The position numbers and the translations under genes are program-made. A DNA stretch of 64,000 nt from Pseudothermotoga elfii DSM 9442 = NBRC 107921 (GTDB lineage: Bacteria > Thermotogota > Thermotogae > Thermotogales > DSM-5069). The first letter of the stretch is position 1; each line of letters opens with the position of its first letter. The notes beneath the pieces were generated by a model. That model did no database searches and had not been told where the DNA came from. It worked only from the letters and a program-made list of their open reading frames with translations. The stretch lies in contig NC_022792.1 of the NCBI RefSeq assembly GCF_000504085.1, positions 248,001 to 312,000 of the forward strand, in the 5' to 3' direction. This document shows positions 1 to 64,000 of the stretch, in pieces.

Positions 1-892
1 CCTCATATGTGCATTCTACAACTGCTCGAAATAGCAGGTCAAAAAAATCTATGGATTCTTCTGAGTATCCTTTTTCTGTTGAAAAAGCTATACAAATATC
101 GCCACTTGAATGATATCCCGGTGCACCAAGCATTCCCAATGCCAGAAAAGAGTGCCTCGATAGACGTTTCAACTGTCTTGAGTCAAGTGCTACGTTTGTT
201 GCAACTATAATTATAATTGATCCATTGGTTTGCCTTTTTAAGATTCCTGTTTTAATGTGATCAGCAGCTTTGGTACCGAGAATATGTAAATCATCAAAGG
301 CGCCGAAATTAGCAAGAACAAGCACACCCAAGATACGGTCTTTTTTCAGAATTCGTGATGAACTTCCTATGCCGCCTTTGAATCCAAAACATATCATGCC
401 AGTCCCGGCACCTACTGAACCAAGTTCAAAGTTTTCAGAGGCGGACTCAATAGCTTCTATAACATGTTTTTGATTAACCGAGGGATAAAGTATGTCGTTC
501 AGAAATCCGTCATTGCACTCACCGACAACAGGATTAAGAGTCCTGAATTTAAATCGAGAGCCCATATACTGTACAATTCCCTGAAAAGCGTATCCGACAC
601 TTAATGTATTGGTTAAAACAATTGGAGTCTCTATTTGCCCAAGTTCCTCGATCTGGAGAAGACCTATGGATTTGCCAAATCCATTCAAGGTCGAATATGC
701 CGCCGTGACCGGACTTTGAAAAACATCTTCTGATGGGATTATTGCGGTAACACCTGTTCTTACAATTGTTGGTTTGTCGCTAAAAAGCGTAACGTGCCCA
801 ACTTTGACTTTTGGGACATCTGTGATAAGATTTTTTGTTGCAGGATTCAGAGTTCCAAAACTCAAGCCAAGCTGGCGAAATCTTTTGCGCAA
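1..892 (-). CDS. P1 family peptidase (S58, DmpA/BapA-type), 3' end outside window
   Basis: The first 297 residues of an S58 (L-aminopeptidase/D-esterase) family protein; the C-terminus lies beyond position 1. These enzymes are made as a precursor that cuts itself at a Gly-Ser bond, and the freed Ser is the nucleophile. Visible landmarks are VGHVTL near residue 31, VGAGTGMICFGFKGGIG around residues 160-176, the GVLVLANFG strand near 189-197, and Gly224-Ser225 in NGSIIIIVAT, which fits the self-cleavage site. The start is TTG at 892, because GAGGTG lies six bases upstream and no ATG or GTG fits. It is transcribed away from ogt, with only about 50 nt between the two starts. The family is clear; the natural substrate is unknown. 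Confidence 0.85.
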   Translation of the reverse strand, partial: MRKRFRQLGLSFGTLNPATKNLITDVPKVKVGHVTLFSDKPTIVRTGVTAIIPSEDVFQSPVTAAYSTLNGFGKSIGLLQIEELGQIETPIVLTNTLSVGYAFQGIVQYMGSRFKFRTLNPVVGECNDGFLNDILYPSVNQKHVIEAIESASENFELGSVGAGTGMICFGFKGGIGSSSRILKKDRILGVLVLANFGAFDDLHILGTKAADHIKTGILKRQTNGSIIIIVATNVALDSRQLKRLSRHSFLALGMLGAPGYHSSGDICIAFSTEKGYSEESIDFFDLLFRAVVECTYE

Positions 893-944
893 GATTATCA
901 CCTCTAAGCTATTTTAAATTATTTTATCAATGGGGGCAGTTAAT

Positions 945-1376
945 ATGGATTGCGGTTTTGTTTCAACGAAAATAGGCTTTGTGTCAGTCTATGTAGAGAG
1001 AGGCGCGGTAACCAGGATAGAGTTTGCTAAGAAATGCGAAGGAAAAGTGTCAAGCGAGATACTTAAGCAGTTGGAACAGTATTTTGAAGGCAAAAGAAAG
1101 ACGCTGGATTTTCCGGTGAGATTTTCTGGAACGGAATTTCAAAAAAAAGTCTGGAACGAGTTGAGAAAGATACCTTATGGTAAGACAGTCTCTTATGGAG
1201 AACTTGCCAGAAAACTTAACACATCTCCAAGGGCAATTGGTCAGGCACTCAAAGCTAATCCATTACCTGTTTATTTTCCGTGCCATAGGGTAGTAGCTAA
1301 AGGCTCGATTGGTGGTTTTAGTGGGGGGTTAGAATGGAAGAAAATGCTGCTTGAGTTAGAGAGGTGCAATTTGTGA
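945..1376 (+). CDS. ogt: Methylated-DNA--protein-cysteine methyltransferase
   Basis: A suicide repair protein that moves the alkyl group from O6-alkylguanine (and O4-alkylthymine) in DNA to its own cysteine. The 143-residue product has the short N-terminal domain and the C-terminal DNA-binding/active-site domain, with the PCHRVV motif (Cys about 113) and an upstream helix reading YGELARKL. I chose ATG 945, which follows a G-run (932-936), over the in-frame ATG 930, which lacks an SD. The stop overlaps the next gene by four bases (GTGA, 1373-1376), so it is probably translationally coupled to the penicillin-binding protein. A second alkylation-repair candidate lies at 38216. Confidence 0.93.
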   Translation: MDCGFVSTKIGFVSVYVERGAVTRIEFAKKCEGKVSSEILKQLEQYFEGKRKTLDFPVRFSGTEFQKKVWNELRKIPYGKTVSYGELARKLNTSPRAIGQALKANPLPVYFPCHRVVAKGSIGGFSGGLEWKKMLLELERCNL

Positions 1377-3292
1377 GAAAAATTTCGTTTTTTACAGGTT
1401 TGTTTGTATCTCTTGGCTTGTTGTGGTTCATATATTTTTCCACTATAAAAAATCTTGATAGCCCGGAATCTCATCTCCCAACTGGATTGATTATTCTTTA
1501 CAATGATGGCTCTCCGGTGATGCTCTCGCGTTGTTTTTGGAAAGATCTGTCACAGGTCCCGCCATCGATAATTAATGCTCTCTTATCTTCAGAAGATAAA
1601 AACTTCACCAGGCATATAGGAATTGATCTTGCAGGTATAGCAAGAGCGACTGTAAGGAATATATCGCAAATGTCCATAAGTGAAGGTGGAAGTACAATTA
1701 CTCAGCAGCTTGCAAGGACACTTTATCTCTCACCCGAGAGATCCTGGACAAGAAAAATTAAGGAGATGTTCATAGCACTCTGGATAGAAAGAGTGAGAAC
1801 AAAGGATGAAATATTGCAGATGTATTTAAATTCTGTCTATATGGGTAACGGCTTATATGGATTTGCGAGCGCTTCAAAATATTATTTTGATAAAGATCTT
1901 TCCGAGCTCTCACTTGAAGAAGGCGCTATATTAATAGGAACTGTCAGATCGCCGGAAAATTTCAACCCGAAAGATAACCCTGATTTATCAAAAAAGAAAG
2001 CTAGGACAGTGCTTAAGGCGATGGTAAATGAAAATTACCTGAGAAATGACCAGTACGAAATGCTCGCTACGAAAATAGATAAAATGGATTTTCCAAAGAT
2101 CAGTGAGCAGAATTTTGATGAGGAAATTTTTTGGAGAATCGTCAGGGAACTGAACAGCATTGGTTTTGGATTAAGCGAACTCAGACAAGGATACAAAATT
2201 TATACAACTCTGGACCCTTTGCTCTCACGCCTGATTAATGATATAGATGAAAAAAACGTATCGCTGGAGGCTATAAATCCATCTACAGGAGCCATCCTTG
2301 CTTATAAAGGCGTTGGTGTCACATATCCTGAAGGAAGAAGATTAATAGGTTCTTCTGTAAAACCCTTGTATTACTATCTTGCTCTCCTGGAAGGATGGGG
2401 CCCAGAAAGCAAATTGAGTGACCTGCCTATAAAGATTGGCGACTGGACTCCAGAAAATTTCGACAAAAAATACAAAGGAAGCGTAACACTTGCTGATGCC
2501 CTTATAGAATCCAGAAATGTGCCATCGGTAAATTTGTTTATGCAACTGGGGAAAGACAAGGTAATCGAGTTTTTAAAAAAAGAGCTGATGCTTAACGGTT
2601 ATTATCCCAATGATATAACTGTTTCTCTCGGCACGATAGAAAGTGCGCCAGAAGAACTTTTGAAGTGCTATGCCGCTATATTCAATGGTGGTGCCGTGCT
2701 TAAGCCATACGTCGTTAAAGCTATAGAAGATCCGTTTGGCAGGATAGTTTACAGAGCTTTACCTCATGTACTTAATGTTGTGAAACCGCGCGAAAATGAC
2801 CCAATTGTGGCTAGTGGCTTACTTTTAGATATAATGAAGCAGGTTGTGAATATTGGAACAGGTGTTTACGCAAGACAAAAAGTCCCTGTGGCTGGAAAGA
2901 CGGGTACATCGGACAGAAATGCGTGGTTCATAGGAGGAGATAGTCATATAATCCTATCTGTTGTTGTAGATGGTGAGAATATAACAGGTGGAACCCGTGC
3001 AGCTCCATTGTGGGCAAAAATTATGTCCTCCTATCCATACAGAGGAGTTTTTCCGGGATGGAAGACACAGACATCGGATAAAATCAAGAATACCCGCGCC
3101 GTGCCGACAATAGATGCTGAGCGTATTATACAGTGGTTAAGCGAAGGGAAGCTTTCAGAAGAAACGCTCATGGAAATGATTAAAACCATGAGCGACGAAA
3201 TGGTGCTCGATATATTAAGCGCACTGAATCAGTTTTCTCCTGAGCTGGCTCGTGAGTTGTGGGAAAAAATTAAAGACACAAGATCCTGGTGA
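1373..3292 (+). CDS. Penicillin-binding protein, class A (transglycosylase/transpeptidase)
   Basis: A bifunctional peptidoglycan synthase anchored in the inner membrane: it polymerises glycan strands and cross-links peptides. The 639 residues begin with one membrane helix (about 5-25). The family 51 glycosyltransferase domain follows, with SSEDKNF (catalytic Glu74) and GGSTITQQLA. The transpeptidase domain has S327-x-x-K330, S380-R-N382 and K509-T-G511. About 75 residues at the C-terminus follow a linker rich in charged residues. The start is GTG 1373, six bases after GAGGTG; an upstream in-frame GTG (1364) overlaps that SD. Its TGA abuts the ftsY stop on the other strand. It resembles PBP1a; family-level naming only. 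Confidence 0.93.
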   Translation: MRKISFFTGLFVSLGLLWFIYFSTIKNLDSPESHLPTGLIILYNDGSPVMLSRCFWKDLSQVPPSIINALLSSEDKNFTRHIGIDLAGIARATVRNISQMSISEGGSTITQQLARTLYLSPERSWTRKIKEMFIALWIERVRTKDEILQMYLNSVYMGNGLYGFASASKYYFDKDLSELSLEEGAILIGTVRSPENFNPKDNPDLSKKKARTVLKAMVNENYLRNDQYEMLATKIDKMDFPKISEQNFDEEIFWRIVRELNSIGFGLSELRQGYKIYTTLDPLLSRLINDIDEKNVSLEAINPSTGAILAYKGVGVTYPEGRRLIGSSVKPLYYYLALLEGWGPESKLSDLPIKIGDWTPENFDKKYKGSVTLADALIESRNVPSVNLFMQLGKDKVIEFLKKELMLNGYYPNDITVSLGTIESAPEELLKCYAAIFNGGAVLKPYVVKAIEDPFGRIVYRALPHVLNVVKPRENDPIVASGLLLDIMKQVVNIGTGVYARQKVPVAGKTGTSDRNAWFIGGDSHIILSVVVDGENITGGTRAAPLWAKIMSSYPYRGVFPGWKTQTSDKIKNTRAVPTIDAERIIQWLSEGKLSEETLMEMIKTMSDEMVLDILSALNQFSPELARELWEKIKDTRSW

Positions 3293-4177
3293 TCAATAAA
3301 TTAAAGCTTCTACAAACTCTTTTGCGTCGAATGGCTTAAGATCTTCGGCACCTTCCCCTATTCCTATGAATTTGATAGGTAAATTTAATTCTTTTTTGAT
3401 TGCTAAAGATATACCGCCTTTTGCTGTGCCATCAAGCTTTGTTATAACGATCCCAGTTACATCTACCATTTCCTTGAAAACCTTTGCTTGAACCAATCCG
3501 TTTTGCCCAGTGGTAGCATCTATGACCAGCAAAACCTCGTGAGGTGCTCCCGGGACAACTTTACCGATAACTCTGTGAACTTTTTTCAGTTCTTCCATAA
3601 GGTTCTTTTTCGTATGCAACCTTCCTGCTGTATCGATTATCACCACATCTTTTTCTCGAGCCTTCGCATGGCTTACAGCATCAAAAGCAACTGCGGCAGA
3701 ATCAGCTCCTTCGGAATGATAAATAACCGTAGAGCCAGTTCTTTCTCCCCATTCTCTTAATTGTTCTATTGCTGCTGCCCTGAAGGTATCTGCTGCACCC
3801 AATACAACTGTTTTCCCAGTTGATTGAAAATACGCAGCGAGTTTTGCTACAGTTGTGGTTTTACCTGTTCCATTAACTCCAACAACTGTTATCACAAAGG
3901 GAGGTTGATCTGGTGAATTAAGCTTGCTATCGAAAGAAAGCAGATCAATCATTATTTCTTTTAAAGTTTCGAGTGCATCATTGGTTTTGCTCTGTTTCAA
4001 TTGCTCTATTATGTATTCTGTTGTTGGATAACCGACATCTGCCATCAGCAATCTTTCTTCAAGCTCTTCGAGAATTTCATCGCTTATTTTGCTACCTTTA
4101 AGAATTTGTGAAAGTCCTTCAAACAGCGCTTTTCTTGCTCTGGAAAGTCCTGTTTTAAGTCGTTCGAAAAATCCCAT
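3293..4177 (-). CDS. ftsY: Signal recognition particle receptor FtsY
   Basis: The SRP-receptor GTPase that docks ribosome-SRP complexes at the membrane. The 294-residue protein has a short N-terminal helical region (about 1-90) followed by the NG GTPase domain: GVNGTGKTTT (100-109, P-loop), DTFRAAA (130-136), DTAGR (182-186) and TKLDG (246-250, base recognition). It lacks the long acidic A domain of E. coli FtsY, as many bacterial FtsY proteins do. The SD AGGGTG overlaps the end of proS, which stops two bases upstream, so the two genes look like one operon. Ffh is not in the window. Confidence 0.96.
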   Translation of the reverse strand: MGFFERLKTGLSRARKALFEGLSQILKGSKISDEILEELEERLLMADVGYPTTEYIIEQLKQSKTNDALETLKEIMIDLLSFDSKLNSPDQPPFVITVVGVNGTGKTTTVAKLAAYFQSTGKTVVLGAADTFRAAAIEQLREWGERTGSTVIYHSEGADSAAVAFDAVSHAKAREKDVVIIDTAGRLHTKKNLMEELKKVHRVIGKVVPGAPHEVLLVIDATTGQNGLVQAKVFKEMVDVTGIVITKLDGTAKGGISLAIKKELNLPIKFIGIGEGAEDLKPFDAKEFVEALIY

Positions 4178-4179
4178 TT

Positions 4180-5907
4180 TTACACCCTTTCGTGCGGATT
4201 GTATTCTTCAAGCATCTTGAAAAGAACCGAATTAATTTTACTTAACTCTGCGCTTACTTTGATACTTTTGGAGCTGTTTCGTGATTTTAGTTCCACCATA
4301 CCTTCTTTAAGGCTTTTTCCTACAGTTATTCTTAAAGGAAAACCTATCAAATCGGCATCTTTGAACTTCATTCCTGGCGAGATGTCTCTGTCATCAAGCA
4401 ATACATCTATTTCTGAACTTAACAGAGAATTGTACAACTTTTGTGCGAAAATCCTCTGATCCTGATCCTGAGCTGATACGACAGTTATTATCAATTCAAA
4501 AGGAGCAACAGATCTTGGCCAGAGGATACCATCTTCATCGTGCAATTGTTCTACAATAGCTGCCATAGTTCTTGAGATACCCCAGCCATAGCAACCCATA
4601 ATGAAGGGTTTTACTTCTCCTTTATCATCCATGTAAAGGGCATTCATGGCTTTTGAGTATTTTGTTCCCAGTTTGAATATCTGAGCAATTTCTATTCCTT
4701 TCGAACCTGTCAGCTGTTCACCGCAAACTGGGCATGGATCGTTTGGCTGGACTACTCTGAGGTCTGTGTAGGAATCTGGTGAAAAATCCCTTCCAACATT
4801 TGCATTTATATAATGATAGTCTTTTTTCATGCCTCCCACGACCACATTTTTCATATATTTGATTCCACAATCAGCAACTACATGGACCTTTTCAATGCCG
4901 ACAGGTCCTATAAAACCAATAGGCACCCTGAAGGCTTGCAAGACTTCGTCTGGTTCGGCAAGTCTTAAAGATTGATCGTTCACATGAACCTTCAATTTTT
5001 CGATATTGAGTTCTCTATCTCCCTGAATCAATGCCATGACGAAACCATTTCTCCCGATAAATAGTAAAGATTTAACTATTTTGTTTTTTGAAACATTCAA
5101 AAACTCAGCTACCTGTTCCACAGAACGAACATTCGGTGTATGAATCAGCTCAACAGGTTTTTCTATCTCCTCATCGCGGTGGTATTTACCTCTGTAAGGA
5201 GCCTGCTCATCATTCGATGAATATCCACATTTTTCGCACTTCAAAAGATTTGTTTCACCTACTGGGGCGAAACTAACAAATTCGTGTGATTCATTGCCAC
5301 CAATTGCTCCCGAGGCTGCTTCTATTATGATGTATTTCAAACCTATTTTTTCTGTTATCTTTCTATAAGCATTCTTGCAGGCCTCATAAGTTTCATTCAG
5401 TGATTGATCGCTATCATGAAAGCTGTAGCCGTCTTTCATGATAAACTCTCTTGCCCTTAGAAGACCAAATCTTGGTCTTATTTCATCTCTGTATTTCGGA
5501 CCTATTTGATAAAGAAAAAGAGGTAGTTGTTTATAAGAACGAAGTTCATCTTTAACCATGTGTGTGAATACCTCTTCATGAGTTGGACCAAGTGTGAAAT
5601 CTCTCTCATGCCTGTCTTTGAGTTTCATCATCTCTGGTCCATAATCATCCCAGCGTCCTGTGGTTTTCCAGAGTTCTGCCGGCTGAATCACTGGCATTGA
5701 AACTTCTTGGGCTCCTATCTCATTCATTTCTTTTCTGACGATTGCCTCGATTTTTGAAAGAGTTCTCTTTGCCAACGGAAGATACGAATAAACTCCCGCA
5801 GCAATCTTTCTTATAAATCCAGCTCGATAGAGGAGTGCGTGGCTTATTACCTCTGCGTCGGCAGGGGCTTCTTTTAGAGTTGGTGCATACAGTTGGGAAA
5901 ATTTCAC
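4180..5907 (-). CDS. proS: Prolyl-tRNA synthetase (bacterial type with editing insertion)
   Basis: A class II aminoacyl-tRNA synthetase charging tRNA-Pro. Its 575 residues match the long bacterial type, in which a YbaK-like editing domain (about 220-390, deacylating Ala-tRNA-Pro) is inserted between class II motifs 2 and 3. Visible motifs are GPTHEEVF (107-114), the motif 2 region [20 protein letters not shown] (144-163) and the motif 3 stretch [13 protein letters not shown] near 437-449. A Cys pair (CEKCG) sits near 226, and a second (CPVCGE) precedes motif 3. The start is GTG 5907 behind GGAGGTG. An extended -10 box lies about 25 nt upstream. ftsY follows directly. Confidence 0.97.
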
Positions 5908-5931
5908 ACTTACACCTCCAGTCTTTGAGAA

Positions 5932-5940
5932 ATTATATCA
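5932..5940 (-). promoter_or_regulatory. Extended -10 promoter element for proS-ftsY
   Basis: On the minus strand the sequence reads TGATATAAT, a perfect TGnTATAAT extended -10 element, about 25 nt before the proS start codon. No convincing -35 hexamer lies 17 nt further upstream, as expected for an extended -10 promoter. Transcription would begin near 5925, leaving a leader of about 20 nt. Prediction from sequence only. Confidence 0.5.
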
Positions 5941-5991
5941 AGCTATTGTGATAATATTGACATTGGATTGATTAACATGGAGAGAGTTTTT

Positions 5992-8013
5992 GTGAAAATT
6001 AGATGTTTTACTGTTTTATTAATCTTTATATTTGTAACAGTTTTTGCAACTCAGACACTGATATTTGTCAGCGGGGACTTTTATCCTCCTTTCATCTTTA
6101 AAGATGAAAAAGGAAATATAGTTGGAATTTCCGTTGATATATTACATTTGCTTGAGAAAAAAATAGATGTGAAGTTTGAAATAAAACTTTTGCCATTCTC
6201 GCAAGCTCTTGAAAAATTAGAGCGATCAGAAGCAGATATGATCAATTTTATTTTTAAAACCCCCCAGAGAGAACAACTGTTTCTTTTTTCCGATCCGATC
6301 TTCAATGTTGAAAGCAGGGTCTATTTCAGAAAAAATTTGAATATAAAGAACTTTTCAGATCTATCGCGGTATGTAGTGGGAGTTGTTGAAAAAGATGCAA
6401 ATGAGCAATTGCTCAGGCGAAAAGTTTCTTCAGTCTCTTTCAAGTATTTCAAAAACATGGAAGAGTTAATGTATGCAATTAGAGAGAACCAGATAGATGT
6501 TTTTCTGATGGAAAATCTAACGGCGCAATATTATTTAATTAAATACGATATATTCCATCTTTTCACTTCTCTTGAACCCATTTCAATCCAGCAGATCTAC
6601 TTTGCTTTTCCAAAATCAAAACCACAGATTGCAGAACTCATAAACAGCGGTCTGGCAAAGATAAGTGACAGCGATCTTGAAAATATAATATCGCCGTTTG
6701 TCAGGACAACTCGCCTACTCCCTGACTGGGCATGGTATGTAATATTCATAGCAATAGCCTGTATCATAGGAGTTTTCGGTGTTCTAATTGTTGTGAATCG
6801 ATACCTCTCTAAGCAAATTCGGAAGCGAACAGAGGAATTGCAAAAAAGAAATGAAGAACTACTTTCAGCAAATGAAGAACTCGATGCTTTGAATCAGGAG
6901 TTGAGAGCCTCATTTCAAGAATTAGAATCTCTCAACGAAGAATTGCAGCAAACCAACAAAATCTTGCAGGAGAAATCTGAACAGGTTTTAAAATTTCAAA
7001 ATGCTTTTCTCGAACTCTTGGACATTTCATCAAAGATGACTTATGAATCAATACAGGAGAAAGATTTTCTTTTCACACTGTTAAAAACATTCAAAAACTA
7101 TGCAGATAATTTGCGGCATGTTGGAGTTGCCCTCAAATCGAGCGAGTTTGGTAAAACTCTTATTTTACTGTGCAAAGACAGTGATGATTTCGTGATTGAA
7201 AGGATAAGTGAATTGATCGATTTTCAAAGTGAATCAGTTCATGAAAGTATTCTGAATGTGGCGAGGAGGATGTGTGGAAAAGATATAGTGGAAAACTGTT
7301 CTATTCATGTTATTAAGACTTCTTCAGAAGTCTACGGTGTTCTTTTTTATGATTCAGGGAAAATTGCCAGCGAAGTTAATACAGAAAAACTGTCGTCTTT
7401 GATAGCCACATTTTTATCTTTGCGCAGTTATGTCAGAGAGCAGGGAATCTTTCATAGAAGGTTGTTAACAGTTATGACCAAAGCCTTGGAGTACTATGAT
7501 TTTTACACGAAAGGTCATTCTGAAAATGTTGCAAATTATGCGGCAAAACTGGCTGAAAATCTTAGTCTTGGTAAGGAGATTGTGAGAAAGCTTTATTGGG
7601 CAGGTCTTGTACATGATGTCGGAAAAATCTTTGTCCCTCAGCAGATTCTGAATAAAGACGGCTTTCTTACCCCGGAAGAATATGAACGTGTGAAAATCCA
7701 CCCGGTGAAAAGTTATGAGTTGCTGGTGGCTGCGGGGCTTGGGGATCTTGCAAAAATAGTACGGCATCACCATGAACGCTACGACGGAGAGGGGTATCCC
7801 GATGGTCTGACAAAAGAAGAAATCCCATTAGAATCAAGAATATTGTGTGTTGTGGATAGTTTTGATGCAATGACAACAGATAGACCATACAAAAAAGCAT
7901 TGAGTGTTAAAGAAGCGAAAATCGAGATTGAAAATTGCTCTGGTTCTCAATTTGATCCGGATATAGCCAGAAAATTCATCGAGTTACTTGACAGTGGTGA
8001 GATAAAGCGCTAA
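5992..8013 (+). CDS. Periplasmic solute-binding sensor with HD-GYP domain (probable c-di-GMP phosphodiesterase)
   Basis: A predicted inner-membrane signalling protein of about 673 residues. In order: an N-terminal signal sequence; a family 3 solute-binding domain (about 20-240, beginning IFVSGDFYPPFIF); a membrane helix near 248-270; a coiled coil rich in repeated EEL/NEEL units (about 275-340); an unassigned GAF-like stretch; and an HD-GYP domain with HDVGK (541-545) and HHERYDGEGYP ending at P603. HD-GYP domains hydrolyse cyclic di-GMP, so ligand binding outside the cell may set c-di-GMP levels inside. I prefer GTG 5992, because GGAGAG is seven bases upstream and the signal peptide then starts cleanly; in-frame TTG 5968 and ATG 5977 lack an SD. 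The ligand is unknown. Confidence 0.88.
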   Translation: MKIRCFTVLLIFIFVTVFATQTLIFVSGDFYPPFIFKDEKGNIVGISVDILHLLEKKIDVKFEIKLLPFSQALEKLERSEADMINFIFKTPQREQLFLFSDPIFNVESRVYFRKNLNIKNFSDLSRYVVGVVEKDANEQLLRRKVSSVSFKYFKNMEELMYAIRENQIDVFLMENLTAQYYLIKYDIFHLFTSLEPISIQQIYFAFPKSKPQIAELINSGLAKISDSDLENIISPFVRTTRLLPDWAWYVIFIAIACIIGVFGVLIVVNRYLSKQIRKRTEELQKRNEELLSANEELDALNQELRASFQELESLNEELQQTNKILQEKSEQVLKFQNAFLELLDISSKMTYESIQEKDFLFTLLKTFKNYADNLRHVGVALKSSEFGKTLILLCKDSDDFVIERISELIDFQSESVHESILNVARRMCGKDIVENCSIHVIKTSSEVYGVLFYDSGKIASEVNTEKLSSLIATFLSLRSYVREQGIFHRRLLTVMTKALEYYDFYTKGHSENVANYAAKLAENLSLGKEIVRKLYWAGLVHDVGKIFVPQQILNKDGFLTPEEYERVKIHPVKSYELLVAAGLGDLAKIVRHHHERYDGEGYPDGLTKEEIPLESRILCVVDSFDAMTTDRPYKKALSVKEAKIEIENCSGSQFDPDIARKFIELLDSGEIKR

Positions 8014-8046
8014 GGCGCATTCATAGACATCGAAGGAGGTGTTGTT

Positions 8047-9408
8047 GTGGCTTTGAGGTTTTCACCAAAAAACGTATGGCATGTTCGCAATCGGGATGAG
8101 ATCGAGCTATTCAGCAAAGATTATGCTAAGTTCATTGATTTTTCAAGAACAGAACGAATGACTATCTCGCAGGCAGTTTTGATGCTCGAAGAAGCAGGGT
8201 ATGTACCAATAGAAAAATTCGATGGAAATTCAAACAAAGTATATGCAGTCAACAGAGCAAAGTCTTTGATAGCACTGAATATTGCAGGAAGGCTTGAAGA
8301 GGGCGTTAACTTAATTGCAGCGCATATAGATGCTCCAAGGCTTGATTTAAAACCACAGCCAATCTTTGAAGAAGAAAAAATAGCTCTTGGAAAGACTCAT
8401 TACTACGGAGGTGTGAAGAAGTATCAATGGTTTGGTTTACCTCTGGAACTTCATGGCTACATTGTTAAGGATACAGGGGAGGTTGTAGAAATACACATAG
8501 GTCAGTGTAAAGACGATCCCGTTTTTGTCATACCTGACCTGCTTCCGCATCTGGATAAAAAAGATAGTTCTATCGAAGAAAAATTTGATGCAGAAAAACT
8601 TACTGTTGTCTTTGGCAGTATTCCTCTTGCTGGCCAGGAGAAAGAAGCTGTTAAAACTTACGTGTTAAAACTTTTGAATGAACGATATGATTTAACTGAA
8701 GAAGATTTTGTAAGTGGTGAATTTGAACTCGTACCGGCGTTAAAGACGAGAAGTGTCGGATTTGACGAAAGTTTTCTGGGCGCTTACGGCCACGATGATA
8801 GAATATGTGCCTATACAGCTTTGAGAGCTTTGATAGAAGTAGAAAATCCTGTAAGATCGTGTGGTGTTATTCTGTTTGACAGAGAAGAGATAGGAAGTGA
8901 AGGTAACGCTGGAGCAAAGGCCAATTTTTATGCCATGTTCCTGAAGAGACTTCTCAAGATTCAGGGGTGTACAGATACTTCTCTTGGAATAGATGAATTA
9001 TTTGCAAAAAGTTTTGTTGTATCGGCTGATGTTTGCCCGGCGGTAGATCCAATGTTCAAGGAAGTGCACGATCCAACAAATGCCGCGAGAGTTGGCCATG
9101 GCATAGGAATTGTCAGGTACACGGGTAGCAGAGGAAAGTCAGGTTCCAGCGAGGCTCATGCAGAAATTGTCGGAAAAGTGAGGAAAATCTTAAACGAGGA
9201 AAATGTTGTTTGGCAAGTGGCAACAATGGGAAAAGTTGATAGAGGGGGCGGAGGAACTGTTGCCAAATTTTTAGCCGAACGTGGAGTTTGCGTTTTGGAT
9301 ATGGGACCGGCTTTGCTTGGAATGCATTCACCATTCGAGCTTGTTTCAAAAGCTGATTTATTTGAAACTTACAGAGCTTATAAAGCTCTCTTAGAAAGAT
9401 TTGAATAA
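8047..9408 (+). CDS. M18 family zinc aminopeptidase
   Basis: A cytoplasmic metallo-aminopeptidase of the M18 (aminopeptidase I) family, which assembles into large oligomers and removes N-terminal residues from peptides. The 453-residue protein shows the expected metal-ligand motifs: AAHIDAPRLDLK (His and Asp), GHDDRICAY (bridging Asp), DREEIGSEG (catalytic Glu and Glu ligand) and the C-terminal MHSPFE (His ligand). The start is GTG 8047, six bases after GGAGGT. It lies 33 nt after the HD-GYP gene, probably in the same transcript, and ends in a strong hairpin. Confidence 0.92.
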   Translation: MALRFSPKNVWHVRNRDEIELFSKDYAKFIDFSRTERMTISQAVLMLEEAGYVPIEKFDGNSNKVYAVNRAKSLIALNIAGRLEEGVNLIAAHIDAPRLDLKPQPIFEEEKIALGKTHYYGGVKKYQWFGLPLELHGYIVKDTGEVVEIHIGQCKDDPVFVIPDLLPHLDKKDSSIEEKFDAEKLTVVFGSIPLAGQEKEAVKTYVLKLLNERYDLTEEDFVSGEFELVPALKTRSVGFDESFLGAYGHDDRICAYTALRALIEVENPVRSCGVILFDREEIGSEGNAGAKANFYAMFLKRLLKIQGCTDTSLGIDELFAKSFVVSADVCPAVDPMFKEVHDPTNAARVGHGIGIVRYTGSRGKSGSSEAHAEIVGKVRKILNEENVVWQVATMGKVDRGGGGTVAKFLAERGVCVLDMGPALLGMHSPFELVSKADLFETYRAYKALLERFE

Positions 9409-9432
9409 AAAAGGGGACATTTGTCCCCTTTT
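9409..9432. terminator. Bidirectional intrinsic terminator between convergent genes
   Basis: A perfect inverted repeat, AAAAGGGGAC (9409-9418) and GTCCCCTTTT (9423-9432) with a four-base loop, just after the aminopeptidase stop. It ends in T-runs on both strands, so it can stop transcription of the M18 gene and of the minus-strand barrel gene that ends here. Confidence 0.88.
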
Positions 9433-10490
9433 CAAAATTTTGTATCGAAGCTCAGAATGTACCTTTGCTCTCCCATAATACCTGCGTGTTTGGAATATTC
9501 ATACACATATGCCGTGAACCCTATTTTAACAAATGGTATATCAAGCTTTACACCACCAGTAAGCCATCCGGCGTGCAACCCACCAAAAAGTTTTACAATA
9601 CCAAAATCTGTGCTCAATCCTAAATTCAATTTTCTGTATATAGATTTTTCCTGATTGAGAAGATCCTCAAGCTCTGCCGCAACAGTTAAAAATTGCCAGT
9701 TGTAAGATGCACCAATTGATAGGATATACCTTGAAGAATTAATCAGTACATCGTTTGAATTATAAAAAAGACTGGCACCGAATCTGAAATTACTAATGTC
9801 ATATATTACTCCAGCGGAAGCTGTAAAGAACAAATTATTTATGTTCGAGAAGATTTTGTTCACGTCATCTGGGACAATATTTTCAAATGAATTTTCGTCA
9901 AGTAAATTAACAGATGCTGGATAATCTGTCCCGGTAGCAGGCACGAGAAATCCTGCCATTCCTCCACCGACCGAAGCTCCAATTTTCAAATTTGAAATTT
10001 TGAACGAGCCCCCAAAAACGCCAAAATAACTCGCCCAGGCACCTAATTCAACATCCTCAACTCTCATGAGAGACAGATTCCAAAAAGCACTTGTCTGAAA
10101 AGCGCCCATACCTCCAAGTGAGATATTTCCTAATTTCGACCCGTATCCTGCAGCAATATTCCAATCGTAGCTGTGCACGCCCTGCATTGAGACGAGAAAC
10201 TCTGTATCACTGGCTAACTCTGTTATAGAAGATGGGTTTGAGATGTATGGGAAAAGTTTGGAAATTGACATCACATTGTTTGAAACACCTATTGGTGAAA
10301 TAATTTCAAAACCAGGCGTATACAGAGCCGGGTTTAATATCAAAGCTCCTAATCCCTGGCTTGTCGTGACATATGTTCCCCCCATACCAAGATTTTCAAC
10401 AGGTTTGAAAAATCCGGGGGAAACTTCCCACTGATAGGAAAACGCAGTGACAAACAACAAGCACAAGATCAGGATCATGAATTTTTTCAT
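9432..10490 (-). CDS. Predicted outer-membrane beta-barrel protein
   Basis: A 352-residue exported protein with no recognised enzyme domain. It begins with a signal peptide (about 1-18, cleavage likely after AFS). The mature part starts with ENLGMGGTYVTTSQG and NPALYTPGF, resembling the N-terminal plug region of FadL/PorV-like barrels. It then alternates Gly/aromatic-rich amphipathic strands and ends in YILSFDTKF; a terminal Phe is typical of outer-membrane barrels inserted by BamA. Its ATG overlaps the stop of the upstream lipoprotein gene by four bases, suggesting joint function in the outer sheath. The role (porin, assembly factor or structural) cannot be told from sequence. Confidence 0.75.
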   Translation of the reverse strand: MKKFMILILCLLFVTAFSYQWEVSPGFFKPVENLGMGGTYVTTSQGLGALILNPALYTPGFEIISPIGVSNNVMSISKLFPYISNPSSITELASDTEFLVSMQGVHSYDWNIAAGYGSKLGNISLGGMGAFQTSAFWNLSLMRVEDVELGAWASYFGVFGGSFKISNLKIGASVGGGMAGFLVPATGTDYPASVNLLDENSFENIVPDDVNKIFSNINNLFFTASAGVIYDISNFRFGASLFYNSNDVLINSSRYILSIGASYNWQFLTVAAELEDLLNQEKSIYRKLNLGLSTDFGIVKLFGGLHAGWLTGGVKLDIPFVKIGFTAYVYEYSKHAGIMGEQRYILSFDTKF

Positions 10491-11438
10491 TCTGCATCAC
10501 CACTCAACAATTCAAAAAGATCTGGTAGATAATGTGCGTCATACAGATCCTGAGTAGCTGGTGCGTCTGGCAAATCAATATCGATATCCAGTGTTGTCAG
10601 AATATCTGTTAATATATCGTATGCCCATACGAATTCATCACAGGAGTTTTCATCATGATACAACCCACTTTGGGTATTGCTTGCATATTCTGTGAAGGAA
10701 GCAGGGCTGGTGATGGTATTCTTTACGAGATCTTCGTCGGTTATAACTCCGTCATTGTCGATGTCTAAAACCAGGTTTAACATATAACATATATCATACC
10801 ATGCGCAGAAAGCTGCATAAATCATGCTTGCATCATCTGTTGTAGATATCAGGGCGTAATAGCCAGAGGTAAGAAATTTTAAAAGTTCGGCGTTATCCAT
10901 AAAACTGGCGACAGATGAGACTATTGTGCCGGCTTCAGATTCCAGGATCTCCCAGAGGTTTTCTGAACTTTTCATGCTTTTTGGAAGATAATCTCCAATG
11001 TTAAAGCCAAGTTCCTCAGCAACTTCGCTCAGATCGTCAATCACCTCGTTTACACTTTTTTCAGATTTGCTGGCAGATGCTTCCAGGAGAACTTTCAAAG
11101 CTTCAACCGCTGTTTCATTGAGCTCATCTTTTTTCTCGTACAGGCTCTGAGCAAATTCGTACAGAGTACTTGTTGAATCAAGAAGAGAAGTCAATTGCTC
11201 GTTTGTGAGATTAAGTCCAAGAATATTGTTTAGAACTGAACCTGATAGAGCAATAGCTTTCGTATAATCTTTAGAACTGAGAGCGTTTTTCGCATTTTCC
11301 AGTTTTTGTTCATCTGTTCCACTCGATAGAAGTGATTGAAATTCCAGATCTCCAAACAAGTTGAAAGCGCAGGATGATAGCAACAAAATCGACGCCACGA
11401 TCAACCAGAGTGTGGTAATTGTTTTCAATTTCATCATA
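10487..11438 (-). CDS. Predicted lipoprotein with helical repeats and an EF-hand-like loop
   Basis: A lipoprotein of about 316 residues. The signal sequence ends in a lipobox (LLSSCAF), so the protein should be anchored by its Cys near residue 24. The mature region is mostly helical; KNALSSKDYTKAIALS resembles a TPR-type helix pair. DIDNDGVITDED near residue 230 has the D-x-D-x-D-G spacing of a calcium-binding loop. The first of two adjacent ATGs (11438) best fits the purine-rich SD GAAAGG six bases upstream. It overlaps the barrel gene by ATGA and follows the EF-hand-like gene by 44 nt. No specific family recognised. Confidence 0.72.
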
Positions 11439-11482
11439 CCACCCCTTTCCAAAATCAGATGATACTACAGTAAACGGTTTTA

Positions 11483-12403
11483 TTATACTTTTAAATTTAT
11501 CTGGTGTATACTTTTTACTTGTCCATCTTCTGTTAGATAAATGCCTGTATTTGTTATAACTCCATCATGAATATCGAAAGGTGTTTTCACAAATTCCAGA
11601 TAAATTGCCCCTATGTTGGTTTCTTTCAATGTCATGAGCTTTGATTTCCCATTCTGGTCAGCAAACCAGACTTTCAATTTTGCAAAAACGCTGTCCGATT
11701 CGTCAATCCAGTTATTTCCATCCTCGTCGTATCTGGCAAGCTCTAAAAAGCCATTTCCTGTCCTGGGTCCGAATAATTCTAAGCCGTTTTCGATGACGCC
11801 ATTCTGATTCAGATCGAGTGCCAGGAAAGCCCCGTTTTCTGGAAGGTGAATTTCATCGGTCACATTATCCAGATCGAGGTCTAATTTCACTTTTTTATCG
11901 GAGAATTCGACTGGCACATTTGAGAAATTCAGCAAAAGAGGATCCTGTAAATTTTCATGCATGGAGAGATTGATTTGCCTTGTAATTTCAAGCGATCGGC
12001 TCATCTTCAGAGAAATTTCAAATTCTAATTTTCTGCCGTCGTTTGAAAAAACAGTACCTTTTGCAGCAAAATGCAGTTTTTCTTCCTCAATGTATTTTTC
12101 TCTGATATCGTATATAACATTTGAGTCAACTGGCAGGTCTGGTTCCTTAGTTCCAGAATTTTGCGGTCTTTCTTCAAATTCAAGTACAAAGATTCTGATC
12201 TTTTTTCCTGTAAATTTCTCCAGTAAAAATTTTATGAGTCTTAGTTTTAGTTTATCTTCATCACTCAATCTTATTTCAAACAGATTTGTGTCTGCTTTTG
12301 CAGCCTTAATATTATTTATTGTTCTGTACCTCCCGGTTCTTTCGTAAAATTTCACATGTGAGTGATAACTTTTCATGTTTACATACGAGCTTTCAATTTT
12401 CAT
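11483..12403 (-). CDS. Uncharacterised protein with EF-hand-like calcium loops
   Basis: A 306-residue protein with no signal peptide or membrane helix. The N-terminus (MKIESSYVNMKSYHSHVKF) and the C-terminal block LDLNQNGVIENGLELFG...YDEDGNNWIDESDSVFAKLKVW resemble a proteobacterial family of unknown function that carries D-x-N-x-N-G and D-x-D-x-N loops and is often likened to RTX/VCBS calcium-binding regions (recalled, not searched). The two loops are about 30 residues apart. It is the first gene of a three-gene minus-strand set with a lipoprotein and a barrel protein, the lipoprotein also having one calcium-type loop. The start ATG follows GAGGTG. Function unknown. Confidence 0.7.
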   Translation of the reverse strand: MKIESSYVNMKSYHSHVKFYERTGRYRTINNIKAAKADTNLFEIRLSDEDKLKLRLIKFLLEKFTGKKIRIFVLEFEERPQNSGTKEPDLPVDSNVIYDIREKYIEEEKLHFAAKGTVFSNDGRKLEFEISLKMSRSLEITRQINLSMHENLQDPLLLNFSNVPVEFSDKKVKLDLDLDNVTDEIHLPENGAFLALDLNQNGVIENGLELFGPRTGNGFLELARYDEDGNNWIDESDSVFAKLKVWFADQNGKSKLMTLKETNIGAIYLEFVKTPFDIHDGVITNTGIYLTEDGQVKSIHQINLKV

Positions 12404-12459
12404 TTCTTCACCTCGACAATAATATCGGCTAAAATGAGAAAAACTGGAATTTTCACGGA

Positions 12460-13275
12460 TTATTCAACCGACGAAGCCAATGTTATACAGGCCCTGAAGA
12501 CCTTATAAGCCTGCATATATGTCGAAGCTCTGTATATTACAGTCCTTGCATCTTTTCTCTCAACTCCAGGTATAAGCAGGGACATCTCGGCAAAAATTGA
12601 TTTTATAAAGCAAATTTCTAATTCAACCGGTTCTTTCTCTACAGTTGGTTTGAATTTCTTTATATTTTCAAGTGCTTCTTTCACGCCTTTTTTTATTCGT
12701 TCTTTACTCACTTCGAAGGGGTAAATTTTTGCTGAATATCTGCCACATGCTTCTTTCACAACTACGCCAACAAAATCATTTAATTCTTCTTTTGCACATT
12801 TTATTGTGTTTTGATCGCCAGTGATGAGAACAACGGGCACATTAAAGCATCCGGCGAATCTTCCGTTTAGACCAGATTCACTCAATGTTTTTCCGTTCAC
12901 TTTTGTGTAAAAAACCTTGCCTGTGTAGGTATGATCCATTATAGCTTCGGTGCCGGCTTTCGCATGGTAGCCTATAAGAAAAACCCCATCGAATGTTTCG
13001 TCAATACCCTGCATCATGCTAAAAGGCTTTGGACTCCCGCTAATCAAAATGGCCCCGGGGTGAAGTTCTTCAATCAGTATATTGTCCATATTGTTGTGTG
13101 AATCATTTACAACAATTTCTGTGGCACCAGATTCAATTGCAGCTTCCACAACGGTGTTGATTTCCTTTGTCATAAGTTTTCTGAATCTTTCGTATTCTCT
13201 GTGACCGGGTTCAACATGTGATAAATTAACAACACCAGATATGCCTTCCATATCAGCTGATATAAATATCTTCAT
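12460..13275 (-). CDS. M55 family D-aminopeptidase (DppA-like)
   Basis: A zinc-dependent peptidase that frees N-terminal D-amino acids from D-amino-acid peptides, in Bacillus DppA linked to recycling cell-wall peptides. The 271 residues show the family signature: MKIFISADMEGISGV at the N-terminus (Asp8 and Glu10 as metal ligands), VNDSHNNMDN near 57-66, and GYHAKAGTEAIMDHTY near 105-120. The C-terminus is shorter on motif but colinear. The ATG has a GAGGAGG SD. It diverges from the NlpC/P60 gene, and both products would act on wall peptides. Confidence 0.9.
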   Translation of the reverse strand: MKIFISADMEGISGVVNLSHVEPGHREYERFRKLMTKEINTVVEAAIESGATEIVVNDSHNNMDNILIEELHPGAILISGSPKPFSMMQGIDETFDGVFLIGYHAKAGTEAIMDHTYTGKVFYTKVNGKTLSESGLNGRFAGCFNVPVVLITGDQNTIKCAKEELNDFVGVVVKEACGRYSAKIYPFEVSKERIKKGVKEALENIKKFKPTVEKEPVELEICFIKSIFAEMSLLIPGVERKDARTVIYRASTYMQAYKVFRACITLASSVE

Positions 13276-13361
13276 GGATTTTCCTCCTCTCAGAATATAT
13301 ACTTAGTTTATAGTGTTTTTTTGATTTTTCAAAAAGATTGAACCCAAAGGAGAGTTGTCAG

Positions 13362-14417
13362 ATGGTTGTGAAGGAGCTCATAGAGTCGTTTAAGAGAGAA
13401 AATAAAATTGATGAGAGGGAACAGATATTTTCTGTCCTGCCTTCGATAGAAGGATCCACAGTCCTTTTAAAAGGTTTTGTGGGGGAGCAGAGAGTAAAAA
13501 ATCTTTTGATTCAAAAAATACTGGAGAATTCAAAAATGAATGTTTTGGATCAGATAGAGCTTTTGCCTGAGAAGAAATTTTTGAATATGTATGGAATTGT
13601 TAGAAAATCTGTTGTAAATCTTGTAAAAACCCCAGAAACGAACGATATAGTGACCCAGGCGCGCATGGGTGATTTACTGAAATTGTTTAAATGTGTAAAT
13701 GATTGGTATCTTGTGCAGATGGAAGATAATTACATTGGGTGGCTTGATAGTTCAGGTTTCGTGATATATGATGAACCGTCGATTAACTCATATCTGGTAA
13801 ATAATTTTGCCGTAGTCATTTCAAAATTTGCAGCTGTTGAGGATTCGTCTATGGTAGAAAAAATAGTGCAAGGCACGGTATTACCATATTTAAAGGTTAG
13901 TGAAAATTACGTATGGTTACTTTCGCCAGATAAGGAGCAATTGAAAGTGAGAAAAAGTGATGTTACTCTTCATTCAAGTAGAAAAGAGGTGTTTTCAGTT
14001 TTTAGGGATGCCGAGTACATTATAAATATAGCCAGACAGCATACAGGACTTGCTTACCTCTGGGGAGGCACTACTTCTTATGGTTTCGATTGTTCTGGAT
14101 TTACACAGTTTTGCTTCAGAATGGGTGGATATTTTCTCAGAAGAGATGCAGATATGCAATTTGAGCAGGGTTTAGAGATAAACAGTAAAGAAGACATGAT
14201 GCCTGGAGATCTTGTTTTCTTTCAGACATACAAACCCGGTCCATCACACGTTGGTATTTATATCGGTAACTGTAGGTTTATTCATTCTGGGAGTAATGGA
14301 GTTACAATCAATAGTTTTGCTGAGAAAGATGAAGATTATTCTTATAAACTTGACGTTAATTATATTGGATCCAGAAGAATAATAGGCGCAGAAAATCTTC
14401 GCCATCCTTTTGATTAG
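13362..14417 (+). CDS. NlpC/P60 family peptidoglycan endopeptidase with N-terminal SH3-like region
   Basis: A cysteine peptidase of the NlpC/P60 type, which usually cuts D-Glu/meso-DAP bonds in cell-wall peptides. The C-terminal catalytic domain (about 225-345) has DCSGF with Cys244, HVGIYIG with His296 and FIHSGS with His308, a complete Cys-His-His triad. The first 220 residues look like two SH3b-type beta modules (GDLLKLFKCVNDWYLVQMEDNYIGWL). No signal peptide is evident, so it may act inside the cell like Bacteroides and Bacillus recycling homologues. The start is ATG 13362 behind AAAGGAG; an in-frame TTG at 13338 lies upstream of that SD. Divergent from the D-aminopeptidase. Confidence 0.88.
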   Translation: MVVKELIESFKRENKIDEREQIFSVLPSIEGSTVLLKGFVGEQRVKNLLIQKILENSKMNVLDQIELLPEKKFLNMYGIVRKSVVNLVKTPETNDIVTQARMGDLLKLFKCVNDWYLVQMEDNYIGWLDSSGFVIYDEPSINSYLVNNFAVVISKFAAVEDSSMVEKIVQGTVLPYLKVSENYVWLLSPDKEQLKVRKSDVTLHSSRKEVFSVFRDAEYIINIARQHTGLAYLWGGTTSYGFDCSGFTQFCFRMGGYFLRRDADMQFEQGLEINSKEDMMPGDLVFFQTYKPGPSHVGIYIGNCRFIHSGSNGVTINSFAEKDEDYSYKLDVNYIGSRRIIGAENLRHPFD

Positions 14418-14503
14418 ATAGATTAGTTTTATGGGAATCTTTCAGTTGAGTGTAGAACTTTAAAATGAAAAGTGAAGTAGCAGCAATTTTGGGAGTGTTA
14501 AAG

Positions 14504-17014
14504 ATGGAAATATTTGAAAAGATATCTCGATTGATTCAGTCAAAGGACTTTTCAAAAGCAAAAGAATTAGCTCAAAACATTCCTGATGAAATTGATAAAA
14601 ATAACACGCTTGGAGTTATATCTTTCTATGAAGAAAAAAATGACGATGCCATAAATTTTTTTGAAAAAGCGTTGAGAATAAATCCAGCACATTCAGATGT
14701 GCTTTTCAATTATTCAAAAGCACTTTTTGAAAAACAGAATTATTTTGAATCCTGGCGATATTTAACAAGAATACCCAAAAAAACATGGGAAATTTATGAC
14801 ATGCTCGGTGATACACAGTTAAAACAGGATAACCCGGCCATGGCATTACATTATTATAAAAAGGCTTATGAAATGTCAAGCATCAAAGAGCTTAAAGAAA
14901 AATATGACTCTATCAAAGAGCAGCACTTTAAAAACGAGAAACTCGCTATCTTTTGTCTTCCCAATATAGATAATTTTATAAAAGACATTGCAGAGATCTT
15001 ATCAAATATTTACAAAGTAAAGCTTGTTGTGACAACTGATAGTAAACAAATTGTTGAAGCTTACAACTGGGCAGATATTATCTGGCTGGAGTGGGCAAAT
15101 GAAATGGCAGTACAGATAACAGGCAGAATGAACAAAACGGGAAAAAGAGTCATATGTAGACTCCACAGTTATGAAGCTTTATCTACTTATCCAGAAAAAA
15201 TGAACTGGCAAAATGTTGATATTCTGATCTTGGTCGCCGAACATATGAGAGAAATTCTTGAAATCTACCACAATGACACATACAGAAAAATAAGTAATAT
15301 GATCAGAATAATTCCCAACGGAATAGATCTGAACAAATTTGTTTTCAAAAATCGCACTCCCGGATTTGACATAGCAGTTGTTGCCCATATAAGCCATAAA
15401 AAAGATCCCGCGGCGTGGCTTCAGGTAGCAGGCATGCTTAAGAAAATAGATAGAAGGTACGTTCTTCACATTGCTGGAGAATTTCAGGAGCTGCGTTATG
15501 CAAATTACTTCAGGCATTTTATTGAAGATGCAGATCTTGAAAGAAATGTCAAGCTCTACGGCTTTGTCAAGGATATTAATGCATTTCTTGAAAATAAAAA
15601 TTATCTTCTGTCAACGAGCATTCACGAGAGCTTCGGTTACAACATCGCCGAAGCCATGGCAAGAGGAATAAAACCGATAATACACAACTACAGTGGTTCA
15701 AAAGAACAATGGCCAGCTGAATTGGTCTATAGTTTTATTGATGAGATACCGGCAATGTTAGAGAATGAGTATTCGTCAGAAAAATACAGAAGTTTCGTAG
15801 AGAATAAGTTTTCCATTGAGAAACAGATCAAGAACATTGTAGAAGTTCTTAATTTGCTGCGGTGTACACAATCAAAGGTCAATAATGAACAAATGCTGTA
15901 TGGATCATCTAAGTTCACTGCAAATTATTGCAACCTTAAAGGCGTTTTTTCGGAAAGTTTTGTTTCAAAATGCTACGAAACAATCGACTCTTACAACCAA
16001 AAAAATCGTGATAACCTCGATAATTCTACCAAAGTGGTTGTAGATACAACCATAAGAAAGCCATTAGTGAGCGTTGTGACACCGGCATACAACGCTGCTG
16101 AATTTCTTGAAGCTCTTGCAAATAGTCTGTCAAAGCAATCTATCTTTCGAGATCTGCAATGGGTTATTGTTGATGATGATTCTAAAGACGACACACAACA
16201 ATCTATAGCAAAACTTTGCAAACAATATAAAGACATGTCTATCAAAGTCTTAAAAAACGAAAAAAATGCAGGTGCAGCTTATAGTTTGGAGAAAGGTTTC
16301 GAACACGCGAATGGGGAGTATGTAGCCTGGGTTAGTGCTGATGATTATTACATAGATGACAGGAAGCTGGAAAAAGATGTGAATTTACTTGAAAATTCCT
16401 TCGACGTTGTGTTTTCGAAATACAGTTTATTTGGAAGTTCTCCAGGGAATGCGAAAAGATACGAAACGATATTACCAGATAATAGTACAGAACTTTTCAT
16501 TCGCATAACTCTCAGTAATAATTTAAATGGCTCTTCGGTTGTTATGAAAAAAGAACTCTACGATCGAGCTGGCGGTTTCGATAAAATGCTCTGGAATGTT
16601 GATGGAGATTATGACCTTTTTTCAAAATTGATTCTCTGTGGCGCTAAGATTGGATTGAGCGAAAGTACGGTATTTAACAGAACGCATTCTGGACAGACTT
16701 CTTCTCGAAGTATTCTAATGAAAGTTGGTTCGTCCCTAACTCGAAGCAGGTTCTTCAGGATAGATCATTTAAGAACACTTATAAAGGACAAGATTTTCGG
16801 AGCTGGCAATGAAAGAATAATGTATTCACTTAGCATCAGATTCCCTTTGTTTTTTTTGGATTTATATAGAGAATCGATACAAATACCTGATTTTGAGAGA
16901 TCATCAATCAAGAATTTGATAGAACACTATAATAAATTAGTAGATTTTCTTTTTAGTTCTGAAGCATTCAAAGTTTTTTTATGCAATTACACAATGAAGG
17001 AGGAAAAATTATGA
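14504..17014 (+). CDS. Two-domain glycosyltransferase: TPR-like + GT4 + GT2
   Basis: An 836-residue fused glycosyltransferase. Order: TPR-like helices (about 1-130; NFFEKALRINPAHSDVLFNY), a GT-B/GT4 domain with IPNGIDLNKF (270-279) and SIHESFGYNIAEAMARG (from about 372), and a GT-A/GT2 domain from residue 520 (PLVSVVTPAYN) with VDDDS and an Asp-Asp metal motif in WVSADDYY near 612. It should add two sugars to one acceptor. I chose ATG 14504, six bases after GGGAGTG, over ATG 14465, which has no SD. It overlaps the first epimerase by ATGA. The position upstream of flagellin points to flagellin glycosylation rather than wall synthesis; that is inference. Confidence 0.85.
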   Translation: MEIFEKISRLIQSKDFSKAKELAQNIPDEIDKNNTLGVISFYEEKNDDAINFFEKALRINPAHSDVLFNYSKALFEKQNYFESWRYLTRIPKKTWEIYDMLGDTQLKQDNPAMALHYYKKAYEMSSIKELKEKYDSIKEQHFKNEKLAIFCLPNIDNFIKDIAEILSNIYKVKLVVTTDSKQIVEAYNWADIIWLEWANEMAVQITGRMNKTGKRVICRLHSYEALSTYPEKMNWQNVDILILVAEHMREILEIYHNDTYRKISNMIRIIPNGIDLNKFVFKNRTPGFDIAVVAHISHKKDPAAWLQVAGMLKKIDRRYVLHIAGEFQELRYANYFRHFIEDADLERNVKLYGFVKDINAFLENKNYLLSTSIHESFGYNIAEAMARGIKPIIHNYSGSKEQWPAELVYSFIDEIPAMLENEYSSEKYRSFVENKFSIEKQIKNIVEVLNLLRCTQSKVNNEQMLYGSSKFTANYCNLKGVFSESFVSKCYETIDSYNQKNRDNLDNSTKVVVDTTIRKPLVSVVTPAYNAAEFLEALANSLSKQSIFRDLQWVIVDDDSKDDTQQSIAKLCKQYKDMSIKVLKNEKNAGAAYSLEKGFEHANGEYVAWVSADDYYIDDRKLEKDVNLLENSFDVVFSKYSLFGSSPGNAKRYETILPDNSTELFIRITLSNNLNGSSVVMKKELYDRAGGFDKMLWNVDGDYDLFSKLILCGAKIGLSESTVFNRTHSGQTSSRSILMKVGSSLTRSRFFRIDHLRTLIKDKIFGAGNERIMYSLSIRFPLFFLDLYRESIQIPDFERSSIKNLIEHYNKLVDFLFSSEAFKVFLCNYTMKEEKL

Positions 17015-17958
17015 AAATATTGCTAACGGGTGGCTTGGGTTTCATCGGTAGGATGTTAAAAGTCAAACTTCAGGCTAAGGGACATGAGGTTATTGCGCTC
17101 GATTTACAAGTTAGAGATTATGATGATTACGTTCGTGCCGATGTGACTGAATTTCTTGATCTCTGGAGAACTGCAAAGACTTTTGATAAATTTGATTACG
17201 TTGTCCACATGGCTGGTGAAGTGGGAAGACTTGTTGGCGAAGAACATCCACATAAGATGATTCGAGTTAATGATATTGGGACCTTGAATGTAATTCATAT
17301 TTGCATGGAAATGGGATCAAACCTGGTGTATTTCTCCACTTCAGAAATTTATGGAAGGTTACTTGATATTCAAGAAGTAACAGAAGAAAGTGTAAACCAT
17401 CTTTCTCCATTTATGCTTAGTAATGTTTATGCAATTAGCAAGTACTTTGGGGAGGCTCTTGTGAACCACTATGTGACAAACTACAACTTAAAGGCTGTCG
17501 GTATAAGACCTTTTATGGTATATGGTCCTGGAGTTATTTCAAGTAAATATAAATCGGCGATTGACCAGTTTATATATAACGCACTAACGGGGAAAGAATT
17601 TTACGTGCATAGAGGTTCTGAAAGAGCCTGGTGCTACATAGATGATTTCATTGATGGAGTTATGCTTGTTTTGGAAAAACATGAGTTTAAAGATAATGTG
17701 TACGAGGCTTATAATATCGGAACACAGGAGTATAAAACAATGGAAGAAGTTGGAGAAATAGTTTTAAAATACACGAAAGCGCCAAGAGAATTGATGAAAA
17801 TAGTCGAACCGCCGGAAAAATTTCTAGTAACAAGAAAAAGGTTTTCAAACAAAAAGCTATTAAATTTAGGTTTTGAGCAGAAAGTACCTCTGAAAGAAGG
17901 TATAAAAAGAACTATCGAATGGCACAGGAGTGTTGTAAGTGGTAACAATAATTGGTAG
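17011..17958 (+). CDS. NAD-dependent nucleotide-sugar epimerase/dehydratase
   Basis: An extended short-chain dehydrogenase of 315 residues, probably making an activated sugar for the neighbouring glycosyltransferases. It has the NAD-binding TGGLGFIG motif at the N-terminus, the catalytic Y140-x-x-x-K144 pair (YAISK), an upstream STSE serine region, and the GIRPFMVYGPG substrate loop. It could be a UDP-glucose 4-epimerase-like or a dTDP-sugar dehydratase-like enzyme; sequence alone does not decide. The start ATG 17011 has a strong AAGGAGGA SD inside the end of the glycosyltransferase gene. The last 20 bases overlap the next epimerase gene. Confidence 0.85.
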   Translation: MKILLTGGLGFIGRMLKVKLQAKGHEVIALDLQVRDYDDYVRADVTEFLDLWRTAKTFDKFDYVVHMAGEVGRLVGEEHPHKMIRVNDIGTLNVIHICMEMGSNLVYFSTSEIYGRLLDIQEVTEESVNHLSPFMLSNVYAISKYFGEALVNHYVTNYNLKAVGIRPFMVYGPGVISSKYKSAIDQFIYNALTGKEFYVHRGSERAWCYIDDFIDGVMLVLEKHEFKDNVYEAYNIGTQEYKTMEEVGEIVLKYTKAPRELMKIVEPPEKFLVTRKRFSNKKLLNLGFEQKVPLKEGIKRTIEWHRSVVSGNNNW

Positions 17959-18808
17959 CGACGGCTTTATAGGTCATCGTGTAAAAAAATGGGCAGAATA
18001 CCTGAAAATAAATCATACCGGAGTGTATTTTGAAGACAAAGAAAAAGGAAATATACATTTTGAAGAGTACATAGGTAGCGAGTTATTAAAGGAAACAGAT
18101 ACCTTAGTGATAGCAGCGGGGAACTCCAATCATAATCTGCCGCGGCACAATTTTACCGAGGCTCTCAAAATGGATTTGAGCTACCTTGAAAAACTTGAGA
18201 AAGCAGAATTAAGAGCAGATATAGTTTTTCTATCAAGTGCGGCGGTGTATTATGGGCACGAAGGAAAGGTTGATGAAGAAACATCGGTTGAACCACTGGA
18301 TTACTATGGATTGAGCAAGCTTTATTCAGAATATATGGTAAGGCTTATAGCAGGAAAAACAGGAAAAAAATTGATCATTTACAGATTAACAAATGCATTT
18401 GGAAAAAACGAGAAAAGAAAAAGACTGTTTGACAACATAATAGAATGCATTAAGACAGGAGCACCGCTGAAAATAACAGGTAAAGGTGAGTCATATATAA
18501 ATCCGGTACCAGTAGAAAAAGTTGCTGAAATACTAATTAAAAGCGCATTAGAGATCAGAAAAGCTCTCGGTGAAAAAAAGCTCGAAGTGATAAATCTCAC
18601 TTCAAAAGAAGAAGTCAGGGTTATTGATATAGTAAAGAGCATTGAAAACAAATATGACTTGAAATGGGTGTTCTCTGGACAGGAAGAATCACCGGTAAAA
18701 TTTATTGTAAAGAGTCGTAAACTGGAAAATTTTTTGACCCGGCTTGGAATCGAAATAGAACCATTGAATAGAAGTATAGAAAGATTTCTCGTATCATATG
18801 GATTATAA
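17939..18808 (+). CDS. Second NAD-dependent nucleotide-sugar epimerase/reductase
   Basis: A 289-residue Rossmann-fold protein with a slightly degenerate dinucleotide motif (GSDGFIG, where GxxGxxG is usual) and the catalytic Y123-x-x-x-K127 pair (YGLSK), preceded by LSSAAVYYG. RLTNAFGK follows the active site. It is shorter than typical UDP-glucose epimerases and may reduce or epimerise the product of the preceding enzyme. The start is GTG 17939 after AGGAGTG, overlapping the upstream gene by 20 nt. The stop lies about 30 nt before a sigma-28 promoter. The exact product sugar is unknown. Confidence 0.8.
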   Translation: MVTIIGSDGFIGHRVKKWAEYLKINHTGVYFEDKEKGNIHFEEYIGSELLKETDTLVIAAGNSNHNLPRHNFTEALKMDLSYLEKLEKAELRADIVFLSSAAVYYGHEGKVDEETSVEPLDYYGLSKLYSEYMVRLIAGKTGKKLIIYRLTNAFGKNEKRKRLFDNIIECIKTGAPLKITGKGESYINPVPVEKVAEILIKSALEIRKALGEKKLEVINLTSKEEVRVIDIVKSIENKYDLKWVFSGQEESPVKFIVKSRKLENFLTRLGIEIEPLNRSIERFLVSYGL

Positions 18809-18839
18809 GGTTTGAATAATTCTAATCGCGTTTTTTCTC

Positions 18840-18866
18840 TAAAGCCTTCTAAAATTTTGTCGATAT
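18840..18866 (+). promoter_or_regulatory. Sigma-28 (FliA/SigD) promoter of the flagellin gene
   Basis: TAAA (18840-18843), exactly 15 bases, then GTCGATAT (18859-18866). This matches the motility sigma factor consensus TAAA-N15-GCCGATAA at 10 of 12 positions with the correct spacer. Transcription would start near 18873, giving a leader of about 75 nt before flagellin. It lies in the short gap after the epimerase gene, so flagellin can be expressed apart from the glycosylation genes. Confidence 0.82.
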
Positions 18867-18904
18867 AGATAATGAAATCCCATAGGCGCCCGTGGGTAAA
18901 GGTA

Positions 18905-18940
18905 ACTGCCAGGAAGGCAGTACAGAAAACAAGGAGGTGT
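18905..18940 (+). promoter_or_regulatory. Flagellin leader hairpin and SD with paired GGA sites (CsrA-like)
   Basis: A six-base-pair hairpin, ACTGCC (18905-18910) and GGCAGT (18916-18921), presents AGGAA in its loop. A second GGA (18933-18935) sits in the SD sequence AAGGAGG, 21 nt downstream. CsrA dimers bind GGA in hairpin loops and bridge to a second GGA at the SD; the hag leader of Bacillus subtilis has this layout. An additional weak stem, CCCAT/GTGGG (18879-18896), lies just upstream. The structure is visible; CsrA control is an inference. Confidence 0.5.
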
Positions 18941-18946
18941 GGTTTA

Positions 18947-20110
18947 ATGAGAATTAATCACAATATCAGTGCATTGAATGCCTGGAGAAGTATGGACCAA
19001 ACACAATACTCAATGAGCAAAACTCTTGAAAAACTCTCATCTGGTTTGAGAATCAACAGAGCTGGAGACGATGCAGCGGGTCTGGCAATCAGTGAAAAAA
19101 TGAGAGGGCAGATATCAGGTTTAAATATGGCAGTAAAAAATGCACAGGATGCCATATCCCTGATCCAGACCGCAGAAGGTGCTTTAACAGAAGTTCATTC
19201 AATACTGCAAAGAATGAGAGAACTTGCAGTACAGGCAGCATCAGATACGAACACTGACGTAGACAGAAATCAGGTTCAAGCAGAGTTGGATCAACTTCGC
19301 GAGGAGATCGACAGAATTGCAAGAACAACCGAATTCAACACAATGAAACTTCTGGATGGAAAAATAGAAAGTTTCAGAGCAAGCCCGGATGCAAAGGTAG
19401 TCACAGCTGGAAATATCAATCTGCAACTTGGTTCAGTGAGCTCGGCGGCAGTTGAGGGCACTTATGTGGTTGAAGTTGGACAGCTCAACGGCACTGAAAC
19501 AAGCGCACTTGATGTCAAGATAACACTTTTCACAGCTGGTGGAAGCAATTCTGTAATAGCGAACATTACCGCAGGCGGCGCAGCTATTGGTAATATCACA
19601 TTTACGTGGGATACAAATGTTATCTCTCTTGCTGACTTTGGTGGAGCACTGCCTGTAGGCGAAGTTGTGGACAGTGCTGTGGCCAGAGTAGAAGCTGCGG
19701 TTACGACGGCAAGCCAGTTAGTCTTCCAGATAGGAGCGAATGAGGGCCATAACATGGTTTCTGGCATCGATGATATGAGAGCAGCTGCGCTTGGTTTGAC
19801 AAGTACGTCGCTGGATGTTACAGATCAGGATAATGCCGAGAGGACTGTTATGGTCATAGACGCTGCTATACACAAAGTTAGCAGTGCAAGAGCCCAGCTT
19901 GGTGCTGTGCAGAACAGGCTGGAGCACACAATAAGCAACCTTGGAGTAGCAGCAGAAAACCTGACAGCAGCAGAATCCCGTATCAGAGATGCAGATATGG
20001 CAAAAGAAATGATGCAATTCACCAAACAGCAGATACTGATTCAGTCAAGTATGGCAATGTTGGCTCAAGCAAATACTCAACCACAAACTGTATTGCAGTT
20101 GATGAGATAA
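18947..20110 (+). CDS. fliC: Flagellin
   Basis: The filament subunit, exported through the flagellar type III apparatus. The 387-residue protein has the conserved N-terminal D0/D1 helices (MRINHNISALNAWR through LSSGLRINRAGDDAAGLAIS and MRELAVQAA, about 1-140). A variable Gly/Ala/Thr-rich surface domain follows (about 145-300), and the C-terminal D1/D0 helices (RAQLGAVQNRLEHTISNL through AQANTQPQTVLQLMR) close it. The start is ATG 18947 after AAGGAGGTG; the open frame continues upstream to 18872 but passes through the leader hairpin. The Ser/Thr-rich variable domain would carry any O-linked glycans. Ends in a strong terminator. Confidence 0.97.
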   Translation: MRINHNISALNAWRSMDQTQYSMSKTLEKLSSGLRINRAGDDAAGLAISEKMRGQISGLNMAVKNAQDAISLIQTAEGALTEVHSILQRMRELAVQAASDTNTDVDRNQVQAELDQLREEIDRIARTTEFNTMKLLDGKIESFRASPDAKVVTAGNINLQLGSVSSAAVEGTYVVEVGQLNGTETSALDVKITLFTAGGSNSVIANITAGGAAIGNITFTWDTNVISLADFGGALPVGEVVDSAVARVEAAVTTASQLVFQIGANEGHNMVSGIDDMRAAALGLTSTSLDVTDQDNAERTVMVIDAAIHKVSSARAQLGAVQNRLEHTISNLGVAAENLTAAESRIRDADMAKEMMQFTKQQILIQSSMAMLAQANTQPQTVLQLMR

Positions 20111-20124
20111 TTTCTTTACCAAAC

Positions 20125-20151
20125 AAAGGCGGGCTTTTGCCCGCCTTTTTT
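20125..20151 (+). terminator. Intrinsic terminator of flagellin
   Basis: A perfect ten-base-pair stem, AAAGGCGGGC (20125-20134) and GCCCGCCTTT (20139-20148), with a TTTT loop and a T-run, starting 14 nt after the flagellin stop. It should separate the flagellin transcript from the downstream glycosyltransferase. Confidence 0.93.
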
Positions 20152-20164
20152 ATTGCAGATAAAA

Positions 20165-20173
20165 TGGTACAAT
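20165..20173 (+). promoter_or_regulatory. Candidate extended -10 promoter for the downstream glycosyltransferase
   Basis: TGGTACAAT fits TGnTAnnnT. It lies just after the flagellin terminator and would start transcription near 20180, about 27 nt before the start codon. No good -35 box is visible. Confidence 0.4.
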
Positions 20174-20206
20174 TTGTTCATGAAGGCAAATTTGGAGGTG
20201 CTTGGC

Positions 20207-22786
20207 TTGAGTTGCCTGCTGTCTGTTGCCATGATTGTAAAGGATGAAGAGAGCAATATTCGTAGAGCTCTGGACAGTGTGAAAGATATTGCCGATGAAA
20301 TAGTTGTAGTTGATACAGGCTCTGTTGATAATACACCAGACATAGTACGAAAATACACCGATAAACTGTATTTTCATCCATGGAAGGACGATTTTTCGGA
20401 GGCAAGAAATAATTCCTTGAAATATGTTACATGTGAATGGGTTTTAATTTTGGATGCAGATGAAGAGATTTCAGAGGATTTCAGAAAACAAATAAGAGAT
20501 TTTCTTAAAAATCTTCCAGAAGATGTTAACACAGTTTATCTTCCAACTTTGAGTTACCTCGATTGGGATTTCAAGCGAACTGAAATTGCTTCAACCCCGA
20601 GATTGTTCAGAAATGGCACTGTACATTACGAAAATATTGTGCACAATCAAGCAATTTATAAACCAAAAGTTGTAAATGCAAATTTTTTGATATATCACTA
20701 TGGTTACATATGGACAAGAAGACTGAGAAAGCAAAAATATGAGCGTACAGCAAATTTGATAAAAAAATATCTTCAGCAATGCAAAAATGACCAGGAAAAG
20801 CTTTATTATTTGATACAGCTTTATAAGATAGAAAAAACTGGTGGAAAACCATATCAGATAGCAGAAACAGGCTGGCAAACATTTCAACTGATGAAGAAAC
20901 TTACTTCAATACCAGCAATTGGCCTGGAATTTTTGTACGTTTTTTCGATTGATTTAGCAAACGCTGGCCTAAATGACCTTGCCGTTCAGCTTGCTCAAAC
21001 TGCGATAAAAGTTGTCCCAGATTATCCTGACCCTTACTTCTCGCTCGTTAATATCTACGCTAAGGAACAAAAATGGGAAAAGGTGATTGAATATTATGAG
21101 CGATTTAAAAAAGCTGTTGAGTACGCGTCTGAAAATATAGAGAAATTTGGCTGGACAATTATGTCTTTTAAGGATATCCCGGTGGCTGATGCCACTGCTA
21201 TGATAGCCTATGTTGCAACTGAAAATTACGAGAAATTCAATGAAATTGCCAGAGATAGATTTGCGAAAAATGAAGACATCCCAGAAAAAATGTTGCAGTT
21301 CCTTGTTGAAAAAATATCTGAGAAAGGCATCAGAGAATGTCTAAGCGGTTTGACCAATTTGGTAGAATTTATCAGGAAAAAACAACTTAAAATCAATATG
21401 CAGCCAATTTATGAAAAAATTGTTGAGTTCAAATTACCTGTAAAAATAGAAAATGTTTACGCCAAAGAAATTACTCCATTTAGCTATGCTTTGCTGAAAA
21501 GATTGAGTGAAGGACGGGATTTATTACTCGAATTTTTGAGCAGCGGAAACCTGAAAAAACTGGTTGATGATAATGGTGTCGGTGGTTTACTGTTTGTTTA
21601 TTCAATGCTTGAGAGCGATGAAGAGAAGAAAAAATTTGTTGAAAATTTTGTGGATAATGAAGATTACGTCGTTCAAGGTGTTGCAAAAGCACTTCTGGCA
21701 GATCAGTTTTTAAAAGAAGCTAAGTTTCTGGAGGCAATCAGATTATACAGAAATGTTGTACAGCTTGTTCCGGAATTGTCAAAATTTGTCAAGCCCATTG
21801 TTGAAGATCTCAAAACGAAACTTGATCCAGATATAAACGGTGTTTATGAAGAACTGTATAATTTCTACGTAAAGCAAAAAGAATTTTTGATAGATTTTCA
21901 AAAATATGCTGGCGACAATACAAGCAAATTGCATTTACTTTCAGACAAAGACGTAGCATTATATGTTTCTGCCGTTTATACTAAAAATGAAGATAAAGCA
22001 ATAAAACTTTTAAAAAGAATTAAAAATCCGTCCAGATTTCCCATGTATTATTATAGACTCGCAAAAATATATTCGAAAGTGGATTTGGAAAAATCTCTTA
22101 TGTACCACATAAAAGCGGTTGAAGAGAATGAAAAGCTTGCTGACATAAATTCAGGACGCTTCTTATATACTGGATTGTATCCAAGCATTACACTGGACTG
22201 GTTTGGCAAAAACGATGAGATATTGTGGGCTGGAAATATTTCCGAAAGATTTACTACTTTTGGTGTAATCCATCCGGTTCGAGCATGGATGAAAGCTAAA
22301 AATGGCTTGATTTATTCAAGGCCCTATCCAGTTGACGAATCAATAAAGGCATATGAGAGTTTCGAAAAAGAGTTTTACAAGGAGCTACCTTTACGAGTTG
22401 GGGCATTTGAATTGCATGAGGTTTTATTAAACCTCGACTGGAAAAGTGTTAGAAGAGCTGAAGACATGAAAAATTTCGAGTATATTTTTATGGATCTTGG
22501 CATAGAATTGAGTGACAATTCTGAAAATGCAGTAATACTGGAAGGTGTTGAAAAAACGGTTGAATTGAAAAAATTACTTCGGGGGGCAAAAAGGGCTGTG
22601 GTGTTTTATCATGTGCCAAATCTATGTGAGGGGGACGATACAATCTGGTACTATCCAGCGTTCAGAATACTCAGGACAACAGCTCAAATGAAGAAAGAGC
22701 TTTCTTCTATAGGCTATAAAATTCTGACAAATATGATTTTCCCAAATGGTTTAAGATGCGTGGTAATTGAGCAATCGAAAAAGTAG
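20207..22786 (+). CDS. GT2 glycosyltransferase with long helical-repeat region
   Basis: An 859-residue protein. The first 180 or so residues are a GT2 glycosyltransferase (LSVAMIVKDEESNIRRAL, VVVDTGSVDNT, and the metal-binding Asp motif in LILDADEEIS). The remainder is mostly helical, TPR-like in parts (LVNIYAKEQKWEKVIEYYERF), with a distinct C-terminal domain of about 150 residues. The start is TTG 20207, six bases after GGAGGTG; in-frame TTG 20153 and ATG 20180 precede that SD. GT2-TPR proteins beside flagellin genes are often flagellin glycosyltransferases; the acceptor here is inferred from position only. Confidence 0.82.
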   Translation: MSCLLSVAMIVKDEESNIRRALDSVKDIADEIVVVDTGSVDNTPDIVRKYTDKLYFHPWKDDFSEARNNSLKYVTCEWVLILDADEEISEDFRKQIRDFLKNLPEDVNTVYLPTLSYLDWDFKRTEIASTPRLFRNGTVHYENIVHNQAIYKPKVVNANFLIYHYGYIWTRRLRKQKYERTANLIKKYLQQCKNDQEKLYYLIQLYKIEKTGGKPYQIAETGWQTFQLMKKLTSIPAIGLEFLYVFSIDLANAGLNDLAVQLAQTAIKVVPDYPDPYFSLVNIYAKEQKWEKVIEYYERFKKAVEYASENIEKFGWTIMSFKDIPVADATAMIAYVATENYEKFNEIARDRFAKNEDIPEKMLQFLVEKISEKGIRECLSGLTNLVEFIRKKQLKINMQPIYEKIVEFKLPVKIENVYAKEITPFSYALLKRLSEGRDLLLEFLSSGNLKKLVDDNGVGGLLFVYSMLESDEEKKKFVENFVDNEDYVVQGVAKALLADQFLKEAKFLEAIRLYRNVVQLVPELSKFVKPIVEDLKTKLDPDINGVYEELYNFYVKQKEFLIDFQKYAGDNTSKLHLLSDKDVALYVSAVYTKNEDKAIKLLKRIKNPSRFPMYYYRLAKIYSKVDLEKSLMYHIKAVEENEKLADINSGRFLYTGLYPSITLDWFGKNDEILWAGNISERFTTFGVIHPVRAWMKAKNGLIYSRPYPVDESIKAYESFEKEFYKELPLRVGAFELHEVLLNLDWKSVRRAEDMKNFEYIFMDLGIELSDNSENAVILEGVEKTVELKKLLRGAKRAVVFYHVPNLCEGDDTIWYYPAFRILRTTAQMKKELSSIGYKILTNMIFPNGLRCVVIEQSKK

Positions 22787-22803
22787 AAAAGAGGTTGTTA
22801 ATT

Positions 22804-23499
22804 ATGGCAGTTTATCAGAGACCTCCTAAACTTTCTGAAAGTATAGCTCAACAGTTGAAAGATGATATCATAAAGGGTATTTATCTTCCTGGAGAAAGAC
22901 TTAAAATCATAGAAATAGCAAAACGTTTTGGCGTCAGTCAAACTTCTGTGAGAGAAGCATTAAAGATTTTGGAAAAATCGGATCTTGTGAGCGAGTCGCC
23001 ACACAAAGGCTATGTTGTTACAAATTTGACCTTGGATGAGCTTGTAGATATATGGACCATAAAAGAAAAACTTTGGTCTCTTGCGTTTGCCTGGTTTACT
23101 GAGAGAGCGGATAAAGAATTGATTAAAGATGCGGAAAAATGGGTTTCGGAATTCAGAAATGCCTATATAGAAAATGATTTAGACAGGGCTTTTGAGGCTA
23201 ATTTTGCATTTACCGATGTTATTCTGGCTGGTTGCGGTTCAAGAAAACTTGTCACACTTTTGCGTTCGATAGAAGATCAGGTAAAAAGATATAGATATTT
23301 AAGTTTAGAGTTTGATGATAATTTAAAAGTATCCTCGCAATATTTTGGTGAAATAATAAAGGCTATCTGGATTAGAGATTCAAAAAAGGTTTCTACGATG
23401 ATTCAAGAATATATTCGGTTTAGCCAAAAAGTCTTGAAAGAAAATTATAAATATATGCAAGAGAAATCGAAAGAAAAAATGAGAAAAGAGCAGCTATAG
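22804..23499 (+). CDS. GntR family transcriptional regulator (FCD/FadR-type)
   Basis: A 231-residue one-component regulator. The N-terminal winged helix-turn-helix (about 8-75) has the GntR signature IIKGIYLPGERLKIIEIAKR followed by FGVSQTSVREALKIL. The C-terminal all-helical FCD domain (about 85-215) binds a small acid effector, usually through a metal. The start is ATG 22804 with GAGGT upstream. Eight bases short of 120 nt downstream begins a hydrolase-transporter-synthase operon, preceded by a perfect palindrome, its probable target. The effector is likely the substrate or product of that operon. Confidence 0.9.
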   Translation: MAVYQRPPKLSESIAQQLKDDIIKGIYLPGERLKIIEIAKRFGVSQTSVREALKILEKSDLVSESPHKGYVVTNLTLDELVDIWTIKEKLWSLAFAWFTERADKELIKDAEKWVSEFRNAYIENDLDRAFEANFAFTDVILAGCGSRKLVTLLRSIEDQVKRYRYLSLEFDDNLKVSSQYFGEIIKAIWIRDSKKVSTMIQEYIRFSQKVLKENYKYMQEKSKEKMRKEQL

Positions 23500-23580
23500 A
23501 GGAGTTTTTCCCAATTTTTCTCTCTTAAGAGTATTTTTCTGATCATTTTTTGCTTAGGTTTTTTGTGTTTTTTTATGTAT

Positions 23581-23595
23581 TATCGATAATCGATA
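23581..23595. promoter_or_regulatory. Palindromic operator candidate for the GntR regulator
   Basis: A perfect inverted repeat, TATCGAT-A-ATCGATA, 16 nt before the cyclase gene start. It overlaps a possible -10 element (TATTAT, 23578-23583), so a bound dimer would block transcription. A second, 10-nt palindrome (CTCTTAAGAG, 23522-23531) lies about 50 nt upstream. I did not see TATCGAT repeated before the regulator gene itself. Confidence 0.55.
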
Positions 23596-23611
23596 AAGAG
23601 GGGGTGGTAAA

Positions 23612-24385
23612 ATGCCGTATCAATTAATTGATTTAAGTGAGACAATATTTCCTAACTCTGAATCTGAACCCTGGCCAGCAAAGATAACATATCTTGATCA
23701 CCGCACAGGTGCCCAAGAAATGAGAGAAAAGTTTGGTGTTATTCCAAAAGATCTTGTTTATTCTCAAGGATTGGGGTGGTCGTATGAGTTTATCGAGGCG
23801 ATGACTCACACTGGTACTCACTTGGATGCACCGTGGCATTTTCATCCAATTTCTGAAGGAAAAATAGCAAAAACAGTAGATGAGATTCCTCTTGAATGGT
23901 GTTTTTCAAATGGAGTAGTTCTCGATATGCGCCATAAAAATCCGGGTGAGTATATTACAATTGAAGATTTAAATCTATCGCTTGAAAAGATCAACTATGA
24001 AATCAAACCCCTTGATATTGTACTAATAATGACAGGTGCTGATAAAAGAATGGGGACAAAGGAGTATTTCCTTCAACCAGGTATGAGCAGAGAGGCGACG
24101 CTATGGTTAATAGGTAAAGGTGTTAAGGTGATGGGAATTGATGCTTATACATGGGACAGACCATTCTCTGAAATGTCCAAAGATTATTCTCAAAAAAAAG
24201 ATGGCTCCTTTATATGGCCGGCCCATTTTGCTGGTATTGAAAAAGAGTACTGTCACATTGAGAAACTGGCAAATTTAGATAAAATACCAAGACCATACGG
24301 TTTTAAAGTATCTGTTTTTCCAATAAAAATACATAAAGCAAGTGCAGGTTGGGTACGTGCTGTTGCGATAATCGAGAATATTTAA
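23612..24385 (+). CDS. Cyclase family hydrolase (kynurenine formamidase-like)
   Basis: A metal-dependent hydrolase of the PF04199 cyclase family, which opens amide or ester bonds, for example in N-formylkynurenine, isatin or cyclic imides. The 257-residue protein carries the hallmark H66-TGTHLDAPWH-76 metal-binding motif and a late acidic/His segment (WPAHFAGIEKEYCHIEKL) that supplies further ligands. It is the first gene behind the palindromic operator, 18 nt before the symporter. The transporter probably imports the substrate or a related acid. The actual reaction is unknown; tryptophan degradation is not supported by neighbours. Confidence 0.85.
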   Translation: MPYQLIDLSETIFPNSESEPWPAKITYLDHRTGAQEMREKFGVIPKDLVYSQGLGWSYEFIEAMTHTGTHLDAPWHFHPISEGKIAKTVDEIPLEWCFSNGVVLDMRHKNPGEYITIEDLNLSLEKINYEIKPLDIVLIMTGADKRMGTKEYFLQPGMSREATLWLIGKGVKVMGIDAYTWDRPFSEMSKDYSQKKDGSFIWPAHFAGIEKEYCHIEKLANLDKIPRPYGFKVSVFPIKIHKASAGWVRAVAIIENI

Positions 24386-24403
24386 TTTAGAGGGGGGCTA
24401 ATC

Positions 24404-26362
24404 ATGGGTACGGTGGGCATATTTACGACTTTTTTCGCTATTTTTGGTTTTATAATGGTTTTTGTTGGATGGGTAACGAGAAAGTGGATTGGAAGGAGCA
24501 CAGATTATCTTGTTGCAGGAAGACAAATAAATTTGCTCGTAAATACTTTAGGGGTTGCCGCGATAGGTTATGCTGGAACAACTTTAACTCTGGCTCCTGC
24601 CTTCACTATAATGGGTGGGCTCACTAAAAGTATTTTCATGCTTGGGGTTGCTTATTCTTTAACAGGTATTATTTCCTATGCTCTTTTGATAGCACCAGTT
24701 GCAAGAAGAACAGGTGCACACACTTTACCAGAATGGTTAGAGATAAGATATGACAGAAGAGTTAGGTTTATAATAACTCTTGTTACTGTTGTAGCAATGC
24801 TCGGGATTACTGCCAACAATGTTCTTTCTATGGCCACTATAATCACAGGATTTACTGGTTGGTCCATACCAGTAACTATTCTAATAACTTTCCTTATTTT
24901 CTTGTTTTTCACAGTTCTTGGTGGCATGTGGGCTGTTACTTTGACAGATTTTATTCAAGGAGTCCTCTGTACATTTGCAATACCGGTTCTGGTAATATTT
25001 CTTCTTGTGAGATATGGAGGATTATCCTTCCTGACACATAATTGGCCTGGCGGAAATGTATGGACTTCAGGAATAGCAGGAAAAAGTTTTCCCTGGTTTT
25101 CGACTTTCTATCCAAGCGTTTTTGTTGCGTTTTTCTTATATGGAATGGCGTTGGTGTGGGGATCTAATAGTTACTGGATCAGAGTTAGCTCTGTTCGAAG
25201 CGAAAGAGTAGCGAAGTTTTCTTATCTGCTGGCGGCTTTAATACTTTTTTCAGCAAATGGTTTTATGTATCCATTACTTGGAGCTTACGTTGGGGCAGCT
25301 CATCCAGAAATGTTTGCACCACAGGGATCTGCTGCACCAGCGGCCGCATTTGGAATATTCTTACGGGATACTCCATCTGTGCTGGCTGCTTATTTTCTTT
25401 TAACAACATTAGCTGCCTCTGTTTCAACTTCAACAACTTATTACATGGCTGGAAGTTCTGTTATAGTAAGAGACATTTATCAGAGATTTGTAAAACCAAA
25501 TGCGAAACCTGAGGATCTTGTAAAGCCTTCTATGATTGTTAACACATTATTTGGCATTGCTGCTTTGTTACTTTGTTTCTTTCCGGGCGGCCCTGTGTAC
25601 TTATTTGCTTTTGCAACAGCCTGGCTCGCTCCAACAGCAGTTATAGTAATTTTGGGTCTTTATAGTAAGAAATTTTCTACAACAGGAGCGTTTGTTGGAG
25701 GATTGACTGGGTTGATATTCATGTCTGTATGGACATTACTTGATTTAACAAAAATTTATCCATTAACCAGCAAATTTGGTCACATGGTTATACCTGGGCT
25801 CATTGTTTCGGTAGTAGCAGCTCTTATTGCCAATTTATTTGGAAAATCAAAATACGACTTCACGGTCAAAAAAAGAACACAACTCAGTGATAAAGAAATA
25901 GAAGTGCTCGATATAATCCGCAGAGGATACAACACGATGGCAGAAATAACAGATTTACTGGACATAGATTCTTCAAAGAGCAGTGAATTAGTTCTTTCGT
26001 TGGAAAAAGCAGGAGCAGTCAAAAGAGCTTCCAATAGAGGTTCTGGCTTTTACACATTTATTTTAACTGATTTTGCCCAAAATCTGCCAACAAGAATTAA
26101 ATCAGAAGAGATTTATGGTGATCTGGACATAGTGGGATTAAATATTCTCAAACATGTAAAAAGTGGTTCGCAAGTGTTAGCGGACGAACTTTCAAAAACA
26201 ACAGGGTTGAATTCAATGGCCTTATCAACGGTTATTAATTCGCTTATAAGGCGTGGTTACTTGAGTGAAGGTGGTATATGGAGAAGAATTATTAAAATAA
26301 CACAAAAAGGCTTGGAAGCAGTTCAAAGATTTGAAAAAGGAGATGGTGAAAGTGCCGTTTGA
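24404..26362 (+). CDS. Sodium:solute symporter fused to two C-terminal winged-helix-like domains
   Basis: A 652-residue fusion. Residues 1 to about 485 form a standard SSS-family symporter with roughly 13 membrane helices (GRSTDYLVAGRQINLLV near 28-44, WAVTLTDFIQGVLC near 175-190). The tail is soluble. Residues 494-560 (LSDKEIEVLDIIRRGYNT, then MAEITDLLDIDSSKSSELVL and SLEKAGAVKR) read as a winged helix-turn-helix. Residues 575-645 (GLNILKHVKSGSQVLADELS, then LNSMALSTVINSLIRRGYLS) read as a second one. The reading frame is continuous, so the fusion is real. It may couple transport to transcription or form a regulatory dimer at the membrane. It overlaps the next gene's start. The substrate is probably an organic acid. 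Confidence 0.82.
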   Translation: MGTVGIFTTFFAIFGFIMVFVGWVTRKWIGRSTDYLVAGRQINLLVNTLGVAAIGYAGTTLTLAPAFTIMGGLTKSIFMLGVAYSLTGIISYALLIAPVARRTGAHTLPEWLEIRYDRRVRFIITLVTVVAMLGITANNVLSMATIITGFTGWSIPVTILITFLIFLFFTVLGGMWAVTLTDFIQGVLCTFAIPVLVIFLLVRYGGLSFLTHNWPGGNVWTSGIAGKSFPWFSTFYPSVFVAFFLYGMALVWGSNSYWIRVSSVRSERVAKFSYLLAALILFSANGFMYPLLGAYVGAAHPEMFAPQGSAAPAAAFGIFLRDTPSVLAAYFLLTTLAASVSTSTTYYMAGSSVIVRDIYQRFVKPNAKPEDLVKPSMIVNTLFGIAALLLCFFPGGPVYLFAFATAWLAPTAVIVILGLYSKKFSTTGAFVGGLTGLIFMSVWTLLDLTKIYPLTSKFGHMVIPGLIVSVVAALIANLFGKSKYDFTVKKRTQLSDKEIEVLDIIRRGYNTMAEITDLLDIDSSKSSELVLSLEKAGAVKRASNRGSGFYTFILTDFAQNLPTRIKSEEIYGDLDIVGLNILKHVKSGSQVLADELSKTTGLNSMALSTVINSLIRRGYLSEGGIWRRIIKITQKGLEAVQRFEKGDGESAV

Positions 26363-27599
26363 AAAATTAGAAGGATGCGAGCCGTTTATTTTAAACGACA
26401 GCTGGGTGTCACCACTGAACTTTATCGAGGAAGTTCGCTCAAAAATGAATCTGCCCGAGCAGGTCATAATTCATGATGTCACGCTGAGAGATGGAGAGCA
26501 AATGGCGGGTGTTGTGTTCACTGAAGATGAAAAGGTGTTCATAGCCCAAGAACTTGATAAGATTGGTGTTCCAATGATAGAAGTTGGGTTTCCAGCTGTA
26601 TCTGGTGAAGATCAAAGAGTTTTTAAAAGACTGTCAAAGATGAACCTCAAAGCAAAAAAAATAGCCCTTGCAAGAATCATGGATGAAGATGTAAAGCTTG
26701 CTGCTGAATGTGGTGCAGATGGTTTGTTCTACGAAACAAGCATTAATCCATATTTTGTGAAATATGTCTTGGGACTTGATTCAAAAGAATTCATTGACAG
26801 AATAATCAAAGGCGCAAAACTGGCCAAGGAATTGGGATTATTCGTCGAATTCTGTGGATGGGATACTTTTAGAATCAACAATCTTGAATGGATCAAAACA
26901 GTTTACACAGAACTTTTAAAAAATGTAGAAGTTGATCAAATAGGTATATCCGACACATTTGGCCAGGCACATCCATTCACAGTGAATTTCCTGGTGAGAA
27001 AGATGAAAGAATGGTTTCCCTCTATTCCGTTATCCATCCATGTACACAACGATTATGGGCTGGCTACAGCTACAGCGCTCATGGCTATTGCATCTGGCGC
27101 AGAAGCTGTTGAGACATCTTTTAATTGTCTTGGTGAACGTACGGGAAATGCCTCGACGGAGGAAGTAATAGCAGGTATTGAAATGATACTTGGAATAAAA
27201 ACTAATGTGGATTGTCAGGAACTTTACAGAGTCTCAAAAATGATACAGGAAGTATCCAAAATGCACGTTGCTCCAAATAAACCGATAGTTGGTGATCGGA
27301 TTTTTGACAGCGAATCAGGTATTGTGATTGATGCAAACGAAAAAATTAATAGAGCAACAGAAATAAAATATGCTATGTATCCTTACAATCCTGAGAACTT
27401 TGGTCGCTGGCTTAAGTACGTTGGAGGAAAAAAGAGCGGTCGCGCTTTTGTCAAGCAATATTTGGATAAAAGAGGTTTGAAAGCTAATGAAGCTCAGGTT
27501 GACGAGATACTTGTTCGAATAAAAAAAATAGGGACTGTTTTAAAAAGTGCTCTTTCAGACGAGGATATAGACAGAATCGTAGAACTTGTACTTGGTTGA
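26352..27599 (+). CDS. Isopropylmalate/homocitrate synthase-like enzyme (DRE-TIM family)
   Basis: A TIM-barrel enzyme of the DRE-TIM metallolyase superfamily, which condenses acetyl-CoA with a 2-oxoacid. The 415-residue product has HDVTLRDGEQ (about 41-50), IGISDTFGQ and HVHNDYGLATA (metal-binding His-x-His), and NCLGERTGNAS. The C-terminal KKSGRAFVKQYL stretch resembles the post-barrel segment of homocitrate and isopropylmalate synthases, favouring synthase over HMG-CoA lyase. Re-type citrate synthase and citramalate synthase are alternatives. It overlaps the symporter's end. I chose GTG 26352 (nine bases after AAGGAG); GTG 26346 and ATG 26343 are alternatives. A terminator follows. Confidence 0.8.
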   Translation: MPFEKLEGCEPFILNDSWVSPLNFIEEVRSKMNLPEQVIIHDVTLRDGEQMAGVVFTEDEKVFIAQELDKIGVPMIEVGFPAVSGEDQRVFKRLSKMNLKAKKIALARIMDEDVKLAAECGADGLFYETSINPYFVKYVLGLDSKEFIDRIIKGAKLAKELGLFVEFCGWDTFRINNLEWIKTVYTELLKNVEVDQIGISDTFGQAHPFTVNFLVRKMKEWFPSIPLSIHVHNDYGLATATALMAIASGAEAVETSFNCLGERTGNASTEEVIAGIEMILGIKTNVDCQELYRVSKMIQEVSKMHVAPNKPIVGDRIFDSESGIVIDANEKINRATEIKYAMYPYNPENFGRWLKYVGGKKSGRAFVKQYLDKRGLKANEAQVDEILVRIKKIGTVLKSALSDEDIDRIVELVLG

Positions 27600-27616
27600 T
27601 ACGCCAGTTTGATCTT

Positions 27617-27645
27617 CCCCGCCTTAGAGGCGGGGTTATTTTTTG
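27617..27645 (+). terminator. Intrinsic terminator of the symporter/synthase operon
   Basis: A perfect eight-base-pair stem, CCCCGCCT (27617-27624) and AGGCGGGG (27628-27635), with a TAG loop, followed by a T-rich tract, 17 nt after the synthase stop. It separates this operon from gdh. Confidence 0.9.
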
Positions 27646-27782
27646 CTCTCATTGAATTATTCATACAGATGCATACTCATGATTTCGTGAGTATAAAAGA
27701 GTAAAGGGTGCTTTTCTGTGGTTATTTGCTATTCTAATTCTCATAGTCGCCTTTTGCCAGGGTTTTATGGCATGTAGACCGA

Positions 27783-27842
27783 TGATACAATATGGCTGTG
27801 AAGCAATTCACTAACGACCCGATGGAAGGTTATTGGTGAACC
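27783..27842 (+). promoter_or_regulatory. gdh promoter and structured leader
   Basis: TGATACAAT (27783-27791) is an extended -10 box. The predicted start (about 27798) coincides with the first base of a hairpin, GTGAA-GCAA-TTCAC (27798-27811), with a GNRA tetraloop. A second small stem, AGGTT/AACCT (27828-27842), lies just before the SD. The 27646-27782 stretch upstream holds no supported gene. Confidence 0.5.
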
Positions 27843-27863
27843 TACGTGAAGGGAGGATTTTCG

Positions 27864-29114
27864 ATGGCTAAGTCTCTATATCAGCAAGCGCTTGAGGTCT
27901 TTGGACATGCGGCAGATGTTATGCAGCTTGATCCCAATATCAGGAAATTCTTAGAGAGACCTCAGCGTACACTTATAGTTGAATTTCCAGTCGTGATGGA
28001 TGATGGAAGAGTTGAGATGTTTACAGGGTATCGCTGCCAGCATAACACAGCCAGAGGCCCGGCAAAAGGAGGTATAAGATATCATCCTGATGTTACAATC
28101 GACGAGGTACAGACCCTGGCCTTCTGGATGACGTGGAAATGCTCGCTTTTGAACCTTCCATACGGCGGAGGAAAAGGCGGAGTCAAAGTGGACCCAGCCA
28201 AACTTTCAAAGCATGAGTTGGAAAGGCTTTCCAGAAGGTTTTTCTACGAAATAGCTAACTTTATAGGTGAAAAAAGAGATATCCCGGCTCCAGATGTGAA
28301 CACAAATGCGCAGGTTATGGCATGGTATGTTGATACCTACACCATGCACACAGGGTATCCAGCTCTCGGTGTCGTGACAGGAAAACCGGTCGAGATAGGC
28401 GGATCTATAGGAAGAAACGAGGCCACAGGCCGTGGCGTGGCAGTTGTTGCTTCAGAGGCATGTAAATTGCTTGATAAAGATATCAGCAAAGCTACAGTTG
28501 CGGTTCAGGGTTTCGGAAATGTTGGTTCTTTCTCGGCGAAGATCCTTCATGACGATTATAAGGCCAAAATTGTCGCTGTAAGTGATGTATCGGCAGCTTA
28601 TTACAATCCGGATGGATTTGACATAAACGATCTCATTGCTTACAGAGACAACAATAAAGGATTGATAAATGGTTATCCAAAAGGCCAGAAGATAACACAT
28701 GAAGAGCTTCTCGAGCTTGATGTAGACATACTTGTGCCGGCTGCTCTGGAAAATGCGATTACCGAGGAAAACGCTGATAGAATAAAAGCAAAACTTATCG
28801 TTGAGGGTGCAAATGGACCGGTAACGCCTGCAGCAGATAGAATACTGGTTTCTAAGGGAATTATGGTTATACCAGACATTCTCGCTAATGCTGGCGGTGT
28901 TACTGTTTCTTACTTTGAGTGGGTACAGGATCTTCAGTCATTCTTCTGGGATTTAGATGACGTCAGGGCAAAGTTAACGAAAATGATGAGAGCCGCATTT
29001 GCTGATGTTGCAGAAACAAAGAAAAAATACAATGTTGATTTCAGAACGGCTGCTTATGTAGTGGCTATAGAAAGAGTAGCTCAGGCTGTCAAACTGAGAG
29101 GTATTTACCCATGA
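27864..29114 (+). CDS. gdhA: Glutamate dehydrogenase
   Basis: Interconverts glutamate with 2-oxoglutarate and ammonia using NAD(P); the hexameric cytoplasmic enzyme links amino-acid fermentation to central carbon. The 416-residue protein has the catalytic Lys104 in LPYGGGKGG, the PAPDVNTN substrate loop, and a Rossmann motif GFGNVGSFSA near 215-224. Its length fits the hexameric small-subunit type found in thermophiles. I chose ATG 27864 behind AAGGGAGGA; the frame extends to GTG-like codon 27846 without a better SD. It has its own promoter and terminator. Cofactor preference is not evident from sequence. Confidence 0.95.
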   Translation: MAKSLYQQALEVFGHAADVMQLDPNIRKFLERPQRTLIVEFPVVMDDGRVEMFTGYRCQHNTARGPAKGGIRYHPDVTIDEVQTLAFWMTWKCSLLNLPYGGGKGGVKVDPAKLSKHELERLSRRFFYEIANFIGEKRDIPAPDVNTNAQVMAWYVDTYTMHTGYPALGVVTGKPVEIGGSIGRNEATGRGVAVVASEACKLLDKDISKATVAVQGFGNVGSFSAKILHDDYKAKIVAVSDVSAAYYNPDGFDINDLIAYRDNNKGLINGYPKGQKITHEELLELDVDILVPAALENAITEENADRIKAKLIVEGANGPVTPAADRILVSKGIMVIPDILANAGGVTVSYFEWVQDLQSFFWDLDDVRAKLTKMMRAAFADVAETKKKYNVDFRTAAYVVAIERVAQAVKLRGIYP

Positions 29115-29119
29115 TATTT

Positions 29120-29147
29120 AAGGGCGCCGACGCGCCCTTTTGTTTTT
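29120..29147 (+). terminator. Intrinsic terminator of gdh
   Basis: A perfect eight-base-pair stem, AAGGGCGC (29120-29127) and GCGCCCTT (29132-29139), with a CGAC loop and TTTGTTTTT behind it. On the opposite strand no T-run follows, so it should act mainly on gdh. Confidence 0.88.
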
Positions 29148-29443
29148 CACATTTTTTCATCGAGTCTTGTACCTTTTGAATCTGAGATATATCTGTAAAG
29201 CTTGATTGCAGATTCAGCGTTTTTTGTTTGCAATGCATTTTGTTGAATTTGGGCCATATGGGATTTTATTTTATCAATTCTAACTTTATCTGCTTCTACA
29301 AGTATTTGAGCTATTTTTTTGTCAATTGATGATAAATTTTTTATAAGTTTTTCTCTCTGAAAGAGAAGATTCAATATTTTTTCATATTCGCGTTGTTCAA
29401 TAAGGCTATCTATTTGTTTTTCTATCTCAAAAATCTCTTTCAC
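29147..29443 (-). CDS. Small helical protein of unknown function
   Basis: A 98-residue, highly charged, almost wholly helical protein (IEKQIDSLIEQREYEKILNL, REKLIKNLSSIDKKIAQIL). The REKLI segment and the overall size resemble FliT-like flagellar chaperones, but no diagnostic motif confirms that. The start is GTG 29443 overlapping the AcpS-HPPK stop by GTGA, making it the last gene of a five-gene minus-strand array. No enzyme function can be assigned. Confidence 0.65.
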   Translation of the reverse strand: MKEIFEIEKQIDSLIEQREYEKILNLLFQREKLIKNLSSIDKKIAQILVEADKVRIDKIKSHMAQIQQNALQTKNAESAIKLYRYISDSKGTRLDEKM

Positions 29444-30246
29444 CAGTTCTTTGTCACTAATCTCCAGTCTCTCCTTTCCCCCACGAAATTTTTCAATTCT
29501 CCGTAGATTGGATGATCTATTGCCTTAATTTCCAGCAATGGAACTATCACAAATTGTCTGTTGATCAAATCGTAATGAGGAACTGATAAATCCGGCAATT
29601 TGTATACTGTATTTCCATACATAAGGATATCCAAATCGATAATTCTTGGGCCCCATTTTTTCTCACGCTTTCTACCCATTTCTTGCTCTATTTTCAGAAG
29701 CATGTTCAACAATTCTTCAACAGAAAAATCCGTGTCTACTTCTAAAACACAATTATAGAAATCTGGTTGATCTTTCACTCCATAAGGATCTGTCTCATAA
29801 ATGGAGGATTTTTTTATTATTTTTATTTTGCGCGATTCCATCAAATTGCAGGCTTCTTGAATATTTTTCAACCTATCTTCGAGATTTGAACCCACTCCAA
29901 TATAAACGTTCCCGGGGCGCTTTTCCAGTATTATCTGTGCTGCAGCTACGAAATCATGTGTGATGCTTATATGAGCAAAATTGAAATAAAAATCTCTGTG
30001 AAAAAGTAAAAGAGGTTTCCCGGCATGGTTGTGGATAATCTCTATGTCTGTGAAAGAGTAATTTTTCACACCTGTTCCGATTGCTTTGAAGAAAGCTTCT
30101 TTCGCAGCGAATCTTGCAGCTAGATATGTTTTCTTATCCTTAATTGATTCGAATTCCAGCTGCTCCGATGGTCCGAGGATTCTTTTGCTTAAAGACAATT
30201 CTACTCTATCGATTTTGACTACATCAATCCCAATGCCAACGATCAT
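29440..30246 (-). CDS. Fusion of holo-ACP synthase (AcpS) and HPPK (FolK)
   Basis: One 268-residue frame with two enzymes. Residues 1 to about 110 are AcpS: GIGIDVVKIDRV (metal-binding Asp8) and FAAKEAFFKAIGTG, which transfers phosphopantetheine from CoA to acyl carrier protein. From about 113 begins 6-hydroxymethyl-7,8-dihydropterin pyrophosphokinase: YIGVGSNLEDRLKNIQEA, SSIYETDPYGVKDQPDFYNC and GPRIIDLDILMYG (Asp pair binding Mg-ATP), an early folate step. Both motif sets look intact, with a short linker. It overlaps oadA by ATGA upstream and the 98-residue gene by GTGA downstream. No other folate or fatty-acid genes lie nearby. Confidence 0.9.
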   Translation of the reverse strand: MIVGIGIDVVKIDRVELSLSKRILGPSEQLEFESIKDKKTYLAARFAAKEAFFKAIGTGVKNYSFTDIEIIHNHAGKPLLLFHRDFYFNFAHISITHDFVAAAQIILEKRPGNVYIGVGSNLEDRLKNIQEACNLMESRKIKIIKKSSIYETDPYGVKDQPDFYNCVLEVDTDFSVEELLNMLLKIEQEMGRKREKKWGPRIIDLDILMYGNTVYKLPDLSVPHYDLINRQFVIVPLLEIKAIDHPIYGELKNFVGERRDWRLVTKNW

Positions 30247-31634
30247 ACAGGATAAACAGGGGCCTCAAAATCTTTCAACAGATCAAAGTCAACTTTGAGT
30301 TGATTTATATAACGTTTCTGGAGATATTTCTTGCCAATCTCTCCGAGAATCACGTATATCAGGACGTCCTCATCGCTTTTTGCAAGTAGCCCCAGATCGT
30401 TTTTAGCTTTTTCGGTTTCTGGCTGGATCAGTTCTCCCGGGCGGGTATCTATTGTCTTCTCATCGCCGAGTATTTTCTTCACCAGTTCTGGGTCAATAGG
30501 AGCCGGTGGACGTCCATAGAAACCTTTTACATATTCTTTGACTTCTTTTGTTACTTTAGAGTATCTTTCACCTGTCATGACATTCAGCACAGCCTGAACG
30601 CCAACTATCTGGCTGGTTGGTGTCACTAACGGAGGATAACCAAGGTCTTTTTGAACACGCGGTATTTCTTCTAAAACCTCTTTCATTCTGTGGGCCATTT
30701 TTTGCTCCTGGAGTTGTTTTACCATATTTGAATACATGCCCCCGGGTACCTGCGCGTAGAGAATTTTTGGATCAATTGTTGTCATTTTTACATCAAAAGC
30801 AGCGTATTTTTGTCTTACTCTGGTGAAATGGTCTATGAGAAAATCGAGCGTATCCCAATCTAAAGCTGGTAAATCTCCATTTTTACTCAGAGCATAATAG
30901 ATAGGCTCGAATGGAGGTTGTGATGTACCAAGCGCAAATGGTGATAGAGCGGTATCTATTATATCTGCCCCTGCATCCATGGCAGCCTGATAAGTTGCCG
31001 GTGCAAGCCCACATGTACAGTGGGAATGGACATTTATCGGGATTGAAAACTGTTTTTTCAGAGCACTGACAAGGTTGTATGCATCTTTTGGCGTAAGCAA
31101 GCCTGCCATATCTTTTATGCATATAGAGTCAACGCCGAGTTCTATCAATTTTCGAGCATATTCTAAGTAGTATTCAATTGTGTGAACAGGGCTGATCGTA
31201 TAGGATATTGCTCCCTGTACATGAGCGTTTGATTTCTTTGCTTCATCGATGGCAATCAGCAAATTTCTTTCGTCGTTCAATGCATCGAATATTCTTATTA
31301 TGTCTAAGCCATTTTCAACAGCTTTTCTGACAAAAAGCCTGACTGTGTCATCTGCGTAATGGCGATAACCAACCAGGTTTTGCCCGCGGAGAAGCATCTG
31401 AAGCTTTGTATTTTTGATTTTTTCTCTGATTTTTCTCAATCTTTCCCATGGATCTTCATTTAAAAACCTCACTGCAACGTCAAAAGTAGCTCCTCCCCAG
31501 ACTTCCATGGAGTAAAAACCAACCTTATCTATAGCATCAAGAGCAGGAAGCATATCTTCGGTCGACATTCTTGTTGCAATAAGCGACTGATGACCGTCTC
31601 TAAGAGTTGTATCGACAAAGTTCACATTTCTCAC
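30243..31634 (-). CDS. oadA: Oxaloacetate decarboxylase/pyruvate carboxylase carboxyltransferase subunit
   Basis: A 463-residue carboxyltransferase of the OadA/PycB type, which moves CO2 between oxaloacetate and biotin, or the reverse. The TIM barrel shows DTTLRDGHQS (8-17), the EVWGGATFD substrate region, LLRGQNLVGYRHY, a catalytic-Lys stretch ICIKDMAGLLTP, and HSHCTCGLAP metal ligands. The C-terminal domain (about 300-455) ends without the biotinyl AMKM domain, so a separate biotin carrier is needed; none is in the window, nor are OadB or OadG. It overlaps M20 upstream and acpS-folK downstream by 4 nt each. Direction of the reaction is open. Confidence 0.9.
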   Translation of the reverse strand: MRNVNFVDTTLRDGHQSLIATRMSTEDMLPALDAIDKVGFYSMEVWGGATFDVAVRFLNEDPWERLRKIREKIKNTKLQMLLRGQNLVGYRHYADDTVRLFVRKAVENGLDIIRIFDALNDERNLLIAIDEAKKSNAHVQGAISYTISPVHTIEYYLEYARKLIELGVDSICIKDMAGLLTPKDAYNLVSALKKQFSIPINVHSHCTCGLAPATYQAAMDAGADIIDTALSPFALGTSQPPFEPIYYALSKNGDLPALDWDTLDFLIDHFTRVRQKYAAFDVKMTTIDPKILYAQVPGGMYSNMVKQLQEQKMAHRMKEVLEEIPRVQKDLGYPPLVTPTSQIVGVQAVLNVMTGERYSKVTKEVKEYVKGFYGRPPAPIDPELVKKILGDEKTIDTRPGELIQPETEKAKNDLGLLAKSDEDVLIYVILGEIGKKYLQKRYINQLKVDFDLLKDFEAPVYPV

Positions 31635-32710
31635 CTCCTGTTGGAAAAATGCTTTATCAATGCCATGGAAAGTTCTATTTTTGGTTCAAAGCTGCTCAGG
31701 ATGGCGTATTCATCCTCCGAATGAAATCTTCCACCGCTTATACCGAGCCCGTCAATTGAAGGAACATCAAATTGATAGAAAAACGCACTGTCAGCGCCAC
31801 CATTTGAGTGCTGAACCTTTATTTCTTTGCGCAGTTCTTTCGAAATTTCTTCGAGGGCTTTCAAGATTTCCGGGTGCGGTTTCATGGCAGGACGCCTTTC
31901 CTGCAGGGACAGGTCACAGTTTGTTCCTTTTATTGAGCTGAAAGAGCATATTTGAAATACTTTTTCTTTGAATTTTTCAAGATCTTTCTGATCTGAGAAC
32001 CTTACATCGAAGTACACCATGCAGAGATCAGGTGTTATATTTGACTTTTCCCCGCCGTTTACAATTGTTGGATTTGCAGTTAGATCTGAGAATTTTTCAT
32101 TGAGAGAATATATTTCAACCAGTTTTTTACTTGCTTCAACTATTGCGTTGGCACCTTCTTCAAGCCTTGAGGCATGCCCTTTGATCCCTCTCACGGTTAA
32201 ATTCATTGATGCTATGCCTTTTCTACTTATTACAACTTCGCCGTTAGAACCACCGGGTTCAAAGGATAAACAGCAGATACTTTCCTTGGCATATTTATAA
32301 AAAGTCTCTCTGCTTGTTTTTGAACCGAGTTCTTCATCCACATTCATGATAACGCATATGTCTTTAAAGCCACTGCTTACAGCTTTTTCAACAGTAGCGA
32401 GTAAAGTGACTATTCCACCCTTCATATCTGCAACTCCAGGACCATAGACGATATCATTCCTAACATTGAACGGTCTTTTGGATGATTCGCCTTCTTTGAA
32501 AACAGTATCGAGATGGCCTATTAGTGTTATGTACGGTGGCTTTCCAAGAATTCCAACATGAGCTGCGCTCTCTCTGATTAACTTAAAGCCAAGCTTTGCT
32601 AACTCTTCAGCCACGAAATCAGTTCGCAAAAGTTTCTGAGAAAGATCTATATCGAACCCTGTATCTGTGTTCACAAGCCTTTCGTATATTCCGAACCATT
32701 TTTTGTCCAT
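31631..32710 (-). CDS. M20 family metallopeptidase (carboxypeptidase G2/ArgE-like)
   Basis: A two-zinc amidohydrolase of 359 residues with TLIGHLDTVF (His ligand and Asp), VYGPGVADMKGGIV (bridging Asp), MNVDEELGS (catalytic Glu-Glu pair), CLSFEPGG (Glu/Asp ligand) and late GRFHSEDEYA (final His). The dimerisation lid lies between about residues 165 and 275. Related enzymes remove N-acyl groups or terminal glutamate. It begins 10 nt after the LUD gene and overlaps oadA. Substrate is not predictable; glutamate carboxypeptidase-like activity on folates is possible given folK downstream, but speculative. Confidence 0.85.
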   Translation of the reverse strand: MDKKWFGIYERLVNTDTGFDIDLSQKLLRTDFVAEELAKLGFKLIRESAAHVGILGKPPYITLIGHLDTVFKEGESSKRPFNVRNDIVYGPGVADMKGGIVTLLATVEKAVSSGFKDICVIMNVDEELGSKTSRETFYKYAKESICCLSFEPGGSNGEVVISRKGIASMNLTVRGIKGHASRLEEGANAIVEASKKLVEIYSLNEKFSDLTANPTIVNGGEKSNITPDLCMVYFDVRFSDQKDLEKFKEKVFQICSFSSIKGTNCDLSLQERRPAMKPHPEILKALEEISKELRKEIKVQHSNGGADSAFFYQFDVPSIDGLGISGGRFHSEDEYAILSSFEPKIELSMALIKHFSNRR

Positions 32711-32720
32711 CTTTTATCCC

Positions 32721-33353
32721 TCACAATCCAAGTTCTTCAAGAACCAGTATAATTTTTATTCTACCCGGTAAATTGCGTGAATCAAATATTACATGCAGAT
32801 GCCTGCATATTCTCTGAGGTGAATCACAATCATGGCAAATTCCAGACACAGCACATGGTGTGGAAAGAGATAATCTTTTTGCATTCATCGGAGCAATATA
32901 TCTGATTCTTTCTTTCGCTTCTTGCAAATCTTTTACAATCTTATTTGCGCTCACGATCAGTATTACATTTCTGGGGCCAAATGTAACTGCTGCCACCCTG
33001 TTTCCGAAGCCATCCATGAACACCAATTCTCCGTCCATTGTTACCGCATTCGCACTGCAAAAATAAAAATCGCTGTCGAACGCTTCAAGTTCTGTTTTCC
33101 TCCTATCCGGGGAATTATAACGGTCCAAAAATTTGTATCGGTTACTTTTGAGAAGATCAATTACACCACATTCATTGAGTGTTATAGATCCACCGCTGCT
33201 TATGACGGCTCCTTCTGGTACAATTCGTTCTACAAGCTTTCTGACATCGCTTGTGTTGTCTGCTATATAGACCTCAAATGCCTTTTTTTCCAGAATTGGT
33301 TTCAATTTCCTGCATAAAGACTCATATTTAAATTTGTATAATTCCTTTCTCAA
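32721..33353 (-). CDS. LUD domain (LutC/YkgG, DUF162) protein
   Basis: A 210-residue LUD-domain protein. It has the SSGGSITLNECGVIDLL block (about 52-68), an FCSANAVTMDGELVFMDGFGNRVAA core and the PCAVSGICHDCDSPQRIC cysteine cluster near the C-terminus. Relatives take part in L-lactate oxidation (LutC) or have unknown roles; LutA and LutB are absent here. The start is TTG 33353, six bases after AAAGGGTG; an upstream in-frame GTG at 33362 lies inside that SD. First gene of the minus-strand array and divergent from ridA. Confidence 0.82.
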   Translation of the reverse strand: MRKELYKFKYESLCRKLKPILEKKAFEVYIADNTSDVRKLVERIVPEGAVISSGGSITLNECGVIDLLKSNRYKFLDRYNSPDRRKTELEAFDSDFYFCSANAVTMDGELVFMDGFGNRVAAVTFGPRNVILIVSANKIVKDLQEAKERIRYIAPMNAKRLSLSTPCAVSGICHDCDSPQRICRHLHVIFDSRNLPGRIKIILVLEELGL

Positions 33354-33536
33354 CAGTATCACCCTTTATTTATTATCTCATATTTTGAAGTTTGCAGTGC
33401 GAATCGAATCTATTTTTGGCGGGGTTATATTTAAATGAATGCAATCAAATCGCAGGTTTTCTAAAGATTTTGCAGTGTACGGGTGGATATGAGAGAATCT
33501 TAATGAGAGTTCCTGAAATTCTGAGGAGGTATGAAG

Positions 33537-33923
33537 ATGAAAATAATTCAGACAAGTGGTGCACCAAAGGCAATAGGTCCCTATTCTCAGGCAATTGAGG
33601 CGGGCAATTTTATTTTTGTCTCCGGGCAAATTCCGATCGATCCTGCCACGGGGGAACTGGTGAATGGCGATATCAAAAAACAGCTAAGAAGGGTTCTGGA
33701 TAACATAGAAGCCGTATTGATGGCTGCAGGTTGTACTCTGAAGAATATCGTGAAAGTCACTGTTTTCGTGGTTGATCTGAAGAGTTTCAGTGAGATCAAC
33801 GAAGTCTATGGAGAGTATTTTAATGAGCATCGGCCAGCAAGATCCTTTGTTGAAGTCTCAGCTTTGCCAAAAGGATCTCAGATAGAAATTGAAGTTATAG
33901 CTGTAAAAGATGTAAATAAATAA
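33537..33923 (+). CDS. ridA: RidA family reactive intermediate deaminase
   Basis: A 128-residue trimeric RidA/YjgF protein that hydrolyses reactive enamine/imine products of PLP enzymes such as threonine dehydratase. It has the family hallmarks [20 protein letters not shown], the conserved Arg in [13 protein letters not shown] and the final EIEVIAV strand. I chose ATG 33537 (six bases after GAGGAGGT); ATG 33531 abuts the SD. It stands alone between a divergent array and the ATPase gene. Confidence 0.95.
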
Positions 33924-33986
33924 GAAAACTGGCATTATTTTATTGATGGAGAATACAAATAATTTTTTACAGACGAGGGGTGAAAT

Positions 33987-36620
33987 ATGGTGAAAGATTT
34001 TTACAAACAAAGTGTTGAGGATGTGTGCAGCCATTTAGGAACAGATCCTGATAAGGGTTTGTCAAGTGAAGAAGCAAAAAAACGTTTGGAAAAATATGGA
34101 CCTAATGAGCTTGCAGAAAAAAAGAAAAAGACTATCTGGCGAATGTTTTTTTCCCAGTTTACGGATTTTTTGATTATCATACTTCTTGTTGCTGCTGGTG
34201 TTTCGATACTTGTTGGGGAATCCGTTGATGCAATTTTGATAATGATCATAGTTGTTTTAAATGCTACTTTGAGTACGATTCAAGAATCAAAGGCCGAGAA
34301 ATCTTTACAGTTACTCAAAAAGATGGCTGCTCCAATGGCGAGGGTTCTCAGAGATGGAATCGTACAAACCGTTCCGTCGCGGGAGATCGTCCCCGGAGAT
34401 ATTGTGATCCTTGAAGCTGGTAATTACGTCCCCGCTGATGGCAGATTGATTGAGACTGTTAATTTCTCGGTTAGTGAAGCTGCTTTGACTGGAGAGTCAC
34501 AGCCTGTGGAGAAAACCACAGATCTGATTGATCAGGAAAATCTTCCTCTGGGCGATAGAACAAATATGGTTTATTCAGGAACAATAGTAAGCAGAGGTCG
34601 TGCCAAAGCTGTCATAACCTCAACAGGTGAGAATACAGAGCTGGGGAAAATAGCGAAGTTACTTTCGGAAATGGAAGAAACACAAACGCCATTGCAACAA
34701 AATCTTGAGAAGCTTGGTAAACAGATAGGGATGATCATACTTGCGATATGCGCTGTTGTATTTTTGGTTGGAATTTTTGAGGGCGAACCTGCTCTTGAAA
34801 TGTTTTTGACAGCTGTCAGTTTAGCTGTTGCAGCTGTTCCGGAAGGATTGCCAGCTGTCGTTACTATAGTTTTAGCCCTGGGTATGTACAACATGGTGAA
34901 AAGGCATGCGGTTATAAGAAAGTTGCAAGCTGTCGAAGCACTTGGTTCGGTGAATGTCATATGTTCTGATAAAACCGGTACTCTGACTAAGAATGAAATG
35001 AATGTGGTAAAGTATTATCTTCATCCATCTATTATTCTCGATCAGGAACAAATAAAATCACAAAAATCTGAGCACATAGAAAAATTATTCATGGGAGCAA
35101 TTTTGTGCAACGATTCATTTATAACTGTCAAAAATGGCAACAGAGTGACATCTGGAGATCCCACCGAAATAGCCCTTGCTCTTGCAGCTATGGATTACGG
35201 TTTTGACAAAAATGAACTTGAGAAGCGGATACCAAGAATACACGAAATTCCTTTTGATTCTGATAGAAAGATGATGACCACTGTTCATGAATTTGAAAAA
35301 AAGAGGCTTTCTTTTACCAAAGGGGCCCCGGATGTTGTTATAAAGAATTGCTCAAAATACATGGCGCCTGACGGCGAAATAAAAGTATTATCTGAAAATG
35401 ATAAAAACGAAATTGAACAGGCAAATATGAAAATGGCCCAGGATGGCTTAAGGGTGCTCGCGATTGCCTTTAGAGAGATTGGCGATGACTATTCGGAACT
35501 TGAAAAAGATCTGGTTTTTCTTGGCTTAATGGGTATGATAGATCCTCCGAGGCCCGAAGTAAAAGATGCTCTTGAAAGATGTAGAACAGCTGGTATAAAC
35601 GTGATCATGATAACGGGTGATCATAAAATTACCGCTCAGACGATAGCAAGAGAAATAGGCATTTTGTCTGAAGATGACATGGTTTTAACAGGACACGAGC
35701 TGATTGAAATGGATGTAGAAGATCTTGTGAAAGTCGTGGATAAAGTTAAGGTTTATGCGAGAGTCTCTCCAACAGATAAATTGAAAATTGTCGAAGCTCT
35801 TAAGAAAAAAGGAAAAGTTGTTGCAATGACAGGTGACGGTGTCAATGACGCACCCGCGTTGAAAAAAGCAGATATCGGTGTTGCTATGGGTATAACAGGA
35901 ACAGATGTTTCAAAAGATGCATCGGAGATGGTCCTTACAGATGATAATTTTGCAAGCATTGTTGCTGCAGTTGAAGAAGGAAGGAAGATTTTCGATAATA
36001 TAAGGAAAGTGGTTTATTATCTTCTTTCGTGCAACATCAGTGAGGTTGTCACTATATTTGTGTCAATTTTGTTGAGATTGCCTTTACCATTAATACCCGT
36101 TCAGATTCTTTGGATGAATCTTGTAACAGACGGTCTTCCGGCTCTGGCACTTGGTGTAGAACCCGCTGAGCCAGATGTGATGAAACGTTCTCCGAGAGAT
36201 CCAAAGGAAGGAATAATGAGCAAAGAAATTATGACGAATGTGTTTATTGGAGGAACGATTCTTTCGGTTTTGACTCTGTTTGTGTACAGCTGGGCGCTTT
36301 TGGAACATGACCAGATTGAGTTGCTTCGAACAATGGTGTTCTTTACCCTGTGTACAGGTCAATTACTGCATTCTCTGAACTCTAAATCCATAAAACTCTC
36401 TCTGTTTAAGGTTGGCATTAAGAACAATCCTCGTTTATTAATAGCAATAGCAGGATCATTCGCTTTGCTATTGGGTGTGATATATTTACCAATTCTCCAG
36501 AATGTATTTGGGACCACTAACTTGACTGGGAAACAGCTTGTGGTGTCTTTGATCGCAGCTATAATGATAATACCGCTGTATGAACTTGTCAAAGTAATCA
36601 GGTACAGAAAAAAAGAATGA
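33987..36620 (+). CDS. Calcium-type P-type ATPase (P2A)
   Basis: An 877-residue ion pump with the full P-type layout: an N-terminal cation ATPase domain, TGESQPVEK in the actuator domain, the phosphorylated Asp328 in [18 protein letters not shown] in the nucleotide domain, [22 protein letters not shown] in the hinge (split across this region), and about ten membrane helices. Helix 4 PEGLPAVVT, helix 5 NISEVVT and helix 6 [13 protein letters not shown] match calcium-site motifs of SERCA-like and PMR1-like pumps, so Ca2+ (perhaps Mn2+) export is likely. ATG 33987 follows GAGGGG. The N-terminal PF00690 region is complete. Confidence 0.95.
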
Positions 36621-36657
36621 TGTGAATTGTGGTAGTATTTTGTTCAGGGGGAATTTT

Positions 36658-37230
36658 ATGAAAAAGATATTGACAATCTGCCTATTTTTGCTGGCAACAG
36701 GAGCAATAGCCGGGGTATTTTTTTCGGTAAACCCTTCACTTGGCTTTTCAATTTATAACGACGTTTATGCAGATGGTAAAAAACAAGTGCGTGCAATAAC
36801 TGATTATGGTGGCCAATTGAATATCGAATATGGTTTGGACGAAGGCTTGCGAATGGGAGCGGTTCTTGGCTTGCTAAGTATGTCTGTTGCCAGTGACTTA
36901 GGTACAACAGATGCAAACCTCTTTTTCGTAGGCCTGGCACCAAGTTTTTCTTTTGGTTTTCTGGATGTAATTGGAAAAATTACGGGTGAAATAATGTTTG
37001 TTTTTATGGGACCAACCGGTAGCTTATCTGCGCTTGGTCTTTCTGGCACAAGTAATCTTGAAGGAAGGATTTATTCAGGAAGATTTGACGTCCAGTTTCC
37101 CTTGAGTGAACAGTTTTCAGTTGGCGCTGGGCTCGGTGTGAGATTCCACGATCTGTACATATCTACCAGAAATGTTTACGTACGAACTTTGAGCACCCCA
37201 ATTTACTTGAACATGAACTACAAATTTTAA
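36658..37230 (+). CDS. Small predicted outer-membrane beta-barrel protein
   Basis: A 190-residue exported protein. A signal peptide (MKKILTICLFLLATGAIAG) is followed by alternating amphipathic strands, Gly- and Phe-rich turns, and a C-terminus ending NMNYKF with terminal Phe, typical of small eight- to ten-strand barrels. The start is ATG 36658 behind a G-run; the frame extends upstream to 36622 without an SD. It follows the ATPase gene by 37 nt. Unrelated in obvious sequence to the longer barrel protein at 9432, though the ending is alike. Confidence 0.7.
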   Translation: MKKILTICLFLLATGAIAGVFFSVNPSLGFSIYNDVYADGKKQVRAITDYGGQLNIEYGLDEGLRMGAVLGLLSMSVASDLGTTDANLFFVGLAPSFSFGFLDVIGKITGEIMFVFMGPTGSLSALGLSGTSNLEGRIYSGRFDVQFPLSEQFSVGAGLGVRFHDLYISTRNVYVRTLSTPIYLNMNYKF

Positions 37231-37253
37231 AGCCCGCAGGATTTGCGGGCTTT
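37229..37253. terminator. Terminator hairpin between convergent genes
   Basis: A ten-base-pair stem, AAAGCCCGCA (37229-37238) and TGCGGGCTTT (37244-37253), with a GGATT loop. It overlaps the stop of the barrel gene and the stop of the minus-strand DUF4438 gene. T-runs are short on both sides, so efficiency is uncertain. Confidence 0.75.
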
Positions 37254-38133
37254 ACTCCCTATATCTTCCTATCTTGAGTATCTTGGCAATATTTGCATCT
37301 GGATCTATAACTGGTTTTATCTTTGGCATTGCACAGCTCATTATGGTAGTTACACCCGGGCCATGTCCAGCGTATTTACAATCACTGTGAATAACAACAC
37401 CTATGGTTGCCGCTCCTTTTCTATAACATCTTCCGAATGTGTTGTCATGGTCCTGAATGTAAACAATATCACCAAATCTGAGTTTGTCTAACCCATATTT
37501 TTTCAAAGTTTTTTTATCGGCAGTCATTATATCGTAGTCGCCTGTACCCATGCTCGTTGAACCAATTCCGGAACCCATCAAAAAGGAAGGCACAACTGCC
37601 ACGACCGGCATATAAAGTTTGCCATCTTTCTCCTCTATTGAAAGTTTTTCAAGCAGGTTTGGGTCAATGTTGTATACGTAGACATCGGGATAGTCTAAAA
37701 ATTTTAACCCCTGTCCAAAACTTTTGATTAATATCTTGTCATCGAGTGTGAGCTTTTCAAGTACTTCATCAGGAAAATCTATCAAAACATGTTCAGCTCC
37801 GCCGTGATGACCTGTAACAACACCTTTTGCCCCCTTTGCATCCCCACTTACAACTCTTGCTTCGTTTCCAATACATGCGTAAAAATTGTAGCCTCTGTTG
37901 GGCCCTGAATCCCTCTTGTCTTGATCTAAGATTGTAGAGACACCGGGCTCAACATGATCTGCTTCCCAGCCAAAGGCACAATCCCCAACTTTTACGTTGT
38001 AGGTTATTCCACCTGTTCCAGGTAGCATAAATGGTTTTCCATCATGTGAGACGCTGTGTCTACCGGAATGTTCTGGCCTGACAATTGTACCCTGCACAGA
38101 GATCATGACAAGCTTATCCTTATTTGTTCTCAT
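37252..38133 (-). CDS. DUF4438 family protein
   Basis: A 293-residue cytoplasmic protein that I recognise as DUF4438, a family with a solved Thermotoga maritima structure but no established function. Conserved-looking stretches are GTGGITYNVKVGDCAFGW, DHVEPGVSTI, TGHHGGAEHVLIDF and GSGIGSTSMGTGDYDI, plus IVYIQDHDNTFGRCYRKG and GHGPGVTTIMSC, rich in His, Asp and Gly as for a metal- or phosphate-binding enzyme. The ATG follows GGAGGTG. It diverges from the glycosylase gene. Confidence 0.78.
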   Translation of the reverse strand: MRTNKDKLVMISVQGTIVRPEHSGRHSVSHDGKPFMLPGTGGITYNVKVGDCAFGWEADHVEPGVSTILDQDKRDSGPNRGYNFYACIGNEARVVSGDAKGAKGVVTGHHGGAEHVLIDFPDEVLEKLTLDDKILIKSFGQGLKFLDYPDVYVYNIDPNLLEKLSIEEKDGKLYMPVVAVVPSFLMGSGIGSTSMGTGDYDIMTADKKTLKKYGLDKLRFGDIVYIQDHDNTFGRCYRKGAATIGVVIHSDCKYAGHGPGVTTIMSCAMPKIKPVIDPDANIAKILKIGRYRE

Positions 38134-38183
38134 AAGAACACCTCCAGGATATATCCTATCAAATCTGTTCGAAAAACGAATTT

Positions 38184-38192
38184 TGATATTAT
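38184..38192 (+). promoter_or_regulatory. Candidate extended -10 promoter of the glycosylase gene
   Basis: TGATATTAT matches TGnTAnnnT, 24 nt before the GTG start. A short inverted repeat, TTCG-AAAAA-CGAA (38168-38180), lies immediately upstream. Confidence 0.4.
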
Positions 38193-38215
38193 TTTTTCAC
38201 AGGAGGTATCTGTTA

Positions 38216-38887
38216 GTGGATGTACGAAAATTTCTATTGAAAATCTACAAAATTCTTTATGGAAGTTACGGACCACAAGGCTGGTGGCCTGCGGAAAGCT
38301 GGTTTGAAGTGATTGTCGGAGCTGTTCTGACACAAAATACATCCTGGAACAACGTCGAGAAAGCTATACATAATATAAGAAAAGCTGGGGCCCTTGATCC
38401 GGTGATACTGTTCAGGTTACGTAATGATCAGCTCTCTCAACTGATAAAATCGGCGGGATTTTACAATTTGAAAACCGTTAGACTTAAGAATCTGTTGTCC
38501 TTATTGTCGGAATATAATTTTGATTTTCATTCTTTAAGTAGAAATATCACAAGAGAAATTCTTTTGAATGTTAACGGCATAGGGAAGGAAACAGCTGACT
38601 CAATATTACTTTATGCCTTTGATAAACCTGTTTTTGTTGTGGATAATTACACCAAGAGGGTTTTTGAAAGACTCGGAATTCTGAATGAAGAAGATAGTTA
38701 TGATAAGATACAGGCGATTTTCCATGATCTGCCGAAAGATACTGGTCTGTACAAAGAGTACCACGCCTTGATTGTGAAACATGCAAAAGATATTTGCTTG
38801 AAAAATAAACCAAAATGTAACATATGTTGCGTTAAAGGTTTCTGTGCATTTCATACCTACATTAGCAAACCAATCAGCACTTGCTAA
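38216..38887 (+). CDS. Endonuclease III-family DNA glycosylase, MpgII-like (methylpurine)
   Basis: A 223-residue helix-hairpin-helix glycosylase with a C-terminal [4Fe-4S] cluster motif (Cys-x6-Cys-x2-Cys-x5-Cys in CLKNKPKCNICCVKGFC). The hairpin reads VNGIGKETADSIL, and the catalytic Asp is kept in FVVDNYTKR. Endonuclease III has Lys at the position occupied here by Glu (GRKTA against GKETA), as in monofunctional methylpurine glycosylases such as MagIII and Thermotoga MpgII. I therefore predict removal of 3-methyladenine/7-methylguanine without strand cleavage. The start is GTG 38216 after AGGAGGT. A tRNA promoter overlaps its stop. Confidence 0.8.
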   Translation: MDVRKFLLKIYKILYGSYGPQGWWPAESWFEVIVGAVLTQNTSWNNVEKAIHNIRKAGALDPVILFRLRNDQLSQLIKSAGFYNLKTVRLKNLLSLLSEYNFDFHSLSRNITREILLNVNGIGKETADSILLYAFDKPVFVVDNYTKRVFERLGILNEEDSYDKIQAIFHDLPKDTGLYKEYHALIVKHAKDICLKNKPKCNICCVKGFCAFHTYISKPISTC

Positions 38888-38909
38888 TATTTGTTGTTTA
38901 TGGTATAAA
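38881..38909 (+). promoter_or_regulatory. Promoter of tRNA-Ser
   Basis: TTGCTA (38881-38886), a 17-nt spacer and TATAAA (38904-38909), with TGG directly upstream giving an extended -10. The -35 box overlaps the glycosylase stop codon. Transcription would begin near 38916, 17 nt before the mature tRNA. Confidence 0.7.
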
Positions 38910-38932
38910 TTATTTTGCGTAGTAAACAATTT

Positions 38933-39023
38933 GGAGAGGTGGCCGAGCGGTCTAAGGCGCACGCCTGGAGAGCGTGTGGTGGGCAAAACCCACCCGTGGG
39001 TTCAAATCCCACCCTCTCCGCCA
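38933..39023 (+). tRNA. tRNA-Ser (anticodon GGA)
   Basis: A class II tRNA of 91 nt including encoded CCA. The acceptor stem GGAGAGG (38933-38939) pairs with CCTCTCC (39013-39019), with discriminator G39020. The anticodon stem CACGC/GCGTG encloses the loop CTGGAGA, with anticodon GGA at 38967-38969, reading UCC and UCU. A long variable arm (GTGGTGGGCAAAACCCACC region) and the T arm GTGGGTTCAAATCCCAC are both present, confirming serine type. Confidence 0.97.
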
Positions 39024-39027
39024 AAGT

Positions 39028-39051
39028 ACCGGGACAGACGTCCCGGTTTTT
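39028..39051 (+). terminator. Intrinsic terminator between tRNA-Ser and rimP
   Basis: A perfect eight-base-pair stem, ACCGGGAC (39028-39035) and GTCCCGGT (39040-39047), an AGAC loop and a run of five Ts, four bases after the tRNA CCA end. It should end tRNA transcripts; partial read-through would feed rimP-nusA, since only 18 nt separate it from the rimP start. Confidence 0.88.
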
Positions 39052-39068
39052 CAGTAGAGGTGATTTTA

Positions 39069-39518
39069 GTGAAGAAAATAATAGATAAATTAAGACCAGT
39101 GGTAATTGATATATTGAGTCAATTGGGACTTGAGTTGTTTGATATAACTCTCAGGCGGGAACGAAGAAAATTGGTACTTCGTGTTGTCATAGATGACCCG
39201 GAAAATTATGTAAGCATTCGCCAGTGTGAGATTGTTTCCAGTCAAATAGGAAACTACCTCGATGAAGCTGATTTGATAGACAGCAGCTATATTCTTGAAG
39301 TTTCCTCTCCTGGACTTGATAGGCCTCTTAGAGAAATAAAGGACTACAACCGTTTTGTTGGCAGATTAGCAAAAATATGGCTTAAAGATGGAAAAGTACT
39401 GGTAGGGAATATCAAGGAAACTACAGAAAACACTGTCTCCATTGAATTGAAAAATGGAGAGATAATCACTTTTTCGTTTGATCAGATCAAGAAAGGAAAA
39501 CTTGAAATCGACTTTTAG
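39069..39518 (+). CDS. rimP: Ribosome maturation factor RimP
   Basis: Needed for maturation of the 30S ribosomal subunit. The 149-residue protein has the N-terminal domain (LRVVIDDPENYVSIRQCEIVS, SSYILEVSSPGLDRPLR) and the C-terminal Sm-like beta-barrel (GRLAKIWLKDGKVLVGNIKE). The start is GTG 39069, six bases after GAGGTG; the open frame continues backwards through the tRNA gene and is not coding there. It precedes nusA by 13 nt, the usual rimP-nusA order. Confidence 0.95.
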   Translation: MKKIIDKLRPVVIDILSQLGLELFDITLRRERRKLVLRVVIDDPENYVSIRQCEIVSSQIGNYLDEADLIDSSYILEVSSPGLDRPLREIKDYNRFVGRLAKIWLKDGKVLVGNIKETTENTVSIELKNGEIITFSFDQIKKGKLEIDF

Positions 39519-39531
39519 AGGAGGTGGGTAT

Positions 39532-40566
39532 ATGAATCTTGGGCTTCTGGATGCTCTTGATCAACTTGAAGAAGAAAAGGGAATATCTAAGGATGAAATA
39601 ATAGAAATTCTTGAAAAGGCGCTTGTCAGTGCTTACAAAAAAAATTTTGGGACAGCAAAGAACGTTGATGTGAAAATAGATCGTATGACAGGAGATATAC
39701 AGCTTTTTCAGGTTTTCGACGTCGTAGAAGAAGTTGAGGATCCTTTGACTCAAATGAGTGTCGAAGAAGCGAGAAAAGCAGATCCGCTCGCAGAATCAGG
39801 AAAGAAAATTTTCAAGAAAATCAGTGTTAAGAATTTTGGCAGAATAGCCGCTCAAACCGCCAAACAGGTTCTTATACAGAGAATCAGAGAACTCGAGAAA
39901 GAAAGGCAGTATGAGCATTATTCAACTCTTGCAGGTAGTGTTATCACCGTTGAAGTCATAAGAGTTACATCTGACTGGGCTGATATAAGGGTTGGTAAAA
40001 TAGAAACAAGGTTACCTAAGAGAGAATGGATTTCAGGAGAAAGCATCAGCGCTGGCGAACTCATAAAGGTTTATGTTCAGAGTGTTGTAAAAGATAAGAA
40101 AGGGCCGAAGATAATGGTCAGTCGGGCAGTTCCAGAGTTTGTAGCAGGGTTGCTGAAATTAGAGATACCAGAAATTGAAAACGATATAGTGCAGATCAAA
40201 GCGATAGTGAGAGAGCCCGGGGTCAGGACCAAGGTTGCTGTTGTATCGACAAATCCACAGGTAGATCCAGTTGGAGCGTGTATAGGAGAAGGAGGAAGCC
40301 GAATAAGTGCAATATTGAGAGAGCTCAAAGGTGAGAAAGTGGATATCTTCAGATGGACAGACGACCCGAGACAGCTTATTGTGAATGCGCTCGCGCCTGC
40401 CTCAGTGACGAGTGTCGAGATACTTGATTTTGAAAGAAAAGCTGTGAGAGTTTTGGTCCCACCTACACAGTTATCTCTGGCCATTGGCAAAGGTGGACAG
40501 AATGCCAGATTAGCTGCAAAATTAACAGGCTGGAAAATAGATATAAAACCGGTTATGAATGTTTGA
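39532..40566 (+). CDS. nusA: Transcription termination/antitermination factor NusA
   Basis: An RNA polymerase-bound factor affecting pausing, termination and antitermination. The 344-residue protein has the N-terminal RNAP-binding domain (LLDALDQLEEEKGISKDEII), an S1 domain (about 130-200), KH1 (CIGEGGSRISAILREL) and KH2 (LAIGKGGQNARLAAKLTGW). It lacks the acidic C-terminal repeats of E. coli NusA, as is normal outside proteobacteria. ATG 39532 follows GAGGAGGTGG. A fur-type gene follows after 11 nt, where ylxR-infB are more usual. Confidence 0.96.
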   Translation: MNLGLLDALDQLEEEKGISKDEIIEILEKALVSAYKKNFGTAKNVDVKIDRMTGDIQLFQVFDVVEEVEDPLTQMSVEEARKADPLAESGKKIFKKISVKNFGRIAAQTAKQVLIQRIRELEKERQYEHYSTLAGSVITVEVIRVTSDWADIRVGKIETRLPKREWISGESISAGELIKVYVQSVVKDKKGPKIMVSRAVPEFVAGLLKLEIPEIENDIVQIKAIVREPGVRTKVAVVSTNPQVDPVGACIGEGGSRISAILRELKGEKVDIFRWTDDPRQLIVNALAPASVTSVEILDFERKAVRVLVPPTQLSLAIGKGGQNARLAAKLTGWKIDIKPVMNV

Positions 40567-40577
40567 GAGGAGGATAA

Positions 40578-41042
40578 ATGATGCTTTACGAGTCTTTAAG
40601 AAAAGAACTTCGTTCCAAAAAGTATAGAATGACCGCCCAGAGAGAAATCGTTTTGAAAGTTTTTGCTGAATCTGGAGAAAGACATCTTGGTGCTGAGGAT
40701 GTTTACAGAAAACTCGTGGAAAAGAGGTACAGGATAAGCAAGGCAACTGTTTATAGAACGGTGGAACTCCTTTCAAAACTCGGTTTTCTCAGAAGATTGG
40801 AATTTGGTGAGGGTATTTACAGGTACGAACTTGCTGCACCAGATGCAGAAACCCTGCATCAACACATAGTGTGCAAAGCTTGTGGAGAAGTAATAGAGGT
40901 TGATGAAAAAATAGTGAAAGACCTTGTGAAAAATGTAGAATCAAAGACAGGTTATGTCATAAACGATTACGATATAAAATTCTATGGTTTGTGTCCGAAA
41001 TGCCAGAATAGGAAAAGTATCAGCAGAGAAAACAGAATATAA
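40578..41042 (+). CDS. Fur family metal-dependent regulator
   Basis: A 154-residue regulator with an N-terminal winged helix (KYRMTAQREIVLKVF, then RISKATVYRTVELLSKLGF) and a C-terminal metal/dimerisation domain with HQHIVCKACGEVIEV and CPKCQ, the two CxxC pairs that form a structural zinc site. It could be Fur, Zur or PerR; the sequence does not settle that. The start is ATG 40578 or 40581 behind GAGAGGAGG. It directly follows nusA, and its 3' 61 nt overlap the convergent comEC gene. Confidence 0.88.
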   Translation: MMLYESLRKELRSKKYRMTAQREIVLKVFAESGERHLGAEDVYRKLVEKRYRISKATVYRTVELLSKLGFLRRLEFGEGIYRYELAAPDAETLHQHIVCKACGEVIEVDEKIVKDLVKNVESKTGYVINDYDIKFYGLCPKCQNRKSISRENRI

Positions 41043-42277
41043 CCTGTAAGACCGAGAGAAAAATTTGGTACAAGAGAGGAAAGATGAATTAAACGCTGAA
41101 CAAGATATACAAAAGGTGTTGCACCCTTCAATAGAATTTGGGCTAAGGTTTCCATGTGAATTGTTCTGAAAAAAATTGATATGAAAGCTGCCCATATTAT
41201 GGGGATAACCAGATAAGTAGCAAAGATACTTAAAAAAGGCGAGAGAACATTTAGCGAGGAGAAGATATTTAAAAAGGGTGCAACACCAAAAAATGCCGAA
41301 AAAGGTGTGAAGAGAGTTTTTACAACAATGTGGTATGAGCGAATCTTTTCCTGGCAGATTAGGATAGACGCTGTTGCCATATAGCTCATCAAAAATGATG
41401 TTGATAATATGCAATAGGGTTCCAGTAAAATATTGAATGTTCCAGCCATTCCAAGTACATTTAATGGTTCAACTGGATAGTCAGCAATCTTAAAAAAACT
41501 CCAGATGCAAAGCATTGCTGCTGCTCTGAATGCCGAGGGTGTTGGACCAGTGCTCAGTGCAAACATCAGAGCTATAAAAGCTCCGATGAACCTCCTGAAA
41601 AAGAGTTTGTATGTAAAAAAACTCACTATAATTTCCACAAGCGCATACACAATCCCCACATGAAGACCAGATACAGCAAATATATGGGCAAGCCCACTGT
41701 TTTTTAGATCACTATATTCTGCCTGATCAAATTCGCCATCACTGAAAAGCAGTCCATTGACTGTTTTTGCAAATGGTCCGAGAACATCTATGATGAAAAT
41801 TTCGTTTTCCTCTTTGAATTTTTGCAAGATGCTCATAACTTTTAAAAACCCTCTTGCTGTTTGTCTGACACCGCAGGAAAAATCTGGTACAACTGTATAT
41901 AGAGGATAAGAAAAGGATTTGCTGATTTTTCCATAGATATATACCTCTTCCCCGGGATTTATCTGATCAGATTTCACTTTTACATCATGGTGCAGATAAT
42001 TCCATTTCCCATTCTCAAAAAATCTGACATTGCTCACAACAGTATAGCTGGATTTTTTTAAGGTACAGAACCCGACTATTTCCGATCTTTGTGGAACATT
42101 GCCAGGAAGGCTGATGATCAAACCAAGAACGACACACAGGAGGTAGATCCTAACAGAAAGATGTTTCCACAATAAAAAAATGGCGATACCAACCATTGAG
42201 AAAGAAATTAAAAGAGCCGGGGATAGCAAAACCCCGGTTGAAATACCAAGAAAAGATATCAGCCAGAAATAATTCAT
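40982..42277 (-). CDS. comEC: ComEC/Rec2-type competence membrane protein without beta-lactamase domain
   Basis: A 431-residue polytopic protein with the competence channel domain: an N-terminal pair of membrane helices, an OB-fold-like soluble region (about 70-140), then the signature SGLAHIFAVSGLHVGIVYAL and PSAFRAAAMLCIW with roughly eight further helices. It would translocate single-stranded DNA in transformation. Full-length ComEC usually adds a C-terminal metallo-beta-lactamase-like nuclease domain of about 250 residues; it is missing here, and the frame stops cleanly inside the fur gene. dprA, another transformation gene, lies at 55000. ATG overlaps the apgM stop. Confidence 0.85.
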   Translation of the reverse strand: MNYFWLISFLGISTGVLLSPALLISFSMVGIAIFLLWKHLSVRIYLLCVVLGLIISLPGNVPQRSEIVGFCTLKKSSYTVVSNVRFFENGKWNYLHHDVKVKSDQINPGEEVYIYGKISKSFSYPLYTVVPDFSCGVRQTARGFLKVMSILQKFKEENEIFIIDVLGPFAKTVNGLLFSDGEFDQAEYSDLKNSGLAHIFAVSGLHVGIVYALVEIIVSFFTYKLFFRRFIGAFIALMFALSTGPTPSAFRAAAMLCIWSFFKIADYPVEPLNVLGMAGTFNILLEPYCILSTSFLMSYMATASILICQEKIRSYHIVVKTLFTPFSAFFGVAPFLNIFSSLNVLSPFLSIFATYLVIPIIWAAFISIFFRTIHMETLAQILLKGATPFVYLVQRLIHLSSLVPNFSLGLTGYILFSLLILFLFWHFGHKP

Positions 42278-43482
42278 GCACCATATTTTTCAAGTCTAAG
42301 AGCATGAGCAAGAATGATACTCATCGCATCTACTGCGTAGAATGTGCCGAGAGTTCCTTTTGCACATTCGTATTCATCGAAAGCCTTGCTTAAACCCTTT
42401 CTTGTATATTTTGACCACAACATGAACGGTACAGGATGCCAGCTGTGTGATTTGAGAGCAGCTGGTGTTGAGTGATCTCCTGTTATGGCAAGAACATCCG
42501 GATTTAAAGAAATGATTTCGGGTAGAACCGAATCAACCTCTTCTATAACATGCACCTTAGAATCGAAATCTCCGTCTTCACCATAGGAATCTGTTTTTTT
42601 CACGTGGAAGTAGAAGAAATCGTAACTACCCCAGACACTTTTCAGTGTTTGCATTTCTTCTTGTATAGTTGACCCCGTTTCAATTACATCCATCCCGACA
42701 AGCTTTGCGATGCCTCTGTACATGGGGTATGTTGCTATTGCAGCAGCTTTAAGTTTGTAAACCTCAGGAAATTGCGGTAATTTTGGGTATTTTGAAAACC
42801 CCCTTATAAGGGCGAAGTTCATCCTTTCTTCGTCTTTGAGCACATCTGCTATTTGATTCATGAGCTTGTTTACAATTTCCGATGTCTTTTTTGCTTCTGC
42901 TGTGAGAGGTTGGGTGAGCAGAATTGGTTTGCCTTCTTTTTGTGGATCGGCATCGGTTATTTTGTCATCAAGGCCCTCAGCAGTTAGTTTAACTACAAAA
43001 CGATGCTCCTTGCCAGGGTAAAAAGTTATCTTGACGCCATCAATTTCTTTGATAAGACTTGAGAGTTTTTGAACAACTTTTCCGCTTTCCTCTGTTGAAG
43101 GTCTTCCTGCTCTTCGATCTACAATAATACCATTTTTTACAGTAGCAAAATTTGCCCTCGCAACGATATCTTTTTCTTCAACGTCTACATTTGAACCAAG
43201 AGCTTCGAGTATTCCTCGACCTATTTGATATTTAACAGGATCGTAACCAAATAAGGCAAGATGTCCGGGACCGCTGCCAGGTGTTATTCCATGAAGGACT
43301 GGTATAGTCTGACCGAGGTCTGAATCTTTAGCAAGTTTGTCAAAGTTTGGAGTGTTTGCTTTTTGAAGTGGTGTCTCTCCATTTTTTGGAATATCACCGA
43401 TTCCATCCATAACAAGTAAAACGATTTTAGTTTGCGCAGGCTGAACTATCTCGCTTAAAAGCTGTTGCCTGTCGTAATTCAT
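42274..43482 (-). CDS. apgM: 2,3-bisphosphoglycerate-independent phosphoglycerate mutase, archaeal type
   Basis: Interconverts 3- and 2-phosphoglycerate in glycolysis. The 402-residue enzyme belongs to the alkaline phosphatase superfamily (ApgM). It shows VLLVMDGIGD (metal Asp), the nucleophile region PGSGPGHLALFGYDP, a FVHVKKTDSYGEDGD-like metal motif (FFYFHVKKTDSYGEDGDFDSK is one continuous stretch near 300) and AITGDHSTP with SHSWHPVPFML. The second of two adjacent ATGs (43482) is five bases after GGAGGTG. It sits between a TPR gene and comEC with almost no gaps. Confidence 0.93.
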   Translation of the reverse strand: MNYDRQQLLSEIVQPAQTKIVLLVMDGIGDIPKNGETPLQKANTPNFDKLAKDSDLGQTIPVLHGITPGSGPGHLALFGYDPVKYQIGRGILEALGSNVDVEEKDIVARANFATVKNGIIVDRRAGRPSTEESGKVVQKLSSLIKEIDGVKITFYPGKEHRFVVKLTAEGLDDKITDADPQKEGKPILLTQPLTAEAKKTSEIVNKLMNQIADVLKDEERMNFALIRGFSKYPKLPQFPEVYKLKAAAIATYPMYRGIAKLVGMDVIETGSTIQEEMQTLKSVWGSYDFFYFHVKKTDSYGEDGDFDSKVHVIEEVDSVLPEIISLNPDVLAITGDHSTPAALKSHSWHPVPFMLWSKYTRKGLSKAFDEYECAKGTLGTFYAVDAMSIILAHALRLEKYGA

Positions 43483-43486
43483 CATC

Positions 43487-45130
43487 TCACCTCCGTATAG
43501 ATTGAAAGATTAGATAGATTTCTTTCATAAGATTATCTTCGATTAAGTATAAATCTTCTTCAGTTATATCTATAGAAAGAATTTTCAGAAGTTCGATGAG
43601 AAAATCGCTTCCTTTTTTGATTCCGTTCAAATGCAACTCCTCAAGTGAAAAACTTTCATTTTCGAGCTCAGAAATTCTCTTTGCAAATTGCCAATGGTAC
43701 TCCTGTATATCTGTTACTACATCGTTCACAAAGCTCTGAAGATCAAAGTTTCCGTGTGCACTGATGTGCAGGAAGATTCTCATCAATGTTATTGCCACTG
43801 CAAGCATTATTCCGCTTCCATAAAGCGAAACAGCCACTTTTGTAACATTTTTTTCCATTTTTATCGGATCATCATTTGATGCAAGTATTATAAACATCAC
43901 GATGTCCAGCCATTGTACGGTGTCTATCTCTGTGTCTGTAGCAGGTAGTATTCCATTTTTCACCATGTTAATACGATCTTCGTTCTCTAAAAGATCTACC
44001 AGTTTTTGCACGTTTATCTCGCCTTTTTCCATGCACGGTTTGAATTTCTTGACTTTATCCGATATAAAATCTGGCACATCAACAGGACGCCATTGCCTTA
44101 AAAAAGTGATTAAATCTTCCATTTTCTCATAATACGGTGATGAAAGTTTTTCAGATAAGCGAATAGCTTCCTCTTTGTCAACAAAAAGTGTCAACAGCAC
44201 TCTGTTGTAATTTAAAGAAGGATCATTGTTGTTGATCTCAAAAGCCCTGTCTATAAAATCTTTTGCCTGTTCATAGAAACCGAGTTTTCTCAAAATCAGA
44301 GCATATTCATTCATTATAGTGGCATCCTGAGGCTTTTTTTCTACAAGATCTTTTAGAATATGCATAGCTTCGAAATGTTTTCCAAGGCGAGACAGAGTGA
44401 AAGATAAATTGAATAAACTCAAATAGTCTGTTTTATCTATTTGTACAGCTTTTCTCAAACTGTTCTCCGCATGGTCATATTTTTGCAAAATGTTGTAAGC
44501 TACCCCTAAGCGTGCATATGCTTGTGCGAAGTTTGGATCGATTTGAATTGCCGTCTGGTAAAAATCGCATGCCTGTCTTACCTCCCCCATCTCCATATAA
44601 CAATCCCCTATTCTTAATAGCGGTAAAAGAAAATTTTTGTCCGATTCAAAAGCCTTTTTGTATTCCAGTATGGCATCTTCGAACTCTTTTTTTGACCTCA
44701 AAAGATTCCCAAGTTCGTAATGGCCGAGTGCAAAATAATTGTTTTTTGATGTACTTGACCTCAGAAAAATTTCAGCCTGATCGTAATCCCCGCTTCTCGA
44801 TAAAATCACACCTTTGAAAAAATCGTATCTGTAATCTCTCTCGAGCTGTTCAACCTTTCCAAGCCACTCTTCAGCTTCTGTCAGGTTGTTTTCATTCAGG
44901 GCCTCTTTAACTTTTTCATAATAGAAGTAAATCAAATATGATTTGTAATACTGATCTTTCGAAATCTCATACTGAGCTTCTAAGCCCCTTATGATTATAT
45001 TCACGGGTATGTGATTCTCATCGAGAATCTCTGGCAGATCTTCTGCAAGTACTGGAAGTTTCACTGGTAGGTTCAATCGTTTGGCTTTATCAGGTTTCAG
45101 TGGAAGATAAACTATTGCCTTGATAAGCAC
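43487..45130 (-). CDS. TPR-repeat protein of unknown function
   Basis: A 547-residue cytoplasmic protein with about seven tetratricopeptide repeats between residues 75 and 330 (ALGHYELGNLLRSKKEFEDA, FAQAYARLGVAYNILQKYDH and similar). The first 70 residues (IVYLPLKPDKAKRLNLP) and the last 200 are non-repetitive and partly helical. No signal peptide or enzyme domain. The start is GTG 45130 behind GAGGAGG and lies inside the end of rbgA (41 nt overlap), so translation is probably coupled. It likely acts as a scaffold. Confidence 0.8.
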   Translation of the reverse strand: MLIKAIVYLPLKPDKAKRLNLPVKLPVLAEDLPEILDENHIPVNIIIRGLEAQYEISKDQYYKSYLIYFYYEKVKEALNENNLTEAEEWLGKVEQLERDYRYDFFKGVILSRSGDYDQAEIFLRSSTSKNNYFALGHYELGNLLRSKKEFEDAILEYKKAFESDKNFLLPLLRIGDCYMEMGEVRQACDFYQTAIQIDPNFAQAYARLGVAYNILQKYDHAENSLRKAVQIDKTDYLSLFNLSFTLSRLGKHFEAMHILKDLVEKKPQDATIMNEYALILRKLGFYEQAKDFIDRAFEINNNDPSLNYNRVLLTLFVDKEEAIRLSEKLSSPYYEKMEDLITFLRQWRPVDVPDFISDKVKKFKPCMEKGEINVQKLVDLLENEDRINMVKNGILPATDTEIDTVQWLDIVMFIILASNDDPIKMEKNVTKVAVSLYGSGIMLAVAITLMRIFLHISAHGNFDLQSFVNDVVTDIQEYHWQFAKRISELENESFSLEELHLNGIKKGSDFLIELLKILSIDITEEDLYLIEDNLMKEIYLIFQSIRR

Positions 45131-45890
45131 TCGCCTCCTCTACAGTTTCGAAGGTAAATCTTCCAAGTTTTCCTTGAGATAATTTGATAAAGAAATCTAC
45201 AAGAGCCCTTTCTCTGTCAGGTATGCCGCCTTTCAGAATCATTCCCATTTTTTGTGCGTGCCTTTCCAGAAAATCCTGCAGACTGTTTTCTTCAAGCTTT
45301 GCACGTCTGGCATATATTTCAAAAGCCCTTTCCAGAACCTTTGGGGGAACATTTTCAGGAATCAAACATCCGGTTAAAAGAAGCTTCGCAGCTAAATCTG
45401 AACTCCAGAGCTTTGGTAATAGCAACCCGGGCGTATCAAGTATTCTGAGTGAACCTCCTGCCGAAAACCACTGCAAACCCCTCGTGATGCCAGGTGCAGC
45501 CCCAACTTTTGCTGAGCGCGTTCCTTTAAGCTTGTTCAGTAAAGTTGATTTGCCGACATTTGGTGCACCAACTATCATGATCAACGAGTTTTTATCCGCG
45601 TGGTTTGCAATGAAGTCTATGAGGTAGTTTTTGGTGGTATTTTTGTTGAAAATTAATACCTTTTCATTTTTACTCTCAAAAAAAATCTTCCACTTCATGG
45701 TTTGTTTAGGATCAGCTATGTCTGATTTGCCGAGAATCATGACCTTCTTTTTCCCCATAAGGAATTTCCTGTCGTAAGCCTGCGTGGCGAGGGGAGCTCG
45801 TGAATCAAGCAATTCTACGACAAGGTCTATATCTTTTATGATACGGTGTATTGTTTTTGAAGCTTTTGCCATGTGCCCCGGGTACCACAT
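45090..45890 (-). CDS. rbgA: Ribosome biogenesis GTPase RbgA (YlqF)
   Basis: A circularly permuted GTPase needed for late 50S assembly. The 266-residue protein has the permuted order G4 (GKSDIAD, where NKxD is usual), G5, G1 (GAPNVGKSTLLNKL), G2 and G3 (DTPGLLLP), with the N-terminal MWYPGHMAKA signature and a helical C-terminal domain. ATG 45890 follows GGAGGT. The G4 motif has Gly in place of Asn; guanine specificity may still hold through the Lys and Asp. Divergent from glgD. Confidence 0.94.
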   Translation of the reverse strand: MWYPGHMAKASKTIHRIIKDIDLVVELLDSRAPLATQAYDRKFLMGKKKVMILGKSDIADPKQTMKWKIFFESKNEKVLIFNKNTTKNYLIDFIANHADKNSLIMIVGAPNVGKSTLLNKLKGTRSAKVGAAPGITRGLQWFSAGGSLRILDTPGLLLPKLWSSDLAAKLLLTGCLIPENVPPKVLERAFEIYARRAKLEENSLQDFLERHAQKMGMILKGGIPDRERALVDFFIKLSQGKLGRFTFETVEEASAYQGNSLSSTET

Positions 45891-45911
45891 GAAAATTACC
45901 TCCTATAACAT

Positions 45912-45920
45912 TGTATACCA
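45912..45920 (-). promoter_or_regulatory. Extended -10 promoter element for rbgA operon
   Basis: On the minus strand TGGTATACA fits TGnTAnnnT, about 22 nt before the rbgA start. It would drive rbgA-TPR-apgM-comEC. Confidence 0.42.
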
Positions 45921-45943
45921 ATGTCGATTTCGATGCACCAGAA

Positions 45944-45952
45944 TGATAAAAT
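45944..45952 (+). promoter_or_regulatory. Extended -10 promoter element for glgD and downstream genes
   Basis: TGATAAAAT fits TGnTAnnnT, about 18 nt before the glgD start, just ahead of the G-rich SD. It may serve the long 13-gene array that runs to ackA. Confidence 0.42.
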
Positions 45953-45970
45953 AAGCTTGGGGGAGATATT

Positions 45971-47077
45971 ATGAGAGTCCTTGGATTGATTCTTGCAGGA
46001 GGACAGAGTAAAATGCTCGGCTCTCTTGTGTCAAAGAGAGCAAGTGCAGCGCTGCCTATATTTGGTAAATATCGTGCTATCGATTTCACTCTCAGCAATA
46101 TGGTCAATGCTGGTATAAAAAAGGTTGGAGTGCTTACTCAGTACAACCCGAGAAGCTTGATGGACCACCTTGGCTCAGGGAAAGAGTGGGATCTGGATAG
46201 AAAAAATGGTGGATTGTTTCTTCTCCAACCATACGTAAGCCAAGAAGGTTATTACTGGTATAAAGGAACGGCAGACGCTATTTTTCAAAACATGACGATA
46301 CTCAGGCGTGGTGAAGAAGATTACGTTCTTATAGGTTCCGGTGATCACATATACAAAGCAGATTTTGGTGATATATTCAACTTTCATTTTTCTACAGGTG
46401 CCGATATAACATTGCTTGTTAAAGAACTTGACGAAACGTACGATCTTACTCAATATGGAATAGTGAAACTTTCGGGAAACAGGGTAATGGAAATTGAGGA
46501 AAAGCCAGAAAATCCCAAAAATAATACCGCTTTCTTAGGAATATATTTTATGAACAAATATCTTTTGATGGAGTTGCTATACAATTACGTAAATAGAGGA
46601 GAAAATGACCTTTTGAATATCGTCATTTCTCAGATAGACAGGCTCAAAGTACATGGCTATGTTTTCAGAGGATACTGGAGAAATATCAAAAAGGGAGTTG
46701 CCGAGTATTTCCGTGTGAATATGGATTGTTTGAAAAGAGAGATCCGTGAAGAGCTGTTTTACAAACATGGGAAAGTCTATACAAAACTGAAAGATTTTCC
46801 CCCACCTAAAATAGGTGGAAATGCGGTTGTGAAAAACTCAATAGTTTCTGATGGATGCATTGTCAATGGATATGTAGAAAACTCAATACTGTTCAGAGGC
46901 GTTGTTGTGAAAGCAGGTGCGGTTGTTGAAAATTCTGTCTTAATGCAAGATGCGGTTGTGGAAGAAGGCGCAATTGTCAGAAATGTGATTCTCGACAAAG
47001 AAGTTTTGATTAGACAGGAAGCAAAACTGATTGGGAGAGATTCCATAGCAGTTATGGAAAAAAGGGCAGTTCTATGA
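45971..47077 (+). CDS. glgD: Glucose-1-phosphate adenylyltransferase-like regulatory subunit
   Basis: A paralogue of GlgC that, in Firmicutes, combines with it to form an active ADP-glucose pyrophosphorylase for glycogen synthesis. The 368-residue protein has the nucleotidyltransferase fold and a C-terminal left-handed beta-helix. The catalytic loop is altered: AGGQSKMLG lacks the Arg found in GlgC (AGGHGKRLG), and the usual KPAVPF becomes SAALPIF, so it is probably not catalytic itself. [11 protein letters not shown] and GYWRNIKKG remain recognisable. ATG 45971 follows GGGGGAG. glgC starts 13 nt downstream. Confidence 0.92.
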
Positions 47078-47090
47078 TGAGGTGGTTAAA

Positions 47091-48353
47091 ATGAGGAAAG
47101 TTCTCGCTCTCATTTTGGCTGGCGGCCATGGGAAAAGATTAGGGGTTCTGACTGAGAAAATAGCCAAGCCCGCTGTACCTTTTGGTGGAAAATACAGACT
47201 TATTGATTTCACTCTTAGCAACTGCGTGAATTCTGGAATATACCATGTGGGAGTTTTGACTCAGTATAGGCCGCATCTGCTCAACAATCATATAAATATT
47301 GGTCGTCCATGGGATCTGGATAGGAAAAAAGGTGGAGTGACAATACTTCCCCCTTATCTTGGTGGTGTAGCAGGCTGGTACAGAGGAACTGCCAACGCGG
47401 TTTATCAAAATATAGAATATGTTGATTCTGCTGATCCCGATTTTGTGCTCATCCTTTCTGGTGATCATGTGTATGCGATGGATTACAACGATATAATAGA
47501 TTTTCATATATTGAAAGGTGCTGAAGGTACTATTGCTTGCATAGAGGTACCTCCTGAGGAAACGAATAGATTTGGCATCATGATGACAGATCTTGATTCA
47601 AGAATAGTAGATTTTGAAGAAAAACCGCAAAGGGCAAGATCGAATCTTGCATCTCTTGGCATATATGTTTTCAATTGGAAGTTTTTGAAAGAGTATCTTA
47701 TTAGAGACGAGCAAAACAATGAAAGTACGCACGATTTTGGCCATGATATTATCCCTTTGATGATAAATGAAGGATGCCAGATATACGCTTTCAAATTCAA
47801 TGGTTACTGGAGAGATGTCGGAACAGTTAGATCTTATTGGGAAAGTAACCTGGAGCTCACAAGGCCTATTCCTCCTTTGAATCTCTACGATCGACATTGG
47901 CGATTCTTTACACAAACAGAAGAAATGCCACCTGCGTACTGTGCCCCAACGTCGAAAATAGTTAATTCTATAATCAGTGAAGGATGCGAGATATACGGTT
48001 TTGTCGAAAACAGTGTGATCTTTCAGGGAGTTTACATTGGTGAAAATGCAGTGGTAAAGAACAGTGTTGTCATGACATCAACAAAGATAGGAGAAAATTG
48101 CGTTATCACAGACGCTGTAATAGCTGAACGAGTTATTGTGGAAAATAGAGTAATTATTGGTGAGGGTGATGATGCAAAAAACAAGTTAGATAGCGATGTT
48201 TATACCGGGCAAATCACTGTTATTGGGATGTATTCGGTTATACCATCAGGTTCAGTAATCGGTAAAAATTGTGTCGTTGGCGTCGGGGTAGAAAAAGGTG
48301 ATTTCAAAACTCAGAAAGTAGAATCGGGGGATTATATACTTCATAAGGAGTGA
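47091..48353 (+). CDS. glgC: Glucose-1-phosphate adenylyltransferase, catalytic subunit
   Basis: Makes ADP-glucose from ATP and glucose 1-phosphate, the committed step of bacterial glycogen synthesis. The 420-residue protein has [12 protein letters not shown], the activator/substrate segment [31 protein letters not shown], the metal motif GDHVYAMDY, the glucose-1-P motif FEEKP and GYWRDVGTV, followed by a beta-helix of hexapeptide-like repeats. ATG 47091 follows GAGGTGG; the frame extends nine bases upstream to a GTG inside the SD. No glycogen synthase lies nearby. Confidence 0.96.
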
Positions 48354-48359
48354 AGGAGT

Positions 48360-49403
48360 TTGGATTTTTACTTTGTTAAGTATCGATTGAAAAGCCGTAT
48401 CACGGCAGAAGAAGGGATAGGTTTTTTCTTCGGGAAAGTTAATGAGCCTCCCGAATATGATCTGCTAATTGTTCCAAGCAGGTATTCAAATTTTCTGAGG
48501 TTAGATCTCTCAGATGATTATGCTGCTTTTATAAAAGGGTTTAACGATCTCAAGTCAAAGTTATCATCGCAGATTCCAGAAAGTGTAGATCTTTCGAACG
48601 AATTTTTGAGTTACATTAAAGGATATATCTCTCGAAAAGGTGGGCAGCTCTTTGGGGCAGAGCTGAGTGCTGCTGTTAAAGACAGCGATGTAGATCTCGT
48701 GCAGTATATCGTTTCGGAGATTCTCAAAGAATGGGCCCCAAAGATAGAGATTACAGTTGAATTCAAACAGGTCAGCTACCAAGAAATATCCGCAGAGAAT
48801 TTTATGCAATTGTGGCAGGATTTCGATAGCGAGGGTTTGGTTGATGTACTGAAGAGGCCAGATATAGCAGATCTTGCTGAGATTTTTCCACTGGTTGACC
48901 CTATAAGAGGTAAAGTTCTTGCGGAATTTGATGTTGGAGATCCTATTTTTTTCGTAATCCTCAATGTAAGAAATTCAGAGAATCTGGAAAAGCTCAAATT
49001 ACTTTACCCCAAGCATTTTTCGCAGCAAGGAAATGTAATCCCGCTGCCCGGTATACTTGTTGGCAAAGAACTCATAAGAGGTAAAAAAGAGGAATATTAC
49101 CTGATAAAAGTTGATATGGGTGAAGGTTTGCTCGGAAGGGGTTTAATACCTAAGTCTATAAAGATAATGTCTGAAGTCCAGAGATTTGAAGAAAAGATCA
49201 CAAAATCACAACAAGAATGGAACGACAAACTTTCTCAGATGGTATCAGAGAAGCCAGAGCAGCAGAACCAGAATCAAAGTGTAAAATTAGCTGGAATTAG
49301 ATCTGATATGAAATCTCACGGAAGTGATTTCCTAATAGCCTTTCTGATGACCTTGATGGTCTTGGGAATAATCTTGATTGTTTCGTACTTTTTCACATTA
49401 TGA
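48360..49403 (+). CDS. Tail-anchored membrane protein of unknown function
   Basis: A 347-residue protein: a soluble region of about 315 residues followed by one C-terminal membrane helix (FLIAFLMTLMVLGIILIVSYFF), so the bulk faces the cytoplasm. I recognise no family. A glutamine-rich linker (QQEWNDKLSQ, EQQNQNQS) precedes the helix. The start is TTG 48360, nine bases after AAGGAG. It overlaps the pseudopilin-like gene by ATGA, implying coupled production; a GspL/PilM-like partner role is conceivable but unsupported. Confidence 0.7.
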   Translation: MDFYFVKYRLKSRITAEEGIGFFFGKVNEPPEYDLLIVPSRYSNFLRLDLSDDYAAFIKGFNDLKSKLSSQIPESVDLSNEFLSYIKGYISRKGGQLFGAELSAAVKDSDVDLVQYIVSEILKEWAPKIEITVEFKQVSYQEISAENFMQLWQDFDSEGLVDVLKRPDIADLAEIFPLVDPIRGKVLAEFDVGDPIFFVILNVRNSENLEKLKLLYPKHFSQQGNVIPLPGILVGKELIRGKKEEYYLIKVDMGEGLLGRGLIPKSIKIMSEVQRFEEKITKSQQEWNDKLSQMVSEKPEQQNQNQSVKLAGIRSDMKSHGSDFLIAFLMTLMVLGIILIVSYFFTL

Positions 49404-49687
49404 GATACGGGTTTTTAGTCCTTGATATGGTGATAGGCCTGCTTTTAATAGCGATTGTCATGGTGATTGCTTTTTCCACTATTTCTCATCAACGTTTTTT
49501 AATAAAAAGGGCTTTCGAAATGGATTTAGCGAATCGGACAGCCATGAATATATTTGTGAGAATTGTAACAAACAGTGAGATTCCAGAAACTTCCAATGGT
49601 TTTCAGATAAATGTTCTGAGTGATAAGATAATCTTAGAATCATCTACAAAGATCTACGTTTATCAGATCGGAGATGATGATGGTTGA
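49400..49687 (+). CDS. Small pseudopilin-like protein
   Basis: A 95-residue protein resembling a type IV pilin or type II secretion pseudopilin: a very short leader (MRYG), then FLVLDMVIGLLLIAIVMVIAF, a hydrophobic helix, then a small beta-rich region. In canonical prepilins cleavage follows Gly and residue +5 is Glu; here the aligned residue is Asp, a conservative change. It is encoded between a tail-anchored membrane protein and a radical SAM protein with 4-nt overlaps on both sides. No prepilin peptidase or secretion ATPase is in the window. Confidence 0.6.
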   Translation: MRYGFLVLDMVIGLLLIAIVMVIAFSTISHQRFLIKRAFEMDLANRTAMNIFVRIVTNSEIPETSNGFQINVLSDKIILESSTKIYVYQIGDDDG

Positions 49688-50589
49688 TATTGAGGGCATC
49701 GGTCGGCACGTTGTCTAAGTTGAATATCAGCAAAAGCATGTTTCCACCTGATTTGAAAACTGCATACCTGATGCTCGATGGTAAATGTAGATTCAACTGC
49801 TTGTATTGTAGTCATGCCATTTCCTCTATCTCCCCTCAAAGATTTTTGAGTCGTGTCACATGGCCCTTGATTGATAAAGATGTTCTTATTGAAAAAATTT
49901 CGCACAGTGACTTTGAAAGAATATGTATTCAAACAGTTTCTTACAAAGGTTATCAGGATGATCTCAGGTTGCTTTTGAAAGATATAGTTCCTTTAGGGAA
50001 AAAGGTATCAATATCGGTTCGAGCTGAAAATATCAAAGAAATAGAGGATTATTTCAACCTTGGGGTTGACAGAATTGGCATAGCTGTTGATGTTGTTAAT
50101 GAAAAGCTATTTTCAAAAATACGAGGTGGAAACTTCAAATTCACGTTGAGTCTCATTGAAAGATCCGCAAAGTTGTTTCCGAAAAAAATATCAACACACA
50201 TCATTGTTGGGTTGGGTGAGAATGATTCTGATCTTCTCAAAATTATGATTCACTTTTATGAGCTTGGTGTTGAGGTTGGTCTGTTTGCTTTTACACCACT
50301 GAATGGTACACCATTGCAGGATCTTGAGCGTCCGCCGATTGAAAGATACAGGAGAATACAAATTGCTCGTTATCTTATATTTACCGGTAGAAAAGAGCTC
50401 GTGTTTCTGGATCAGGGAATAATTCGTTTCAGATGTATTCCAGACGATGCAATAAAAGCTTTTCTAACAAGTGGTTGTCCGGGTTGCTCGAGGCCTTATT
50501 ATAACGACCGTCCTGGTAAATCACTCTATAACGTACACTCAGAGAAACTACTTCTGAGCATGGATTTGTCGCGGGAGGTGAAGTGGTGA
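49684..50589 (+). CDS. Radical SAM protein
   Basis: A 301-residue radical S-adenosylmethionine enzyme. The cluster motif C-x3-C-x2-C is CRFNCLYC near residue 35-42, followed by barrel strands (ISVRAENIKEIEDYF, DRIGIAVDVVNEKLF, STHIIVGLGEND). A C-terminal segment, SGCPGCSRPYYNDRPG, holds a second Cys pair that could bind another cluster. It resembles BioB/LipA-like radical SAM proteins in the barrel, but product is unknown. The start is TTG 49684 overlapping the previous stop; TTG 49690 is an alternative. It overlaps rnfC by GTGA. Confidence 0.82.
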   Translation: MILRASVGTLSKLNISKSMFPPDLKTAYLMLDGKCRFNCLYCSHAISSISPQRFLSRVTWPLIDKDVLIEKISHSDFERICIQTVSYKGYQDDLRLLLKDIVPLGKKVSISVRAENIKEIEDYFNLGVDRIGIAVDVVNEKLFSKIRGGNFKFTLSLIERSAKLFPKKISTHIIVGLGENDSDLLKIMIHFYELGVEVGLFAFTPLNGTPLQDLERPPIERYRRIQIARYLIFTGRKELVFLDQGIIRFRCIPDDAIKAFLTSGCPGCSRPYYNDRPGKSLYNVHSEKLLLSMDLSREVKW

Positions 50590-51899
50590 AATTATTAACT
50601 TTTAGAGGAGGTATTCATCCACCGGAGAAAAAAGAGCTTGCAAGAGAATCACAGATTATTCGGCTCGATCCACCAAAGATTGCATATGTGTTTTTGGCAA
50701 ATCATGCTGGTGCACCGGCAAAATGTGTTGTGGAAGAAAACCAACATGTCAGAACCGGACAGGTAATAGGCGAACCAGCTGGATTCATTTCTGGTTATGT
50801 GCATTCACCTGTTACAGGCATTGTAAAGAAAATAGATAAAGTTTACCACCCGTTACAGGGTAAACCAATGGAAGCAGTCGTCATAGAGAGAACTTCAGAG
50901 GATGACTGGGAATATTTGGATCACAAAGATTGGGAAAAATTGTCAAGAGAAGAACTTTTAGAAGTTGTTAAAAAAGCGGGCATAGTTGGACTTGGTGGCG
51001 CAATGTTTCCAACTCACGTGAAGCTGAATCCCCCGAAAGATAAGAAAATAGATACGCTTATAATCAACGCAGCTGAATGTGAACCGTATCTGACCATTGA
51101 CCATAGATTGATGCTGGAGAAGGCAGAAGATTTCATTGAGGGGATAAGAATTGTTATGAAAATATTACAAGTTCAAAAATCCTTCGTGGGGGTTGAATCA
51201 AACAAGCTGGACGCATATAAACATTTGAAAAGCATTGTTGGTTCTGAGGAAATAGAAGTGAAGCTTTTGAAAACTAAATACCCTCAAGGAGCAGAAAAAC
51301 AGCTCATATACGCAATAACTGGAAGAAAGGTACCTGTCGGTGGTTTACCAATGGATGTTGGGGTGGTTGTTCAGAATGTTCAAACCGTCATTGCTATAAA
51401 ACATGCGGTTGTTGATAGAAAACCTCTCGTAGAAAGAGGATTAACGGTTAGTGGAGAAGGTATTAACAAACCAGCGAATGTAATTGCCAGGATAGGTACA
51501 ACAGTAAACCAGCTGATTGAGCTTGCCGGTGGTTTAAAAGAGGAAGCAGAGCGAGTTATTCTTGGTGGCCCCATGACTGGCATAGCCATTAACAGGCTTG
51601 ATATTCCGATATTAAAAGGTACAAGTGGAATAACAGTGCTTTTAAAAGAAAAGCAGCCTGTGCAGAAAAACTGTATCAGATGTACTAAATGTGTTGTTGC
51701 TTGCCCGATGGGATTACAACCTTATTTGCTGTATCTTCTTTCAAATAAGAGGAAATATGATGAAGCTGTTTCTGAAGGGTTGATGAGTTGCATTGAATGT
51801 GGAGCATGTGCATATATTTGTCCTTCAAAGATAGATCATGTTCGTGCAATAAAACTTGCCAAGAAAGTTTATCAGGCTTTGAGAGGTGGTAGGAAATGA
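50586..51899 (+). CDS. rnfC: Rnf complex subunit C
   Basis: The NADH-side subunit of the Rnf complex, which couples ferredoxin oxidation and NAD+ reduction to Na+ or H+ export. The 437-residue protein has an N-terminal biotin-carrier-like fold (GGIHPPEKKEL, GYVHSPVTGIV), a flavin/NADH-binding NuoF-like core (GLGGAMFPTHVKL, AECEPYLTIDHRL), and two [4Fe-4S] sites at C363-x2-C366-x2-C369-x3-C373 and C402-x2-C405-x2-C408-x3-C412. I chose GTG 50586, which gives a GTGA overlap with the radical SAM gene. First of six rnf genes. Confidence 0.96.
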   Translation: MKLLTFRGGIHPPEKKELARESQIIRLDPPKIAYVFLANHAGAPAKCVVEENQHVRTGQVIGEPAGFISGYVHSPVTGIVKKIDKVYHPLQGKPMEAVVIERTSEDDWEYLDHKDWEKLSREELLEVVKKAGIVGLGGAMFPTHVKLNPPKDKKIDTLIINAAECEPYLTIDHRLMLEKAEDFIEGIRIVMKILQVQKSFVGVESNKLDAYKHLKSIVGSEEIEVKLLKTKYPQGAEKQLIYAITGRKVPVGGLPMDVGVVVQNVQTVIAIKHAVVDRKPLVERGLTVSGEGINKPANVIARIGTTVNQLIELAGGLKEEAERVILGGPMTGIAINRLDIPILKGTSGITVLLKEKQPVQKNCIRCTKCVVACPMGLQPYLLYLLSNKRKYDEAVSEGLMSCIECGACAYICPSKIDHVRAIKLAKKVYQALRGGRK

Positions 51900-52870
51900 A
51901 ATTGCTTGTCAAAGATGCACCTCATATAAGAAGTAACGATTCTGTCAGAAAAATTATGATAGACGTCCTGATAGCGCTTTTGCCAGCTGTTATCGGAGCG
52001 GCTATTTTTTTCGGCTGGTATGCTCTGTTTCTTTGTGCTATTGGGGCAGTTGTCGCTGAGCTTGTTGAATGGTTTATAGTCAGAGTTTTGAGAAAGCAGA
52101 AAGACTTTATGCCGGACTTAAGTGCAGCTGTTACAGGGCTTCTCTTGGCGATGAATTTACCTCCGACGGCTCCATGGTGGTTGCTTTTGATTGGAATACT
52201 TGTAGCAATATCTGTTGCAAAACAGGCTTTTGGTGGAATAGGACAGAACATTTTCAATCCGGCACTGGTTGGAAGGGTATTTCTTTTGATTTCTTTTCCA
52301 ACCCTGATGACGAGGTGGATCAACCCGGTACAATTTTTTTCAACAACACCGTGGGATGCAATAAGTTCAGCTACACCGCTTGGAATCTTAAAACAGCAGG
52401 GTTTCTCAAAGGCAATTAGCGCTTTTAGTTATACAGATTTGTTTTTGGGAAACATTGGAGGCTGTATCGGAGAAACGAGTACGTTACTTTTAATAATAGG
52501 GTTTCTCTATTTATGGTATCGTGGTAGAGTGAATCCTGTTATACCAGCTTCTTATATAGGAACTGTTTTTCTTTTTGCAAGTGTGATGTATTTCGTGAAT
52601 CCAGAAAAATTTGGCTCTCCTCTGTTTCATATTCTCACCGGAGGACTTTTTCTTGGTGCCCTTTTCATGGCCACCGATATGGTAACAAGCCCTATGACTT
52701 TAAGAGGTCAGGCAATATTCGGCTTGGGCTGTGGTATCACTACTATGGTGATAAGGTATTTTGCCGGTTATCCTGAGGGCGTTTCTCTTGCAATATTGCT
52801 TATGAATGCAGTAACCCCTCTAATAGACAGAGCTTTCAAACCAAGAGTTTTTGGCGAGGTGAAATCATGA
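51896..52870 (+). CDS. rnfD: Rnf complex subunit D
   Basis: A membrane subunit with covalently bound FMN. The 324-residue protein has about nine to ten membrane helices. The flavinylation motif is AISSATPLG, with Thr160 the likely FMN attachment site (the family usually has S-G-A-T). It also carries the GGIGQNIFNPALVGRVFLL signature. It overlaps rnfC and rnfG by 4 nt each. Confidence 0.95.
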   Translation: MKLLVKDAPHIRSNDSVRKIMIDVLIALLPAVIGAAIFFGWYALFLCAIGAVVAELVEWFIVRVLRKQKDFMPDLSAAVTGLLLAMNLPPTAPWWLLLIGILVAISVAKQAFGGIGQNIFNPALVGRVFLLISFPTLMTRWINPVQFFSTTPWDAISSATPLGILKQQGFSKAISAFSYTDLFLGNIGGCIGETSTLLLIIGFLYLWYRGRVNPVIPASYIGTVFLFASVMYFVNPEKFGSPLFHILTGGLFLGALFMATDMVTSPMTLRGQAIFGLGCGITTMVIRYFAGYPEGVSLAILLMNAVTPLIDRAFKPRVFGEVKS

Positions 52871-53538
52871 AAGAGTATTTGAAAATGGGAGTGGTTCTGC
52901 TTATTTATTGTGCAGTAGCTGGTCTGGCGCTCGGTTTAGTTTACACATTGACAAAAGACAGGATATCTCTTACAGAACTTCAGCAGAAAATAAACGCGAT
53001 AGAAAAAGTGTTGAAAGATGAGAATGGTCAATATATAGTACCAATAGAAGAGGTTAAAAGGCAAATCTCAAGGTCTGGACCAGTTTCTAATGTGATCTAT
53101 GAGGACTCAAATGGGAAAGTCTATTCGCCGGTTTATAAATTTGAATCAGAATTAGGCACTGTTTATGTTCTGAGCGGTTCTGCTATAGGTTATGGCGGGT
53201 CAGTAACAATTGTAGCAAGCTTTGTTGAGAAACAGGAGGGATTAATGCTTTTTTCAATACGGGTGACAGACTTTTCCCAGGAAACCCCGGGATTGGGAGC
53301 AAGGATAGGAGAGGAAGAAATACAGAAGCGATTTTATCCAATGGAACCTTCAGCGCTTGAAAATTCAGTTCGCGTAGATAAAGATGCGAATATGACGGGA
53401 CTTTCGGTTGAAGAAGCCAGGCAGAAAGGCATCGCAAAAGTGAGTGATGTAATGACAGGAGCCACAATTACTCCAAGAGCAGTTGCAAACGCCATCAATG
53501 CAATGCTCTCCTATTTGAAATCGGGGGTGAAACAATGA
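52867..53538 (+). CDS. rnfG: Rnf complex subunit G
   Basis: A membrane-anchored flavoprotein subunit with one N-terminal helix (MGVVLLIYCAVAGLALGLVY) and a large extracytoplasmic FMN-binding domain. The 223 residues include the covalent FMN motif MTGATITPRAV with the modified Thr at about 202, and the preceding ETPGLGARIGEEEI segment. It overlaps rnfD and rnfE by 4 nt. A flavin transferase (ApbE) should be needed, and is not in this window. Confidence 0.95.
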   Translation: MKEYLKMGVVLLIYCAVAGLALGLVYTLTKDRISLTELQQKINAIEKVLKDENGQYIVPIEEVKRQISRSGPVSNVIYEDSNGKVYSPVYKFESELGTVYVLSGSAIGYGGSVTIVASFVEKQEGLMLFSIRVTDFSQETPGLGARIGEEEIQKRFYPMEPSALENSVRVDKDANMTGLSVEEARQKGIAKVSDVMTGATITPRAVANAINAMLSYLKSGVKQ

Positions 53539-54143
53539 GTGCAATTAAAGAATTCACAAAAGGATTTTTTAAAGAAAATCCCACATACGTTCAGGTACTT
53601 GGAATGTGCCCGACTCTTGCAGTTACGACAAGCGCGATGAATGGTCTGGGGATGGGAATAGCAGCAACAAGTGTTTTAACTATGTCTAATATTGTTATAT
53701 CCCTGATAAGGAAAAATGTTCCAAAAAACCTGAGAATACCAATTTTCATAACCGTGATAGCGACTTTTGTTACTATGATAGATCTTGTGATGCATGCCTT
53801 TACCTATGATCTGTGGAAAACTCTGGGACTATTTATTCCTCTTATAGTAGTCAACTGTATAATAATGGGACGAGCTGAGGCGTTTGCTTCCAAAAACGGT
53901 GTCTGGACATCCTTTCTTGATGGACTTGGAGTTGGCTTGGGATTCACAGGTTCCTTAGTTTTACTTGGCAGTATCCGAGAACTTTTCGGGAATGGCACGA
54001 TTTTCGGAATTAATATCTGGGGGAAGGCTTTCAACGTTTTCGTGATGATACTTCCGCCTGGGGCTTATATGACTCTTGGATTACTTGCAGCTCTTTTTGC
54101 TTTCATTGGTTTAAAAAAGAAACAGAGAGGTGAAAAGAAATGA
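53535..54143 (+). CDS. rnfE: Rnf complex subunit E
   Basis: A 202-residue membrane subunit with about six helices, homologous to RnfA and NqrD/E. It has NPTYVQVLGMCPTLAVTTSA at the N-terminus and the NCIIMGRAEAFASKNGVW motif; the central Cys residues (MCPTLAV and VNCIIMG) provide the intramembrane iron-sulfur centre shared with RnfA. It overlaps rnfG and rnfA by 4 nt. Confidence 0.95.
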   Translation: MSAIKEFTKGFFKENPTYVQVLGMCPTLAVTTSAMNGLGMGIAATSVLTMSNIVISLIRKNVPKNLRIPIFITVIATFVTMIDLVMHAFTYDLWKTLGLFIPLIVVNCIIMGRAEAFASKNGVWTSFLDGLGVGLGFTGSLVLLGSIRELFGNGTIFGINIWGKAFNVFVMILPPGAYMTLGLLAALFAFIGLKKKQRGEKK

Positions 54144-54715
54144 GAATTTTTCTAATATTGTTTTCCGCACTTTTGGTTAACAACTACGTTTTTATAAGAT
54201 TTCTCGGTATCTGTCCATTTCTTGGTGTTTCAAAAAAAATGGACACAGCTGTTGGAATGGGGTTTGCTGCTACATTTGTACTTGTTATGTCTTCGGTTAT
54301 AACGTGGATTATCAACAAACTGCTTATAGCATTGCAATTGCAGTTTCTTCAGACAGTGACCTTCATTCTGGTGATAGCGACATTTGTCCAGTTTGTTGAG
54401 TTTTTTCTCAAGAAAAATAGCCCCTCTCTTTATGAAGCTTTAGGTATTTATCTACCTTTGATCACAACGAACTGTATTATCCTTGGTGTTGCAATTTTGA
54501 ACGCCCAGACAAACTACACACTTTTGGAATCTGTGTTTCATGCGCTCGGGGCTGGGCTTGGATTTTTACTTGCCTTAGTGATTTTCGCCGGTATAAGAGA
54601 AAGACTTGATCTGTATGACTTACCAAAATCGTTTGAAGGTCTACCAATAGCTTTGATATTGGCGTCCATAATCTCTATGGCATTTATGGGATTTCAGGGC
54701 CTGATAAAAATGTGA
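54140..54715 (+). CDS. rnfA: Rnf complex subunit A
   Basis: A 191-residue membrane subunit with about six helices. The N-terminal NNYVFIRFLGICPFLGVSKK and central TTNCIILGVAILN motifs each carry the Cys pair partner for the intramembrane cluster with RnfE. It overlaps rnfE by 4 nt and precedes the short rnfB by 10 nt. Confidence 0.95.
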   Translation: MRIFLILFSALLVNNYVFIRFLGICPFLGVSKKMDTAVGMGFAATFVLVMSSVITWIINKLLIALQLQFLQTVTFILVIATFVQFVEFFLKKNSPSLYEALGIYLPLITTNCIILGVAILNAQTNYTLLESVFHALGAGLGFLLALVIFAGIRERLDLYDLPKSFEGLPIALILASIISMAFMGFQGLIKM

Positions 54716-54725
54716 GGTGGTTAAG

Positions 54726-55013
54726 ATGGTTATTGTTTATTCAACATTACTTATGGCTGTCCTTGGATTGGCATTTGGAACCTTTCTTGCCTACTCGGCA
54801 AAAAAATTTGAGGTCAAAGAGGATCCGAGGGTGGAGATGATAAAACAAATTTTGCCAGGAGCCAATTGTGGCGCCTGTGGCTATGCTGGATGCGAAGCAT
54901 ACGCGAAAGCTGTTGTGGCTGGTAAAGCCACTTTTGATATGTGTATACCTGGAAGGCCATCCGGGGTTTCAGAAAAAATCAGGGAGATAATGGAGAAAAA
55001 TGCACCCAATTGA
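54726..55013 (+). CDS. rnfB: Short RnfB (N-terminal anchor and Fe-S domain only)
   Basis: A 95-residue protein: one membrane helix (about 1-25, VIVYSTLLMAVLGLAFGTFL), then the four-Cys [4Fe-4S] domain in GANCGACGYAGCEAYAKAV with a later Cys in FDMCIPG. Typical RnfB continues with at least one ferredoxin-like domain of two more clusters, which receives electrons from ferredoxin; here the frame ends cleanly after [14 protein letters not shown], overlapping dprA by 14 nt. ATG 54726 follows GAGGTGG. I see no displaced ferredoxin domain downstream. A separate ferredoxin may dock in its place. Confidence 0.88.
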   Translation: MVIVYSTLLMAVLGLAFGTFLAYSAKKFEVKEDPRVEMIKQILPGANCGACGYAGCEAYAKAVVAGKATFDMCIPGRPSGVSEKIREIMEKNAPN

Positions 55014-56019
55014 AATTTTTGCACTTTCATATTTTGGAAAATTTTCGATAGAGGAGATACAGAAAATCAAAGAAACTTATAATTCTGTGTCAGAAATCTT
55101 GAAATCAGATTTTTTTCAGGGCAACGAAAGGTTCAAAGCGCACTATGACGAAGGGTTTATTCAACAACAGTTAAAAAAGATAGAAAACTTCAATGTTAAA
55201 TTGGTAGATTTCTGGAGTGAAGATTATCCGGAGCTTTTGAAATGGACTCATTCTCCACCTGCTGTATTATTTTGCTTGGGAAATATCCAATTTTTGGAAG
55301 ATAGCAGAACTGTGGCAGTTGTTGGCACAAGGAAAGCGACAGGTTATGGAATCGATGTCACGAAAAAAATGGTTACTGATTTAAGCAGGGCAGGATTCGT
55401 TACAGTGAGTGGAATGGCTTTTGGTATAGACAGCTCGGCACATTCAACGGCCCTTAATGTCGGCGGGAAAACTGTAGCAGTTCTGGGTACAGGTGTGGAT
55501 GTATGTTATCCTGTTTCAAATAAAGATATATATGAAGCTATTTTAAAAAATGGATGTCTGGTAAGCGAGTATCCGCTGGGTACTAAAGCGGCGAAGCAAA
55601 ATTTTCCGGCAAGAAATAGAATAATAGCCGGGTTATGCAGAGCCACAGTAGTTGTGGAAGCACCGCTCAACAGTGGTGCTTTAATTACTGCAAAAATAGC
55701 AGCAGAAATAGGAAGAGATGTTTTTTCTGTTCCCGGTGACATAAACAGAAAGACAAGCGAAGGTTGCAACTGGTTGATAAAGATGGGTGCAACACCATTG
55801 ACCCACGTCGATCAAATTTTTGAATATTATGGGGTTGAATTTAAGAAAGAAGAGCTTTCAGATAATTTTATATCTTTATTTGACAGCGGTCCTTTGCTTG
55901 CCGAGGAGGTGGCTGAAAGATTGAAAATGGATTTATCGGAAGTATTATCAAAACTTACTGAATATGAACTGCGGGGTATGATAAGTAAGACCCAGTCGGG
56001 TCATTACAATAGAGTTTGA
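55000..56019 (+). CDS. dprA: DNA-processing protein DprA
   Basis: Binds single-stranded DNA entering the cell and loads RecA during transformation. The 339-residue protein has a SAM-like helical N-terminal domain (about 1-75), the extended Rossmann-like domain ([71 protein letters not shown]) and a C-terminal winged-helix DML1-like domain ([20 protein letters not shown]). It overlaps rnfB by 14 nt. Together with comEC it suggests natural competence, though key pilus genes are not seen here. Confidence 0.95.
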
Positions 56020-56032
56020 GGAGGGAATGCTT

Positions 56033-57250
56033 GTGAAAATACTTGTGGTCAATTGTGGCAGTTCATCTGTGAAGTATCAGTTTATTGACATGAAAGGTGA
56101 AAAAGTTTTGTGCAAAGGTCTGGCTGAGAGAGTTGGTATCGAGGGAAGCAGGCTTGTTCACAAAGTCAACGAAGATAAACATGTGATTGAAAAACCCATG
56201 AAAGATCATGAAGAAGCTTTGAAACTTATTCTGGAAACGTTACTTGATCGAGAGATAGGTGTTATCCGCGATCTATCGGAAATCTCTGCTGTTGGTCATC
56301 GGGTAGTGCATGGTGCAGAGAGATTTGCAAGTTCGATTTTAATTGATGAGGAAGTTATGAAGGTGCTGGAAGAGAATATTCACCTTGCACCTTTGCATAA
56401 TCCTCCAAATATAATGGGTATAAAGGCTGTTCAAAAATTGTTGCCTCAGGTTCCAAATGTTGGCGTTTTCGATACAGCTTTTCATCAATCAATGCCCAGA
56501 AAAGCCTTCCTCTATCCTTTGCCATATGAATTTTATGAAAAATACAGGATCAGGAGATATGGTTTTCACGGCACAAGCCACAGATACGTCTCAAAAAGGG
56601 CGGCAGAAATACTCGGGCGGGATTATTATGACTTTAAAGTTATAACATGCCATCTGGGTAACGGTGCTTCGATTGCCGCTATAAGACATGGTAAATCGAT
56701 AGACACGTCTATGGGCTTTACTCCTCTTGAGGGCCTTGTTATGGGGACCAGATCAGGCGACATAGATCCGGCGATAGTTATTTATATGCAGCAAAATCTA
56801 AGTATACCCGTGGAGGAAGTTTACAATATTTTGAACAAAAAAAGTGGCGTACTTGGTTTAAGCAAACTGAGTTCCGATATGAGAGATATTGAAGATGCTG
56901 CAGAATCAGGAAACGAAATGGCGCAACTTGCACTTGAAATATATATATACAGAATTGCAAAATATATAGGTGCTTATACGGCCGCAATGAATGGTGTCGA
57001 TGCGATAGTTTTTACAGCAGGTGTTGGTGAGAATTCCCCATACGTTAGAGAAAAAGTATGTGATTATCTTGGGTTTCTTGGAGTCAAGATTGACAGAAAT
57101 CTCAATAACGTGAAAGGCGTTGAAAGGATTGTCAGCGCGCCAGATTCCAGAGTCGCAATTCTGATTGTTCCAACAAACGAAGAATTGGTGATAGCAAGAG
57201 ATACGAAACAAATTGTTGAAAGTGGGATCAAAGAACTTAAACTCTTTTGA
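56033..57250 (+). CDS. ackA: Acetate kinase
   Basis: Makes ATP from acetyl phosphate, the final step of acetate fermentation. The 405-residue enzyme has [12 protein letters not shown], the [12 protein letters not shown] segment, [12 protein letters not shown]-like [20 protein letters not shown], and [20 protein letters not shown]. The start is GTG 56033, seven bases after GGAGGG; an in-frame ATG at 56027 is too close to that SD. It ends the long array. Its 3' 14 nt overlap the convergent methyltransferase. Confidence 0.96.
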
Positions 57251-57923
57251 GAATAATCGGGGGTTCGAGTGAAAATCCGATACCCCCGTTTTTTGTTCCA
57301 CGCATCAATATGAGTACAGCATCTCTTCTGGAAGATCCATAGACAGGCAAAATTTTTTTGGGTTGCATTTTTTTTCTCAAAAACTCATTTATCCAGAAAA
57401 TCAGGTGAGTGGGTGACAGCACGAACACAAATTCACCCCTGTTTTTTAAAAGATATGCTGCTGCCTCTACAAATTCCCTCACAGTTTCAAAATCAGTTGT
57501 TCTTGTTTGCCTCCTCTTCTCGTTAGGGCTCGGTACACCTGTTATGTGGTGAGGAGGATTGGATATAACCATGTCAAAAGATTCTGCAGCAAAGAACTTT
57601 GAAACATCTTTGCAGGAAATATTAACTAAATCGACTTTTCCGTATAGATTGTTCATCTGAACAGTTCGCTGAGCAAGATGAATCAAATCATGGTCTTTAT
57701 CTATGCCTACCACATAACGATTGTACTTTGAGGCTATGTAGGCGCACACAACACCGGTGGCACAGCCAAGTTCTATAACCTTTCGCTGATCTTTTTTTGG
57801 TTTTGAATACCAGGCTAAAAGAGTTGTTGCATGTGTGATTCTATAAAAATCACTGCTATTGGGCGTAAAGATAGAGTTTAAAATATCTGGATCAAATCTA
57901 TTTTCGAAATTCAGATTTTCCAA
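57237..57923 (-). CDS. Class I SAM methyltransferase, TrmN6/YfiC-like
   Basis: A 228-residue Rossmann methyltransferase with [16 protein letters not shown] (SAM motif I), [13 protein letters not shown], and the catalytic N-P-P motif in MVISNPPHH, typical of N6-adenine or glutamine/adenine methylases. The best match is the TrmN6 family (tRNA1-Val A37 N6-methyltransferase), but NPPH differs from the usual NPPY/F. The start is TTG 57923 with GAGAGGT eight bases upstream, inside the end of the beta-helix gene. Target is uncertain. Confidence 0.8.
57258..57294 (+). terminator. Terminator of ackA embedded in the convergent gene
   Basis: CGGGGGT (57258-57264) and ACCCCCG (57282-57288) form a seven-base-pair stem with a 17-nt loop that may fold further (ATCGG/CCGAT alternative), followed by six Ts. 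It begins eight bases after the ackA stop and lies inside the reading frame of the opposite-strand methyltransferase. Confidence 0.65.
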
Positions 57924-59472
57924 TTTTAACTACCTCTCCAAGCAACTCTGTTTTCAAAAGTGTTGCTCTGGAATCTCTCAATTGAATAGCAATTGAGGCA
58001 GATATCATACAGGCAAAGCTGTCGAATATGGAATATCCTGACAGAACAACTCCAGTGTCCGCATTGAATTGAGTGCTCCTGACACGCATTACAGAATAGT
58101 CCTGGATCTGAACGCATTTTTTCGCTGATAACCAGCTGTCTATCATTTGAACAAAAGAGAAATTTTCCAAAGAAAGTGCGGTGTCCTCAGAGTAGAAAGA
58201 TGTTGAGTAAATCTTTCCTTTTGAGAAATCACTAACGTTAATACGATTTATTTTAGAATCGTTGATCAGGAAAGAAGATATATGTTTCAAGGTAAGTTGG
58301 GATATTTCGCATGAGTTTATCCAAAGTTTTCTGACATTCGTGAAAGTTATTTGCTTTGCTTTAACATTTTTCAGTGATATAGCCAGCGATCGATTAACTT
58401 CCAGATAAGACCTGGAAAGATCAAGATTTGATCCCCAGAACATGCTCGCACCCGAAATAACTATTTGAACTTCTATTTTTGAATTGTTGAGTATCAATTT
58501 ACCTTCATCTGTTATTATCAGTTTTCCCTGTCCGAGGATCTTCGAACCTGATTCTGCAATTAGGTTACCTTTGATGGCAATCTCACAGCCTGCAGGAATT
58601 CTGAGTACACCACCTGATCTTATTAAAACTGTTTCGCCTGAAGGAATCACTATTTTTCCGAACACAGTATATTCGCCGTTAGCGAGTATTCCGCTATTTA
58701 AAGTGATTATATTTCCTGGAGATATCTGATTGTTAATTTTTGTCTGATAGAGTAAAGATGGAAAACTTTCATTACCGGCACCATCCACATCGCATATAAA
58801 TGCCATGTCCTTTTTGAGAGAATTTGATTTAGAATCTTCGAAATACAGCTCACCGTTTTCTATCCAGTACGCCCTATGTGTTCGAGAAGATATGATATTA
58901 TTTCCATTCACCGCTGGTGGAGAAGGCAGGTGGGGAACAACAAAAAATCTGTAAGTCTTGTCGGTAACATTTGAATTGCTGTCTTTGCAGACTATCCTCA
59001 GAGCATGTTCGCCAGAGTGAATGAAAAAGTTATCTATCTCAAGAAAACCATCCTTAACTTTGACAAGCTCTGTTTGATTGCCATCTAAGAAAAATCTCAT
59101 GGTCAACTTATCGAGTTCGTCCCAGTCATCAGAGATTTTTATGGGGAAAGAAAGTCTATCGGCTGTAACGTAGTATCCAGATATAATAAAATCGATCTTT
59201 GGAGGTAAATCTTTACTGGCATCTATGTTGAGCACTATCTTTTTAGTGGTGTCTGATAGAGGTGAAATTTCAATGGGGATATTCAAATATTTTTGCCATG
59301 GTATTTTGATTTCTCCTGAATTGACTGTGAACGACGTCTCATTTACAGTTACCTTTATCTGATCATACATCTCCAGCCCCTTAATAATTAACTGCGAGTT
59401 TTCAAAATAATAATTTACCTTTGCAAATAACACTGAACAGAATAGGATAAAAATCAGAATGAATTTATTCAC
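57898..59472 (-). CDS. Exported beta-helix protein of unknown function
   Basis: A 524-residue exported protein. The signal peptide is MNKFILIFILFCSVLFA. Residues up to about 190 look like beta-sandwich/Ig-like domains (DEWDELDKLTMRFFLDGNQT region). The second half is a regular series of short strands (SGASMFWGSNLDLSRSYLEV, LSLENFSFVQMIDSWLSAKK), as in right-handed parallel beta-helices, with an IVIPSGETVLIRSGGVLRIP start. No catalytic motif seen. GTG 59472 overlaps the ABC gene by 8 nt, and it overlaps the methyltransferase by 26 nt. Possibly a cell-surface or toga protein. Confidence 0.72.
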   Translation of the reverse strand: MNKFILIFILFCSVLFAKVNYYFENSQLIIKGLEMYDQIKVTVNETSFTVNSGEIKIPWQKYLNIPIEISPLSDTTKKIVLNIDASKDLPPKIDFIISGYYVTADRLSFPIKISDDWDELDKLTMRFFLDGNQTELVKVKDGFLEIDNFFIHSGEHALRIVCKDSNSNVTDKTYRFFVVPHLPSPPAVNGNNIISSRTHRAYWIENGELYFEDSKSNSLKKDMAFICDVDGAGNESFPSLLYQTKINNQISPGNIITLNSGILANGEYTVFGKIVIPSGETVLIRSGGVLRIPAGCEIAIKGNLIAESGSKILGQGKLIITDEGKLILNNSKIEVQIVISGASMFWGSNLDLSRSYLEVNRSLAISLKNVKAKQITFTNVRKLWINSCEISQLTLKHISSFLINDSKINRINVSDFSKGKIYSTSFYSEDTALSLENFSFVQMIDSWLSAKKCVQIQDYSVMRVRSTQFNADTGVVLSGYSIFDSFACMISASIAIQLRDSRATLLKTELLGEVVKIGKSEFRK

Positions 59473-61192
59473 TTTCGAGTTCCTCCTCGATCATCTGTTT
59501 TCTGAACATTCTTGCATACATGCCGTTTAATGCCATGAGCTCTTCGTGCCTTCCTTTTTCGATGAGTTTTCCGTCATCAAGCACTATTATAAGGTCTGCA
59601 TCTTTAAGTACTTTCAGTCTGTGGGTAATAACAATCATCGTCTTTTCTCGATAATTTTCCCTCAATGCCGTTATAATTTTTTCCTCTGTTTCGGGATCAA
59701 CTGCTGATAGGCAGTCATCAAAAACTATTAGATCTTTCTCCATATAGAGTGCTCTGGCTATAGTAACTCTCTGCTTTTGCCCTCCAGATAAAGTGACTCC
59801 TCTCTCGCCAACAACTGTATCGTATCCATGATCGAAAGACTCTATTTCGTCATGAACAGATGCCAATTCTGCATAATGGACTGCTTTTTTGAAATCAATA
59901 TCTTTTTGCGCAAAAGCAATGTTTTTAAGTACACTGTCGGAAAAAAGAAAAGATTCCTGGGGTACAAAGGCTATTAACTGTCTTATATTAACTGAAGATA
60001 TATCGTTTATATCAACTCTGTTTATGAATATCTTTCCACGCTCAACCGGGTAAAGCTTGGCGAGGAGCTTCACTATAGTGGATTTACCGCTTCCGACTGT
60101 GCCTACTATACCGATCATATCTCCTCTGGAGAAGGAAAAACTCACATTCTTGAGGACCCATCTGTCAGTCCCGGGATATCTATAGGTTAGATTTTTATAC
60201 TCCACGGTATTGATTTCTTTTATCTCAACAGGGGCTTCTGGTTCTTCCACCTGTGGTTTTTCCTGTACTATTTCCATGAGTCTTTTGTAAGAAGCTCTTC
60301 CCCGCTGAATAACATTTAATACCCATCCAAGAGCCATCATAGGCCATGTTAACATACCAAGGTAGGAATTAAACGCTATGAATTCGCCGAGGGTTACATC
60401 TCCTTTTATAACCATTGGACCGCCAAATCCAAGTGCCAGAACATGCGATATTGAAGCAAACAACATCATCAGCGGAAAGAAAAGAGATGCAACTTTTGCA
60501 AGGGACATCGCTGCTTCGTAATTTTGAAATGATCTTTTGTTAAACAGGTAGTGGATTTTGTCGTTTGCTGCGAAACTCTTTACTATTCTCACCCCAGAAA
60601 TTGTTTCTTCAGTCCACTCGCTTAATGAGGAGTATTGCCTTTGAACGTTCATAAATCTTTTATGTATCAATTTTCCAAAAAACAAAGCTATCAGCGCGAG
60701 TGCCGGTAAGGGGATTGAAGCCAGTGAAGTCAGACGCCAGCTCACAACTCTCCCCATAAAAAGAATAGTCATCACAGCCATAAATGAGGCGTCTACAGAT
60801 AGAACAACGCCTTGTGCAAGTGCCATTCGCACTGCCTGTAAATCGTTGGTAAGTTTCGCCATCAAATCTCCACTCCGATTTTGATCAAAATATCCTGTGG
60901 AGAGAGATAACAATTTTTCAAATAAAAAGTTTCTCGTCATATATTCAAACCTTCTGGATGTGCCTATGATGAAGAACCTCCATAGAAATCTCAAAATGGC
61001 CATTCCGATTGCGATACCCACTATCCAGGCAACCATTGTTGAAACATAATCGAGATTGGGCTGGGTTTTCAAATGATCAACAACCTGACCAACTATTCTT
61101 GGAATGAAAAGCTGAAAAAGGTCGACAAAAATGAGCACAAGTATCCCGAGTGCATATCTGTACCAGTACTTCCTTAAGAATTGTTTTATCAT
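59465..61192 (-). CDS. ABC exporter half-transporter (MsbA/multidrug type)
   Basis: A 575-residue fused membrane-ATPase protein. Six membrane helices (about 1-310) precede a nucleotide-binding domain with Walker A GTVGSGKST, Q-loop FVPQESFLF, signature LSGGQKQRV, Walker B LIVFDDCLSAVD and switch His in VITHRL. The Walker B has Asp where the catalytic Glu is expected, a hallmark of the degenerate half of heterodimeric exporters such as LmrCD and TM287/288, although the switch His is retained. No partner gene is adjacent. I chose ATG 61192 (SD GGAAGG) over GTG 61201. Confidence 0.9.
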   Translation of the reverse strand: MIKQFLRKYWYRYALGILVLIFVDLFQLFIPRIVGQVVDHLKTQPNLDYVSTMVAWIVGIAIGMAILRFLWRFFIIGTSRRFEYMTRNFLFEKLLSLSTGYFDQNRSGDLMAKLTNDLQAVRMALAQGVVLSVDASFMAVMTILFMGRVVSWRLTSLASIPLPALALIALFFGKLIHKRFMNVQRQYSSLSEWTEETISGVRIVKSFAANDKIHYLFNKRSFQNYEAAMSLAKVASLFFPLMMLFASISHVLALGFGGPMVIKGDVTLGEFIAFNSYLGMLTWPMMALGWVLNVIQRGRASYKRLMEIVQEKPQVEEPEAPVEIKEINTVEYKNLTYRYPGTDRWVLKNVSFSFSRGDMIGIVGTVGSGKSTIVKLLAKLYPVERGKIFINRVDINDISSVNIRQLIAFVPQESFLFSDSVLKNIAFAQKDIDFKKAVHYAELASVHDEIESFDHGYDTVVGERGVTLSGGQKQRVTIARALYMEKDLIVFDDCLSAVDPETEEKIITALRENYREKTMIVITHRLKVLKDADLIIVLDDGKLIEKGRHEELMALNGMYARMFRKQMIEEELESE

Positions 61193-61197
61193 TTTTT

Positions 61198-62337
61198 TCA
61201 CCTTCCTGCGAATTTCTTGATCCTTTCTATGCCTTTTTTCAAAGTTTCCTCTGAGGTTGCAAAAGAAAGCCTTGCAAAACCGGGTGCATTGAAAGCAGAT
61301 CCTGGAACAAGCGCAACATGATAGTCATTCAGAAGCTCCTTACAGAAATCTATATCGTTTTTACCAAATTCCGAAACATCGATCATGACATAAAAAGCTC
61401 CTTTTGGCTCGAAGTATTTTACACCAATCTCTGAAAGTAAGCTGCACACAAGCTCTCTTCTTTCTTTGAATCGTTTTCGCATGTACGAAACGTCCACATC
61501 GAAGGCCTTTAAGGCTGCGTATTGTGTTATGGTGTTTATATTAGAGGTAATATGAGCCTGAACTTTCCCGGCAGCTTTTGCAATTTGCACCGGGGCCATC
61601 AAATAACCTATCCTCCATCCAGTCATTGAGTGAGATTTTGAAAAGCCGTTTATGAGGACCGTTCTATCACCTTTTGATATTTTTAGCATTGAAATATGCT
61701 CCTGATCATAAGTCAGGGTTTCGTAAACTTCGTCGCTTATGATCAACAGATCATGTCTTTTTGCGAGCTCGTATATTTTTGACAGGGTTTCTTCACTATA
61801 TACAGCCCCCGTGGGGTTATTTGGTGTGTTTATAATGATAGCCTTTGTCTTTGAACTTATGGCTTTCTCTATTTCGTCGATTTTTGGAGAAAAGCCATCC
61901 TCAATTTTTGCTTTCACATGGATAGCCTTGGCTGAAAGCAGCAAAACCATTGGTTCGTAGCTTACCCAGCATGGATCAATTATTATTACCTCGTCACCTT
62001 CAGACAGAACCGCGGCGAGGGTGTTGAAAATGGCCTGTTTTCCTCCATTGCTCACAACAATTTGATCGGCAGAGCAATTTAAGCAGTATTTTTTTGAGAT
62101 GTGGTATGCTATTTTTTCACGGAGTTCAGGAATACCGGATGAATCGGTATATTTGGTTAGATTTTTTTTCATAGCTTCTATGGCAGCTTCTACAATAGGT
62201 TCGGGTGTAGGAAAATCTGGCTCACCTGCTGTCAGGTTTACCACGTCAACCCCATTTTTCTTAAGGTTGCTTGCTATCGCGTTGATCTCGAGAGTTTTCG
62301 AAACAGGCATTGCAGAAACATTTTTTGACAGATTCAT
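61198..62337 (-). CDS. Class I pyridoxal-phosphate aminotransferase (aspartate aminotransferase-like)
   Basis: A 379-residue fold-type I PLP enzyme, probably transaminating aspartate or another amino acid with 2-oxoglutarate. Motifs: LTAGEPDFPTPEPI near 38-51, TKYTDSSGIPELR, NGGKQAIFN, NTPNNPTGAVY (substrate/PLP region), SDEVYETLTYD (Asp bonds the pyridine N), GFSKSHSMTGWRIGY (PLP Lys) and PGSAFNAPGFARLSFA with the final Arg binding the carboxylate. The start is the second of two ATGs, 62337, six bases after AGGAGGT. It overlaps or abuts the ABC gene. Confidence 0.93.
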   Translation of the reverse strand: MNLSKNVSAMPVSKTLEINAIASNLKKNGVDVVNLTAGEPDFPTPEPIVEAAIEAMKKNLTKYTDSSGIPELREKIAYHISKKYCLNCSADQIVVSNGGKQAIFNTLAAVLSEGDEVIIIDPCWVSYEPMVLLLSAKAIHVKAKIEDGFSPKIDEIEKAISSKTKAIIINTPNNPTGAVYSEETLSKIYELAKRHDLLIISDEVYETLTYDQEHISMLKISKGDRTVLINGFSKSHSMTGWRIGYLMAPVQIAKAAGKVQAHITSNINTITQYAALKAFDVDVSYMRKRFKERRELVCSLLSEIGVKYFEPKGAFYVMIDVSEFGKNDIDFCKELLNDYHVALVPGSAFNAPGFARLSFATSEETLKKGIERIKKFAGR

Positions 62338-62405
62338 CATAAGACCTCCTGGATTTTGTATTGAATACACGCACAAATGATATTATATTACCCGGGTGGT
62401 TTTGT

Positions 62406-63119
62406 ATGCCAAATTTTGAACAGTTGTTTGCTCATTCAAGTGATTACATTTTGTTGATGCTCGAAACATGGTATATTGTGATTCCAATCTCGGCCTTTTT
62501 AATCTTTGCGGCGAAACATGTGGAAAAGGTCTCTGTAAGCCTTTTTGGTTTTTTGCTGGGTGGATTTGTGCTTTTTCCGGTACTTGTTGACAGGTTTGAG
62601 GCGTTTAGACAGTGGATAAGTACCAGTGAGGTAAATCAGTATATCGCATTTTTTGTCATTTCGGTACTTTGTGCCATAGTTTTGTATGTTCTTTTCAGAG
62701 TATTTATTTTCTTAGTTGGTTTTCTGGCAACTATGGGGATGGTGTATTATGTTGTCGATTTTGTTGTGAAAAGGTTCGAATTGCTTGCAAATATGAATCA
62801 ATTTGTTCAGGAAAACTGGTTTATGATTCTCTTAGCTGTTTCAGCCGGATGTGGTGTAATTGGTGGCTTGTTGGCTACAAATAGAAGTTCTTCGGTAGTG
62901 GCGGTTTTGAGTTTACTGGCTGGCTCAGCCGCACTTTCAGTTGAAATTGTTGGTTGGAGCTATCTTTTTGCAACACAGGATAAGCAAAAAGTATCAGAGC
63001 TGTTCTCTAAACCTGCCGCACTCGCGGTGTTTATAGTTATTACAGCTGTTTTATTTGTTGCGGGATTGTATTTCAATTTTTCTCGAGGGAAAAAAAGGCA
63101 GGAAAATAAGCCGCAGTGA
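62406..63119 (+). CDS. Polytopic membrane protein (DUF4203/TMEM198-like)
   Basis: A 237-residue protein with about seven hydrophobic helices (IPISAFLIFAAKH, SLFGFLLGGFVLF, AFFVISVLCAIVLYVLF, FIFLVGFLATMGMVYYVV and others) and a charged tail (SRGKKRQENK). The Gly-rich pattern GFLLGGF and GCGVIGGLLATN resembles DUF4203/TMEM198-like membrane proteins; that is recalled, not searched. ATG 62406 follows GGGTGG. Divergent from the aminotransferase. Confidence 0.7.
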   Translation: MPNFEQLFAHSSDYILLMLETWYIVIPISAFLIFAAKHVEKVSVSLFGFLLGGFVLFPVLVDRFEAFRQWISTSEVNQYIAFFVISVLCAIVLYVLFRVFIFLVGFLATMGMVYYVVDFVVKRFELLANMNQFVQENWFMILLAVSAGCGVIGGLLATNRSSSVVAVLSLLAGSAALSVEIVGWSYLFATQDKQKVSELFSKPAALAVFIVITAVLFVAGLYFNFSRGKKRQENKPQ

Positions 63120-63134
63120 ATTGCGGCTTATTTT
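63103..63134. terminator. Bidirectional terminator between convergent genes
   Basis: A perfect 13-base-pair stem, AAAATAAGCCGCA (63103-63115) and TGCGGCTTATTTT (63122-63134), with a GTGAAT loop that contains the membrane-protein stop codon. Both strands end in T-rich arms. Confidence 0.88.
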
Positions 63135-63793
63135 ACCAGAAGAACTCTAAAAACGCCATTTTGAACAAGCTTCTCAGCCAGATTTTTATCTGGAGTAATG
63201 TAGATCTTATACAGATCTATTTCGCCTGGAAAATCTTCGATATAGATGGAGTTTTGATCATTTTTCAGAACATACTCAGCTTCATCAGGACTAACAGCCA
63301 ATATCATTGGATTGCCAGCAAAATCATCGTTTTTTGCAATATATTGTTGAAAATCCTCTTTTATATCCTGATAAACATATCTGAGTATCTTGGCAAAGAT
63401 TTGCGCATCGACATAACCAGGTAAATATGCTATTGGCGTTGCTTGCTGAGTAAAAAACCAGATCATTGGCACGCTGTTAACCTGAAATTTTGTGAACAGC
63501 TCTGAATAAGTCATTTCTTTGCCAAAAGCAGTGGTCTTCCTGCTGTAATCAAACATTGCTTCGGCAAACACGTAATTTGCTGAGATCAATCTTCTGACAG
63601 TTTCATCGGTAAGTGTCTCGTTTTTCAATTTGGCACAATAAGGGCATGATGATGTTGTGAAGATAATAGCTAATTTTTTGTGTTCAATTTTTGCCAGATT
63701 GATAGCAACCTCCAGATTAGAAATCAAAATGTCTGCAAAAACGACTGCGCTTAAAAATAAGAAAATTACTGCCAGAACCTTTTTTATGTGCAT
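63128..63793 (-). CDS. Exported thioredoxin-fold protein with CPYC motif
   Basis: A 221-residue protein with a signal peptide (MHIKKVLAVIFLFLSAVVFA) and a thioredoxin-like domain: FTTSSCPYCAKLKNETL (active-site Cys-Pro-Tyr-Cys) and the cis-Pro in NSVPMIWFF. It probably reduces or rearranges disulfides outside the inner membrane. About 90 extra C-terminal residues follow the fold. It is preceded by a CcdA-type membrane gene 15 nt upstream, the usual electron donor for such proteins. ATG 63793 follows GAGGTGAG. Confidence 0.85.
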   Translation of the reverse strand: MHIKKVLAVIFLFLSAVVFADILISNLEVAINLAKIEHKKLAIIFTTSSCPYCAKLKNETLTDETVRRLISANYVFAEAMFDYSRKTTAFGKEMTYSELFTKFQVNSVPMIWFFTQQATPIAYLPGYVDAQIFAKILRYVYQDIKEDFQQYIAKNDDFAGNPMILAVSPDEAEYVLKNDQNSIYIEDFPGEIDLYKIYITPDKNLAEKLVQNGVFRVLLVK

Positions 63794-63808
63794 ACTCTCA
63801 CCTCTTTG

Positions 63809-64000
63809 TTATATAAATGCTTTGCCCGTGACTATCAAAAGGCCGATTGTAACGAGTATTGCAGAAGCAAGATATCTAAAAAATCTTTCCCATTTTGGTG
63901 TTGAAAAACTGATTTTTGAGAAAACCCTCGAGATCACACTACCAATTGTCAAAAAAGGTATCGATATTCCTAAGGAGTATATAAACAGTAAAAAAGAACC
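63809..64000 (-). CDS. CcdA/DsbD-type membrane protein, C-terminal 63 residues only
   Basis: The window edge cuts this gene; only the C-terminus is visible. It reads LLFIYSLGISIPFLTIGSV followed by a charged loop and a final hydrophobic helix (LASAILVTIGLLIVTGKAF). The YSLGxxIPF motif is typical of CcdA/DsbD transmembrane domains, which carry electrons from cytoplasmic thioredoxin across the membrane. The downstream thioredoxin-fold gene supports this. Confidence 0.78.
   Translation of the reverse strand, partial: GSFLLFIYSLGISIPFLTIGSVISRVFSKISFSTPKWERFFRYLASAILVTIGLLIVTGKAFI

Follow-up and report, generated by a model that had tools for sequence, protein, structure and literature searches.

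Why should a sodium:solute symporter continue, in the same reading frame, into a soluble tail that resembles DNA-binding proteins, and what could such a tail do at the membrane? The question is raised by a gene in a stretch of 64,000 nucleotides from Pseudothermotoga elfii (the window), for which an earlier note, made from the letters alone, had described an unbroken frame from an SSS transporter into a soluble tail with two winged helix-turn-helix (wHTH) units. The gene and the parts of its product are arranged as follows, with coordinates counted along the window:

24404..26362, plus strand: SSS-family symporter with C-terminal tandem winged-helix module, 652 aa (open reading frame, Pfam, homologues)
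24404..25852, plus strand: SSS/SLC5 transporter domain, residues 1-483, about 13 TM helices (Pfam SSF, AlphaFold and Foldseek, alignment to NIS)
25844..25879, plus strand: positively charged linker KSKYDFTVKKRT, residues 481-492, after the last TM helix
25877..26068, plus strand: wHTH1, MarR-like, residues 492-555, recognition helix 523-535 (HTH_27, MarR_2, AlphaFold, charge)
26126..26338, plus strand: wHTH2, residues 575-645, recognition helix 604-616 (HTH_24, wHTH-PRTase_assc, HTH_34, AlphaFold, charge)

A symporter and its winged-helix tail

The frame is open from the ATG to the stop over all 652 codons, and together with Pfam and AlphaFold this confirms the transition from a transporter to a soluble tail. 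The combination of a symporter and two winged helices in one gene is a real, conserved, and unusual architecture. The Pfam SSF model (PF00474) matches residues 35-436 over its full length (model positions 1-406/406, E 7e-30, 105 bits at a cut-off of 22.8). About 13 membrane helices were counted by hand in the full-length AlphaFold model, the last of which spans residues 462-478, and Foldseek searches with this model retrieved SiaT, CHT1, NIS, SGLT, and vSGLT with TM values by target of 0.6-0.78, indicating a LeuT-type SSS fold. Of the five full-length models just one was good (pTM 0.82 and mean pLDDT 81, the remaining four ranging in mean pLDDT from 68 to 53), and nothing was therefore concluded on the packing of the domains. 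Residues S341-T342 are invariant in 13 homologues, lie within an invariant AASxST stretch, and align with 'GTLSTAST' of NIS; we take them to be the counterpart of the Na2-site Ser/Thr pair of NIS and PutP. From the conserved fold and residues we infer that the protein is competent for transport, and it would be an importer coupled to sodium with an organic acid-like substrate. The positive charge of the linker, read by the positive-inside tendency and together with the SSS topology, suggests that the tail is located on the cytoplasmic side.

Within the tail, HTH_27 matches residues 494-551 with E 1.7e-8 in the context of the full protein and with E 3e-10 when the tail is searched alone (35-40 bits, above the curated cut-off of 22.2), and MarR_2 matches the tail with E 1e-6 (29-34 bits, above the curated cut-off of 27). 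Residues 575-645 are matched more weakly by HTH_24, wHTH-PRTase_assc, and HTH_34. An AlphaFold2 prediction of residues 484-652 with 15 homologous tails resulted in two complete winged helices (mean pLDDT 85.3, pTM 0.81), so that the proposed tandem is confirmed by both Pfam and the model. Numbered within residues 484-652, the first unit has the order H13-23, H29-36, H40-52, E56-59, E68-71, and the second unit the order H93-103, H110-117, H121-133, E137-140, E146-149, H151-161. The recognition-type helices had been placed correctly in the earlier note, and its repeated layout is real as well: The profiles of wHTH1 and wHTH2 align to each other in hhalign with a probability of 96% (E 3e-9), which establishes the tandem repeat.

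In profile comparisons with solved structures, the DNA-binding MarR regulators rank closest to the tail. Foldseek matches to the tail include MarR proteins, the RNA-binding SelB, and the protein-binding tandem wHTHs of ScpB and ESCRT-II, none of them with E < 0.001. The models contain none of the dimerisation helices that MarR proteins have outside the wHTH; the units are joined by just a short connector, and the only further helix is the terminal one (residues 634-644). The tail is therefore not a full MarR protein.

The two units differ in their net charge. Over 19 tails the mean net charge is -2.4 for wHTH1 and +3.0 for wHTH2, compared to +6, +6, and +2 for the wHTHs of three Thermotogota MarR controls, which are few and were picked by the same profile and are thus indicative only. 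The wing of the MarR controls is basic (KSKKDKRVYVV) whereas its counterpart in wHTH1 is neutral and reads G-x-G-F-Y-T-F. The most conserved residues of wHTH1 (N510, D517, D522, S523, S526, G546, Y550, and F552) are situated at the helix-turn-helix and the wing and are neutral or acidic. The wing of wHTH2, where the pattern G-[IL]-W-R-R is found, has W-[RK]-R in most of the 19 tails. The earlier note had named as an argument against DNA binding that both recognition helices should have lost their basic residues across homologues; such a loss is thus largely seen for wHTH1 but not for wHTH2. As judged from these residues, a division of labour is possible in which wHTH1 would make a protein contact and wHTH2 would be the candidate DNA binder.

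Conservation, distribution, and split versions

The fused frame is shared by relatives at 83-84, 79, 61, 50, and 41-43% identity. The full protein is encoded by three congeners (83-84%), another member of the family (79%), and one genome of the same class (50%), and beyond the phylum by a Candidatus Atribacteria assembly (61%), Virgibacillus litoralis (43%), and Piscibacillus. It is also present in two more Bacilli and three Brevibacillales genomes (frames of 671 codons), and a search with a profile of the tail added five further Bacillota genomes. Every close relative found has the tail (19 tails from Thermotogota, Atribacteria, Bacillota, and one haloarchaeon), and it is retained by every relative found at an identity of at least 40%. 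The search for the same architecture in related genomes that had been proposed earlier was thus successful in Thermotogota, Atribacteria, and Bacillota, and in a haloarchaeon with the two parts split. Matches were present in 3/299, 4/39, 1/50, and 7/103 genomes of four genome sets, and this patchy distribution is suggestive of horizontal transfer or frequent loss. The remaining SSS paralogues in the same genomes do not exceed about 30% identity, and most of their frames measure 440-570 codons. One further SSS-wHTH protein (L042:6259-8286), whose SSS part is only about 30% identical, is encoded beside molybdenum hydroxylase genes in another type of operon. The architecture therefore extends beyond a single orthologous group.

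Between congeners the tail has a dN of 0.24-0.27 while dS is saturated, and is therefore under purifying selection; it evolves faster than the transporter part. An assembly join or a frameshift artefact is ruled out by the identical fusion in independent genomes, and a pseudogene or chance fusion by the conservation of the fusion across phyla together with these substitution rates. A viral scan gave no match for this gene. Plasmid origin was rejected, the single plasmid match being a haloarchaeal megaplasmid.

The covalent link is kept in 17 of the 19 sampled relatives, across phyla. The 17 include the Piscibacillus copy (L015:6001-7965), a symporter-wHTH gene whose frame is interrupted at two places, probably through errors in sequencing or through decay. 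In Brevibacillus massiliensis (L014) the symporter ends after 501 codons and the tandem wHTH is encoded by a separate gene of 166 codons (L014:7484-7981), which overlaps the TGA of the symporter and has GGAGGTGA five bases ahead of its ATG at 7484. This putative ribosome-binding site argues for a genuine separate start rather than a sequencing slip. The free-standing protein scores above the cut-offs of both MarR_2 and HTH_27. In Natronococcus sp. AD-5 (L024, on the megaplasmid) an SSS gene of 554 codons is followed by an overlapping gene (L024:6589-7158), the product of which can be aligned with the larger part of the tail (E 1e-5) and has no Pfam match by itself. The split genes indicate that the wHTH module can be a stand-alone soluble protein of the MarR_2 type, and a free-standing tail gene in two relatives fits a regulator. 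Because the split genes overlap, they seem to be still translationally coupled to the symporter, as expected of partners in one function.

Operon neighbourhood and operator search

The operon around the symporter gene contains these further features:

22795..23499, plus strand: GntR/FCD regulator of the operon (Pfam GntR E 7e-16, FCD E 8e-14)
23576..23593, plus strand: conserved palindrome-containing site TGTATTATCGATAATCGA, immediately 5' of the first operon gene after gntR
23612..24385, plus strand: PF04199 cyclase/hydrolase gene, in synteny with the symporter gene (Pfam E 5e-38)
26331..27599, plus strand: HMGL-like (isopropylmalate/homocitrate synthase-like) enzyme (Pfam HMGL-like E 1e-58; same neighbour in L012 and L046)

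The frame of the HMGL-like enzyme overlaps the end of the symporter gene, and both are therefore probably co-translated. The PF04199 cyclase is adjacent or nearly adjacent to the symporter in every cluster read except L042; in the haloarchaeon the split symporter and wHTH genes are accompanied by a cyclase and an FAA hydrolase. HMGL-like (LeuA-like) enzymes are present in the Thermotogota and Atribacteria clusters. CoA-transferase subunits, a thiolase, and a ChsH2-type OB protein are encoded in clusters L012 (Atribacteria) and L046 (Thermotogota), and BKACE (PF05853) and/or FAA hydrolase in the Bacillota clusters. Judged by these enzyme families, the clusters would be catabolic for an organic acid-type compound. 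Further downstream in the window, a frame at 29440-30246 resembles, by eye only, a fusion of a holo-ACP synthase (N-terminal half) with the folate-pathway HPPK (C-terminal half).

That the operon has a GntR regulator of its own, as noted earlier, is confirmed by the GntR and FCD domains. The regulators differ between the clusters, with GntR in Thermotogaceae, sigma-54 activators in Brevibacillus, L039, L040, L043, and L012, and TrmB in L013 and L045, while the tail is constant across all these. For L015, L024, and L044, and for L041 and L046, which are truncated, we recognised no ordinary regulator. Candidate promoters of the sigma-54 (-24/-12) type are located between the activator gene and the enzyme genes at L012:1365 in the Atribacteria cluster and, on the minus strand, at L040:9744 in a cluster from Bacillota.

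Two regions had been proposed as DNA targets of the tail. The region 22740-22810 comprises the end of an upstream ORF and the start of gntR. The other, 23500-23611, contains TGTATTATCGATAATCGA with the palindrome ATTATCGATAAT. This site is identical and single-copy (two mismatches allowed) in 4/4 congeneric genomes although the surrounding intergenic region has diverged. A fifth genome (L011) with the gene order gntR-LeuA-cyclase-SSS has the site with one mismatch, still directly behind gntR. Searches of L012 and L046, in which gntR was not seen either, did not detect the site. Among the congeners, L011, L012, and L046, the only conserved operator-like site thus goes with gntR, and none that tracks the tail was found. 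By this co-occurrence the site is probably the operator of the GntR/FCD regulator, which is the simplest reading, though the tail might have a part in its use as well.

Possible functions of the tail

Output domains fused to SSS transporters have precedents. CbrA is a histidine transporter and a signalling protein at once (PMC7096432, PMC13022988), and in CbrA and CrbS an SSS domain with a fused output is known to serve as the sensor (PMC7096432, PMC7918813, PMC13022988). How transport is coupled to signalling in SSS sensors is, according to the literature, still unresolved (PMC7918813, PMC13022988). In its available part, a review of prokaryotic SSS proteins covers kinase fusions and predicted GAF/PP2C fusions and mentions no wHTH fusion (PMC7918813). 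The symporter described here shares with the SSS/SLC5-STAC kinases (CbrA, CrbS/MxtR, RpuS) that the output is on the C-terminal, cytoplasmic side of the SSS domain and tied to the uptake or use of a carbon source. However, neither Pfam nor NCBIfam models of STAC, HisKA, and HATPase domains match the protein, even at E 5 and E 1, and it therefore does not belong to this kinase family. Its output consists instead of two directly attached winged helices, which would make a phosphorelay and a response regulator unnecessary, and it occurs in Thermotogota, Atribacteria, Bacillota, and, split, in a haloarchaeon. By analogy, the symporter-wHTH protein may work like CbrA without the phosphorelay.

The membrane-bound one-component regulators CadC and ToxR also combine a wHTH and a membrane sensor in one polypeptide. 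However, their membrane part is a single helix and not a full multi-spanning transporter, and their wHTH is N-terminal, not C-terminal. MarR/HTH_27/MarR_2 regulators resemble wHTH1 in sequence and fold and wHTH2 in general, but here the units are in tandem, lack dimerisation helices, and are attached to a transporter, and wHTH1 is acidic without a basic wing. ScpB, the C-terminal part of SelB, and ESCRT-II have tandem winged helices of similar layout, but these are soluble and bind protein or RNA, and the matches are weak with a TM of about 0.3 over the pair. We found no description of an SSS-wHTH protein in the open-access literature, although domain databases may well list the architecture.

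The recurrent symporter-wHTH arrangement probably links nutrient uptake to a regulatory output. Our best reading, to which we assign a probability of about 0.45, is that of a one-component 'transceptor', a sodium-coupled importer with a built-in regulatory tail analogous to CbrA, of which we infer the signalling and the DNA binding of wHTH2. Binding of substrate or sodium and the transport cycle would shift the conformation of the SSS domain; wHTH1, joined directly to the last membrane helix, would read this state or hold the tail to the transporter; and wHTH2, basic and with a W-R-R wing, would be released or presented for DNA binding. This contact could then adjust the expression of the catabolic operon alongside its ordinary regulator. 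Direct transcriptional action by the tail is plausible at a little under even odds. It is a more tentative idea that a secondary transporter is itself a transcription factor, the SSS cycle directly controlling DNA binding by the tandem wHTH with neither kinase nor response regulator, in several bacterial phyla and in a two-gene archaeal version. If true, whole transporters would join the known sensor types of one-component regulators. With a module of just 160 residues fused directly to a transporter, and with split versions existing in nature, the coupling of transport to signalling could be tested in a far simpler setting: Transport, the state of the tail, and DNA binding are all accessible to measurement in a single polypeptide or in a pair.

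The transceptor is favoured by wHTH matches above the curated cut-offs, the profile closest to MarR, the predicted fold, the occurrence of the module also with the distant SSS domain of L042, the net charge of +3 and the W-R/K-R wing of wHTH2, the retention of the tail at 40% identity and more, and the coupled split genes. Against it stand the acidic wHTH1 with G-x-G-F-Y-T-F in place of a basic MarR wing, the single operator-like site that goes with gntR, and the Foldseek matches to RNA- and protein-binding tandem wHTHs. In addition, most of the clusters read have another dedicated regulator, so that regulation does not have to depend on the tail alone. A regulatory or assembly role away from DNA is nearly as likely as direct transcriptional action. 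The tail could well be a cytoplasmic protein-interaction or gating module, whose wHTHs would have given up DNA binding and instead dimerise the symporter, gate it on a cytoplasmic signal, or dock a partner, for example the cyclase. This would agree with the charge and wing of wHTH1, with the Foldseek matches to ScpB and ESCRT-II, and with the regulators already present in most clusters. Across phyla in which operons and regulators differ, the aromatic wing GFYTF is conserved and D522/S523 are invariant, as might be expected if the tail had a partner that stays the same and not an operator that changes. However, wHTH2 has remained basic with its conserved W-R-R wing, sequence profiles put the DNA-binding MarR proteins first, and the free-standing copies resemble small soluble MarR_2 proteins.

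Compared to the transceptor and the interaction module, it is rather improbable that the protein is a membrane-tethered repressor or antirepressor with MarR-like DNA binding, in which the transporter does not sense transport and only anchors the tail or keeps the amounts of tail and symporter in step. The tail is MarR-like in sequence, and the split genes beside the symporter imply that the covalent link is not obligatory, but the link has been retained by 17/19 relatives across phyla (including L015 with its frame breaks), and wHTH1 looks like a poor DNA binder. Hardly credible is an accidental fusion or read-through without function, caused by a degenerate tail or an assembly join. The frame breaks in L015 and the separate genes in L014 and L024 might be taken to point there, but conservation refutes it, since the same fusion occurs in several phyla and the tail has a dN of 0.24-0.27 at saturated dS.
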